DNA of 39,311 nucleotides from Sorangium cellulosum (GCF_001589285.1 NZ_JEMA01001049.1:653-39963), one strand, 5' to 3'. Positions 1 through 39,311 are shown, numbered from the stretch's first letter. The notes: generated by a model from the letters alone, not told the origin. Numbers and translations are program-made.

Positions 1-1259
1 GAAAGCCGCTCCGCGATCTCGCCGCCCTGCCGCCGCCGCCGAGCGCGCCCGCGGCGATCCTCCGCCGCGTCGCGTGGCTCCGCTGCGGCGCGGCCAGGCT
101 CCTCGCGGGCGAGAACTTCCGCGATCCGCTGCTGCTCGGCTGCGACGTCACGGCGCCGGGCGCCCCGGGGAGCAAGCCGGACGCCGGCGCGCCTGTGCGC
201 GGCTCGATCGGCGCGCGGGCGGTCGTCGAGGTGATCGGCCGCGGCGCCATCACGGGCGCGCGGCTCGCCGCCTTCCGCGCCTACGCCGAGTCGGGCGAGC
301 TGCGCGCGAGGGAGGCCGCGATCGAGCTCATCGCCTCGCACGAGGAGATCGCCGGGGCGCCCGATCTGCTCGCGAAGGCGCTGGCCGCGGAGGAGCCGGG
401 CCTCGTCGCCGCCGCGGCCGAGGTGATCGCGCGGCAGCCGCAGCGCGCGTCGGAGGCCCCGGGGCAGGGCAAGCGCAAGCGCAAGGCGGGGCGCGAGGGG
501 AAGGACGCCCCCGCCGCGGTGACGTCGCCGGCGATCGAGGCCGCGCTGATCGCGATCCTCGATCGCCCCGCCGCGCGCGACGACCCGGAGCTGATCGGCG
601 CGGCCATCGACGCGGCGGGGGCGCTCGCGCTGAGGCCGGCCGAGGCTCGCCTGGAGGAGCTCTGCAGGTCGAGCTACCCCACGACGCGGGCGCACGCGGG
701 GACGGCGCTCGGCGTGCTCCGCGGCCGCAAGGTCGCGTGCGACGCCGGGCTGCCGGGCGACGCGGGCGCGGCGGGGCGGCCTGCCGTCGCGCCGCCGGTC
801 GGCGAGGTGCCGCCCGAGGCTTCCGCGCTCGTGCGCGAGCCGGCGGTGCTGACGTTCGACACGGACGCCGGCGAGCTCACGATGACGCTCGACCCTGCGC
901 TGGCGCCGGTCGCGGTGACCCGCTTCGTCGACCTCGCGCGCCTGGGATACTACGACGGCAAGATCGTGCACCGCGTGGTGCCCGGCTTCGTCACCCAGTT
1001 CGGCGCGCCGTTCGGCGACGGCGCCGGAGGTCCTCCTGGCAGGCCGGCGCTCCGCTGCGAGACGTCGCCGGTCGCGTTCGAGCCGCTCCGCGTCGGCGTC
1101 GCCCTCGCCGGCCGCGACACCGGATCGAGCCAGCTCTTCGTCATGCACGCGCGCGCGCCGCACCTCGACGGCCAGTACGCGGCCGTCGGCGCCGCCGCCG
1201 GGCCGTGGGCGGCGCTCGTGGATGGAGACGTCATCCGGAGCGTGAAGGTGCGGAACTGA
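1..1259 (+). CDS. HEAT-repeat / cyclophilin-type peptidylprolyl isomerase, 3' part
   Basis: The frame starting at base 3 is open from the left edge to the TGA at 1257-1259, so the 5' end lies outside the window. The first two thirds are Ala/Leu/Arg-rich helical repeats of HEAT type, for example the stretches around 300-440 and 600-720. The last ~135 residues form a cyclophilin-like domain: a FDTDAGELTMTLDP strand, then VTRFVDLARLGYYDGKIVHRV, a GSSQLFV-like core and a closing DGDVIRSVKV strand. Cyclophilins isomerise Xaa-Pro bonds. The HEAT plus cyclophilin architecture suggests a periplasmic or envelope folding factor, but the signal region is not visible. Several canonical active-site positions are changed (for example FVTQFGAPFGDG where FMxQGGD is usual), so activity is uncertain. 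A strong hairpin follows the stop. Confidence 0.8.
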   Translation, partial: KPLRDLAALPPPPSAPAAILRRVAWLRCGAARLLAGENFRDPLLLGCDVTAPGAPGSKPDAGAPVRGSIGARAVVEVIGRGAITGARLAAFRAYAESGELRAREAAIELIASHEEIAGAPDLLAKALAAEEPGLVAAAAEVIARQPQRASEAPGQGKRKRKAGREGKDAPAAVTSPAIEAALIAILDRPAARDDPELIGAAIDAAGALALRPAEARLEELCRSSYPTTRAHAGTALGVLRGRKVACDAGLPGDAGAAGRPAVAPPVGEVPPEASALVREPAVLTFDTDAGELTMTLDPALAPVAVTRFVDLARLGYYDGKIVHRVVPGFVTQFGAPFGDGAGGPPGRPALRCETSPVAFEPLRVGVALAGRDTGSSQLFVMHARAPHLDGQYAAVGAAAGPWAALVDGDVIRSVKVRN

Positions 1260-1265
1260 TCGCGC

Positions 1266-1305
1266 GCGGCGCGCACGCGCCGTGTGTCGCGACACGCGTG
1301 GCGCG
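1266..1305 (+). terminator. GC-rich hairpin downstream of the cyclophilin gene
   Basis: Arms 1266-1277 and 1293-1305 pair over 12 bp with one bulged G, starting 7 nt after the stop codon. The centre contains a perfect 12-bp palindrome (1282-1293). No U tract follows, so this is a candidate factor-assisted terminator or 3'-end stabiliser. Confidence 0.45.
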
Positions 1306-1390
1306 CCATGCGGTGACGAACGTGCGACATGCGCCGCGCGGCGCGCAGGCGAGGTGAACCGCTCGACCCCGGCGGGGGCGTCCATGTCGA

Positions 1391-1420
1391 TTGACAACCG
1401 CCCCCGACCGGCGCTTTACA
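1391..1420 (+). promoter_or_regulatory. Sigma-70-like promoter, possibly leaderless
   Basis: A consensus -35 box TTGACA (1391-1396) is followed after 18 bp by TTTACA (1415-1420) as a -10. Transcription would begin about 7 nt later, essentially at the GTG at 1428 that opens the glycosyltransferase frame. No Shine-Dalgarno sequence precedes that GTG. Boxes and spacing are seen in the sequence; leaderless translation is inferred. Confidence 0.45.
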
Positions 1421-1427
1421 GTTTAGC

Positions 1428-2552
1428 GTGGTAATTGCCTCCTTTTTGGCCGTGGCGGTGCTCGTGTACACGTACGTCGGGTACCCGGTCGTTATCGGCG
1501 TGCTCGCGCGGCTGTGGCCGGCGCAGCGGAAGGAGGATCCGGGCTACCTCCCGACCGTGACGGCGTGCATCCCCGTCTACAACGCGGCGTCGTACCTCCC
1601 GGCGAAGGTCGAGAGCCTCTTCGCGCTCGACTATCCCAGGGACAAGCTGGAGGTCCTGCTCTACTCCGACGGCTCGACCGACGACACGGTGCTCGTGGCC
1701 CGGCAGCTCGCCGAGCGCGATCCGCGGGTGAAGGTGATCGTGAGCGAGGCGCGGCGCGGGAAGCCGGTCGGCGTGAACACGATGCTCGGCGTCGCGACGG
1801 GCGAGGTGCTGCTGATGACCGATATCCGCCAGCCCCTCGTGCCCGGCGCGCTGCGGGCGCTCGTGCGGCTGCTGGCCGACCCCGATGCGGGCTGCGTCTC
1901 CGGCAACCTCGTCCTGAAGGGCTCGGCGGGCTCGGGCGCTTACTGGCGTTACGAGAACTGGATCCGCCTCCAGGAGGGGCGGTTCCGGAGCATGGTGGGG
2001 GTGACCGGTCCCATCTACGCGATCCGGCGCGCCGACATGGGCCGGCTCCCGGAGGGCGTCATCCTCGATGACATGTGGGTGCCGATGCGGCTCCGCCTGG
2101 AGGGCCGCGAGATCCTCTTCGCGCAGGACGCGATCGCGTACGACGACGCCTTCGGCGACGAGCGCGAGTTCGGCCGCAAGGTGCGCACGCTCGCGGGCAA
2201 CTACCAGCTCTTCTCGCTGCTCCCGGCGCTCCTCGTTCCGTTCAGGAACCCGTCCTGGCTCGAGGTCTTCTCGCACAAGGTGCTTCGCCTCGTGTGCCCC
2301 TGGGCGCTCGTCGCGCTGCTGATCACGTCGACCGCCGCCTGGATCGGCGCCGAGGCCAGCGGCGACGTCTCGTGGACACTCTACGCGGCGCGGGCGCTGT
2401 TCGGGGGGCAGGCGGCGTTCTATCTGCTCGCCGTGCTCGGGGGCGCCGCGGGCAAGCTCGGCGCGCTCGCGCGCACCTTCGTGGTGCTCAACGCGGCGGC
2501 GGTGGTCGGCCTGTGGCGTTTCCTCCGCGGGTCGCAGAAGGTCACCTGGTAG
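1428..2552 (+). CDS. Membrane-bound family 2 glycosyltransferase
   Basis: This 374-residue protein has an N-terminal membrane helix (about residues 2-20, VIASFLAVAVLVYTYVGYP), a GT-A catalytic domain and three or four C-terminal hydrophobic segments (about 285-365). GT2 landmarks are the nucleotide-binding strand TVTACIPVYNAASYL, the SDGSTDDT donor-site Asp motif, a TDIRQ segment where many family members have DAD, and an acceptor-side region ending in ILDDMWVPMRL. The layout matches processive or lipid-linked GT2 enzymes that act at the inner membrane on polysaccharide or glycolipid. The start is GTG with no ribosome binding site and lies at the predicted transcription start. It stands apart from the EPS locus; donor and acceptor are unknown. 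Confidence 0.88.
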   Translation: MVIASFLAVAVLVYTYVGYPVVIGVLARLWPAQRKEDPGYLPTVTACIPVYNAASYLPAKVESLFALDYPRDKLEVLLYSDGSTDDTVLVARQLAERDPRVKVIVSEARRGKPVGVNTMLGVATGEVLLMTDIRQPLVPGALRALVRLLADPDAGCVSGNLVLKGSAGSGAYWRYENWIRLQEGRFRSMVGVTGPIYAIRRADMGRLPEGVILDDMWVPMRLRLEGREILFAQDAIAYDDAFGDEREFGRKVRTLAGNYQLFSLLPALLVPFRNPSWLEVFSHKVLRLVCPWALVALLITSTAAWIGAEASGDVSWTLYAARALFGGQAAFYLLAVLGGAAGKLGALARTFVVLNAAAVVGLWRFLRGSQKVTW

Positions 2553-2560
2553 CGCGAGGG

Positions 2561-2640
2561 CGCGAGAGCGCTCGACGGCGCGAGAGCGCTCGGCGGCGCG
2601 AGGGCGTGCGACGACACCAGGGCGTGCGACGACACCAGGG
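2561..2640. repeat. Two pairs of 18-bp tandem repeats
   Basis: Bases 2561-2578 and 2579-2596 are an 18-bp tandem pair with one mismatch. Bases 2605-2622 and 2623-2640 are a second, perfect 18-bp pair of different sequence. The same 8-mer, cgcgaggg, precedes each pair. The array fills the gap between two convergent genes and is not part of either reading frame. Confidence 0.85.
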
Positions 2641-2666
2641 CAGAGAATGCGCGACGTCGTGAGCGC

Positions 2667-2695
2667 GGAGCCGTGACCTCGCCGGTCACGGCTCC
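2667..2695. terminator. Perfect 12-bp inverted repeat between convergent genes
   Basis: Arms 2667-2678 and 2684-2695 are perfectly complementary around a 5-nt loop. The right arm spans the stop codon (2686-2688) of the minus-strand DUF218 gene. The position between convergent genes suits a bidirectional terminator. No U tract is present. Confidence 0.55.
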
Positions 2696-3447
2696 AGCAG
2701 ACCGACGAGCTCGTGAACGACGCGCTGCGATCGGTAGAGGGCGAGCGACGACGGGAACAGCCGCTCGACTCCGTCGGGCGGCAGCGACTGGAACCTGACC
2801 GGCGCGGGGAGGGCGTCGAGGCCTGCGCGCTCGAACATGCGGAGCGAGCGCCGCATGTGCATCGCGCTCGTCACGACCACCGCCCTCTCGGCCGAGAGGC
2901 TGCGGGCGATCCGGGCCGCGTGGATGGCGTTCTCGCGGGTGTCGCGCGCCTCGGTCTCCAGGATGATCTTCTTCCTCGGCACGCCCAGCTCGACGAGCAG
3001 ATCGGCCATGCTGCCGGCGAGCTCGGTGGGCGCGCGCTGGACGTCCCGTCCCGAGATGATCACGTGGCCGAAGCCGTGCTCGCGGTAGACGCGCACGGCG
3101 CCGAGGCTGCGCTCGAGGCCAGCCGCCGACTGCCGTTCCATGGCGGGCTCGCCGAACTCGTCGGCGTCGATCCCGGCGGTGAGGAGGATCAGGACCCGCC
3201 GCTCGGGCGGGGTCCCCGCGAGGTCTGCGCGCAGGTCTCTCGGCGGCGTGCTGATCCGACGCGCGAGCGAGCTCGAGACCCACGGCATGGAGAGCAGCCA
3301 CAGCGCGAGCCAGGCGCTCCACGCGAGGGCTCGGCCGACCTTCGACCGGCGCGCGCGGTAGCTCCAGTCGCCGCCGGACAGCGCGAGGCCGAGCCCCGTG
3401 GCGACGAGGATGAGGAACAGGGGATCGACGAGGCGGGAGATGGGCAA
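2686..3447 (-). CDS. YdcF/SanA-like DUF218 membrane protein
   Basis: The protein has 253 residues. Two hydrophobic segments at the N-terminus (about 9-25 and 42-57) are followed by a DUF218 domain. Family marks are the LILLTAGIDADEFGEPAMERQ strand-loop, HGFGHVIISGRD, the conserved acidic patch ending ETEARDTRENA, and AVVVTSAMHMRRSL. DUF218 proteins such as SanA and YdcF are linked to envelope barrier function and to lipid or peptidoglycan intermediates, but their biochemistry is poorly defined. The domain should face the periplasm. The assigned start is a TTG with no clear ribosome binding site, so the exact N-terminus is uncertain. It converges with the GT2 gene across the repeat array and hairpin. 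Confidence 0.78.
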   Translation of the reverse strand: MPISRLVDPLFLILVATGLGLALSGGDWSYRARRSKVGRALAWSAWLALWLLSMPWVSSSLARRISTPPRDLRADLAGTPPERRVLILLTAGIDADEFGEPAMERQSAAGLERSLGAVRVYREHGFGHVIISGRDVQRAPTELAGSMADLLVELGVPRKKIILETEARDTRENAIHAARIARSLSAERAVVVTSAMHMRRSLRMFERAGLDALPAPVRFQSLPPDGVERLFPSSLALYRSQRVVHELVGLLEP

Positions 3448-3549
3448 GGCGAGGCTCGTCGTGGGGCGCTCGGTACGTGTCTATGCTGGCACCGGGCACC
3501 GAGGCGAGCGAAAAACGTCGCGCGACAAGGCGGGACGGACGCGCTCAGG

Positions 3550-3574
3550 GCCTCGCCCGTCTTCCGGGCGAGGC
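3550..3574 (-). terminator. Terminator hairpin for the cytochrome gene
   Basis: A perfect 10-bp stem (3550-3559 with 3565-3574) encloses a 5-nt loop, 26 nt beyond the stop of the minus-strand cytochrome gene. GC-rich, without a U tract. Confidence 0.5.
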
Positions 3575-3599
3575 TTCCTCTTCCCTGGTGGGTTGATGC

Positions 3600-5453
3600 T
3601 CAACGGGGCTGGTGCGCTCGCCGGCGCCGGGCTGCGGCGGAGGCGAGGGCGAGCCCTGCGAGCGCTGCGGGGAGCCACCGGTCGTGGCTGTTGCCGGGCG
3701 TCCGGCAGCCGCATCCGCCGTCGTCGCGGGCTCCGTCGGCGGCGCCGCCGGTCGGGCTCCCGCCGACGCCTCCGCCGCCGCTGCCGCCGCCACCGGCGCC
3801 GCCGCCGCTGCCGGTGGTGTCGGGCGGAGCTCCCAGATCGATCGGCGCGTCCTCGCTTGCGACGAGGATGGGCGGCGCCTCGCCGGTCTCCTCGTAGATG
3901 GCCATGAGCTCTTCTCCCTTGTTGTCCGTGACGTTCGCGGATTGCAGGAACTCGACGTACTCTCTGGTCATCGACTGGTAGTAGACGCGCGCCGAGAGCG
4001 TCTGGGTGCCGAAGGCGTCGGCCGGCACGGTGAGCGTGAAGCTCGCCTCGTCGTGGTTGCGGTATCCGCCGTTCCCGTCGCTGAAGTCGATCTCCTGGCT
4101 CGGCTGGGTGGTCTGCGACGGGACGAAGCCCTTCGGCGGGATACGGGTGTCCGAGATGATCATGTCGTGGAGCGCGAGGTGTTCCCCCTTCTCCCCGACG
4201 CCCGCCGCGCTGTTCCACCGCCCGTGCACCGCCCGGTACTCGTGGGTCGGCGGCTCGTGCTGTATCTCCCCCGTGTCGGCGTCGTAGCCGCCGAGCAGCG
4301 GCCGCTCGACCCCGGCCTCGTCGACGAGGAACACGGCGATCCAGGCGCGCCGGCTGTCCGCGTAGCCCGTCGGGAACTTGTGACCGGTGAGGTTCTCGAC
4401 GCGCACGGTGACGGTGATCTCGCCCCCGGGTTCAGCCTGCTCGGGGGTCTCGACGAGCGTGACCGAGGCGGCGGAGGCGAGGCTCTCGAGGGTGCGGTCC
4501 AGGGCGAGCTGGAAGGAGGTGGCGCGCTCTGCCGCGAGGTTCTTGTCGGCGGCCATGACGGCCTGGATACCCCAGTGGTTGCCGCCGACGATGACATGAT
4601 CGCGCGGGTCGGTGCGGGGAGGCCCGAACTTGGCGACGGACCATTCCCCGATCTTCCTGCGCATATGGCAGTCAACGCAGCTCTTCGCGCTCGAACCGCC
4701 GTCGCGGAAATCGCTGGAAGCCCACTCCTCGAACGTCGTATCGAGCGGGAACTCGATCGCCGTCGGAGCGCCGCTCGCGTCCCGGAGCATCACTTCCGGG
4801 TTCGTGACCTGGTGGCATTGACCGCAGAAGCGGGAGTTGGCGAGGCTGGGCTCCTCCTTTCCTCCGTGATGCTCGGAGATCACGTTCCCGTAAGGCCCGT
4901 ATTTGATCAGCTTTTGCTCCTCGGGATCGATCTCGTAGCCGAACACGAGCTGCGCGTTGCCCATGATATATGGATCGTTGGGGGCGGGGGAGGTCGTCGC
5001 GCGATGGCACACATCGCAGCCGACCCCTTGCCCATCGACGATGCCCTCCAGGCTCGTGTCAGGGTCGAACGCCGAGCCGTCCGGGGGCGTCGCACGCCCA
5101 CGCACGAAGCCGATGGGGGAGTGGCAACGTATGCAAAACGTGCCCACGCCGGGCGCGTCCTGGTTGGCGATGGTGAGGGCAGCGGTGAAGACGGGATCGC
5201 GCCACGCGTTGGCCATCATGGTACCTGCCCATGTATCGGAGGGCATGTAGTCCTTGGACTGTGGCGGATCTGTGTTGGGTAGCGCCCGGTGGCAGCCGTT
5301 GCACGTCTCAGAGGAGAAGAACTCCCCGTCGTTCGGCAGATCTCCTGGCTTGGTCCCCTGGAGATCGTCGATCCCACCGGTCGCGTCTCTGCTCAGCAGC
5401 CCGAGCGCGAGGAGCAGACCCCATGCCGTGGTGTTCCCCCGTATACTCAACAT
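3600..5453 (-). CDS. Five-heme cytochrome c with MYXO-CTERM tail
   Basis: This 617-residue secreted protein has a short hydrophobic signal (about residues 10-22). Five CxxCH heme c sites are visible at about 51-55 (CNGCH), 107-111 (CIRCH), 146-150 (CDVCH), 210-214 (CGQCH) and 259-263 (CVDCH), with extra His residues (for example HH about 195) as possible distal ligands. Residues ~315-530 look like a beta-sandwich domain (TVTVRVENLTGHKFPTGY). The C-terminus has a Gly/Ser-rich linker, a GCGC motif, a short hydrophobic helix and an RRRR cluster, the plan of a MYXO-CTERM sorting tail that would place the protein at the cell surface. It lies 110 bp downstream of a sugar dehydrogenase gene in the same direction, so it may accept its electrons (inference). 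GAGG sits about 9-10 nt upstream of the ATG. Confidence 0.85.
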   Translation of the reverse strand: MLSIRGNTTAWGLLLALGLLSRDATGGIDDLQGTKPGDLPNDGEFFSSETCNGCHRALPNTDPPQSKDYMPSDTWAGTMMANAWRDPVFTAALTIANQDAPGVGTFCIRCHSPIGFVRGRATPPDGSAFDPDTSLEGIVDGQGVGCDVCHRATTSPAPNDPYIMGNAQLVFGYEIDPEEQKLIKYGPYGNVISEHHGGKEEPSLANSRFCGQCHQVTNPEVMLRDASGAPTAIEFPLDTTFEEWASSDFRDGGSSAKSCVDCHMRRKIGEWSVAKFGPPRTDPRDHVIVGGNHWGIQAVMAADKNLAAERATSFQLALDRTLESLASAASVTLVETPEQAEPGGEITVTVRVENLTGHKFPTGYADSRRAWIAVFLVDEAGVERPLLGGYDADTGEIQHEPPTHEYRAVHGRWNSAAGVGEKGEHLALHDMIISDTRIPPKGFVPSQTTQPSQEIDFSDGNGGYRNHDEASFTLTVPADAFGTQTLSARVYYQSMTREYVEFLQSANVTDNKGEELMAIYEETGEAPPILVASEDAPIDLGAPPDTTGSGGGAGGGGSGGGGVGGSPTGGAADGARDDGGCGCRTPGNSHDRWLPAALAGLALASAAARRRRAHQPR

Positions 5454-5520
5454 CGATCCCGTCCTCTTTTTGCCTGATTGCTCTGCTCGATGTGCTCTGT
5501 CCGAAGTGCTTCAGTCAGCG

Positions 5521-5542
5521 CCATGTCGTGTTGCCGACATGG
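5521..5542. promoter_or_regulatory. 8-bp inverted repeat between the sugar dehydrogenase and cytochrome genes
   Basis: Arms CCATGTCG (5521-5528) and CGACATGG (5535-5542) are perfectly complementary around 6 nt. The element lies 22 nt past the sugar dehydrogenase stop and 68 nt before the cytochrome start. It could be a weak or attenuating terminator or an operator; the sequence does not decide. Confidence 0.4.
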
Positions 5543-5563
5543 ACTTGTGCTCCTCACATCCCG

Positions 5564-6997
5564 TCATTCCGGATCGATCCGGAACAGCCGTCCGCTACCG
5601 TTGGCTCCGTAGTCAACCACATAAAGCTCCCCGGCTGCGTCCTCTCCGAAAGACGCGAGCGCCTGCAGCGTATCCGCGCTCTCGAGATCCGCCGTGAGCG
5701 GCGCCTCCGTCACCTTGCTGCCGTTCTTCCAGACGAAGCTGTGGATGCGGTTGGAGGAGAAATCACCGTAGATGTAAGTGCCGCGCAGCGCAGGGATCTT
5801 GCTGCCGCGGTACACATACCCTCCTGTGATCGACCCATCGCCAGTGCCGTGCCCGTGCACCGCGACGGGCGGCGTGTGGCCTGCCAGCGGGCAGTCCACA
5901 TCGACCATCTCGCCCTGGCGTGACGGGTAGCAGCCGTTCCCCTCGCGGATGCTCCACCCATAATTCCTGTGCCCCTGGCCGCGTGGCTCGACGTTGATCT
6001 CTTCGACCGCCTTCGCGCCCACGTCGCCGATGTAGAGGTCGCCGTTGCAGCTATCGAAGCTGAACCGCCACGGATTGCGCAGGCCGTAGTCCCAGACGTC
6101 CGGATCTCCACCGGGGAGATTTCCGGCGGGGGGAGTCGGGTAAGTATCGACGTTGATCCGAAGGATCTTGCCGTACTTCACCTCGATGTTCTGGCCGTTC
6201 CCATCCGGGTCCTGCGTGTCGCCCTCGCTGCCACCGTCGCCGACGCCGACGTAGAGCATGCCGTCGGCACCGAAAGCGAGCATTCCGCCGTTGTGATTCT
6301 TTCTGAGCACCGGTATCGAGAGAAGCTCACTTTCCTCCTGCGGCGCAGCTTGATCCGGGCTAGCCTCAGAACGCCTGTACTCTCGAAGGACCAACCGGTT
6401 GTTCGTCGTGTTGAAGTAGAGGAAAAACCGGCCGTTGGTCGCGTAGTCAGGGTGAAACGCAAGCCCCAGAAGTCCACGCTCGTCGGCTTGCCACTCGACC
6501 TGCTGGACGTCGTCAGAGATATCGAGGAATGCAGCGCTCTGCAGCACGCCTCCGCTGATGAGGCGGATTCTCCCGCCCTGCTCCAGCACGTAGAGCCGGC
6601 TGGCATCGCCGGGCTCGCCCGTCACGAAGAGAGGCTCATCCAGGCCACCCACGACTTCCGTCAGCTTGAGCGGCGGCACGGTCCCGCCCGGCTCGTCGCA
6701 CTCGATCGTTCCATGCCCACCAGCGCCGGTTCCGGTTCCGGGGCCTGCTCCCGACCCGTCCGTTCCGCTGGTCGCCGGACCGGCTCCGCTGCCCGTGGCG
6801 GGGGAGCCCGGGCCCGTCGAGGTGGGGCCGCTCGTGCCCGTTCCGCCGGGACCGGATCCTCCACCCGCCCCGCCAGCGCCGCCAGCGCCGCCTGCTCCGG
6901 AGTCGCTGCCCCCGCAGCCATTGAGGGTGAAACCCAGCCCGAGCAGCGCGGCTGCGATGGGCATGAAAGACAAAAGGAAACGCTTCTGGTCTATCAT
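5564..6997 (-). CDS. PQQ-dependent sugar dehydrogenase-like lipoprotein (GSDH family)
   Basis: The protein has about 477 residues from the ATG at 6997. That start gives a lipoprotein signal: KR, a hydrophobic core, then LNGC. The open frame extends further upstream (other ATGs at 7045 and 7060), but that part overlaps the divergent eboA gene. A long Gly/Ser/Thr/Pro linker (about 75 residues) leads to a six-bladed propeller of the soluble glucose dehydrogenase/HHIP type. Visible motifs are EPLFVTGEPGD, GLLGLAFHPDY, the catalytic-region KNHNGGML, VGVGDGG, GLRNPWRFSFD and GDVGAKAVEEIN. Family members oxidise aldoses with PQQ and Ca2+ in the periplasm; substrate and cofactor use are inferred. It precedes the multiheme cytochrome gene. 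No PQQ synthesis genes are present. Confidence 0.85.
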   Translation of the reverse strand: MIDQKRFLLSFMPIAAALLGLGFTLNGCGGSDSGAGGAGGAGGAGGGSGPGGTGTSGPTSTGPGSPATGSGAGPATSGTDGSGAGPGTGTGAGGHGTIECDEPGGTVPPLKLTEVVGGLDEPLFVTGEPGDASRLYVLEQGGRIRLISGGVLQSAAFLDISDDVQQVEWQADERGLLGLAFHPDYATNGRFFLYFNTTNNRLVLREYRRSEASPDQAAPQEESELLSIPVLRKNHNGGMLAFGADGMLYVGVGDGGSEGDTQDPDGNGQNIEVKYGKILRINVDTYPTPPAGNLPGGDPDVWDYGLRNPWRFSFDSCNGDLYIGDVGAKAVEEINVEPRGQGHRNYGWSIREGNGCYPSRQGEMVDVDCPLAGHTPPVAVHGHGTGDGSITGGYVYRGSKIPALRGTYIYGDFSSNRIHSFVWKNGSKVTEAPLTADLESADTLQALASFGEDAAGELYVVDYGANGSGRLFRIDPE

Positions 6998-7029
6998 GCC
7001 GTAGGAAGCTATCCGAACGGGACGCTGCT

Positions 7030-7038
7030 TGGTATAAA
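7030..7038 (+). promoter_or_regulatory. Extended -10 promoter candidate for eboABF
   Basis: The sequence TGGTATAAA (7030-7038) fits an extended -10 element in the 109-bp gap between the divergent sugar dehydrogenase and eboA genes. No good -35 is present at the expected distance. A transcript would start near 7045, leaving a leader of about 60 nt before eboA. Confidence 0.35.
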
Positions 7039-7106
7039 TTTCCATCTCACGGCGCCGCATCTCCGACGCGCGCAGGCGGCAGCCGGGACTGGCGAGCGCG
7101 ACTACA

Positions 7107-7865
7107 ATGCAAGACCCTTCCCTACTGCTGCTCGAAATCCTGTCGCGCCGGATTCCGCCTGCGGCCAACTCCTGGTTACAGCGCGTCGACGACGTGACCG
7201 GGGCTGGTGTGCGCCATGCCGGAGCGCCCGTCGCATCGGTGAGCGAGGCATCTACCTGGTTCGATCGCGACCGCTTCCTGGCGACGTTCACGGCGGCGAC
7301 GCGCGCGCTCGGCAAGGCGCCGCTCGGGCTGCTTGCCGATGAGCGGGACGCGCTCAAGGCTGACGGCGTCTCCGGGGCGGTCGATGGTTGGCGGCTGGAT
7401 GAGCTCGGCCGCGCAACGATGGTCGCGCTCGTTTCAAGGAGCCTGCCCGCGCCAGAGCTCGAGCTGCTGCTCGGGGATTGCTACCAGCAGGGCGACAGCC
7501 GGGAGCGGCAGGCGCTCCTGCGGGCCTTGCCGTTCGTGACCGGAGCGGAGCGCTTCGTCCCCCTTGCGGTGGATGCATGCCGTACGAACGAGCTGCCCGT
7601 CTTCGAGGCGATTGCCTGCGAGAATCCTTACCCGGCGGCTCACTTTCCGGATCTCAATTTCAATCAGTTGGTCCTCAAGGCGATGTTCATGGGCGTGGCG
7701 CTCGCCCGGATCGTCGGAGTGGAGCAGCGGCGATCGAGCGAGCTCGCCAGGATGGCAGAGGACTTCGCGAGCGAGCGGAGGGCGGCTGGCCGGAGCGTCC
7801 CGGCCGACATCGGCCTGCTCTCCCTGGAGCAAGAGCACGAGCGCGCGACGCGGATCCCCGAGTGA
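7107..7865 (+). CDS. eboA: EboA domain-containing protein
   Basis: This 252-residue mostly helical protein carries the EboA signature at about residues 171-192, CENPYPAAHFPDLNFNQL followed by VLKA. The N-terminus has LLLLEILSRRI and a WL motif typical of the family. No signal peptide or membrane segment is seen. EboA is a cytoplasmic protein of unknown biochemistry that occurs only with the other ebo genes. In cyanobacteria the ebo cluster is needed to move a scytonemin precursor to the periplasm. It is the first gene of the plus-strand arm eboA-eboB-eboF; 23 bp separate it from the eboB start. The ATG at 7107 has no strong ribosome binding site, so a slightly different start is possible. Confidence 0.88.
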   Translation: MQDPSLLLLEILSRRIPPAANSWLQRVDDVTGAGVRHAGAPVASVSEASTWFDRDRFLATFTAATRALGKAPLGLLADERDALKADGVSGAVDGWRLDELGRATMVALVSRSLPAPELELLLGDCYQQGDSRERQALLRALPFVTGAERFVPLAVDACRTNELPVFEAIACENPYPAAHFPDLNFNQLVLKAMFMGVALARIVGVEQRRSSELARMAEDFASERRAAGRSVPADIGLLSLEQEHERATRIPE

Positions 7866-7878
7866 AGCCGCGCGAGTC

Positions 7879-7883
7879 GGAGG
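7879..7883 (+). promoter_or_regulatory. Shine-Dalgarno site setting the eboB start
   Basis: GGAGG lies 5 nt before the GTG at 7889, which begins the residues KLFDPHIHM. The open frame runs much further upstream, through eboA, but this site and the TatD-type N-terminus mark the true start. Confidence 0.7.
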
Positions 7884-7888
7884 GACCA

Positions 7889-8773
7889 GTGAAGCTATTC
7901 GATCCTCATATTCACATGACATCGCGCACGACGGACGACTACCAGGCGATGGCGGCCGCCGGCATCGTCGCCGTCCTCGAGCCCGCGTTCTGGCTCGGCC
8001 AGCCAAGGACACACGTCGGCACGTTCGAGGACTACTTCGCGTCCCTGCTCGGCTGGGAGCGCTTCCGGGCCAGCCAGTTCGGCATCCGCCACCTCTGCAC
8101 CCTGGCGCTCAACCCGAAGGAGGCCAACAACCCCCGCGTGGCACAGGGCGTCATCGACCTCTTGCCGCGCTACCTCGACAAGGAGGGCGTGGTCGCGGTC
8201 GGCGAGATCGGGTTCGATGACATGACGCCGGAGGAGGAGAAGTACTTCGCCCAGCAGGTCGAGCTCGCGAGAGCGCACGATCTCCCCATCCTCGTGCACA
8301 CGCCGCACCGCGACAAGAAGCGCGGCACCGAGCGGACGCTCGCGCTGGTGCGGGAGCTTCGATTCCCGGAAGAGCGCGTGCTCGTCGACCACAACAACGA
8401 GGAAACGCTGCCGCTCGTGCTCGCGACCGGCTGCTGGGCCGGTCACTCCATCTACCCGAACACGAAGATGGACGAGGACCGGATGGTCGCGCTGGTCAAG
8501 AAGTACGGCGCGGAGCGGATCCTGATCAACAGCGCGGCGGACTGGGGCGTGAGCGATCCCCTGAAGGTGCCGAAGACGGCGGCGCGGATGCGCGAGAACG
8601 GGATCGCCGACGAGGTGATCGAGCGGATCGTGTGGAAGAACCCGCTCGCCTTCTTTGCCCAGAGCGGTCGTCTCGATCTGACGGAGTTCGGCGAGACGCC
8701 CGCCGTGGACCAGCGCGCGTTGTTCGAGGGCAATTCGGTCTTGCGGGGGCAGACCCCCTTCGTGCAGAGCTGA
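7889..8773 (+). CDS. eboB: TatD-family metal-dependent hydrolase EboB
   Basis: The product has 294 residues from a GTG with a good ribosome binding site. It is a TIM-barrel amidohydrolase of TatD type. All expected metal-ligand positions can be seen: HIH (H7, H9), E106 in VGEIGFDD, H137 in LVHTPH, H168 in VDHNNEE and D218 in NSAADWG. The C-terminal IVWKNPLAFFAQSGR helix is also typical. TatD proteins are hydrolases or nucleases, while the EboB branch is specific to ebo clusters and its substrate is unknown. It follows eboA by 23 bp and precedes eboF by 12 bp, so the three genes probably form one transcript. Confidence 0.9.
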   Translation: MKLFDPHIHMTSRTTDDYQAMAAAGIVAVLEPAFWLGQPRTHVGTFEDYFASLLGWERFRASQFGIRHLCTLALNPKEANNPRVAQGVIDLLPRYLDKEGVVAVGEIGFDDMTPEEEKYFAQQVELARAHDLPILVHTPHRDKKRGTERTLALVRELRFPEERVLVDHNNEETLPLVLATGCWAGHSIYPNTKMDEDRMVALVKKYGAERILINSAADWGVSDPLKVPKTAARMRENGIADEVIERIVWKNPLAFFAQSGRLDLTEFGETPAVDQRALFEGNSVLRGQTPFVQS

Positions 8774-8785
8774 ACGAGCAGACCC

Positions 8786-10159
8786 ATGCACCGCACCGTC
8801 GTCCTCAACGTTGTCGGCCTCACCGGCGAGCTCCTCGGCGACGCCACGCCCAACCTTCAGCGGCTCGCTCGCGAAGGCGCCATGCGTCCCCTGCAGACCG
8901 TGCTGCCAGCGGTCACGTGCACGGTCCAGTCGACCTTCACGACAGGTCTCCTCCCGAGCGATCACGGCTGCGTCGCGAACGGCTGGTACTTTCGCGACAT
9001 CGCCGAGGTGAACCTGTGGCGCCAGGCGAACCAGCTCGTGGCGGGGGAGAAGATCTGGGAGGCTGCGCGCCGGCGCGATCCGACGTTCACCTGTGCCAAG
9101 CTGTTCTGGTGGTACAACATGTACAGCTCGGCAGACTACGCTGTGACGCCGAGGCCGATCTACTGGGCGGACGGGCTCAAGCTGCCGGACATCTACACCG
9201 AGCCGGCGTCGCTCCGCGATGAGCTCGTCTTCCGACTGGGTGAGTTCCCTCTGTTCAACTTCTGGGGGCCGAACGCGGATATCCGATCGACCGAGTGGAT
9301 CGCGCGGTGCGCGCGCCACGTGTACGACACGCGACGGCCGACGTTGACGTTGGTCTACCTCCCGCATCTCGATTACAACCTGCAACGGCTAGGGCCGGAT
9401 CACCCGGCGATCAAGGATGATCTCCGCGCCGTGGACGCCGTGTGCGGGGAGCTCATCGACCATGTGCGCAAGGACGGGGCGCGGGTGATCGTCCTGTCCG
9501 AGTACGGCATCACGCCGGTGTCCGGGGTGGTGCACATCAACCGAGCGCTCCGAGAGCAGGGCCTTCTACGCGTCCGGATCGAGCGTGGGCTTGAGAAACT
9601 CGACGCCGGCGCGTCAGATGCCTTCGCTGTGGCGGACCATCAGGTGGCGCATGTCTATGTGCGTCGTCCGGAGCGCGTTCGAGAGGTGAGGTCGCTCCTT
9701 GAGAGCCTGCCCGGAGTGGACTTCGTTCTCGACGCTGACGGCAAGCGTTCTGCCGGGCTGGATCACCCACGATCGGGCGAGCTTGTCGCGGTCTCCCGAG
9801 AAGACCGGTGGTTTAGTTACTACTACTGGCTTGATGATGAGAAGGCCCCAGAGTTCGCCAGGACCGTCGATATTCACCGCAAGCCCGGGTACGATCCGGT
9901 GGAGTTGTTCGCTGATCCGGCCCTGCGGGTCCTGCCGGCCAGCGTCGCCTGGAGACTGCTCAAGAAGAAGCTAGGCTTCCGCTATCTGATGGACGTCATC
10001 CCGCTCGAACCTATGTTGGTGCGCGGGTCTCATGGGCGGTTGCTTGGACCTCTCGAGCGGGGGCCGGTGTTCATGTCCAGTCTTGACTCAGTCGTCCTAG
10101 CCGAGACGGTCCACGCTACCGATGTTGCTGAGATGGTGTTGGAACACGTCTTTGGTTGA
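8786..10159 (+). CDS. eboF: AlkP-superfamily (NPP-like) protein EboF
   Basis: This 457-residue protein resembles nucleotide pyrophosphatase/phosphodiesterases. The nucleophile region is LPAVTCTVQSTFTTG (Thr at about 44-48), followed by SDHGCVANGWYF; D196 and H206 lie in LPHLDYNLQRLGPDHP, and a late His (H416) in GSHGRL. Two usual metal sites are altered. The N-terminal Asp motif reads NVVGL, and the canonical SDHG pair reads SEYG at 238-241. The enzyme may therefore bind fewer metals or act differently from standard NPPs. Whether this holds for the whole EboF branch cannot be judged here. No signal peptide is visible. It ends 10 bp from the convergent lipoprotein gene, and base composition falls in its 3' part (one sampled line at 9781-9840 is 52% GC). 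Confidence 0.85.
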   Translation: MHRTVVLNVVGLTGELLGDATPNLQRLAREGAMRPLQTVLPAVTCTVQSTFTTGLLPSDHGCVANGWYFRDIAEVNLWRQANQLVAGEKIWEAARRRDPTFTCAKLFWWYNMYSSADYAVTPRPIYWADGLKLPDIYTEPASLRDELVFRLGEFPLFNFWGPNADIRSTEWIARCARHVYDTRRPTLTLVYLPHLDYNLQRLGPDHPAIKDDLRAVDAVCGELIDHVRKDGARVIVLSEYGITPVSGVVHINRALREQGLLRVRIERGLEKLDAGASDAFAVADHQVAHVYVRRPERVREVRSLLESLPGVDFVLDADGKRSAGLDHPRSGELVAVSREDRWFSYYYWLDDEKAPEFARTVDIHRKPGYDPVELFADPALRVLPASVAWRLLKKKLGFRYLMDVIPLEPMLVRGSHGRLLGPLERGPVFMSSLDSVVLAETVHATDVAEMVLEHVFG

Positions 10160-10169
10160 CCTGTGATGT

Positions 10170-11837
10170 TCAATTTCCGAGCTTTGCAATAAAGTAAGAG
10201 TGTTCGCCTGTTCGCTGTGGACCGGTTCCGAAGTCGATGGTTGCTGCGGTCGCGCCTCCTGGGTAGACTACTCGTCCTGAGATGATGCTTTCGCCGCTGA
10301 GATCTGTTTCTGCAACCACTGATGTCACTGAGTGAGCTGAGGAGGCCGGAAGCCACCTCTTCCAGATCGTTCTCCCTTCGGGGCTCAGCTTGATGGCCAG
10401 CGCAGAGGGAAAATCTCCCAAGGTCAGTACCTCGTTGTCGTCGATCCGTAGGCTGTAACTCGCCTGGCCGAAGAGCGTGACGTTGTTGAGAGGGTCGGCG
10501 CTGAGGCTTGACATCGTGATCTGCCCGAGGAATCCCCGGCTCCATCTGTGGATCCCTGCGATGTCGAACTGCACCGCGAAGGTCATCTGGCTCCAATCTG
10601 GAAGCGCGCCGCCTCCAAAGTCGACAGGATGTTCGTAAGTGCCTGTTATAGAGGTGTTGCCGAGCGCGTCGATGCTCAGGGCAGATGGCCGAGCGTTGGT
10701 GAAGCTACGTGCCCAGGTAGGCTTCCCGGTACTGTCGATCCTGGCGAGATACATTCCATCGTCTACGGTTGACGAGAAGTTCCCAAACTCTATACCTTGC
10801 GTGAAGGTTCCTGTGATGATGGCGCTGCCGCTTGAGTGGGTGGCGACGTCAGCTGCGCTGTCGTTTCCTGGGCCCCCGAATCGTCTTGACCAGCCGCCAT
10901 CTGTTGCGCTCCAGGAACCGGTGCTCCCGTTCATCCTCGCGATGTAAATGTCGTATGTGTCCGTGGGGTACGTGCGGAAAGTAACGTCATCGAACTGGAT
11001 GGTCCCAGCAAAGCCTCCAGCGATGAACACGTCGCCGTCCGGGGTGCAACTTACCTTCGGGTTACCTGTAAGAAGACCGGATTCGCTCTCCGGAGACGCG
11101 TGAATGCCTCTGCTCCACACATGGGATCCATTGTCGTCGAACTTTGCTACGAATATGCCGGCGCCGATGTCGCGGTCGCCAAGGTTGATGCTGCCGCTAT
11201 TGATTCCGGCGAAGATTACGTTGCCTGAACCGTCGACGCACGTAGAGGTCGCCGCCTGATTCATCTCGTCGCCGAACTGGCGGCTCCAGCGATGATTCCC
11301 GGTGCTGTCGAGCGAGGCGATGAACGCATCGAGGTTGGAGTCCTCGATCCGGTTGGCGCTGATGAGTGGATCTGTGCCGAATTGCACCGTGTCCTTGAAT
11401 TCTCCTGCCGCGAAGATGTTGCCCTTGTTGTTGGCGGATATCGAGGTAATGCGTGTCGCGGGGTTGGTCGCGTGACCCACCCTGGACCATATCGTGCAGT
11501 CGAATCCGTCGCAGTTCTCGTCTTCGGTGGAGGCGCAGCTCTCTTGCCGCGGTAGCACCTCGTCCTGGCAGGCGCCCCACATCTCACCACTGCTGTCGCA
11601 CGTCCGTATCCCGGAGCTGCACAGCCCCACCCCTGCAGTGCCGGACGGACCGCCGTAACATTCCTCCGACATGTCAGGACGGCAGGAGGCCGTGGCGTCA
11701 TCCCCGCCCGAGCTCTGGCCTCCCGAAGCAGGTGCGTCCTCGAAGTCGTCGAGCCCCAGAATCAATCCGCACCCGGATCCGGCAGAGATGAGCGCCAGCA
11801 AGCTCGCTTGTATCATTCGAGCGCGATGTGAAATCAT
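10170..11837 (-). CDS. Beta-propeller-like lipoprotein with Cys-rich module
   Basis: The product has about 555 residues from the ATG at 11837, chosen because GGAGG lies 9 nt upstream and a lipoprotein signal follows (MISHRAR, hydrophobic core, SGCGLILGLDDFED). After the signal comes a Cys-rich module of ~60 residues (about 50-115) with CYGGPSGTAGVGLC, TC and DENCDGFDC, a pattern seen in many Sorangium surface proteins. The rest is built of ~60-residue repeats with the theme WSR.FG…DxxGNxxxxGxF.gtidFG, like SBBP-type beta-propellers. Sampled lines run 55-63% GC against about 75-80% in eboA and eboE. It sits between the two ebo arms, in the direction of eboDEC. The function is unknown. Confidence 0.8.
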   Translation of the reverse strand: MISHRARMIQASLLALISAGSGCGLILGLDDFEDAPASGGQSSGGDDATASCRPDMSEECYGGPSGTAGVGLCSSGIRTCDSSGEMWGACQDEVLPRQESCASTEDENCDGFDCTIWSRVGHATNPATRITSISANNKGNIFAAGEFKDTVQFGTDPLISANRIEDSNLDAFIASLDSTGNHRWSRQFGDEMNQAATSTCVDGSGNVIFAGINSGSINLGDRDIGAGIFVAKFDDNGSHVWSRGIHASPESESGLLTGNPKVSCTPDGDVFIAGGFAGTIQFDDVTFRTYPTDTYDIYIARMNGSTGSWSATDGGWSRRFGGPGNDSAADVATHSSGSAIITGTFTQGIEFGNFSSTVDDGMYLARIDSTGKPTWARSFTNARPSALSIDALGNTSITGTYEHPVDFGGGALPDWSQMTFAVQFDIAGIHRWSRGFLGQITMSSLSADPLNNVTLFGQASYSLRIDDNEVLTLGDFPSALAIKLSPEGRTIWKRWLPASSAHSVTSVVAETDLSGESIISGRVVYPGGATAATIDFGTGPQRTGEHSYFIAKLGN

Positions 11838-11846
11838 GTGCGTGTG

Positions 11847-11851
11847 CCTCC
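11847..11851 (-). promoter_or_regulatory. Shine-Dalgarno site setting the lipoprotein start
   Basis: GGAGG on the minus strand lies 9 nt before the ATG at 11837. It favours this start over an upstream ATG at 11897. Confidence 0.6.
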
Positions 11852-11931
11852 AGTGGCTCGACGTGCTCTCCCGAAGAACGGGGTGATGCTTCATCAAGTG
11901 AAGGGCGCAAGGCCGCCCTCTCGTCTCTCCC

Positions 11932-12819
11932 TCACGTCCCCTTGACCACCCGCTGCAACGCCAGCGTCAGCGGGAACCCCAGCATCGCCAGCGCCGCCGC
12001 GCCGCCGGCCCCAGGCGCGCCCGTCCTCGCGATGAGCACCGCGTCGAGCAGCGAGATCCCCGCGATGAGCGTCACCACGGCGCGCGGGATCCGGTCCTTC
12101 CGCGCCCCCCGGAGCAGCCTGACCGCGTGGATCACGCAGCCGGCGAGCGCCCCGTAGGCGACGATCCCCATCATCCCCGTGAGCGGGGTCCCCATCGTAT
12201 AGAGAAACGGCACCGCCATGAAGCCGAGCGCCCACAGGCCGCGGACCGCCAGCAGGTTCTCCTGCTTCGCGATCGCCGTCAGGCCGATCAGGTAGAAGAG
12301 CAGCGCCATCCCCCCGCCGAACAGCGCGATCCCGAGCTGCCCGCCGGCCGCGAGCGCCGCCGTCACATAGACCAGCACGCGGCACAGCCCCATGAGCGCC
12401 GGGCTCAGCGGATTGCCCTTGTGCCAGGCGTCGTACAGCACGATCGCCCCCGCGAGCAGCGCGCTCGCCACGGCCGGCGCCGCGCCCCGGCTCTCCGCGT
12501 ACCCATGGCCGCCGACGATCAGCACCCCCGCGCCGAGCAAGCCATACCCCACCGCGAACACCTCGCGGGCGCTCACGAGGCCGGACGGGATCGGCCGCTC
12601 CGGGCGCTCGCGCGCGTCGATCTCCCGATCGAACGCGTCGTTCAGGAACATCCCACCCACGTACATCAGCGACACCGCCAGCCCCACGAGCGCCGCCTCG
12701 CGCGCGCGAAGGCCGGCCCCCGACAGGGCCATGCCGCAAAGCACGTTCGTCCAGACCGTGGGCAGGTTCGAGACGCGGCCGAGCCGCAGATACACCCGCG
12801 CGCGTGACGTCATCGTCAT
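11932..12819 (-). CDS. eboC: UbiA-like prenyltransferase EboC
   Basis: This 295-residue integral membrane protein has about eight or nine hydrophobic segments. The first Asp motif of UbiA enzymes is intact, NDAFDREIDARERPERP (D61, D64, D68), with GRVSNLPTVWTNVL before it. The second motif is the EboC form YDAWHKGNPLSP (D130) rather than the classical DxxxD. UbiA enzymes attach prenyl chains to aromatic or other acceptors at the membrane; the EboC substrate is not known. The ATG overlaps the eboE stop as ATGA, so translation is probably coupled. A small 6-bp hairpin at 11902-11919 lies just past the stop. It is the last gene of the minus-strand ebo arm. Confidence 0.9.
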   Translation of the reverse strand: MTMTSRARVYLRLGRVSNLPTVWTNVLCGMALSGAGLRAREAALVGLAVSLMYVGGMFLNDAFDREIDARERPERPIPSGLVSAREVFAVGYGLLGAGVLIVGGHGYAESRGAAPAVASALLAGAIVLYDAWHKGNPLSPALMGLCRVLVYVTAALAAGGQLGIALFGGGMALLFYLIGLTAIAKQENLLAVRGLWALGFMAVPFLYTMGTPLTGMMGIVAYGALAGCVIHAVRLLRGARKDRIPRAVVTLIAGISLLDAVLIARTGAPGAGGAAALAMLGFPLTLALQRVVKGT

Positions 12820-14225
12820 GCTCCTTCTCCGCCAGCCGCACCGACGCCAGCGCCGGCGTCATCGCCCGCGCCCGCTCCGCCGCCCACCATCCGCTCCTCC
12901 ACCCAGCGGAGCTCCCTGGAGACCGCCTCGACCACGCCCCCGCGCCGCTGGTCCTCCGGAAGGACATCCCACGTGTAGGTCTCGACCTCGAGGTGCTGCG
13001 TCGCTGGCCGCTCGCTCAGGTGCGACAGCAGCGCCGCCAGCTCCGGCTGCGTCGTCCCGAGCGCTCCCTCGATCCCCCGGAAGATCGGCACATGGAAGTG
13101 GACGCGCCACTCCTCCGGCCGCTCCTCCGGCGCTGCCGCCCGCGCGCCCTCGAGCGCAGCCAGCGCCTCGGGCAGATCCAGGTAGCGAACGAGCTCGCCC
13201 CCGCCGCCGCCCGCGCCGCCGCGCCGCTCGACCACCTGGTGCAGGTACACGACGTCCTCCGCGTAGGCGCGCAGCCTCGCCATCGTCGCCGGATCGCGCT
13301 CCGCCACGCGCGCGCGCAGCCCGGCGCTGAGCTGCACCTTGTGCACGCCGATGCCCGCCGCGCGGAGCGCCGCGAGCGACGCGGGCGCGTCCTCGAACTC
13401 GACCGCCATGTGGCAGGCGTCGAAGCAGAGGCCGAGGTGCGCCCGCAGCGCCTCCTCCGCGTCCGGCAGGCTCATCCCTGTCAGCGCCGAGAGCTCCCGC
13501 GCGCGCTCCCGCGCGAACACGTGCCCGGTGAAGAAGGCGATCGCCTCGGGCGTCGTCTCGAGGAAACAGCACGGCTCCGGCTCGAGCGCGAGCGCGATCC
13601 GCTTGCCCGTGCGGCGGTGAACGTCGACGAGGTGCGCGGCGTGCCTCACCAGCCGTCGCGCCATCGCCTCCGCGTCGTCGGGCGCGCGCACCCGCGGCCT
13701 GAAGGCGCCGGGCACGGTGCTGACGCTGCCCATCAGGCCCTCCTCGGCCGGCAGCAGCGCGGCGAGGAGCGTCGCCAGGAGATCGCTGTAGGCGAGGCGC
13801 TCCTCGTCGAGCCAGTCGGGCAGGTACACGCGCTCCTTCACCGGCGCGCCATGGAACCGGCCATAGGGGAAGCCGTTCAGCGTGAACACGTAGAGGCCGT
13901 TCCGCGCGAGGAAATCGCGGAACGCCTCGAGCTCCGCCGGCGCGGCGAGCTCCGCGGCCGCCCTCGCCGAGAGCCGCAGCCCCACGCCGCACCGCGGGCG
14001 CTCGACGCCGCCGACGCCCGCGCCCTCTCCGTCCCGCGGCGCGCCCTCTCCATCCCGCGGCGCGCCCTCTCCGTCCCGCGGCGCGCCCTGCCGGCCGCCG
14101 GCCGCGCGCGACCAGATCGCGAGCAGGTGCGTCTCCAGGCCCTGCTTCACCTCCGCCCACGTCTCGCCCGGGTGGATGTTGGTGCAGTACGTGAGGTGCG
14201 GCGCCCCCGCGCACGCGAGCCTCAT
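12816..14225 (-). CDS. eboE: EboE, TIM-barrel metabolite traffic protein
   Basis: The product has 469 residues from the ATG at 14225, which overlaps the eboD stop as ATGA. The N-terminus HLTYCTNIHPGETW is characteristic of EboE. Later elements are LYVFTLNGFPYGRFHG, the ALEPEPCCFLET acidic strand, LCFDACHMAVEFED, VHKVQLS and VHFHVPIF, which fit a xylose-isomerase-like TIM barrel with Glu/Asp/His metal ligands. EboE is annotated in other bacteria as a metabolite traffic protein, and its reaction is unknown. Near residues 48-68 this copy carries a three-fold in-frame DGEGAPR heptapeptide repeat. The C-terminal tail is Gly/Ala-rich and probably disordered. The open frame continues upstream of 14225, but that part lies inside eboD. 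Confidence 0.9.
   Translation of the reverse strand: MRLACAGAPHLTYCTNIHPGETWAEVKQGLETHLLAIWSRAAGGRQGAPRDGEGAPRDGEGAPRDGEGAGVGGVERPRCGVGLRLSARAAAELAAPAELEAFRDFLARNGLYVFTLNGFPYGRFHGAPVKERVYLPDWLDEERLAYSDLLATLLAALLPAEEGLMGSVSTVPGAFRPRVRAPDDAEAMARRLVRHAAHLVDVHRRTGKRIALALEPEPCCFLETTPEAIAFFTGHVFARERARELSALTGMSLPDAEEALRAHLGLCFDACHMAVEFEDAPASLAALRAAGIGVHKVQLSAGLRARVAERDPATMARLRAYAEDVVYLHQVVERRGGAGGGGGELVRYLDLPEALAALEGARAAAPEERPEEWRVHFHVPIFRGIEGALGTTQPELAALLSHLSERPATQHLEVETYTWDVLPEDQRRGGVVEAVSRELRWVEERMVGGGAGAGDDAGAGVGAAGGEGA
14020..14082. repeat. Three 21-bp tandem repeats inside eboE
   Basis: Units 14020-14040, 14041-14061 and 14062-14082 are tandem 21-mers with one mismatch in the middle unit. They encode DGEGAPR three times, in frame, in a loop near the EboE N-terminus. 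Confidence 0.9.
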
Positions 14226-15445
14226 GACCGCGCCGCTCCCGCCGCGCCGGCCGCCGCGGGCGCCCCCCGCCTCCCGGCGCGCTCGCGCAGCCGCGCGATC
14301 GCCGCGACGATGTGCCGCTCCTCCATCGCGTGCACCTCCCGCGCGCGCCCGACGTCCTCGAGCAGCGTCACCGTGAGCTCGCCCCCGAGGTGCTCGCGGA
14401 ACTCGTCCAGCCCGTCGAGCACGCACAGCCGCTCGCCCCGCTCACCGCCCCCGCGCGTGAGCGCGAGCGCGTCGTCCCACAGCGCGAAGCCGAGCGCCTC
14501 GAGCGTCGAGAGCACCGCGGCCGCCGTCGCCTCGCTGCAGAGCCCGGCCAGCTCGGCGTAGACGGTGTCGATCGCGATCCCGATCGCGACCGCCTCCCCG
14601 TGACGCAGCCGGTGCCTCGTGAGCGACTCCAGCTTGTGCGCAGCCCAGTGCCCGAAATCGAGCGGCCGCGCGCTCCCGAGCTCGAACGGGTCGCCCGCTG
14701 TCGCGATGTGCTGGAGGTGGATCTCCGCCGACCGGCGCACCAGCGTCGCGAGCGGCGCGAGCGACCCCGACGCGAGCGCGGGCGCATGCTCGGTCAGCCA
14801 CGAGAACAGCCGCGCGTCCCGGATGAGCGCGACCTTCACCGCCTCCGCCATCCCGGCCACCTTGTCGCGCAAGGAAAGCGTCTCCAGGAAGCGCGGATCG
14901 ATGAGCACCGCGAACGGCGGCGCGAACGTGCCGAGCAGGTTCTTCTTCCCGAACGCGTTGACGCCGTTCTTCACGCCGACCCCCGAGTCGGCCTGGGCGA
15001 GCACCGTCGTCGGGATCCGCACGACCCGCACGCCCCGGTGCACCGTCGCCGCCGCGTAGCCGGCCATGTCGAGCACCGCTCCGCCCCCGACGATCATCAC
15101 GAACGACTGCCGATCCATCCCGAGCGCGTCGAGCCGCGCCTGCAGCGCCGCCGTCGCCGCGCCGTCGTTCTTCGACGCCTCTCCACCAGGGACGACGATC
15201 GGCTCGGCCACGAGCGAGAGCCGCTCCGCGTGCGCGCCGACGTACAGCGCGATGTCCTCCGCGATCGACGGCCAGGCCGCGGCCACGCCGCCGTCGATCA
15301 CCGGCAGCACCCGGTGCCGCCGGCGCGGCTCCCTCGCGGCGATCGCGGACGCGAGATCGGCGTTGCTCGGCGAGAAGACGCCCTCCGTGAAGTAGACAGG
15401 GTACTCGAAGGGGACCGCGATCCGTTGGACATGAAGCAGCATCAA
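14222..15445 (-). CDS. eboD: Sugar-phosphate cyclase EboD (3-dehydroquinate synthase-like)
   Basis: This 407-residue protein belongs to the sugar phosphate cyclase superfamily (DHQS, EEVS, DOIS). NAD-binding and active-site motifs are GGGAVLDMAGYAAATVHRG, RIPTTVLAQADSGVGVKNGVN and FGKKNLLGTF. Metal-ligand candidates are E201 in MAEAVKVALIRD, the HWAAH pair at 266/270 and H282 in RHGEAVAIGI. Members cyclise a C7 or C6 sugar phosphate with transient NAD oxidation and Zn2+. The ebo context makes EboD the best name rather than a shikimate-pathway or cyclitol-antibiotic enzyme. It is the first gene of eboD-eboE-eboC, divergent from the EPS export gene. The C-terminus is Ala/Gly-rich. An ATG directly follows the first ATG, so the start may be 3 bp shorter. 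Confidence 0.88.
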   Translation of the reverse strand: MMLLHVQRIAVPFEYPVYFTEGVFSPSNADLASAIAAREPRRRHRVLPVIDGGVAAAWPSIAEDIALYVGAHAERLSLVAEPIVVPGGEASKNDGAATAALQARLDALGMDRQSFVMIVGGGAVLDMAGYAAATVHRGVRVVRIPTTVLAQADSGVGVKNGVNAFGKKNLLGTFAPPFAVLIDPRFLETLSLRDKVAGMAEAVKVALIRDARLFSWLTEHAPALASGSLAPLATLVRRSAEIHLQHIATAGDPFELGSARPLDFGHWAAHKLESLTRHRLRHGEAVAIGIAIDTVYAELAGLCSEATAAAVLSTLEALGFALWDDALALTRGGGERGERLCVLDGLDEFREHLGGELTVTLLEDVGRAREVHAMEERHIVAAIARLRERAGRRGAPAAAGAAGAARS

Positions 15446-15486
15446 AGCCGAGCTTCCAGAGCGACCCTCGGGCCGTCAAGCCGGTT

Positions 15487-15518
15487 CCTCGCGAGGATCC
15501 TGCGCCTTGTCGCAGGAT
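15487..15518. promoter_or_regulatory. Palindrome and inverted repeat in the eboD / EPS divergent region
   Basis: A perfect 10-bp palindrome (15487-15496) abuts a perfect 8-bp inverted repeat with a 6-nt spacer (15497-15504 with 15511-15518). Both lie 40-70 bp upstream of eboD, in the region that must hold promoters for eboDEC and for the EPS export gene. They are operator candidates only; no clear -35/-10 pair was found in the surrounding ~215 bp. Confidence 0.4.
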
Positions 15519-15660
15519 GAAAACTTCCCCTTGGCGGCGGACGGCCTTCCTGCAATGCTGGCGCCGCTCGGTGAGGACCGCGCAACCGCGCAGCCGTACT
15601 GCCGAGATCGCCGCGATCGAAACCCCGTACTGCCTGACTTCCTCCTCGATGCAGACGCCC

Positions 15661-16305
15661 ATGGAAGGCACAGCCCGTCCCACGAAACGGTCGTTCATGA
15701 GAGGAACGCTTGTGGCGGCGGCAGGGCTCGCGCTCGCCGCGCTCTCCGCCGGGTGCTCGCCCACGTACATCTACAATCCGGCGAACTACGCGAAGGAATA
15801 CGACCCGCGTAAGCACGAGTACGTGATCGGGGTCGGCGACCAGATCCGGATCAACGTCTGGCGCATGGCCGACCTGTCGAGCGACGCGCTCGTCCGGGCC
15901 GACGGCGTCATCACGATGCCGCTCATCGGCGACGTCTTCGTCTCCGGCAAGACCCCGAGCGAGGTGCGCGAGGAGCTGAAGAAGCGGCTCTCGGAGTTCG
16001 TGAAGGACGAGACCGCCGTGATCACCGTCGCGGTGACCGGGATCAACAGCTACCGGTTCGTCGTCAGCGGCAACGTCGCGCGCGCCGGCATTTACGCCTC
16101 CAACTACTTCGTCTCCATCTCCGAGGCGCTCGCGCTCGCCGGCGGCCCCAACCAGTTCGCCTCGACGGATCAGATCCTGCTCATCCGCATGGATAGCCCC
16201 GGCAAGTTCCGGCACATCCCCGTCAACTACGACGATATCGCCTCGCGGAAGCGGCCTGAGCAGGACCTCGTGCTCAAGGCGGGCGATACCATCTTCGTGC
16301 CCTGA
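15661..16305 (+). CDS. Polysaccharide export (OPX/Wza-like) lipoprotein, short form
   Basis: The product has about 214 residues from the ATG at 15661; ATGs at 15649 and 15697 are also possible and none has a clear ribosome binding site. A lipoprotein signal ends at LSAGC. One polysaccharide export sugar-binding domain follows (EYVIGVGDQIRINVW, DGVITMPLIGDVFVSGKT), then a single SLBB-like segment (YRFVVSGNVARAGIY, ISEALALAGGPN) and a closing LKAGDTIFVP. The chain stops there. It lacks the extra domains and the C-terminal amphipathic helix with which E. coli Wza crosses the outer membrane, so a separate outer-membrane channel is expected; the beta-barrel gene at 21461-22864 is the candidate. 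Only 2 bp separate it from the flippase gene. Confidence 0.85.
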   Translation: MEGTARPTKRSFMRGTLVAAAGLALAALSAGCSPTYIYNPANYAKEYDPRKHEYVIGVGDQIRINVWRMADLSSDALVRADGVITMPLIGDVFVSGKTPSEVREELKKRLSEFVKDETAVITVAVTGINSYRFVVSGNVARAGIYASNYFVSISEALALAGGPNQFASTDQILLIRMDSPGKFRHIPVNYDDIASRKRPEQDLVLKAGDTIFVP

Positions 16306-16307
16306 TC

Positions 16308-17789
16308 GTGGCCGGCTCCTCCGCGCTCGCCCGCAAGGCCGTCCTTGGCGCGGTCTGGACGATCGCGACGGGGCTCGGCTCGCGCGTGCTCGGCCTGATA
16401 GGCACCCTCGTGCTCACCCGGTTCATCGCGCCGGATGTGTACGGCGAGGTCTCGGCCGCCTCCGTCGTCATCATGACGGCGCATTTTCTTTCGAGCCTCG
16501 GGATCGGGCAGTACATCGCGTCGCGGCCGAACCTCGACCGCCAGATGCTCTTCAACGCGACGGTCTATTTCCACGCGGCGGGGCTCGTCGCCATCGGCCT
16601 CATCTACCTCCTCCGGGAGCCGATCGCGGTGCACCTCGTCGGCGCGCCGGGGATGCTCGAGTTCATGCCCGGGCTGATCCTCGCGATGCTCATCGACCGG
16701 CTCTGGTACATCCCCGACCGCCTGCTCATCCGCGAGATGCGGTTCCGCAGCGTCAGCCTCCGCAACGCGGCCGGCGAGCTCACCTACACCGCGGCGTCGG
16801 TCGTCCTCGCGATGCGTGGCTGGGGCGGCAATGCCATCGTCGTCGCCACGCTCCTGCGCGCGTTCGTGCGCGTTGTCACCACGGTCCCGGCCGTGAAGCT
16901 CGCGGAATGGCTCACGCCGAGCCCCCTCTCGCGCGAGAAGGCGCGCGAGCTGTTCGCCTTCGGCATCCCGCTGAACTTCGGATCGCTGGCGAACTTCGGA
17001 GCGTCCAAGTGGGACAACCTCGTCATGATCCGCCTCTTCGGGGAGCACGTCGGCGGCCTCTACAACCTCGCGTGGAACCTCGCCGACATCCCGGCCTCCC
17101 AGGTCGGCGAGCGCATCGGCGACGTGCTCGTCCCGTCGTTCGCGAAGCTCGAGCCGGAGCAGCGCAAGACCGCGCTCGTCCGCGCGCTCACGCTGCTCTC
17201 GCTCATCATCTTCCCGCTCGCGGTCGGCCTCGGCGCGGTCGCCCCGACGATCCTCAACGACACCTTCTTCAACGAGGCCTGGGAGCCGGCCGGCTCGCTC
17301 CTCGCCGTGCTGTCGGCGCTCGGCATCACCCGCCCGATCGGCTGGGTCATGTCCTCCTACATGCAGGTCTACGGCCGCACGCGGACGATCATGATCCTCG
17401 AGTGGCTCAAGGTCGGCGCGATCATCGGCGGCATCGCGCTGCTCGGATCGATCGGCGGCGTGCTCTGGGCCTGCGCCGGGGTCGGCGTGGCGTTCGGGGT
17501 GCACGCTCTGGCGAGCCTCTGGGTCGTCCAGCGCGCCGACGGCGTCCCCTACATGCGCCTGCTGCGCCCGCTGATCCGCCCGCTGATCGCGTGCCTGCCC
17601 ATGGTCGCGGCCGTGCTCGCCGTGCGCTACGGCGTGCGGGAGCTCGGGCCCTTGCCGCGCGGGTTCCGCCTGGGCGCCGAGGTTGTCGCGGGCGGGTCGG
17701 TCTTCGTCGCGTCCGCGCTGCTGATCGCGCGGCAGGCGTCGCGCGACTTCCTCCAGCTCGCCCGGGAAGCGGTGCGCCGCCGCCGCTGA
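16308..17789 (+). CDS. Wzx-type polysaccharide flippase (MOP superfamily)
   Basis: The product has 493 residues from a GTG two bases after the preceding stop. It has 12-14 predicted membrane segments. The N-terminal pattern ARKAVLGAVWTIATGLGSRVLGLIGTLVLTRFIAPDVYGEV is typical of Wzx/PST flippases, as are PLNFGSLANFGASKWDNLVM and the Arg/Lys-rich C-terminus. It should move lipid-linked repeat units across the inner membrane before Wzy polymerisation. The tight spacing to the OPX gene implies co-transcription. Directly after the stop lies a duplicated 18-bp element. Confidence 0.88.
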   Translation: MAGSSALARKAVLGAVWTIATGLGSRVLGLIGTLVLTRFIAPDVYGEVSAASVVIMTAHFLSSLGIGQYIASRPNLDRQMLFNATVYFHAAGLVAIGLIYLLREPIAVHLVGAPGMLEFMPGLILAMLIDRLWYIPDRLLIREMRFRSVSLRNAAGELTYTAASVVLAMRGWGGNAIVVATLLRAFVRVVTTVPAVKLAEWLTPSPLSREKARELFAFGIPLNFGSLANFGASKWDNLVMIRLFGEHVGGLYNLAWNLADIPASQVGERIGDVLVPSFAKLEPEQRKTALVRALTLLSLIIFPLAVGLGAVAPTILNDTFFNEAWEPAGSLLAVLSALGITRPIGWVMSSYMQVYGRTRTIMILEWLKVGAIIGGIALLGSIGGVLWACAGVGVAFGVHALASLWVVQRADGVPYMRLLRPLIRPLIACLPMVAAVLAVRYGVRELGPLPRGFRLGAEVVAGGSVFVASALLIARQASRDFLQLAREAVRRRR

Positions 17790-17820
17790 GGTGTTTCCCG
17801 ACGCTGAGGTGTTTCCCGAC
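17785..17820. repeat. 18-bp tandem duplication at the flippase stop
   Basis: Bases 17785-17802 and 17803-17820 are identical 18-mers in tandem (gctgaggtgtttcccgac). The first copy overlaps the flippase stop codon. The size matches the duplications at 2561-2640 and 39270-39305. Confidence 0.9.
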
Positions 17821-17982
17821 GCCGCCGGTCCACCTCCACCAGCAGGACCGCTTCCCGGCGCCGGGGATCCGCTTCGACACTCGAGCGAATTTTGGGGGCC
17901 TGTGGTAGCGTCGGGCCCCTCTCTTCGAACATGGGTCGGGATCCGCGTGGCGGTTCCCCTCCACCACTGGAGATAAAAGGAA

Positions 17983-19317
17983 ATGGCAGAGACGCATCCC
18001 GCTGCGGTCGAGAGCCTCCTGGCGAAGATCACCGCACGCGAAGCCCAGGTGGGCATCATCGGCATGGGTTATGTCGGCCTGCCGCTGGCGCTCACGTTCA
18101 TCGAGAAAGGCTTCCGCGTGCTGGGCTTCGACGTTGACCCCGAGAAGGTCACCGCGCTCGCCGAGGGGAAGAGCTACATCAAGCACCTCGATCCTGCGCG
18201 CGTGGCGGCGGCAGCCAAGACGGGTCGACTCGAGGCGACGGCGGACTTCTCGCGGCTCAACGAGCCCGACGCCATCCTCATCTGCGTCCCCACCCCGCTC
18301 ACGGCCCAGCGGGAGCCCGACATGAGCTACGTCGTCGGCTCCTCGCAGAAGATCAAGGAGCGGCTGCGCAAGGGGCAGCTCGTCGTGCTCGAGTCCACCA
18401 CGTACCCCGGCACGACCGACGAGCTCGTGAAGGGCATCCTGGAGCAGTCGGGCCTGCGCATGGGCGAGGACTTCTACCTCGCGTTCTCGCCCGAGCGCGA
18501 GGACCCGGGCAACCGGGATCACAGCACAGCGACGATCCCGAAGGTCGTCGGCGGCGTCGACCGCGCCTCGCTGGTCCTGGCGCAGGCGCTCTATTCGCAG
18601 GCGATCGCGCGCACCGTGGCGGTGTCCTCCGCCCGCGCGGCCGAGGCGGCGAAGCTGACCGAGAACATCTTCCGGGCGATCAACATCGCCCTCGTGAACG
18701 AGCTCAAGGTCGTCTACGACTCCATGGGCATCGACGTCTGGGAGGTGCTCGACGCCGCCTCGACCAAGCCGTTCGGCTTCATGCGGTTCAACCCGGGCCC
18801 GGGCTGGGGCGGTCACTGCATCCCGCTCGACCCGTTCTACCTCGCCTGGAAGGCGCGCGAGTACGGCGTCTCGACGAAGTTCATCGAGCTCGCCGGCGAG
18901 GTGAACGTCGAGATGCCGCACTACGTCGTCAACAAGCTCCAGCTCGCGCTCAACGATCGCGGCAAGGCGCTGAAGGGCACGAAGGTCCTGCTCCTCGGCG
19001 TCGCCTACAAGAAGGACATCGACGATCCGCGCGAGAGCCCTGCGTTCGAGATCATCGAGCTCCTCCGCCGCCTCGGCGCCGTGCTCAGCTTCCACGACCC
19101 GCACGTGCCCAAGCTGCCGCGCATGCGCACCTGGCCGCACCTGCCGGAGCTCTCGTCGTTGCCGCTCAACGAGGACACCCTCAAGAGCCACGACGCGGTC
19201 TTGCTCGTCACCGATCACTCCGTTGTCGACTACGACTTGGTGCTCAAGCACGCCGCCCTGATCGTCGACACCCGCGGCGTCTACCGCGCGGAGAACCAGA
19301 AGGTCATCAAGGCCTGA
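17983..19317 (+). CDS. UDP-sugar 6-dehydrogenase (WecC/WbpA type)
   Basis: This 444-residue enzyme has three recognisable parts. The N-terminal NAD Rossmann fold holds VGIIGMGYVGLPLA. The helical centre holds SPEREDPGN and the Lys/Asn region AAKLTENIFRAINIALVNE. The C-terminal sugar-nucleotide domain holds LLLGVAYKKDIDDPRESP. The catalytic Cys is present in GWGGHCIPLDPFYL (C279). Such enzymes oxidise UDP-GlcNAc, UDP-ManNAc or related sugars at C6 to uronic acids, so the EPS probably contains an acidic sugar. AAGG lies 3 nt before the ATG. The ~190 bp upstream contain the 18-bp duplication but no clear promoter. Confidence 0.9.
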   Translation: MAETHPAAVESLLAKITAREAQVGIIGMGYVGLPLALTFIEKGFRVLGFDVDPEKVTALAEGKSYIKHLDPARVAAAAKTGRLEATADFSRLNEPDAILICVPTPLTAQREPDMSYVVGSSQKIKERLRKGQLVVLESTTYPGTTDELVKGILEQSGLRMGEDFYLAFSPEREDPGNRDHSTATIPKVVGGVDRASLVLAQALYSQAIARTVAVSSARAAEAAKLTENIFRAINIALVNELKVVYDSMGIDVWEVLDAASTKPFGFMRFNPGPGWGGHCIPLDPFYLAWKAREYGVSTKFIELAGEVNVEMPHYVVNKLQLALNDRGKALKGTKVLLLGVAYKKDIDDPRESPAFEIIELLRRLGAVLSFHDPHVPKLPRMRTWPHLPELSSLPLNEDTLKSHDAVLLVTDHSVVDYDLVLKHAALIVDTRGVYRAENQKVIKA

Positions 19318-19642
19318 CGGAGGGGGCCCGCGCGGCGCCTCTGCCCACCTGCACGGCGCGCTCCCGGCCGCCGCGCGCGCAAAGGTGGCGCGGCGCGGCG
19401 TGGGCGGCGCGCCGCGGCGGGGCGGTCCTTGCGACAGCGGGTCCCTCCGTCGCGCGCCCGCCTGCCCGCCCGCAGCACCGCGATGTATCGCGCAACACCC
19501 GCGTTGTGGGCGGTGCTCGGCGGGGCTGCTCGCGGCGCGCCCTCGGTTACAGGTCACGGATGAGGGCTCTTTCCGCGGTCGCGAAATTGCCAGCATCCCC
19601 TTGATGTCAGGGCGCCGGTTCGGTACCCATCGAAGACGGTCC
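19318..19642. other. Intergenic stretch, no gene seen
   Basis: These ~325 bases are extremely GC-rich in the first half and fall to a more moderate composition near 19540-19640. No frame has coding features linked to the neighbours. An in-frame extension of the phosphatase gene back to 19385 is low-complexity Arg/Pro/Ala and is treated as non-coding. No clear promoter or terminator was found. Confidence 0.4.
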
Positions 19643-21376
19643 ATGTCCACGCCGCCGCCCATGGTCGGGCCAGGTCGAACGATGTCGCCTGCAGATGAGA
19701 GCCTGGGCTCTGCGCCATCGAGCTCGGATTGGAAGGGCCACCTGGAGATCCGCCTCGGCGATCTCCCGGGGACGCGGCGGCCGCTGACCGAGTCCCATAT
19801 CGTCATCGGCAGGGCGCCGGGCGTTCAGCTCACGCTCGACCACTACACGGTCTCCCGGCGCCACGCGGAGCTCTTCTGCGATCCGTTCGGCAGGTGGTGG
19901 ATCCGCGACCTCGGCAGCACCAACGGCACGCTCGTCAACGACGAGCGGATCAACGAGAAGGTGCTGAAGCCGGGCGATCGCATCGGGATCGGCGACTACG
20001 TCCTCGAGTTCCAGCTCACGGCGCGGGCCCCCCGCGTGCCGCTCGAGCCGGGCGGCCTCCATTTCGAGGAGGACAAACCGACAGCGATCCGCAAGCTCGG
20101 GGAGCTCGACCCGCCGCGCATCGCCGCGAAGCACCTGTTCACCTTGATGGACCTGTCGCGGCGGCTCCTCAGCATCGAGGACGCCACGGACCGGTTCGAC
20201 GCGCTCTGCCAGCTGATGGTCCGCGAGGACTTCCACGGCAGCATGGCGCTCGCCCTGCGGCTCCGGCAGAACGGCGCGCTCACGATCCTGTCCGGGCCGC
20301 ATCGCCCGTTCCAGTCGCTCCGGCGCGAGGACTCGGTCGCGCCGCCGTACATCTCGCGCCGCGTGCTCGCGGCGGTGCAGGACACGCGCGAGCCGGTGCT
20401 CGCCGGCAACCTGGTGAGCGACAGCGCCACGGTCGAGCTCACGATGTCGCGCGACGTCATGGCGCTCTGGGTCGTCGCGTGCCCGCTGCGGGTCGAGGAG
20501 CAGCTGATGAACCTGCTCTACGTGACCTTGCCGCCCGACTTCGGCAGCGTCGAGTGGCTCGGGCTCATCGCGCTCGCGGCCGAGGTCTACCAGCAGGCCG
20601 AGTCGGCCTGGGAGGCGCGGCGCCACGCGCAGGCGCACGCGGCGATCGAGCGCGAGCTCGAGATGGCGCACCAGATCCAGCGGACCTTCGTGCCGAAGCG
20701 GCTGGAGTTCAAGGCGCTGGACGTGGCGCTCGGCTTCGAGCCGTGCCGGTGGGTCGGCGGCGACTACGTGGACATCGTCCCGATGCCCGACGGCCGCCTC
20801 CTGCTCGCTGTCGCCGACGTCTGCGGCAAGGGGCTCCAGGCCGCGCTCATCGGGTCGAGCGTGCACACGATGGTGAGGGCGACTGTCGACGCCGGCCGCG
20901 GGATCACGGGCATGATGGACCGGCTGAACGCCTACCTCTGCGAGTACCTGCCGGAGCAGTCGTTCGTGACGATGGTGGCCGTCGCGCTCGACCCGGCGAC
21001 GGGCCGCATGGAGTGCGTCAACGCGGGGCACCCGCCGGCGCTCGTCGCGACAGCGGAGGGCGGCCTGCGGCACCTCCAGGCGGCCGTCAACCCGGCGCTC
21101 GGGATCGGCCTCGTGCCGATGGAGGCGCACCAGAGCGTGCTCGCGCCCGGCGAGGTGCTCGCGATGTACACCGACGGGCTCACCGAGCTGCGCAACTCGT
21201 CCAAACAGATGCTCGGCCTGCACGCGCTCGGCACCGGCTTCGCCAAGCTGTGCGCCGCCAGCGCTGGCCGCCCCGTCGCGTCGATCGCCGACAAGCTCAC
21301 GCAGATGCTCGAGGAGTTCCGCGGCGATCAGCTCCCCGAGGACGACAGGGCCTTCCTCCTCGCGCGCCGCACCTGA
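19643..21376 (+). CDS. FHA domain / SpoIIE-type PP2C serine phosphatase
   Basis: The product has about 577 residues from the ATG at 19643; 19604 is an alternative start. Residues ~25-120 are an FHA phosphothreonine-binding domain with IVIGRAPG, TVSRRHAELF and LGSTNGT. The middle (~165-330) resembles a GAF-like sensor. The C-terminal ~240 residues are a SpoIIE/RsbU PP2C phosphatase, with an ELEMAHQIQRTFVP linker, VGGDYVD, ADVCGKG, NAGHPPAL, YTDGLTE and DDRAF, so the metal-binding Asp residues are intact. RsbU-type phosphatases dephosphorylate STAS antagonists. A STAS/kinase pair lies 5.3 kb away in the same EPS locus and is the obvious candidate target. The FHA domain suggests input from a Ser/Thr kinase. 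It ends convergent with the beta-barrel gene. Confidence 0.88.
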   Translation: MSTPPPMVGPGRTMSPADESLGSAPSSSDWKGHLEIRLGDLPGTRRPLTESHIVIGRAPGVQLTLDHYTVSRRHAELFCDPFGRWWIRDLGSTNGTLVNDERINEKVLKPGDRIGIGDYVLEFQLTARAPRVPLEPGGLHFEEDKPTAIRKLGELDPPRIAAKHLFTLMDLSRRLLSIEDATDRFDALCQLMVREDFHGSMALALRLRQNGALTILSGPHRPFQSLRREDSVAPPYISRRVLAAVQDTREPVLAGNLVSDSATVELTMSRDVMALWVVACPLRVEEQLMNLLYVTLPPDFGSVEWLGLIALAAEVYQQAESAWEARRHAQAHAAIERELEMAHQIQRTFVPKRLEFKALDVALGFEPCRWVGGDYVDIVPMPDGRLLLAVADVCGKGLQAALIGSSVHTMVRATVDAGRGITGMMDRLNAYLCEYLPEQSFVTMVAVALDPATGRMECVNAGHPPALVATAEGGLRHLQAAVNPALGIGLVPMEAHQSVLAPGEVLAMYTDGLTELRNSSKQMLGLHALGTGFAKLCAASAGRPVASIADKLTQMLEEFRGDQLPEDDRAFLLARRT

Positions 21377-21394
21377 GCGCGCCCCGCGCGGCAA

Positions 21395-21428
21395 CCCGGC
21401 CGCGATGGGCGTGAGGGCGGCGGCCGGG
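21395..21428. terminator. Hairpin between convergent phosphatase and beta-barrel genes
   Basis: Perfect 9-bp arms (21395-21403 with 21420-21428) flank a 16-nt loop, 18 nt past the phosphatase stop. Candidate bidirectional terminator; no U tract. Confidence 0.4.
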
Positions 21429-21460
21429 CAGCTCGGTGAGGCCCCCCGGGCGACCAGGGG

Positions 21461-22864
21461 TCAGGGCGCGGCGTCGCCGGCCGCCGCCGGCTCCGAGCCC
21501 TCCGGCGGCTCGATCGGCTCCGGATCCCGGTGCGGCGGGCCCACGGGCCCCGCCGAGCCGAAGGGCTGGGTCATCGAGATGCGCGAGCCCGCCTCCATCC
21601 GCCGCGGGAACGCGCCCGACACGGACACGAGCAGCGCGTTGCGCACGATGCGCGTGTCGGGGAGCTCCGCTGTCCTCGCCGCTGTGTGCTGGTTCGTGTG
21701 CTGGTAGCGGAGCGCGAGGGCGAAATCGGGGATGACGATGACGGGGCTCCAGAGCAGCGCGACGTCGGTGAGCACCGCGGTCGTGTTCGGCCCCGTGTCG
21801 AGCTCGCCCTCGGCGTTCCTCTCGAGGGGCCGCGCGAACTGCACGCCGGCCGAGCCCTCGACCGACAGGCGCCAGGAGGGGCGGAGGATGGGCGCGGCGG
21901 CGCGGAGCGTGAGCTGGTGAGAGAGCTGGATCTGCTGAAGGAAGACGTTGGGCGTCGCCGCGTACATGTACGCGAGCTCGGCCTCGCCCCGGTCGTGCGT
22001 GTAGCGCAGGGCCGCGAGCCCGGCCGGCCTGACGAGGGACTCGGCGTCGCCCGTCAGGTCGGTGGCGACGACCCCGCCGACGTCGAGCTGGCTCGAGAAG
22101 CGGCGGCCGAGGTCGTGCTGCCAGCTCGCCACGAGCGTGCTGAGGAGCTGGTCGCGCCCCACGTACGTGTCCGGGGTCGCGGGATCGGCGTCGGTCACCG
22201 GGACGTTGTCGAAATGGGTGTAGCCGACCGAGAGCGCGAGCGACGCGATGTCGTGCCGGAAGATCCGCTGCGCGCTCAGCGTGTTCGCCGCGCTGTACGT
22301 GCGCTGCGGGCGGTCCAGGAGCGGGTTGTAGACGAGGAACGTCGCCGCCTGGCCGAGCTGCCAGACCGGCGAGGGCTGGAACGAGAACCCCTCGTTGACC
22401 GACCCCTGCACGAAGTTCGTCGTGCCGCCCGCGGTGCCCGCGATCGTCGTGGTCCCCGGCGCCTGCTCGAGCTGGAAGGTGTTGAGCTGGCCCTGCGATC
22501 CGGCGGCGCCGAGCGTCAGCGTCGTCCTCGGCGACGTGACGAAGCGGCCGGACCACATCGCCATGTTCGAGTACGAGTTCGCCTCCGAGTGCAGGAAGAA
22601 GAAGCTCGCCGCGAAGGTGTAGGACAGCGTCTGCGAGGTGCGCGGCGTCGTGTACGTGAAGATCAGGCCGGGGCTCGCGGTCCCGAAGCCGTCGGCCTCG
22701 GGGCCAGGCCCGGCCGGCGGCTCGGCCGCGGAGCTCACGTTGTCGGTGACGCCGATCGACCCGGTGAAGACGCCCTGGAGATACGCGTCCTGCGCTCGGG
22801 CGTCGTGATGGGTGAGGATCGCGCAGCCGAAGGCCGCGACCGCAATACCTCGTCCGGGGCGCAT
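21461..22864 (-). CDS. Outer-membrane beta-barrel protein of the EPS export system
   Basis: The product has about 467 residues from the ATG at 22864, which gives a Sec signal ending near ARAQDA. The rest alternates short amphipathic strands (for example GLIFTYTTPRTSQTLSYTF, RTTLTLGAAGSQGQ, ALALRYQHTN) with polar turns, as in a large beta-barrel. The C-terminal tail is Pro/Glu/Gly-rich. Its place between the phosphatase and the Wzc-like genes, and the short OPX protein nearby, fit the Myxococcus EPS arrangement in which a Wzp-type beta-barrel is the outer-membrane conduit. The barrel is seen as a pattern only; strand number and role are inferred. The gap to the upstream BY-kinase-like gene is 88 bp. 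Confidence 0.7.
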   Translation of the reverse strand: MRPGRGIAVAAFGCAILTHHDARAQDAYLQGVFTGSIGVTDNVSSAAEPPAGPGPEADGFGTASPGLIFTYTTPRTSQTLSYTFAASFFFLHSEANSYSNMAMWSGRFVTSPRTTLTLGAAGSQGQLNTFQLEQAPGTTTIAGTAGGTTNFVQGSVNEGFSFQPSPVWQLGQAATFLVYNPLLDRPQRTYSAANTLSAQRIFRHDIASLALSVGYTHFDNVPVTDADPATPDTYVGRDQLLSTLVASWQHDLGRRFSSQLDVGGVVATDLTGDAESLVRPAGLAALRYTHDRGEAELAYMYAATPNVFLQQIQLSHQLTLRAAAPILRPSWRLSVEGSAGVQFARPLERNAEGELDTGPNTTAVLTDVALLWSPVIVIPDFALALRYQHTNQHTAARTAELPDTRIVRNALLVSVSGAFPRRMEAGSRISMTQPFGSAGPVGPPHRDPEPIEPPEGSEPAAAGDAAP

Positions 22865-22952
22865 GAGGGCCGCAAGGTAACAATGGAGGCGGCGCGCGGC
22901 TACGCCTCCCCCACCTTTCGACGTGGGGAGCCGCCGGCCGCGCGCCGAGCGC

Positions 22953-24809
22953 TCAAGTGTCGAGCAGGACGACACCGAGGATGGGCGCCGGCCGGAGCTG
23001 CTCGATGGCCTGACGGATCGCCTTGCGGGTCGACTTCTTGACCAGGGACGTCATGACCACGCCGCTCACCGAGTCGGCGATCACGTTCACGTCCATGCTG
23101 CCGAGCACCGGCGGCGTGTCGATGATGATGTAGGCGTAGCCCGCGCGCTTGAGGCTCTCGATCGCGCTCGCGAACGCCACCGCGTCGAGGATCGGCGGGC
23201 GCTCCTTGCTCGGATCGACGGCCAGGACGTGGACGGGCGTCTGGAGGGCGAGCCTCGGGTCGGGCGACCTGCTGCCCGACGGCCCGTTCCGCTCCAACGA
23301 CTCGGCCGTGTCGTCGCTGGGCGCCACGGCGGGCGCCGGCGCGGCCTGCTCGACGACGACCCAGGGCGCGTACCGATTGTTGACGTGGCGCTGGACCTGC
23401 TCCGAGAAGCAGCTCGGCGGGTCGAACCGCAGCGCCCTGGCGATGCCTGGCTTGCGGATGTTCGCCTCGACGAGGAGGATCCGCCCGCGGACGGTCTCGC
23501 GCAGCGCGAGCGCGAGGTTGATGGCGCACGACGTCTTGCCCTCGCCCGGCGACGCGCTGGTCACCGCGATCGTCGTCCCGGCGCCCAGCGGCAGCTTGCG
23601 CCGGAGCGTGCGGTAGGCGTCCGCCTGCGGCGAGTACGGCGCGTGGACCATCACGATGTTCGGATCGACGGCGTCCGGCATCGGGAGCGGGCGCACGGTG
23701 ATCTCGCCCGGGCCGCCCAGGGACTCTTCCGGGAGGAGCCCGGCGGTCTCCGGCCCTGCGGGCAGGGAGCGCATGTGCTCGATGTGGAGCGACGGCGGCT
23801 CCTCGAACGTCGGGTCGAGCGACTGCAGCTTCGCGTCCACGGCGTGGTGCGCCGGGGTCGACACAACGCGGTTGAAGATGAGGGAGGGCGGCGAGGCGAA
23901 CGCGCTGGTCGCCGAGCGCTCCTGCGGCCTCTCGGGCGGCGGCGGCTGCTGCGGCGGCAGCTGCGGCGGAGGCACCTCGCGCACCGTCACCTCGCGCGAC
24001 GCGGGCGGCACCACGCGATCGAAGACGAGCGACGGGGGCGAGGGGTACGTCCCGCTGAACGAGCGCTCTAGCGGCGGCGAGCCCGCCGGGTGCGCCGGCG
24101 CGTCGCGCACCCCCACGTCGCGCGCCGGCGGCGCGATGACGCGCGCGATCGGCACCGGCGCCGACGCGTTCGTCGCGCCAGGGCCGCTGGACACGAGCCC
24201 AGGGCTGCTCAGGGTGGCGCTCAGATCGACGACGCGCGTCACCCCGGGGCCCACGCCGGGCCGCTCGGGGCCGGGCGGCAGCGCCGGTGTGTGCACGCCG
24301 TGCATCGCCACATGGCCCGGGTGCCCGCCGTGGTTCGCGGGCAGACCCCCCGCCAGGAACAGCGTCGCGGCCGCCGGCCCTCGGGGGGCCGCCGGCTGCT
24401 GCATGCCAGAATGGACGCCCGCCATCGGGCCGGGGCCGAGCCGTAGCCCCATCCCGTGCGGCGGCTGCGCGTGGCCCGACGGCGGCAGCTCCTGGCGGAT
24501 GGTCGGCGAGTCGAACGCGGCGTTCGGGTCCTCATGGCTGGAGCTCGGGCGCTCCGCCGAGACAACGTCCTCGGCGTCGTTCGCGAGGCGCAGGACGCGG
24601 GCGATCATCTCCTCGCGCACGTCCGGATCCGGCGCGATCGACCGCCAGTTGCCGACCACGTTGCGGAGCCGGCGCGCCTCGATGACGAGGGCGCGGACGC
24701 GCGCGGTCTGGTCAGCGCGACTCAGGAAGTCGCAGACCTGATCGAGCGCCCGCTCCAGGGAAGCGACCGGCGGGGGCTTTCCCGGCTCAGCACCGCCTGT
24801 CTCAGCCAC
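22953..24809 (-). CDS. BY-kinase-like ATPase (cytoplasmic half of a split Wzc) with long linker
   Basis: The product has 618 residues from a GTG with GAGG 5 nt upstream; it overlaps the preceding stop by 8 bp. Residues ~8-85 are a helical domain (ALDQVCDFLSRADQTARV). Residues ~90-385 are a Pro/Gly-rich linker with a recurring SPPSL element at about 257, 307 and 338. The C-terminal ~230 residues are a MinD/CpsD fold: Walker A ASPGEGKTS (~419), Walker A' LLVEANIRKPG (~445) and Walker B IIIDTPP (~561). The A' motif normally reads VDADLRRP; here both Asp are changed. The chain ends in GVVLLDT with no Tyr cluster. It may drive EPS chain control by ATP use without tail phosphorylation (inference). 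Confidence 0.82.
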   Translation of the reverse strand: MAETGGAEPGKPPPVASLERALDQVCDFLSRADQTARVRALVIEARRLRNVVGNWRSIAPDPDVREEMIARVLRLANDAEDVVSAERPSSSHEDPNAAFDSPTIRQELPPSGHAQPPHGMGLRLGPGPMAGVHSGMQQPAAPRGPAAATLFLAGGLPANHGGHPGHVAMHGVHTPALPPGPERPGVGPGVTRVVDLSATLSSPGLVSSGPGATNASAPVPIARVIAPPARDVGVRDAPAHPAGSPPLERSFSGTYPSPPSLVFDRVVPPASREVTVREVPPPQLPPQQPPPPERPQERSATSAFASPPSLIFNRVVSTPAHHAVDAKLQSLDPTFEEPPSLHIEHMRSLPAGPETAGLLPEESLGGPGEITVRPLPMPDAVDPNIVMVHAPYSPQADAYRTLRRKLPLGAGTTIAVTSASPGEGKTSCAINLALALRETVRGRILLVEANIRKPGIARALRFDPPSCFSEQVQRHVNNRYAPWVVVEQAAPAPAVAPSDDTAESLERNGPSGSRSPDPRLALQTPVHVLAVDPSKERPPILDAVAFASAIESLKRAGYAYIIIDTPPVLGSMDVNVIADSVSGVVMTSLVKKSTRKAIRQAIEQLRPAPILGVVLLDT

Positions 24810-26361
24810 GGCGGCCTCGGGACCCGCGCGTGGCGGCTGGCACGATGACGAGCACCGGAGCGAGCGCCATGCGATCGATATCTTCCATGTCGTAAACCCG
24901 ATCGTCGAACACGATGCCACGCGCCGCGGCGGCCGCGATGCCGGCCGCAATGGACATGAAGAGCCCGCCGATGGCAAGGATCAGCCGCGACGGGCTCGAG
25001 GGCGCGCTCGGCCTGTACGCCGGGTCGAGCACCTCGATCTGCGCCGAGTAGCCGCCCTGCTCCGAGCTCGCGGCCATCTCCGCGCGGAACGACTTGCCCT
25101 CGAGATCGGCGAGCCGCTGCTGCGCCCGCGCCTTCTCGCGGCTGAGCCGGGACCACTCCGTCTCGGTGTTGATGATCTGCTTCGCCGTCTCGCTCGCGTC
25201 GGCCGCGTTCCCCTTCTTCGCGCCCCTGCGCGCCGCGATCTCTCGCTCGAGCGCGGCGAGCTGGGACTTGATCTTCGCCTTCTCGGCCTCGTCGGTCGCG
25301 GCGACCTCCACGATCGGCGGCGGCGGCAGGATCAGCGCCTCCTCGGCGCGCCGCAGCGCCGCCTCGGCGTTGCTCACGCGGGCCGCCGCGGCCCGGACGT
25401 CGGGGTGCTGCTCGGTGAAGCGGGACTGCTTGTCCGCGAGATCCCGCCGCGCGGTCGCGAGCTCCTGCTCGGCCTGATCCCGCTGCCGCACGAGCGCGGG
25501 GGACGGCGCCCCCGCGGAGCCCGGCGCCGCCTGCTCCGGCTTGCCGGTGAGCCGGGCCCGCAGGCGGGGCACCTGCCGCTCGAGCGCCTCCAGCGTCGGA
25601 TCGGCGCCGGTGGTGCGGCGCTCCTGCGCGCGGATGGCGGCGCCGGTCTGCGCGCCGCCGGGCGCTGCCTGCTCGGCGGCGAACTCGGGGTGCTGGGCCA
25701 GGAACGCCGCGAGCTCGGCCTCTGCCTTCTCGACGTCCTGCTCCGCGCGCTTCAGCTCGGCGTCGAGGAACTCGTTCGTCAGCTTCGCCTGCGACCTGCG
25801 CATCCGCGTCGTCTCCTCGACGAGGATGTCCGCGAGCCGCTGCGTCACCTCCTGCGCCTGCTCCCGCGTCTCCCCTTCGGCCGAGATCGCGAAGGTGTCG
25901 GTCGATCGGGCCTTGAAGGTGATCTTGAGGCGGAGCCGGTCGACCGCGTCGACCATGCCCCGCTTCTCGAGGACGTCGGGGAAGAGGTTGAACTCGGTCA
26001 CGACCTTCTCGAGGTTGGAGCGCGCGAGCAGCGTCTCCTTCAGCCGCGCGGAGAGGGTGCGGAGCGGGTCGGGCCCGTCCGGCCCGAGGTACGTCGCCTT
26101 CACGCCCTCCCGGTAGAAGATCACGGTCTCGGAGCGGTACGCGGGCTTCCTCGACTGGACGACCAGCACCGTGAAGCCCACCCCCGCGAGCGCCACGAGC
26201 ACCGCCACGTACCAGTGCGCCAGGGTCCGGTTGATCATCGCGCTGATGCTGGGCGGCTGCGGGCCCGCAGGCCGCGCCGACGCATCGGCGGGAAGTGCCC
26301 CGAGCGGCTCCTGGGGCGGGGGGAGCCCGGCGGGCTGCTGGTTCATCTTCCAGTTGTCCAT
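24802..26361 (-). CDS. Wzz/GumC-type chain length determinant
   Basis: The product has 519 residues from an ATG preceded at 8 nt by GAGGAG. Plan: a Pro-rich cytoplasmic start, a first membrane helix (about 49-67, YVAVLVALAGVGFTVLVV), a long periplasmic region with extended coiled coil (about 150-430, rich in Glu/Ala/Arg), a proline-rich PAYRPSAPSSPSR stretch, and a second membrane helix (~455-475) with a short tail. This is the Wzz part of a Wzc co-polymerase, made as a separate protein from its ATPase partner encoded immediately downstream with an 8-bp overlap. It should set EPS chain length and link Wzy to the OPX exporter. Confidence 0.88.
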   Translation of the reverse strand: MDNWKMNQQPAGLPPPQEPLGALPADASARPAGPQPPSISAMINRTLAHWYVAVLVALAGVGFTVLVVQSRKPAYRSETVIFYREGVKATYLGPDGPDPLRTLSARLKETLLARSNLEKVVTEFNLFPDVLEKRGMVDAVDRLRLKITFKARSTDTFAISAEGETREQAQEVTQRLADILVEETTRMRRSQAKLTNEFLDAELKRAEQDVEKAEAELAAFLAQHPEFAAEQAAPGGAQTGAAIRAQERRTTGADPTLEALERQVPRLRARLTGKPEQAAPGSAGAPSPALVRQRDQAEQELATARRDLADKQSRFTEQHPDVRAAAARVSNAEAALRRAEEALILPPPPIVEVAATDEAEKAKIKSQLAALEREIAARRGAKKGNAADASETAKQIINTETEWSRLSREKARAQQRLADLEGKSFRAEMAASSEQGGYSAQIEVLDPAYRPSAPSSPSRLILAIGGLFMSIAAGIAAAAARGIVFDDRVYDMEDIDRMALAPVLVIVPAATRGSRGRRG

Positions 26362-26395
26362 AGTCCCCGCTCCTCGAAGGTTGGCTTGCGCCGCT

Positions 26396-26424
26396 CGGTC
26401 CGGAGCGCGTACGCCCCGGTCCGG
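26396..26424. promoter_or_regulatory. Direct repeat pair upstream of the Wzz-like gene
   Basis: CGGTCCGG occurs at 26396-26403 and 26417-26424, 21 bp apart (two helical turns), 35-63 bp before the Wzz-like ATG. The phasing suits a regulator site. In a genome this GC-rich, chance occurrence is possible. The remaining ~220 bp up to 26651 show no gene. Confidence 0.25.
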
Positions 26425-26651
26425 CAGACGGCTGCCTATGGTAGACGTGTGCTGCCCGAGCGCCAGCTTGTTGCACGCGGCCCTGTGCGCCGCGTCGCTG
26501 CGCCCACTCTGCGCCTACTCCATGCCCCGCCACGCTCGCGGGCAGGCGTGGCCGCGGTCCAGCGCCGGCGCGACGCCTTCGTCGACACCGCGCCGCCCTT
26601 GCCAGCGCTGCCGCTGTGGCCTGGTCGGCGGCGAGCACGCCGCCCCAGACG

Positions 26652-26951
26652 TCACGTCGGGAACACCCGGTCGAGGCGCAGCAGGCGGAAGATGGCGCGC
26701 GGCTGATCCCTCAGCCCCACGATGCGCACCTGGCCGCCGTTCGCGCGAACCCGCTTGAACAGCGAGACGATCACGCCGACGCCAGAGCTGTCGATCAGCC
26801 GGAGCGACGAGAGCTCGAGCGTGATGTTCTGGCGGTTCTCCGCCACCAGCTCGTCAACCAACGTCCTGAACTCCGGTGCGGTCACTGCGTCGAGGGTCCC
26901 CTCGAACTGCACGACCGTCTCATTGCCGTTATCGGTCCGCGTATAGCTCAT
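26652..26951 (-). CDS. STAS-domain anti-sigma factor antagonist
   Basis: The protein has 99 residues and is a single STAS domain of RsbV/SpoIIAA type. Strand FEGTLDAVTAPEFRTLVDEL is followed by ITLELSSLRLIDSSGVGVIVSLFKR, whose Ser residues in DSSG include the usual phosphorylation site, and QVRIVGL. In partner switching, unphosphorylated antagonist binds the kinase and releases the kinase's target; phosphorylation reverses this. Its ATG overlaps the stop of the kinase gene as ATGA, so the two are translationally coupled. It lies directly upstream of the Wzz-like gene in the same direction. Confidence 0.88.
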   Translation of the reverse strand: MSYTRTDNGNETVVQFEGTLDAVTAPEFRTLVDELVAENRQNITLELSSLRLIDSSGVGVIVSLFKRVRANGGQVRIVGLRDQPRAIFRLLRLDRVFPT

Positions 26952-27535
26952 TGGATTTTGATTCCCCCAGCGGCGCGGGCTGCGCCCGAGCGGGAGACGC
27001 TCCGCATTCGGAAACTGCTCGTCCGATGCCCCGTCGCCTCGGCGAAGTCGGAACCGGACGGCTCTTGTTCACTGCTACCTTCGCTGCCGTCGCCGGCGAT
27101 GCACGAGCTGCCGTCCCGCCGCTTCACCAGGCGGAGGACATTCGGGCTGCCGGGATGGTAGTCGACCTCATCCATGAATGATTTGATGATGAACAGCCCC
27201 ATCCCGGACTCGGGGAGGTCGTCGATGGGAGGGTTCTCGATGGCCGCGGGATCGAAGCTGCACCCCGTGTCCATCAGGCGGATGATGATGCCGTCCGCGT
27301 CGGACTCGATCTCGATGTCGACGTCGCCCGGCGGCCCATCTCTATATCCATGAATCGCGATGTTGTTGAACGCCTCGCCGAACGCCGAGACGGTCTGGGC
27401 CTCGAAATCCTCCAGGCTCAGGCCGGGCGACCCGCCCTCAGCCCTCCGAGGCGCGGCCATCTTGCAAGCGGCCGCCACCACGCGGAGGGCGAGGTGGCGA
27501 TAGGTCAACGAACCTGGTACTCGGAGTCGGATCAC
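26948..27535 (-). CDS. RsbW/SpoIIAB-like serine kinase (HATPase fold)
   Basis: The product has 195 residues from the GTG at 27535, picked over an upstream TTG at 27541 because GGAGG sits 7 nt before the GTG and only 1 nt before the TTG. GHKL ATPase motifs are the N box AFGEAFNNIAIHGY, the G1 box DTGCSFDP (second Gly replaced by Ser) and the G2 box ESGMGLFIIKSFMDEV. The C-terminal ~55 residues are Ser/Gly-rich and look unstructured, longer than in typical RsbW. It would phosphorylate the STAS protein encoded with it. No sigma factor gene is in the window, so its other partner is unknown. Confidence 0.85.
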   Translation of the reverse strand: MIRLRVPGSLTYRHLALRVVAAACKMAAPRRAEGGSPGLSLEDFEAQTVSAFGEAFNNIAIHGYRDGPPGDVDIEIESDADGIIIRLMDTGCSFDPAAIENPPIDDLPESGMGLFIIKSFMDEVDYHPGSPNVLRLVKRRDGSSCIAGDGSEGSSEQEPSGSDFAEATGHRTSSFRMRSVSRSGAARAAGGIKIQ

Positions 27536-27542
27536 GCCCAAA

Positions 27543-27547
27543 CCTCC
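27543..27547 (-). promoter_or_regulatory. Shine-Dalgarno site setting the kinase start
   Basis: GGAGG on the minus strand lies 7 nt upstream of the GTG at 27535 and selects it over the TTG at 27541. Confidence 0.65.
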
Positions 27548-27600
27548 ATCCGAGCTTGTACCCTACCACGTTCTGAACTATGGGAGCCACAAGGTAAACA

Positions 27601-28332
27601 GTGACACCTGGCGTTCGTGTAGCGAAACGTGCGATCGACATCGCGGGCTCGCTCGTGGGTCTCACGCTGACCCTCCCGCTCTACCCCCTCATCGGCGCGG
27701 CCATCTACCTCGAGTCGCCCGGGCCGATCTTCTACATGCAGCGCCGTGCCGGGATGCTCATCGGCACGGAAGTACGGGACGGCGTCGCCTACCCGCGGTT
27801 CGTCGAGTTCCATATGCGCAAGTTCCGTTCCATGCGCGTGGACGCCGAGAAGATGACAGGGCCCGTGCTCGCCCAGCAGGACGATCCGCGCATCACCCGC
27901 GTCGGGCGCTTCCTGCGCAAGACGCGGCTCGACGAGCTCCCGCAGTTCTGGAGCGTGCTCATGGGCGACATGAGCATCGTGGGGCCGCGCCCCGAGCGGC
28001 CGGAGCTGCTCGTGAACCTCGCGCTCGCCATCCCGTTCTTCGAGGAGCGGATGCGCGACATCAAGCCGGGCATCACGGGCCTGGCGCAGGTCTCGCTGGG
28101 CTACACCGGGCGCGCCCCGGCGGAGAGCGAGGTCGCGGCGTTCGAGGCGACGCTGACCAACCCGTTCGGCCTCGAGGAGGCGGAGGGGGCCGAGGCCGAC
28201 GACATGCGGATGAAGCTGCTCTTCGACCTCGCGTACGCCGCGTCGCTCGAGAAGCTCTCGACGTTCCTCCAGATGGAGCTGTCGATCATCCTGAAGACCC
28301 CGCTCGTGATGGTCCTCGGCCTCGGGCGCTGA
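27601..28332 (+). CDS. Initiating sugar-1-phosphate transferase (bacterial sugar transferase family)
   Basis: This 243-residue protein starts at a GTG with AAGG about 7 nt upstream. It contains only the catalytic part of the WbaP/EpsZ/PglC family. There is one membrane-inserting helix (IDIAGSLVGLTLTLPLYPLIGAAIYLE), then SPGPIFYMQRRAG, MRKFRSMRVDAE and the active-site block TRLDELPQFWSVLMGDMSIVGPRPERPE. It transfers a sugar phosphate from a UDP-sugar to undecaprenyl phosphate and so starts each EPS repeat unit. The multi-pass N-terminal part of WbaP is absent, as in minimal monotopic members. An acidic insert (LEEAEGAEADD) sits before the C-terminal helix. It is divergent from the kinase/STAS genes across ~65 bp. 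Confidence 0.9.
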   Translation: MTPGVRVAKRAIDIAGSLVGLTLTLPLYPLIGAAIYLESPGPIFYMQRRAGMLIGTEVRDGVAYPRFVEFHMRKFRSMRVDAEKMTGPVLAQQDDPRITRVGRFLRKTRLDELPQFWSVLMGDMSIVGPRPERPELLVNLALAIPFFEERMRDIKPGITGLAQVSLGYTGRAPAESEVAAFEATLTNPFGLEEAEGAEADDMRMKLLFDLAYAASLEKLSTFLQMELSIILKTPLVMVLGLGR

Positions 28333-28381
28333 GCCCGGAGGCCGGCGCGCTCCGCGCCCCCCGCGCCCCGCCTCGCGACGG

Positions 28382-28402
28382 CGCTGGCCCCGCGCGCCAG
28401 CG
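28382..28402. terminator. Hairpin between convergent sugar transferase and Wzy genes
   Basis: A perfect 7-bp stem (28382-28388 with 28396-28402) has a 7-nt loop and lies 50 nt past the plus-strand stop and 32 nt past the minus-strand stop. Confidence 0.35.
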
Positions 28403-28433
28403 ACCTCTGATGAGGCCGCGCTGACCGGCGGGG

Positions 28434-29810
28434 CTAGCCCCTCCTGCTCAGCACGAAGATCACGAGCACCAGGAAGAGATCGGCCAGGATGAGCCGGTAC
28501 ACGTCGCGCTTCTCGAGGCGGATCGAGAAGTTGGGATCGACGCTCTTGATGGCGCAGTACAGGGCCCCGGCGAGGCCGAAGTAGATCCAGAGCACGTAGT
28601 GGTAGGTGAACGAGAGGAAGAAGATCCCGACCATCATCCCGCAGAACCCGGCCATCATCGCCATGGACCAGGCGCGGATCCCCGCGAAATGGGCGCCGTG
28701 CTCGTACCGCTTGAGCGCGACCAGCGAGATCTTGAGCGTGAGGTAGATCATCGCGCTCCACGCGAACATCCCGAGCGGGCCGAGCTCGGAGAGCGCGAGG
28801 AGGTAGGCGTTGTGCGCGGTGAGCCAGTGGTGCTCCGTGAACTGGCGGTAGCCCGCGCCCATCAGCGGGAACATCCGGTAGATCAGGAGGCCCTCGGAGA
28901 GGATCTCCGTGCGCTCGTTCGCCGACTCCTCCGCCTCGCCGCCGCCGCGGCCGCCGAGGAGCATGAGCGGCGCGGCGAAGACGGCGCCGAAGAGCGCGCC
29001 GCGGACGCCGTACTTCTTGACGAAGTAGACGCCGAGCACCGTCGCGAAGACGAGCTGGCCGCCGCGCGACTGCGTGAGGATGATGGCGGTCGCGATCACG
29101 AGCAGCGACGCGAGGACGAGGAGCGCGCGCGTGAACGATCGCTTCTGCTCGAAGAGCGCGAAGCTGAACGGCAGCACGATGCCCGAGGTGAGCGCGAGCT
29201 CGTTCGGATCCTGGAGCACGCCGCGCCAGCGCACGCGGCCGTTGATCGTCGACGTCTTGAAGAGGCCGACGCGCTCGCACAGGTACTCGGCGTCGGGATC
29301 GGCGCCCGGTCCCTCGCGGCAGTCCATGCGGGTCTCGCAGAAGCGGCCGTCGGGGATGCCCGCCTCGCCGCGCGAGCCGCCGATTGTCTGCGTCATCGCG
29401 AGGCACTGAAACGACGAGAACCCCTGGTGGATGGCGACGCCCGCCACGAAGAGGCCCATCACGAGCACCGTGCCGGCGAGCTTCTGGAAGCCCTTGAAGC
29501 CCTCTGGGCTGTGCCCGATGAGGAAGAAGAGCACGAACGTCACGCTGATCGAGACGAAGCCCTCGGAGAACTCGCCGGGGTTCCGCAGGCCGAGCGTGAG
29601 CACGCACCAGAGGTAGACGACGATCGCCCACCGGAGCTGCGGGGTCGCCTTCAGCCTGACCTTGCCCAGGGCGAGGTCGAGTCCCATGCCCATGAACGCG
29701 AGGCCGAGCCACAGGTAGAGGAACGGCAGGTTCTCGAACCGCTCGTCCCACTCCTGAGGCCTGCCGTAGATGAAGATGATGAGAAGGATGACCCCGGGGA
29801 GCGCGAGCAT
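28434..29810 (-). CDS. Wzy-type EPS polymerase / O-antigen ligase family protein
   Basis: This 458-residue integral membrane protein has about 11-12 hydrophobic segments. Wzy/WaaL features are ILTQSRGGQLVF with the conserved Arg, a large extracytoplasmic loop, and the late TAHNAYLLALSELGPLG motif. A Cys-containing loop (FQCLAM, RFCETRMDCREG, YLCERV) may form disulfides in the periplasm. With a flippase and co-polymerase in the same locus, polymerisation of repeat units is the best-supported role; ligase activity cannot be excluded by sequence. GAGGA lies about 8 nt before the ATG. The SGNH hydrolase gene lies upstream in the same direction. Confidence 0.85.
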   Translation of the reverse strand: MLALPGVILLIIFIYGRPQEWDERFENLPFLYLWLGLAFMGMGLDLALGKVRLKATPQLRWAIVVYLWCVLTLGLRNPGEFSEGFVSISVTFVLFFLIGHSPEGFKGFQKLAGTVLVMGLFVAGVAIHQGFSSFQCLAMTQTIGGSRGEAGIPDGRFCETRMDCREGPGADPDAEYLCERVGLFKTSTINGRVRWRGVLQDPNELALTSGIVLPFSFALFEQKRSFTRALLVLASLLVIATAIILTQSRGGQLVFATVLGVYFVKKYGVRGALFGAVFAAPLMLLGGRGGGEAEESANERTEILSEGLLIYRMFPLMGAGYRQFTEHHWLTAHNAYLLALSELGPLGMFAWSAMIYLTLKISLVALKRYEHGAHFAGIRAWSMAMMAGFCGMMVGIFFLSFTYHYVLWIYFGLAGALYCAIKSVDPNFSIRLEKRDVYRLILADLFLVLVIFVLSRRG

Positions 29811-29882
29811 GTCGAGGGTCCTCAGCGAAGACGCGGTTCGGGTGGAGGGCGACGTTCCGGAGAATCGCGGCCCGCGTCAAGC

Positions 29883-29927
29883 ACGTCGCGCTCGATCCTC
29901 CCGGCGGGAGGGCCGGGCGCGCGACGT
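29883..29927 (-). terminator. Composite hairpin at the SGNH hydrolase stop
   Basis: Outer arms 29883-29891 and 29919-29927 pair perfectly over 9 bp, and inside them lies a near-palindrome (29897-29911). The outer right arm runs into the SGNH stop codon (29927-29929). Candidate terminator or attenuator before the Wzy gene. Confidence 0.4.
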
Positions 29928-30892
29928 CACGTGCTGAGGCCCATGCGGCGCACGGCCTGGTTCAGGAACGGCACGAACTCGTCCGCGGCCTTCTCGTTGC
30001 CCTCGCGCGACGGGTGGTTGTCGGTGCCCCCCTCCGAGCCGTACTGCGAGAAGTTGGACTCGCCCCTGTTCGTGAGCACGTCGTAGTAGTCGAAGACGAC
30101 CACGTTCTTCTCCGGATACCCGCTGAGCCAGCCGTCGGGCGACTTGACCCAGTTGTTGAACGAGCGGGCGTGGTCGGCCTGGCGCTGCAGGACCTGGGCC
30201 TCGGAGGGCCTGCCGAGGATCTGCTTCACGGTCCACTTCCAGGCGGGCTCCTTCGAGCGCTTGAGGACGTTCGCGGGGGCGGTGACGTAGACGAACAGCG
30301 TGTCCTTCCGCTTCGCGAGCTCGGGCAGGAGCGACGCCAGCGTGGCCTTCGCGTTCCAGACCGTGAGCTCCGGGCCGGCGGGGTTGCCAGGGGCGGTGCC
30401 CTCGCCGACAAAGCGGTTGTTGGGATAACAGGACTTGAAGACGACGATCCGGTTCACCACGCCGTCCGGGTGCATCTGGTCGTTCATCGCGACCCGGAGC
30501 ACCTTGTCCATCCTGTCGCGGAACTTGGGCGCCCAGTGGAAGAGATCGGTGTCCTCGCCGATCGCGCTGCCGTAGGAGGCCTCGTGGACGCGGTAGCCCT
30601 GCTCGGTGAGCTTCTTCTTGAGCCCGCCGCCGTTCGGGTGCGCCTCGTAGACGCACGACGCCTTCTCCTTCTCGGGGCCCGGATCCGTGAGCATCTGGCC
30701 GCCGACCGAGTGGTGGATGAAGAGCAGATCCAGCGGGGCGTCAGGCCGGGCGCTCGAGGTGCCGGACAGATCGAGCGAGCCGGCCTTCGCGATGGGGCCC
30801 GTCGCGGCGGGAGCGCTGCCCTCGACAGGGATGAACAGGGCGCCCAGCGCGACGAAGAACGCGCCGGCAGAGACGAGGTGCTTCTTGCTCAT
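29927..30892 (-). CDS. SGNH/GDSL-like exported hydrolase
   Basis: The product has 321 residues from the ATG at 30892, chosen for GGAG 5 nt upstream and a signal peptide (MSKKHLVSAGAFFVALGALFIP). Family marks are the LDLLFIHHSVGGQML block near residues 56-68, RIVVFKSCYPNN, FVYVTAPANVLK and the late GTDNHPSREGN with the Asp-x-x-His pair. The usual GDS is replaced by HHS, a variant seen in polysaccharide-linked members. Such proteins often add or remove acetyl groups on exported polysaccharides, and the position beside Wzy and a heparinase-like gene favours EPS modification (inference). The substrate is unknown. Confidence 0.75.
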   Translation of the reverse strand: MSKKHLVSAGAFFVALGALFIPVEGSAPAATGPIAKAGSLDLSGTSSARPDAPLDLLFIHHSVGGQMLTDPGPEKEKASCVYEAHPNGGGLKKKLTEQGYRVHEASYGSAIGEDTDLFHWAPKFRDRMDKVLRVAMNDQMHPDGVVNRIVVFKSCYPNNRFVGEGTAPGNPAGPELTVWNAKATLASLLPELAKRKDTLFVYVTAPANVLKRSKEPAWKWTVKQILGRPSEAQVLQRQADHARSFNNWVKSPDGWLSGYPEKNVVVFDYYDVLTNRGESNFSQYGSEGGTDNHPSREGNEKAADEFVPFLNQAVRRMGLST

Positions 30893-30897
30893 GACAT

Positions 30898-30901
30898 CTC
30901 C
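30898..30901 (-). promoter_or_regulatory. Shine-Dalgarno site setting the SGNH hydrolase start
   Basis: GGAG on the minus strand lies 5 nt before the ATG at 30892 and supports it over the upstream ATG at 30925. Confidence 0.55.
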
Positions 30902-31028
30902 GTAGAAGACGTGGCGGGGGAACATGAAGTATCGCAGCGCGCCGCGCCGAGGACAAGCCGGCGCCCGAGGGGGCGGCCGCGCGCAGGGTCGTGGCGCTCG
31001 GCGGCGGGCGTGGCGCTCGAGGCGGGAT

Positions 31029-31048
31029 CGGCGGGGACGTACCCGCCG
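31029..31048 (-). terminator. Hairpin downstream of the heparinase-like gene
   Basis: A perfect 7-bp stem (31029-31035 with 31042-31048) with a 6-nt loop lies 43 nt beyond the heparinase-like stop, in the 198-bp gap before the SGNH gene. Confidence 0.35.
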
Positions 31049-31090
31049 CTTCCGGGGACGACGGCTGCGAGACGCGTCGGCGCGGGGCGC

Positions 31091-33601
31091 TCAGAAGGAG
31101 AGGACGCCGCCCTCGTCGGCCTTGGTGGCCGAGCCGGGGCGGATGGTGATCTCGTCGCCGCCGCCGCCGGGCTTCTTGCTCACGTCGTACGAGGCGCCGG
31201 GGGTGAGCCCCGTGACGAGGTGCCTCGTCACGCCGGCGGGCGCGGTGTACTGGACCTGGGACACGGCGCCCAGATCGACAGGGAACAGGACCAGGGTGCC
31301 TTTCACCGCGACGCCCGCGAAGGGCGTGCCCTGCTTCGTTCGCACGAGCGCCGCCGGGTCCGCCGCCGCCTTGCCGTCGGCGCCCTGGAGCACGTGGAGG
31401 AAGCGCGTGTCTCTCGGCATGGGGGACGGCGGCTCGGTCCGCAGGGTCGCGAGCATCGACTCGAACTCGGCCGGCTTGGTGTCCCAGGTGCCCGTCGGTT
31501 TGTACGGCTCGGCCGCGAGGACGGGGTTGTCGGGCAGCAGCGCGGTCACGAAGAGCTTCTGCCCCTTGGGCGTCGTGACCGTCGCCAGGTTCCCCGCCAC
31601 TTGCGCGGCGCTCGGCGTCTGCAGGAAGAAGCGCTTGAAGCGCCCCTCCTTGCCCGTCGCGGCGCGGTCGTAGAGCACGAGGTGATCCGGCTTGAGCCAC
31701 ACGAGCGAGCGGCTGACGTGCTTCACGTCGCCGATGTTCTCGTAGTCGGAGTTGTAGAGCGGGGTCGCGTCGCCGAGCACGTAGACGTAGTCCTGCGCGA
31801 AGCTCTTCGCGAGCACCCGGGGATCGTGCGTGTGCACGAGCGGCCACTGGGAGCCGCGCCGCCAGAGCTCGCCGCGGTTCGGGTCGTCGTGGCGGCGGTT
31901 GCGGTCGTTCTCGACGGCGAGGGTGTTGTGCTGCTCGGAGTTGCCGAAGAAGGCGCCGTACCCGATGCGCTCCTTGGTGAGCCACTCGCCGCCGCGGTAG
32001 AAGCCGAAGCTGAGGCCGTCGCCGTGCTGGTGGTCGATGTGCTCCCAGCCAAGCTGGTAGTGGAGCCACGTCGCGTCGGGCCCCCAGCTCGTCCTCGCGA
32101 ACACGTGGCCGAGGCCGGCGCCGTAGTGCGTGAGCGGGATCGAGGGGCGCGGGTCGGTCGGGGTCACCGCCGGGTCGAGCAGCAGGAAGTACAGGATCGA
32201 GTGCCGCTTGTGCACCTGGCCGAGCGTCGAGCGGGCGCGCCGCGCGAGGCCCGCGGCGCCGCCGGGACCGGCGTGGATGGCCATCCAGCGGAGCGCGTTC
32301 AGGCGCTCGGCGTTGCCGCTGTTCTGGGCGTGGAGGCCGAGCGCCGCGAACGGATCGATGTGATCCGTGTACTCGTAGCGCTGGCCGTCGCCCGTCCACG
32401 CGGCCTCGTGGGTCGGCCCGATCCGGCCCTGGGGCGTGGCGGGGCTCAGGCTGTGGAGGTGGGCCGGGATGAACTCGTGCCAGAAGGGGTTGCCGTCGAG
32501 GTGCACCTGCGGGCCCCACTTCGCCGGATCGGCCTCGCCCGCGGTCTGGATGGCGAGGAGCGTCTCGCTCACGTAGGCCAGCGTCGCGGGGCCGTACTGG
32601 AAGCCCTCCGGCGGCACGCCGCCGCGCGCGTCGTTCCGGAGGACGCTGTCGCTCATGTAGAGCCACGCCCCGGCGACGTTGGCGAAGTAGTCCCGGAGCC
32701 GCGGGTAGGTGCCGTTGTGCTTCTGATCCGGCGGGTCGTCGGCCTCGTCGAACGCGAGCGACAGGAGCGTGAGGTTGCGCATGTGCGACGTGAAGTAGTT
32801 GTTCACGGCGTACCGGCGCTTCCTCGGCTCCTTCAGCATCGCCGGGTCGTTCAGCTTGCCGATCGGCTCGGGGTGGGCGTGGCTCGTCGTCGTCGACCTG
32901 AGCTGCTCCTCGGCCCAGCGCAGGAAGACGGGCCGTATCGCCGCCTTGTCCTGGGGCGAGAGGTACCCGTAGATCCAGTCGACCGTGAGGCCGAACGACT
33001 CGCCGGCCCAGCGGGCGCGGTCGCCCCTGGCGAAGTTGCGGTTGAAGGGGTCCTTGGGATCTCCCTTGTTCACGCGGTCGACGATGTAGAGGAGGATCTT
33101 GCGCGCGCGTGCGGCGTAGTCGTTGCGGGCCGCCTCGTCGCTCGAGACGAGCGACATGAAGGCGAACAGCTCGGCGTGCGCCTCGCAGTAGACGCGGCTG
33201 AAGGCGCAGTCGCCCTCGGAGGGGATCTGGCCCTTGTCCATCGCCGCCACGGCCTCGGCCGTGACGGTCGCGAGCTCCTTGAACAGGGGGTTCGCCGGCG
33301 TGGCGCGCGCGCGCAGCTTCGGCAGGTCGGCCTCGCGCACCCAGAGCCTCGGGTGCCCCTTGGCCGGCACGGCCGGCGGCGCGGGCGGCGCCTGGAAGCG
33401 CGGCGCCGCGACAGCGAGGGCCGCGGCGCCGGACTGCGTCTCCTCGGCGCCCGGATGCGCGCCGGGCTGCGCGCCGGGCTGCGCGCCCGCGCCGCTGTGC
33501 ACCGCCGGGGGCCCCGGGGTCTGCCGCCGGTCGCAGCCGGCGAGGAGACCCGCGAGGCCGAGCGCCAGCGCGAGCGGCGCGAGCGACCGCCCACGCGTCA
33601 T
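31091..33601 (-). CDS. Heparinase II/III-like polysaccharide lyase, lipoprotein
   Basis: The product has 836 residues from the ATG at 33601, which overlaps the preceding epimerase stop as ATGA. A lipoprotein signal ends at LLAGC, followed by a Pro/Gly/Ala linker with a PGAQ repeat. Residues ~85-450 form an alpha-toroid (HPRLWVREADLPKLRAR, AGESFGLTVDWIYGYLSPQDKAAI). The C-terminal part is a beta-sandwich with IDHQHGDGLSFGFYRGGEWL and NSEQHNTLAVEND, as in heparinase II/III and alginate-lyase-like enzymes. It should act on uronate-containing polysaccharide in the periplasm or at the surface. With the UDP-sugar dehydrogenase in the locus, the EPS itself is a plausible substrate. The frame stays open upstream to 34648, but that is antisense-free noise within the epimerase gene region. 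Confidence 0.85.
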   Translation of the reverse strand: MTRGRSLAPLALALGLAGLLAGCDRRQTPGPPAVHSGAGAQPGAQPGAHPGAEETQSGAAALAVAAPRFQAPPAPPAVPAKGHPRLWVREADLPKLRARATPANPLFKELATVTAEAVAAMDKGQIPSEGDCAFSRVYCEAHAELFAFMSLVSSDEAARNDYAARARKILLYIVDRVNKGDPKDPFNRNFARGDRARWAGESFGLTVDWIYGYLSPQDKAAIRPVFLRWAEEQLRSTTTSHAHPEPIGKLNDPAMLKEPRKRRYAVNNYFTSHMRNLTLLSLAFDEADDPPDQKHNGTYPRLRDYFANVAGAWLYMSDSVLRNDARGGVPPEGFQYGPATLAYVSETLLAIQTAGEADPAKWGPQVHLDGNPFWHEFIPAHLHSLSPATPQGRIGPTHEAAWTGDGQRYEYTDHIDPFAALGLHAQNSGNAERLNALRWMAIHAGPGGAAGLARRARSTLGQVHKRHSILYFLLLDPAVTPTDPRPSIPLTHYGAGLGHVFARTSWGPDATWLHYQLGWEHIDHQHGDGLSFGFYRGGEWLTKERIGYGAFFGNSEQHNTLAVENDRNRRHDDPNRGELWRRGSQWPLVHTHDPRVLAKSFAQDYVYVLGDATPLYNSDYENIGDVKHVSRSLVWLKPDHLVLYDRAATGKEGRFKRFFLQTPSAAQVAGNLATVTTPKGQKLFVTALLPDNPVLAAEPYKPTGTWDTKPAEFESMLATLRTEPPSPMPRDTRFLHVLQGADGKAAADPAALVRTKQGTPFAGVAVKGTLVLFPVDLGAVSQVQYTAPAGVTRHLVTGLTPGASYDVSKKPGGGGDEITIRPGSATKADEGGVLSF
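33447..33482. repeat. Three 12-bp tandem repeats in the heparinase-like gene
   Basis: Units 33447-33458, 33459-33470 and 33471-33482 are tandem 12-mers, the last two identical. They encode the repeated PGAQ/PGAH tetrapeptides of the lipoprotein linker. Confidence 0.8.
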
Positions 33602-34608
33602 GTCGCGCGTTCCCGGAGATAGGCGAACGTGCGCTGCAGGCCCTCCTCGGTGGAGACGAGCTGCTTCCAGCCGAGCGCCTTCAGCTTGGTGTTGTCGAAC
33701 CGGTTCCCCTTCCAGGAGGTCGCGCTCTTGTACGGCGTGAAGACGGCCGGGAGCTGACCCTTCGAGTAGGCGTGATATCGCTCCACGAGCTTCGATATCC
33801 CGGTGAGGGCGACATAGGGCACCGAGAGCGAGCGGATCGGCTTCACCTCGCGCTTGTAGCGGGCGAGGTAGACGTCGGCCGTGGGCAGGTCGTCGTCGTG
33901 GACGTTGTAGACCTGCCCCTTCGCGACCTCGCTCCGGCCAGCGACGGCGATCGCCTCGGCGCAGTTGTCCACGTACGTCAGCGGGAGGATGTTGCGCCCG
34001 CCGAGGTGCAGGAACACGCCGAAAAGGCTCATCCCGACGCGGCCGGAGAAGGCGTTGCCGCCCGGGCCGTAGATGACGCCGGGGCGGAGCACCGTGAGCG
34101 GGAAGCCGTAGCGCGCCTGGTACTCCCAGAAGAGCTTCTCCTGCCGGAGCTTCGCCTGCGAGTAGAGGTCGCGCTGCGCGGGCCGCGACTCGATCGGGGT
34201 GTTCTCGTCGACGATGTACCCGCGCGGGAGGTCGGCCACGCCGTAGACGCCGAAGGAGCTGATGAGGATGACCCGCGGCGACCGGCCCGTGTGGACCAGC
34301 GCCTCGAGCAGGTTCTTCGAGGCGACAACGGTGTTCAGGAACATGTCCGCGGGCGCGCCGCCCATGGCCGCGGCCACGTGGTAGACAACGTCCACGCCCT
34401 CGACAGCGTGCTCGGCGGCCTCCTTCGTGGCGAGGGAGCCCACCGCGACCTCGAGGGGGACGCCCCGGCGCTGCTCCAGCTCCTCCAGCCGCGCGCGGTT
34501 GCTCGCCGGGCGGACGAGGCAGCGGATGTCGGTCTCGCCGTGGGCGAGCAGCCGGTCGACGAGGGACGACCCGAGGAAGCCGTTCGAGCCAGTGACAAGG
34601 ACTTTCAT
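33598..34608 (-). CDS. NAD-dependent epimerase/dehydratase (extended SDR)
   Basis: The protein has 336 residues. The N-terminal Rossmann motif is VTGSNGFLGSSL (TGxxGxxG), the catalytic set includes SSFGVYG and YSQAK (YxxxK), and LRPGVIYGPGG is the extended-SDR substrate segment. Members epimerise, dehydrate or reduce sugar nucleotides. It is coupled by ATGA overlaps on both sides, to the Gfo/Idh gene upstream and the heparinase-like gene downstream, so the three are made together. The substrate is not decidable. The C-terminal half (VYNVHDDDLPTADVYLARYKRE) also resembles 3-beta-HSD-like members. Confidence 0.88.
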   Translation of the reverse strand: MKVLVTGSNGFLGSSLVDRLLAHGETDIRCLVRPASNRARLEELEQRRGVPLEVAVGSLATKEAAEHAVEGVDVVYHVAAAMGGAPADMFLNTVVASKNLLEALVHTGRSPRVILISSFGVYGVADLPRGYIVDENTPIESRPAQRDLYSQAKLRQEKLFWEYQARYGFPLTVLRPGVIYGPGGNAFSGRVGMSLFGVFLHLGGRNILPLTYVDNCAEAIAVAGRSEVAKGQVYNVHDDDLPTADVYLARYKREVKPIRSLSVPYVALTGISKLVERYHAYSKGQLPAVFTPYKSATSWKGNRFDNTKLKALGWKQLVSTEEGLQRTFAYLRERAT

Positions 34609-35693
34609 GTGCGCGCCTTCTCCTGCGGGACCTGCCGGAAGATCTCATCCATCATCCACGCGACCCGGATCATGTCCCGGTACGAGATCGGCAGCTCCGC
34701 GCCCCGCGTGATGCTGTCGTAGAAGAGCCCGATCAGGCGGTTCATCCCCGAGAAGAAGTGGAAGTCGCTGCGGGCGAACCGCACGACGTTCTTGCCCCCT
34801 TCGCGCAGGTAGGAGAGGGCCTGATCGAAGGCGGGCACGACGCGGCCGATGGCGCTCGGCAGCTTCGGCGACGCGTCGAGCGTGACCGTGCGGCTCGTGA
34901 AGTCGACGTGGAGCGTGTTCTTCGTGCCGTAGACGCGGAGGAAGTGCCCCGGCGGCCGCGCGTGCGACGAGAACGTCCCGTACGCGCTGACGCGCGCGCC
35001 CTGCACCGTGACGCGGAGCTCGTCGAGCATGTCGTCGCGCGCGTCGCCGAAGCGCTTCTCCCGGAGCGCGTAGGCGGTCGCGGTGACCTTCGGCTGCTCG
35101 TCGTCCACGAACTCGACGACCTTGTTGAGCAGGTGGTCGATGTTGTTGTGGAACAGCTTGCCCGGGAGGCGGTGGACCCAGTGCGATCCGTCGCCGAGGA
35201 GCGCCGCGCCGAAGGGGCCGGAGAGGTTGTAGCCGAAGCAGCTCTCCACGTGGACGGGGTCGCCGAGCACGCCCTCGCCGATGAGGCGCCGCATCTCGAC
35301 GGCCGGCGGATCGAACTGGTACTCCCAGCCGACGGTCATCTTCTTCCCGGCGGCGGTGCAGAGCTCGATGAGGCGCCGCACGTCCGAGAGGTTCAGCGCG
35401 GTCGGCTTCTCCACGTAGACGTGGGCGCCCGCCTCGATGGCGCGCCGCGCGAGGAACAGGTGGGACTGCGGAGGGGTGGTGATGTGGACGACGTCGGGCT
35501 TCTCGACGTCGAGCATCCGGTCGAACGAGTCGTAGTGGCTCGGGATGCCGTAGCGCACCGCGATCTGCTCGGCCATCAGGAGCTCTAGGTCGCAGACTGC
35601 GACGACCCGGGCCCGCTCCGGCATCTTCTGGATCTCTTCGATGTGCCCGTCGGCGATCTTGCCGCAGCCGACGATCGCGATTTTGAGGGTCAT
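34605..35693 (-). CDS. Gfo/Idh/MocA-family oxidoreductase
   Basis: The protein has 362 residues. The N-terminal Rossmann motif is IAIVGCGKIADGHI, followed by VCDLELLMAEQIA and the family hallmark VYVEKPTAL (Lys in the EKP motif). The C-terminal alpha/beta domain includes VHVESCFGYNLSGPFG and NNIDHLLNKVVEFV. Family enzymes oxidise or reduce sugars or sugar nucleotides with NAD(P), often in steps to 3-keto or amino sugars. It opens the operon Gfo/Idh - epimerase - heparinase-like, with an ATGA overlap to the next gene. The 227 bp upstream, shared with the divergent GT4 gene, contain no clear promoter. Confidence 0.9.
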   Translation of the reverse strand: MTLKIAIVGCGKIADGHIEEIQKMPERARVVAVCDLELLMAEQIAVRYGIPSHYDSFDRMLDVEKPDVVHITTPPQSHLFLARRAIEAGAHVYVEKPTALNLSDVRRLIELCTAAGKKMTVGWEYQFDPPAVEMRRLIGEGVLGDPVHVESCFGYNLSGPFGAALLGDGSHWVHRLPGKLFHNNIDHLLNKVVEFVDDEQPKVTATAYALREKRFGDARDDMLDELRVTVQGARVSAYGTFSSHARPPGHFLRVYGTKNTLHVDFTSRTVTLDASPKLPSAIGRVVPAFDQALSYLREGGKNVVRFARSDFHFFSGMNRLIGLFYDSITRGAELPISYRDMIRVAWMMDEIFRQVPQEKART

Positions 35694-35920
35694 GGGGCGG
35701 CGGAGCGTACCGCAACGGGGCAGCCGAGAGCTAGGCTCTCGGGCCGCTCGTCGCGCGGCGAGCGCCGTCGGGGTCGGGACGCGCGCGCGGGTCGGCGCGG
35801 GCCGCGCGCGCGGCCTGCGTCGATCGCGCGTGGGGCGCGCGCGGTGGACGTGCCTGGTGACGATCGCGGCGGCCTCGGGTAGGCTGCGCGGCGCATCATC
35901 ACAACGAAGGGCGGTGATCC

Positions 35921-37162
35921 GTGCGCGTGCTTCATGTTCTTCATACGTCGCTGCCTGTCATTGCGGGGTACACGATCCGCAGCGACTACATCATCAAGCA
36001 TCAGGCCGAGCACGGGATGCGTCCGGCGGTGGTGACCTCGGCGCAGCAGGGGTCCGGGGACACGCTGAAGGAGGAGATCGGCGGGATCTCCACCTGGCGG
36101 ACGCGCGAGCCGTCCGGCAAGAAGCTGCCGGTCGTCCGGGAGCTCTCGCTCGTGCGGGCGCTGGAGGCGCGCGTCGAGGACGCGATCCGGGAGTTTCAGC
36201 CCGATCTCGTGCACGCGCACTCGCCCATGCTGGTCGGGCTGCCGGCGCTCGCGGCGGCGCGCCGCTTCGGGCTGCCGCTCGTCTACGAGGTGCGCGACCT
36301 CTGGGAGAACGCCTCGGTCGATCGGGGCAAATTCGCCGAGGACTCGGTGCCTTACAAGATCGCCGCCGGCCTCGAGAGCATCGTCTACAAGTACGCTGAC
36401 GCGACGGTGACGATCTGCGAGAGCCTGAAGAACGCGGTCGCGCCGCGGGTGCGCAGCACGGACGCGCTCTACGTCGTGGGCAACGGCGTCGACTCGGACA
36501 AGTTCGCGCCGCGGGAGGCGCCGCCCGGCGCCTGGGAGCGCTTCGGGCTCGCCGGAAAGAGGCTCATCGGGTACGTCGGCACGTTCCAGCCGTACGAGGG
36601 GCTCCAGACGCTCATCGCGGCGATCGGCGACATCGCGCGGGAGATCCCGGACGCGCACGTCGTCATCACCGGGGCCGGCGGCCAGGAGATGGAGCTCAAG
36701 GCGTTCGCCCGCGAGCGAGGGGTGGAGTCCAAGGTGACGTTCACCGGGCGGGTGCCGCACGACGAGGTGTTCAACATCTACGCGATGGCGAGCCTGCTCG
36801 TGTATCCGCGCATCCGGACCCGGACGACCGCGCTCACGACGCCGCTGAAGCCCCTCGAGGCCATGGCCATGGCCCGTCCCGTGATGGTGAGCGACGTCCC
36901 CGCGATGGGAGAGCTCGTGCGCTATGGCGAGACGGGGTTCGTCTTCAAGGCCGGCGACAGCGCCGACCTGACGCGGCGGTGCGTCGAGGCGCTGAAGGAT
37001 CCGGAGCGCCTCGATCGGGTCGGCAAGAACGCGCGCGAATGGATCCTCAAGGAGCGGCAATGGCCCACGCTGCTCTCGCAGTACGCGACCATCTACGAGA
37101 GGGCGATCGCCGCGCGCCGCGGACAAGGCAAGTCGCACGTCGGCGAGGCGCGGACGGCGTGA
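35921..37162 (+). CDS. GT4-family glycosyltransferase
   Basis: This 413-residue GT-B protein starts at a GTG with AAGG about 10 nt upstream. The N-terminal domain begins VLHVLHTSLPVIAGYTIRS, with a Gly-rich acceptor loop and DLVHAHSPMLVGLPALAAAR. The C-terminal domain holds KRLIGYVGTFQPYEGL, VVITGAGGQEMEL, VTFTGRVPHDEV and KPLEAMAMARPVM, including the Glu-x7-Glu-type donor site. The opening motif resembles GT4 enzymes linked to exosortase systems, but no exosortase gene is present. It most likely adds a sugar to the EPS repeat unit at the cytoplasmic face. A strong hairpin follows the stop. Confidence 0.88.
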   Translation: MRVLHVLHTSLPVIAGYTIRSDYIIKHQAEHGMRPAVVTSAQQGSGDTLKEEIGGISTWRTREPSGKKLPVVRELSLVRALEARVEDAIREFQPDLVHAHSPMLVGLPALAAARRFGLPLVYEVRDLWENASVDRGKFAEDSVPYKIAAGLESIVYKYADATVTICESLKNAVAPRVRSTDALYVVGNGVDSDKFAPREAPPGAWERFGLAGKRLIGYVGTFQPYEGLQTLIAAIGDIAREIPDAHVVITGAGGQEMELKAFARERGVESKVTFTGRVPHDEVFNIYAMASLLVYPRIRTRTTALTTPLKPLEAMAMARPVMVSDVPAMGELVRYGETGFVFKAGDSADLTRRCVEALKDPERLDRVGKNAREWILKERQWPTLLSQYATIYERAIAARRGQGKSHVGEARTA

Positions 37163-37163
37163 C

Positions 37164-37189
37164 GGGCCGCGCGCGCCGGCGCGTGGCCC
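37164..37189 (+). terminator. Strong hairpin after the GT4 gene
   Basis: An 11-bp stem with one G-U pair and a 4-nt loop begins one base after the GT4 stop codon. It is GC-only in effect, with no U tract. The rest of the ~275-bp gap to 37438 is GC-rich and shows no gene. Confidence 0.5.
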
Positions 37190-37423
37190 CGCGCCGGGCG
37201 CGCTCCCCCCGCGAATGAGCGGGAGCCGGCGCGGGCGGCGCGGCGCGTCTCCAGGAAACACGCCGTCCGCCCCGCGCCGGGGCGCCGTCTCCCGCCTCCC
37301 TGCGCGCGCCTCTCACGGCCGACCGCCGGCATCGCGGCCGCCCGGGCGGCGCGATCCCGGGGCTCGCCCCCTGCGATCCAGGGTATGATCGCGCGGCCCC
37401 ATCCCGCCCCTTCGGGAACTGGC

Positions 37424-37429
37424 AGGAGG
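37424..37429 (+). promoter_or_regulatory. Shine-Dalgarno site for the small STAS-like gene
   Basis: AGGAGG lies 9 nt before the GTG at 37439. It selects that start over an ATG at 37385. Confidence 0.7.
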
Positions 37430-37438
37430 TCTCTCAAC

Positions 37439-37816
37439 GTGTTCGAGATCAAAGTCGACCGGATCCACGCCATCGTGGATTTCGTCCTCGAGGGCCGTGT
37501 CCGCCTCGAAGAGATGGAGAACTTCGTCAGCGAGCTGAGGAAGGCGTGCGAGGGCCTGCAGGGCCGGGAGATCAAGATCAAGGCCGATGTCCGCGGCTTC
37601 CGGCCGATGGCGCCCGAGGTCGCGGAGAAGATCCGCGCCGTCCAGGAGTTCGGCCTGGAGCTCGGGGTGATGCGCGTCGCCGAGATCATCGAGAGCGACA
37701 TCGTGGCGCTCCAGCTCAACCGCGTGGCGCGCGAGAGCGGCACGGACAAGGTCCTCCGGCGCTTCTGGGACGAGGACGCCGCCCACGAGTGGCTCCTCCA
37801 CGGCGATCCTGAGTAG
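37439..37816 (+). CDS. Small STAS-like (SpoIIAA-like) protein, function unknown
   Basis: The product has 125 residues from a GTG with an AGGAGG site. The order beta (FEIKVDRIHAIVDFVLEG), helix (EEMENFVSELRKACEGLQG), beta (REIKIKADVRGF), helix (PEVAEKIRAVQEFGLELG) and beta (VMRVAEIIESD), ending in a helix (VLRRFWDEDAAHEWLL), matches a STAS/SpoIIAA-like fold. The end WDEDAAHEWLL is typical of STAS-like proteins of this size. There is no obvious phospho-Ser DSSG motif, so classical partner switching is unlikely. It stands alone between two hairpins. Assignment is by fold pattern only. Confidence 0.65.
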   Translation: MFEIKVDRIHAIVDFVLEGRVRLEEMENFVSELRKACEGLQGREIKIKADVRGFRPMAPEVAEKIRAVQEFGLELGVMRVAEIIESDIVALQLNRVARESGTDKVLRRFWDEDAAHEWLLHGDPE

Positions 37817-37893
37817 CGCGCCGCTCGGCAGATCGTCAGGCAGCGTCTAGGATACCGAACAGGTCGAAACCCCGAGAAAACGAGCGCCAGAGG

Positions 37894-37939
37894 CACAGAG
37901 GGCACAGAGGAACAACCGAAAAACTCTGTGCCCTCTGTG
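37894..37939. terminator. Perfect 16-bp inverted repeat between convergent genes
   Basis: Arms 37894-37909 and 37924-37939 are perfectly complementary around a 14-nt A-rich loop. Each arm is itself two copies of CACAGAGG with a 9-bp period. The element lies 78 nt past the STAS-like stop and 45 nt before the end of the convergent peptidase gene. It could be a bidirectional terminator or a dispersed intergenic repeat; its composition is far less GC-rich than the surroundings. Confidence 0.6.
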
Positions 37940-37983
37940 GTTCGAATCTCTTCATTCCTGGGTGTTTCAAGCTGCTCGGCGCT

Positions 37984-39186
37984 CTAGCGCAGCGGCGGCG
38001 GATCGCAGGGGTGGGAGGGGCGGTAGCGCCGCAGGACCTCGGCCACGGCGTCGAGCGGCAGGGCGGGGGCGTGGTGGCCGCTGTGGCCGGTCATGTCGAC
38101 GCCCGCGCACATGGCGTTGAGGATCGCCTCCTCCACCACGTCGACGGTGGCCTCGTAGAGGCCGTCGATCTCGGTGTCGAGGACGAGCTCGGCCATGTGC
38201 CGCCCGGGCGCGAGGGGGTGCACGCTGAGCGAGCGGCTCGATCGGGGCGCGCTCCACTGCTCCATGGCGACGCGCGGCACCCGGTTCGCGGTGCTCCAGG
38301 TGAGGACGATCTCGCCGGAGTTGTTGGCGGCGTACCCGCCGGTCCGGCCGATCGCGAGCGCGGCGCGCCGCGACAGGCGCGCGAGCTGGCGGTGGATGAG
38401 GGGGGCGTCGGTCGCGACAAGCACGATGATCGAGCCGGCTGGCCCCCGCCGCGGGACGTGGGCGAAGCGGTCGCTGATCAGCCGGCCCACCGGGACGCCA
38501 TCGACGCGGAGCAGCTCGCGGTCGCCGAAGTTCGAGAGCACGAGCGCGCCGACAACGGCGTCGACCCCGCCGACCGGCACGCGGCGGCTCGAGGTGCCGA
38601 TCCCGCCCGCGAAGTGGAAGGTCTGCATGCCGGTGCCGGCGCCGACGCACCCCTCGGCCACGGCGCCGCCGCGGACGTTGTCGATCGCCTCCTCGACGTC
38701 GGCCTGCGTAATGTGCCGCCCCACGGTGTCGTTGAGGAAGCTGTCGTCGCACTCGGCGACGACAGGGATCACGACGTCGTACTCCTTGCCGATCTGCGGG
38801 TGGCGATGCAAGAGCCACGCGACGGTCGCGTCGAGGACGCGGCCGACGCAGAGCGTGCTGCAGAGCAGGATGGGGGTCTCGCACAGGCCCCATTCGTTGA
38901 TCTGCGAGAGGCCAGTCACCTCGCCGGCGCCGTTCAGCACGTAGCTGGCGGCGAACACCCGATCGAGGAACAGATCGCCGTCGGCCGGCATCACAGCGGT
39001 CACGCCCGTGCGCACCGGGCCGATGCCGGGGACGAGCTCGCCCTCGCCCTCGATCTTGGTCACGTGGTGGACGCGCACCCCGGCGACGTCCGTGATCGCG
39101 TTCTCGGGCCCGGTGGGAAAGCGGCCGATCGCGACGCCCAGGTCGCGCAGTCGAGGGCGCCGGATCGAGGCCGAGGGCGCGCTCAC
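37984..39186 (-). CDS. P1-family self-processing aminopeptidase (DmpA/BapA type)
   Basis: The product has 400 residues from a GTG that overlaps an upstream stop as GTGA. The family's autocleavage site is seen in GPAGSIIVLVATDAPL, with the nucleophile at S252 right after G251. The second catalytic Ser and Glu are in NNSGEIVL (S290, E292). Other marks are GVTAVMP, INEWGLCETPI, VGAGTGMQTFHFAGGIGTSSR and NAMCAGVDMTGHSGHHAPALP. These enzymes cut themselves into alpha and beta chains and release N-terminal amino acids, some acting on D-amino acid or beta-amino acid peptides. There is no signal peptide, so it is cytoplasmic. It is unrelated to the EPS locus. Confidence 0.9.
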   Translation of the reverse strand: MSAPSASIRRPRLRDLGVAIGRFPTGPENAITDVAGVRVHHVTKIEGEGELVPGIGPVRTGVTAVMPADGDLFLDRVFAASYVLNGAGEVTGLSQINEWGLCETPILLCSTLCVGRVLDATVAWLLHRHPQIGKEYDVVIPVVAECDDSFLNDTVGRHITQADVEEAIDNVRGGAVAEGCVGAGTGMQTFHFAGGIGTSSRRVPVGGVDAVVGALVLSNFGDRELLRVDGVPVGRLISDRFAHVPRRGPAGSIIVLVATDAPLIHRQLARLSRRAALAIGRTGGYAANNSGEIVLTWSTANRVPRVAMEQWSAPRSSRSLSVHPLAPGRHMAELVLDTEIDGLYEATVDVVEEAILNAMCAGVDMTGHSGHHAPALPLDAVAEVLRRYRPSHPCDPPPLR

Positions 39187-39311
39187 GGGCCAGCGACCTC
39201 CCGGCTCGCGGAGGGAAGCGGGGCGAGCTCCGCGGCGAGCGACACCGACCCGGCGAGCGCAGGGGCCGGCGTGGGCTGGGAGCCCGGCGCGGGCTGGGAG
39301 CCCGGCTCGGC
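39183..39311 (-). CDS. C-terminal end of an unidentified CDS
   Basis: The minus-strand frame entering from the right edge is open for 42 codons and ends in a TGA that overlaps the peptidase GTG by 4 bp. This overlap is the main reason to treat it as a real gene end. The visible part is Pro/Ala/Ser-rich with a duplicated PGSQP hexapeptide and carries no family information. Confidence 0.4.
   Translation of the reverse strand, partial: AEPGSQPAPGSQPTPAPALAGSVSLAAELAPLPSASREVAGP
39270..39305. repeat. 18-bp tandem duplication near the right edge
   Basis: Bases 39270-39287 and 39288-39305 are 18-mers in tandem differing at one position. They encode a PGSQP-type hexapeptide twice in the partial frame. 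Confidence 0.8.

Follow-up and report, generated by a model that had tools for sequence, protein, structure and literature searches.

A conserved partner-switch module of Sorangium cellulosum is linked to exopolysaccharide genes and co-occurs with a short initiating sugar phosphotransferase

Introduction

What does a partner switch, a three-part protein on/off device that as a rule governs transcription, control when its genes lie among those for an exopolysaccharide (EPS) and no sigma factor gene accompanies them? The question is raised by a 39,311-nucleotide stretch of Sorangium cellulosum DNA (the window), which forms part of contig C1047 of an 11.9 Mb draft genome. Chance co-location of switch parts is a real worry here, because S. 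cellulosum possesses 71 STAS-type and 13 SpoIIE-type proteins (PMC2887360). A partner switch of comparable setting is SypA/SypE of the Vibrio fischeri syp locus, in which a STAS protein with a phosphorylatable serine (S56) and kinase and PP2C activities are encoded in a Wzx/Wzy locus together with the priming transferase SypR, and which acts below transcription (PMC4517449, PMC10120452, PMC5801674). The target of SypA is unknown (PMC10120452, PMC11112999). Across Vibrionaceae, the STAS protein (A) and the priming transferase (R) are among the best-conserved proteins of the orthologous eps/syp locus (PMC5801674).

Results

Pfam and NCBIfam profiles placed the switch genes within a Wzx/Wzy polysaccharide locus encoding a short Wza/OPX protein, Wzx, a UDP-sugar dehydrogenase, Wzz, a BY-kinase-type ATPase, Wzy and glycosyltransferases. 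The 262-aa OPX/Wza-like outer-membrane polysaccharide export protein is encoded at 15517-16305 (+; Poly_export, 8.2e-23), the Wzx-like flippase at 16308-17789 (+; Polysacc_synt_3, 2.9e-39) and a Wzy/O-antigen-ligase-type polymerase at 28434-29810 (-; Wzy_C, 2.7e-12). The same profiles bore out the initial annotation of an FHA-PP2C phosphatase, a STAS antagonist and an RsbW-like kinase in this locus, and its statement that no sigma factor accompanies them held for the window ORFs scanned. Likewise, the ATGA coupling of the kinase and STAS genes, and their position upstream of the Wzz and ATPase genes, are evident in the sequence.

The 195-aa RsbW/SpoIIAB-like serine kinase (26948-27535, -; HATPase_c_2, 3.3e-21; best NCBIfam models RsbW/SpoIIAB) starts with GTG, preceded by GGAGG, and its stop codon overlaps the STAS start by 4 bp. 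Its N, G1 and G2 boxes are intact, as in GHKL anti-sigma-type kinases: the N-box Glu/Asn, the G1 Asp/Gly and the G2 glycines were invariant in an alignment of 18 kinases, and E54, N58, G91, G111 and G113 were invariant across 30 sequences. An AlphaFold2 model (mean pLDDT 77.8, core mostly >90, disordered tail) had SpoIIAB (1th8) as its best PDB match, with 1th8 and RsbW (6m37) ranking ahead of histidine kinases. The tail, residues ~140-195 (27100-26948, -), is disordered and of low complexity, and its terminal AARAAGGIKIQ is conserved within the genus. The kinase gene is duplicated in tandem in some Polyangia loci (L075, L080 and G361:C433), and L075 and L080 also carry two STAS genes. The STAS-only protein (99 aa; 26652-26951, -; Pfam STAS, 3.2e-21; TIGR00377, 4e-20) bears the phosphorylatable motif DSSG, of which D54, S55, S56 and G57 were invariant in 16 orthologs; it thus has the conserved phosphorylatable serine of Rsb/Spo antagonists.

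The phosphatase is a 577-aa protein in which an FHA domain, a middle (GAF-like) region and a SpoIIE-type PP2C domain follow one another (19643-21376, +; Pfam FHA, 1.3e-19; SpoIIE, 6.1e-44). Its ORF spans 19385-21376 (+), and the likeliest start is the ATG at 19643, which is conserved in congeners. The aligned sequences retain the metal-binding and catalytic aspartates D374, D392, D511 and D567/568, as befits a PP2C of the SpoIIE/RsbU type. Pfam revealed no receiver domain in the kinase or in the FHA-PP2C protein, which are separate proteins here rather than a SypE-type kinase-receiver-PP2C fusion. As judged from their intact active sites, the switch parts look functional. A frameshift interrupts the FHA-PP2C gene of one congener (L029, G003:C4, 5610-7341), reflecting either an assembly error or a real break.

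On the strand of the STAS gene, the Wzz-type polysaccharide co-polymerase gene (24802-26361, -; TIGR03007-like) starts 290 bp downstream and is followed by that for the BY-kinase-type ATPase of the Wzc/EpsG group (22953-24741, -; AAA_31, 4.9e-07; TIGR03018, 6.5e-24), whose true start is uncertain but lies at about 24741. The ATPase has VEANIRKP at the position of the DxD-type Walker A' motif of active BY-kinases, contains a long insertion in its ATPase domain and is without a C-terminal tyrosine cluster; like EcpK of M. xanthus, it may be a pseudokinase (PMC12004946).

The key neighbour of the switch, absent from the initial annotation, is a divergent gene at 27601-28332 (+; Bac_transf, 4.1e-49) encoding a 243-aa PglC-like short initiating polyprenyl-phosphate sugar phosphotransferase (PHPT), so that the STAS gene shares its Wzx/Wzy locus with a priming PHPT, as sypA does. 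The protein is PglC-like by both sequence and fold (PDB 8g1n/8e37), and D111-E112, the catalytic Asp-Glu of a monotopic phosphoglycosyl transferase, is invariant. Three insertions (residues 55-67, 169-195 and 218-222) set the subfamily apart from the long PHPTs encoded in this group of genomes, and in the second of them G170, S176, N187 and P188 are invariant. The whole genome encodes only two PHPTs. A promoter scan of the 65 bp (27536-27600) that separate the PHPT gene from the divergent kinase-STAS pair returned no sigma-70 consensus.

We asked how widely this arrangement is kept. It was found in all five congeners (5/5), G002 being represented by a 10-kb contig that holds the block only in part, and in some dozen other genera of Polyangia. 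A search with the kinase profile through about 85,000 genomes yielded 36 myxobacterial loci (L064-L099), 30 of which contained a PHPT gene within the DNA examined, mostly divergent and <0.6 kb from the kinase gene. The ATGA overlap of kinase and STAS genes recurred among these loci, and in many of them the STAS gene is followed by those for Wzz and the ATPase. A SpoIIE gene was present within the DNA examined around the kinase in 19 of the 36, and directly followed the STAS gene in L071, L082, L087, L095 and L098, encoding an FHA-GAF-SpoIIE protein in the last two. Several lineages thus keep the three parts together as one module, although the phosphatase gene lies 5 kb from the others in the window. 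Linkage of this module to EPS genes in close relatives, on which the initial annotation had staked its proposal, is therefore retained in the congeners and beyond. Taken together, these findings provide good support for the view that the three genes are a conserved, EPS-linked partner-switch unit.

We likewise examined how the parts are distributed. Among 59 relatives, the kinase (E<=1e-12), the STAS profile and the short PHPT were found in exactly the same 17 genomes. The short-PHPT profile left a wide score gap between its subfamily and ordinary long PHPTs in these relatives (1e-82 vs 1e-43). The association of kinase with PHPT was strong (Fisher p=3.6e-15, and 4.8e-12 at the genus level), with the reservation that these p-values ignore phylogeny. 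An FHA-PP2C ortholog was present in 12 of the 59, namely in 12 of the 17 kinase-positive and in none of the 42 kinase-negative genomes. When the survey was widened to 377 Myxococcota genomes, the kinase was found in 24 and the short PHPT in 23; the two lists differ only by G308, whose kinase match is the weakest and is partial. Synteny together with this co-occurrence rules out chance co-location of the switch parts. In several genomes a part lies on a different contig from the kinase: the PHPT in G055, G123 and G365, the STAS gene in G031 and the PP2C gene in G020. These cases suggest that linkage alone does not explain the co-occurrence, and are suggestive only, since draft contigs may still adjoin in the cell. 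The distribution of Wzz, considered as a tied partner, did not match: it occurred in seven kinase-negative relatives and was missed in two kinase-positive ones (G041 and G055), its association with the kinase being p=4e-7 when phylogeny is ignored.

Distance correlations across 14 loci, uncorrected for the species tree, were highest for STAS-PHPT (r=0.82; jackknife 0.78-0.85) and for Wzz-BY-kinase (0.78). Correlations between these two groups were lower (STAS-Wzz, 0.54; PHPT-Wzz, 0.44), and those of the kinase were modest in the same uncorrected set (kinase-PHPT, 0.55; kinase-STAS, 0.38).

We next considered the sigma factor. No SigB/F/G-family sigma exceeded the family's curated cut-off in the genome itself or in the 59 relatives, and the remote target of a canonical switch is therefore absent; a control set exceeded the cut-off with the same model in one genome. 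The best matches were RpoD-like, RpoH-like and FliA-like sigmas, all below the SigB/F/G cut-off, and a remote SigB-type sigma was rejected on this basis. The proposal that the switch governs EPS transcription through a remote sigma factor is consequently not supported in its canonical form. A neighbourhood probe saw no sigma gene near the kinase in the 36 myxobacterial loci, while in Clostridia loci the same probe recovered a sigma gene directly after a SpoIIAA/SpoIIAB-like pair.

Outside Myxococcota, PHPTs were sampled through plasmids only. Within this limited sampling, the closest was that of Plesiomonas shigelloides, which falls in the same clade (support 0.987) and is without the large insertion. 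A STAS gene lies 17 bp after this PHPT gene, and the locus also encodes an HATPase_c_2-receiver-SpoIIE protein, the architecture of SypE. In three long-PHPT control loci, no STAS or SpoIIE gene was annotated within 8 kb (<=8 kb). Of the other plasmid STAS matches, that of Vibrio sp. THAF190c has a PP2C gene nearby and no PHPT, and one from Nostoc is likewise without a PHPT. On a Rhodobacteraceae SC52 plasmid (L205, 7808-18273), a SpoIIE-STAS-kinase operon lies directly upstream of genes for a response regulator, a DUF3131 protein, an acyltransferase and a glycosyltransferase, with no PHPT annotated. Such a set beside polysaccharide genes counts against a switch dedicated to PHPTs.

Discussion

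FHA domains read phosphothreonine. We give an even chance to the following explanation, which is built on sequence comparison: the window encodes a sigma-independent partner switch, resembling SypA/SypE, that is dedicated to one exopolysaccharide pathway, that begun by the short PHPT. S55 of STAS would be phosphorylated by the kinase and stripped of its phosphate by the FHA-SpoIIE phosphatase when the FHA and middle regions of the latter receive a signal. Free STAS, or the kinase that STAS releases, would then set the activity of the short initiating PHPT or of a complex containing it, at what would be the committing step of the pathway. In this scheme we infer the phosphotransfer, the direction in which the switch works and any direct binding to the PHPT. 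The PHPT step is probably what the switch gates, being the most economical target suggested by the association. A more specific form of this proposal, which we hold tentatively and with somewhat less than even confidence, is that STAS or the kinase directly turns the initiating PHPT subfamily on and off, such that polysaccharide synthesis is gated at its first committed step without a sigma factor, SypR is the output so far missing for SypA in Vibrio, and the 169-195 insertion with its invariant Ser176 is a candidate site of docking or phosphorylation.

Other readings were weighed against this one. In a canonical switch with a remote sigma, the kinase would act as an anti-sigma factor until antagonized by STAS, and the sigma thus freed would transcribe the EPS genes. 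By sequence and fold alike, the nearest counterparts of kinase and STAS are indeed SpoIIAB/RsbW and SpoIIAA/RsbV, the RpoD-like, RpoH-like and FliA-like sigmas of the genome leave room for another type of sigma as target, and switches of Chlamydia and Pseudomonas are reported to target non-SigB sigmas (studies cited in PMC8256260; PMC6482189). We nevertheless regard this reading as unlikely, given the empty SigB/F/G searches and kinase neighbourhoods described above and the exact tie to the PHPT subfamily, which it does not predict. Action on an assembly protein, the other branch of the initial proposal, fits the data better than the sigma branch, but whereas it pointed at Wzz and the ATPase, exact co-occurrence and the strongest STAS co-divergence favour the PHPT. 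That the target is instead a different assembly protein, above all Wzz or the BY-kinase-type ATPase encoded directly downstream of STAS, appears improbable; both genes follow STAS in many loci and Wzz is associated with the kinase, yet Wzz is present in seven relatives without the kinase and was missed in two with it, and its correlations with STAS and the kinase fall below theirs with the PHPT.

Equally improbable, in our estimate, is that the switch acts through a further regulator on transcription of the locus or on another post-transcriptional step, the PHPT being a co-inherited marker of the pathway. In its favour, kinase and PHPT have a common short divergent promoter region, which would suit transcriptional control just as well, and STAS proteins of the RbaV and HmpV type work through unknown targets, according to studies cited in PMC10120452. 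However, a non-exhaustive examination of the neighbours showed no conserved DNA-binding partner, and the co-occurrence persists in apparently unlinked cases. The co-occurrence may nonetheless arise because the genes are inherited as a cassette, or because the switch is dedicated to the whole pathway and not to the PHPT itself.

Comparison with known systems places the switch. With RsbU/RsbV/RsbW and SpoIIE/SpoIIAA/SpoIIAB of Bacillus it shares the same three families, intact active sites and the kinase fold; it differs in being EPS-linked and in having no SigB/F/G sigma over the cut-off, adjacent or elsewhere in the genome. Because that defining sigma was sought and not found, the window switch does not belong to the canonical sigma-controlling family. 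SypA/SypE resembles it in the phosphorylatable serine of STAS, the kinase and PP2C parts and the Wzx/Wzy locus with a priming transferase, whereas SypE is one kinase-receiver-phosphatase fusion and the window kinase and FHA-PP2C are separate and lack a receiver. The window switch is thus one that works like SypA/SypE, and not a SypE-type fusion. BtrU/BtrV/BtrW of Bordetella likewise comprise a PP2C, a STAS protein and an RsbW-like kinase. To our knowledge, they have no link to a PHPT. The Btr set acts on secretion and not solely as an anti-sigma system (PMC8256260), its output being type III secretion as opposed to polysaccharide. SiaABC of P. aeruginosa is a biofilm-controlling phosphatase-kinase-antagonist set, and similarity to SiaA extends over the C-terminal half of the window PP2C. 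SiaABC is linked to a diguanylate cyclase. The window ORFs that were scanned showed no GGDEF domain, and hence no diguanylate cyclase, and SiaABC differs further in its threonine phosphorylation (PMC7647112). Finally, short phosphoglycosyl transferases of the PglC type have the same fold and catalytic region as the window PHPT, to which the myxobacterial subfamily adds the insertions and the tie to a partner switch.

For several sigma-less STAS proteins, and for SypA in particular, no output is known. The exact phylogenetic match between partner switch and PHPT subfamily, echoed in Plesiomonas, offers a specific and testable target, the priming transferase. If STAS does bind the PHPT and alter its activity, the first step of polysaccharide synthesis would prove to be under a new form of control, and such switches in myxobacteria and gammaproteobacteria would gain an output; the tie could thereby resolve a known puzzle of Vibrio biofilms.

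Two further genes of the locus deserve mention. The ORF at 21461-22975 (-) is conserved and matches no Pfam family. At the far end of the locus, adjoining a glycosyltransferase gene, 37385-37816 (+) encodes a second STAS-fold relative, a SpoIIAA-like protein that reaches the PF11964 cut-off and lacks the DSSG motif, and this gene is kept in G036 and in Sorangium.
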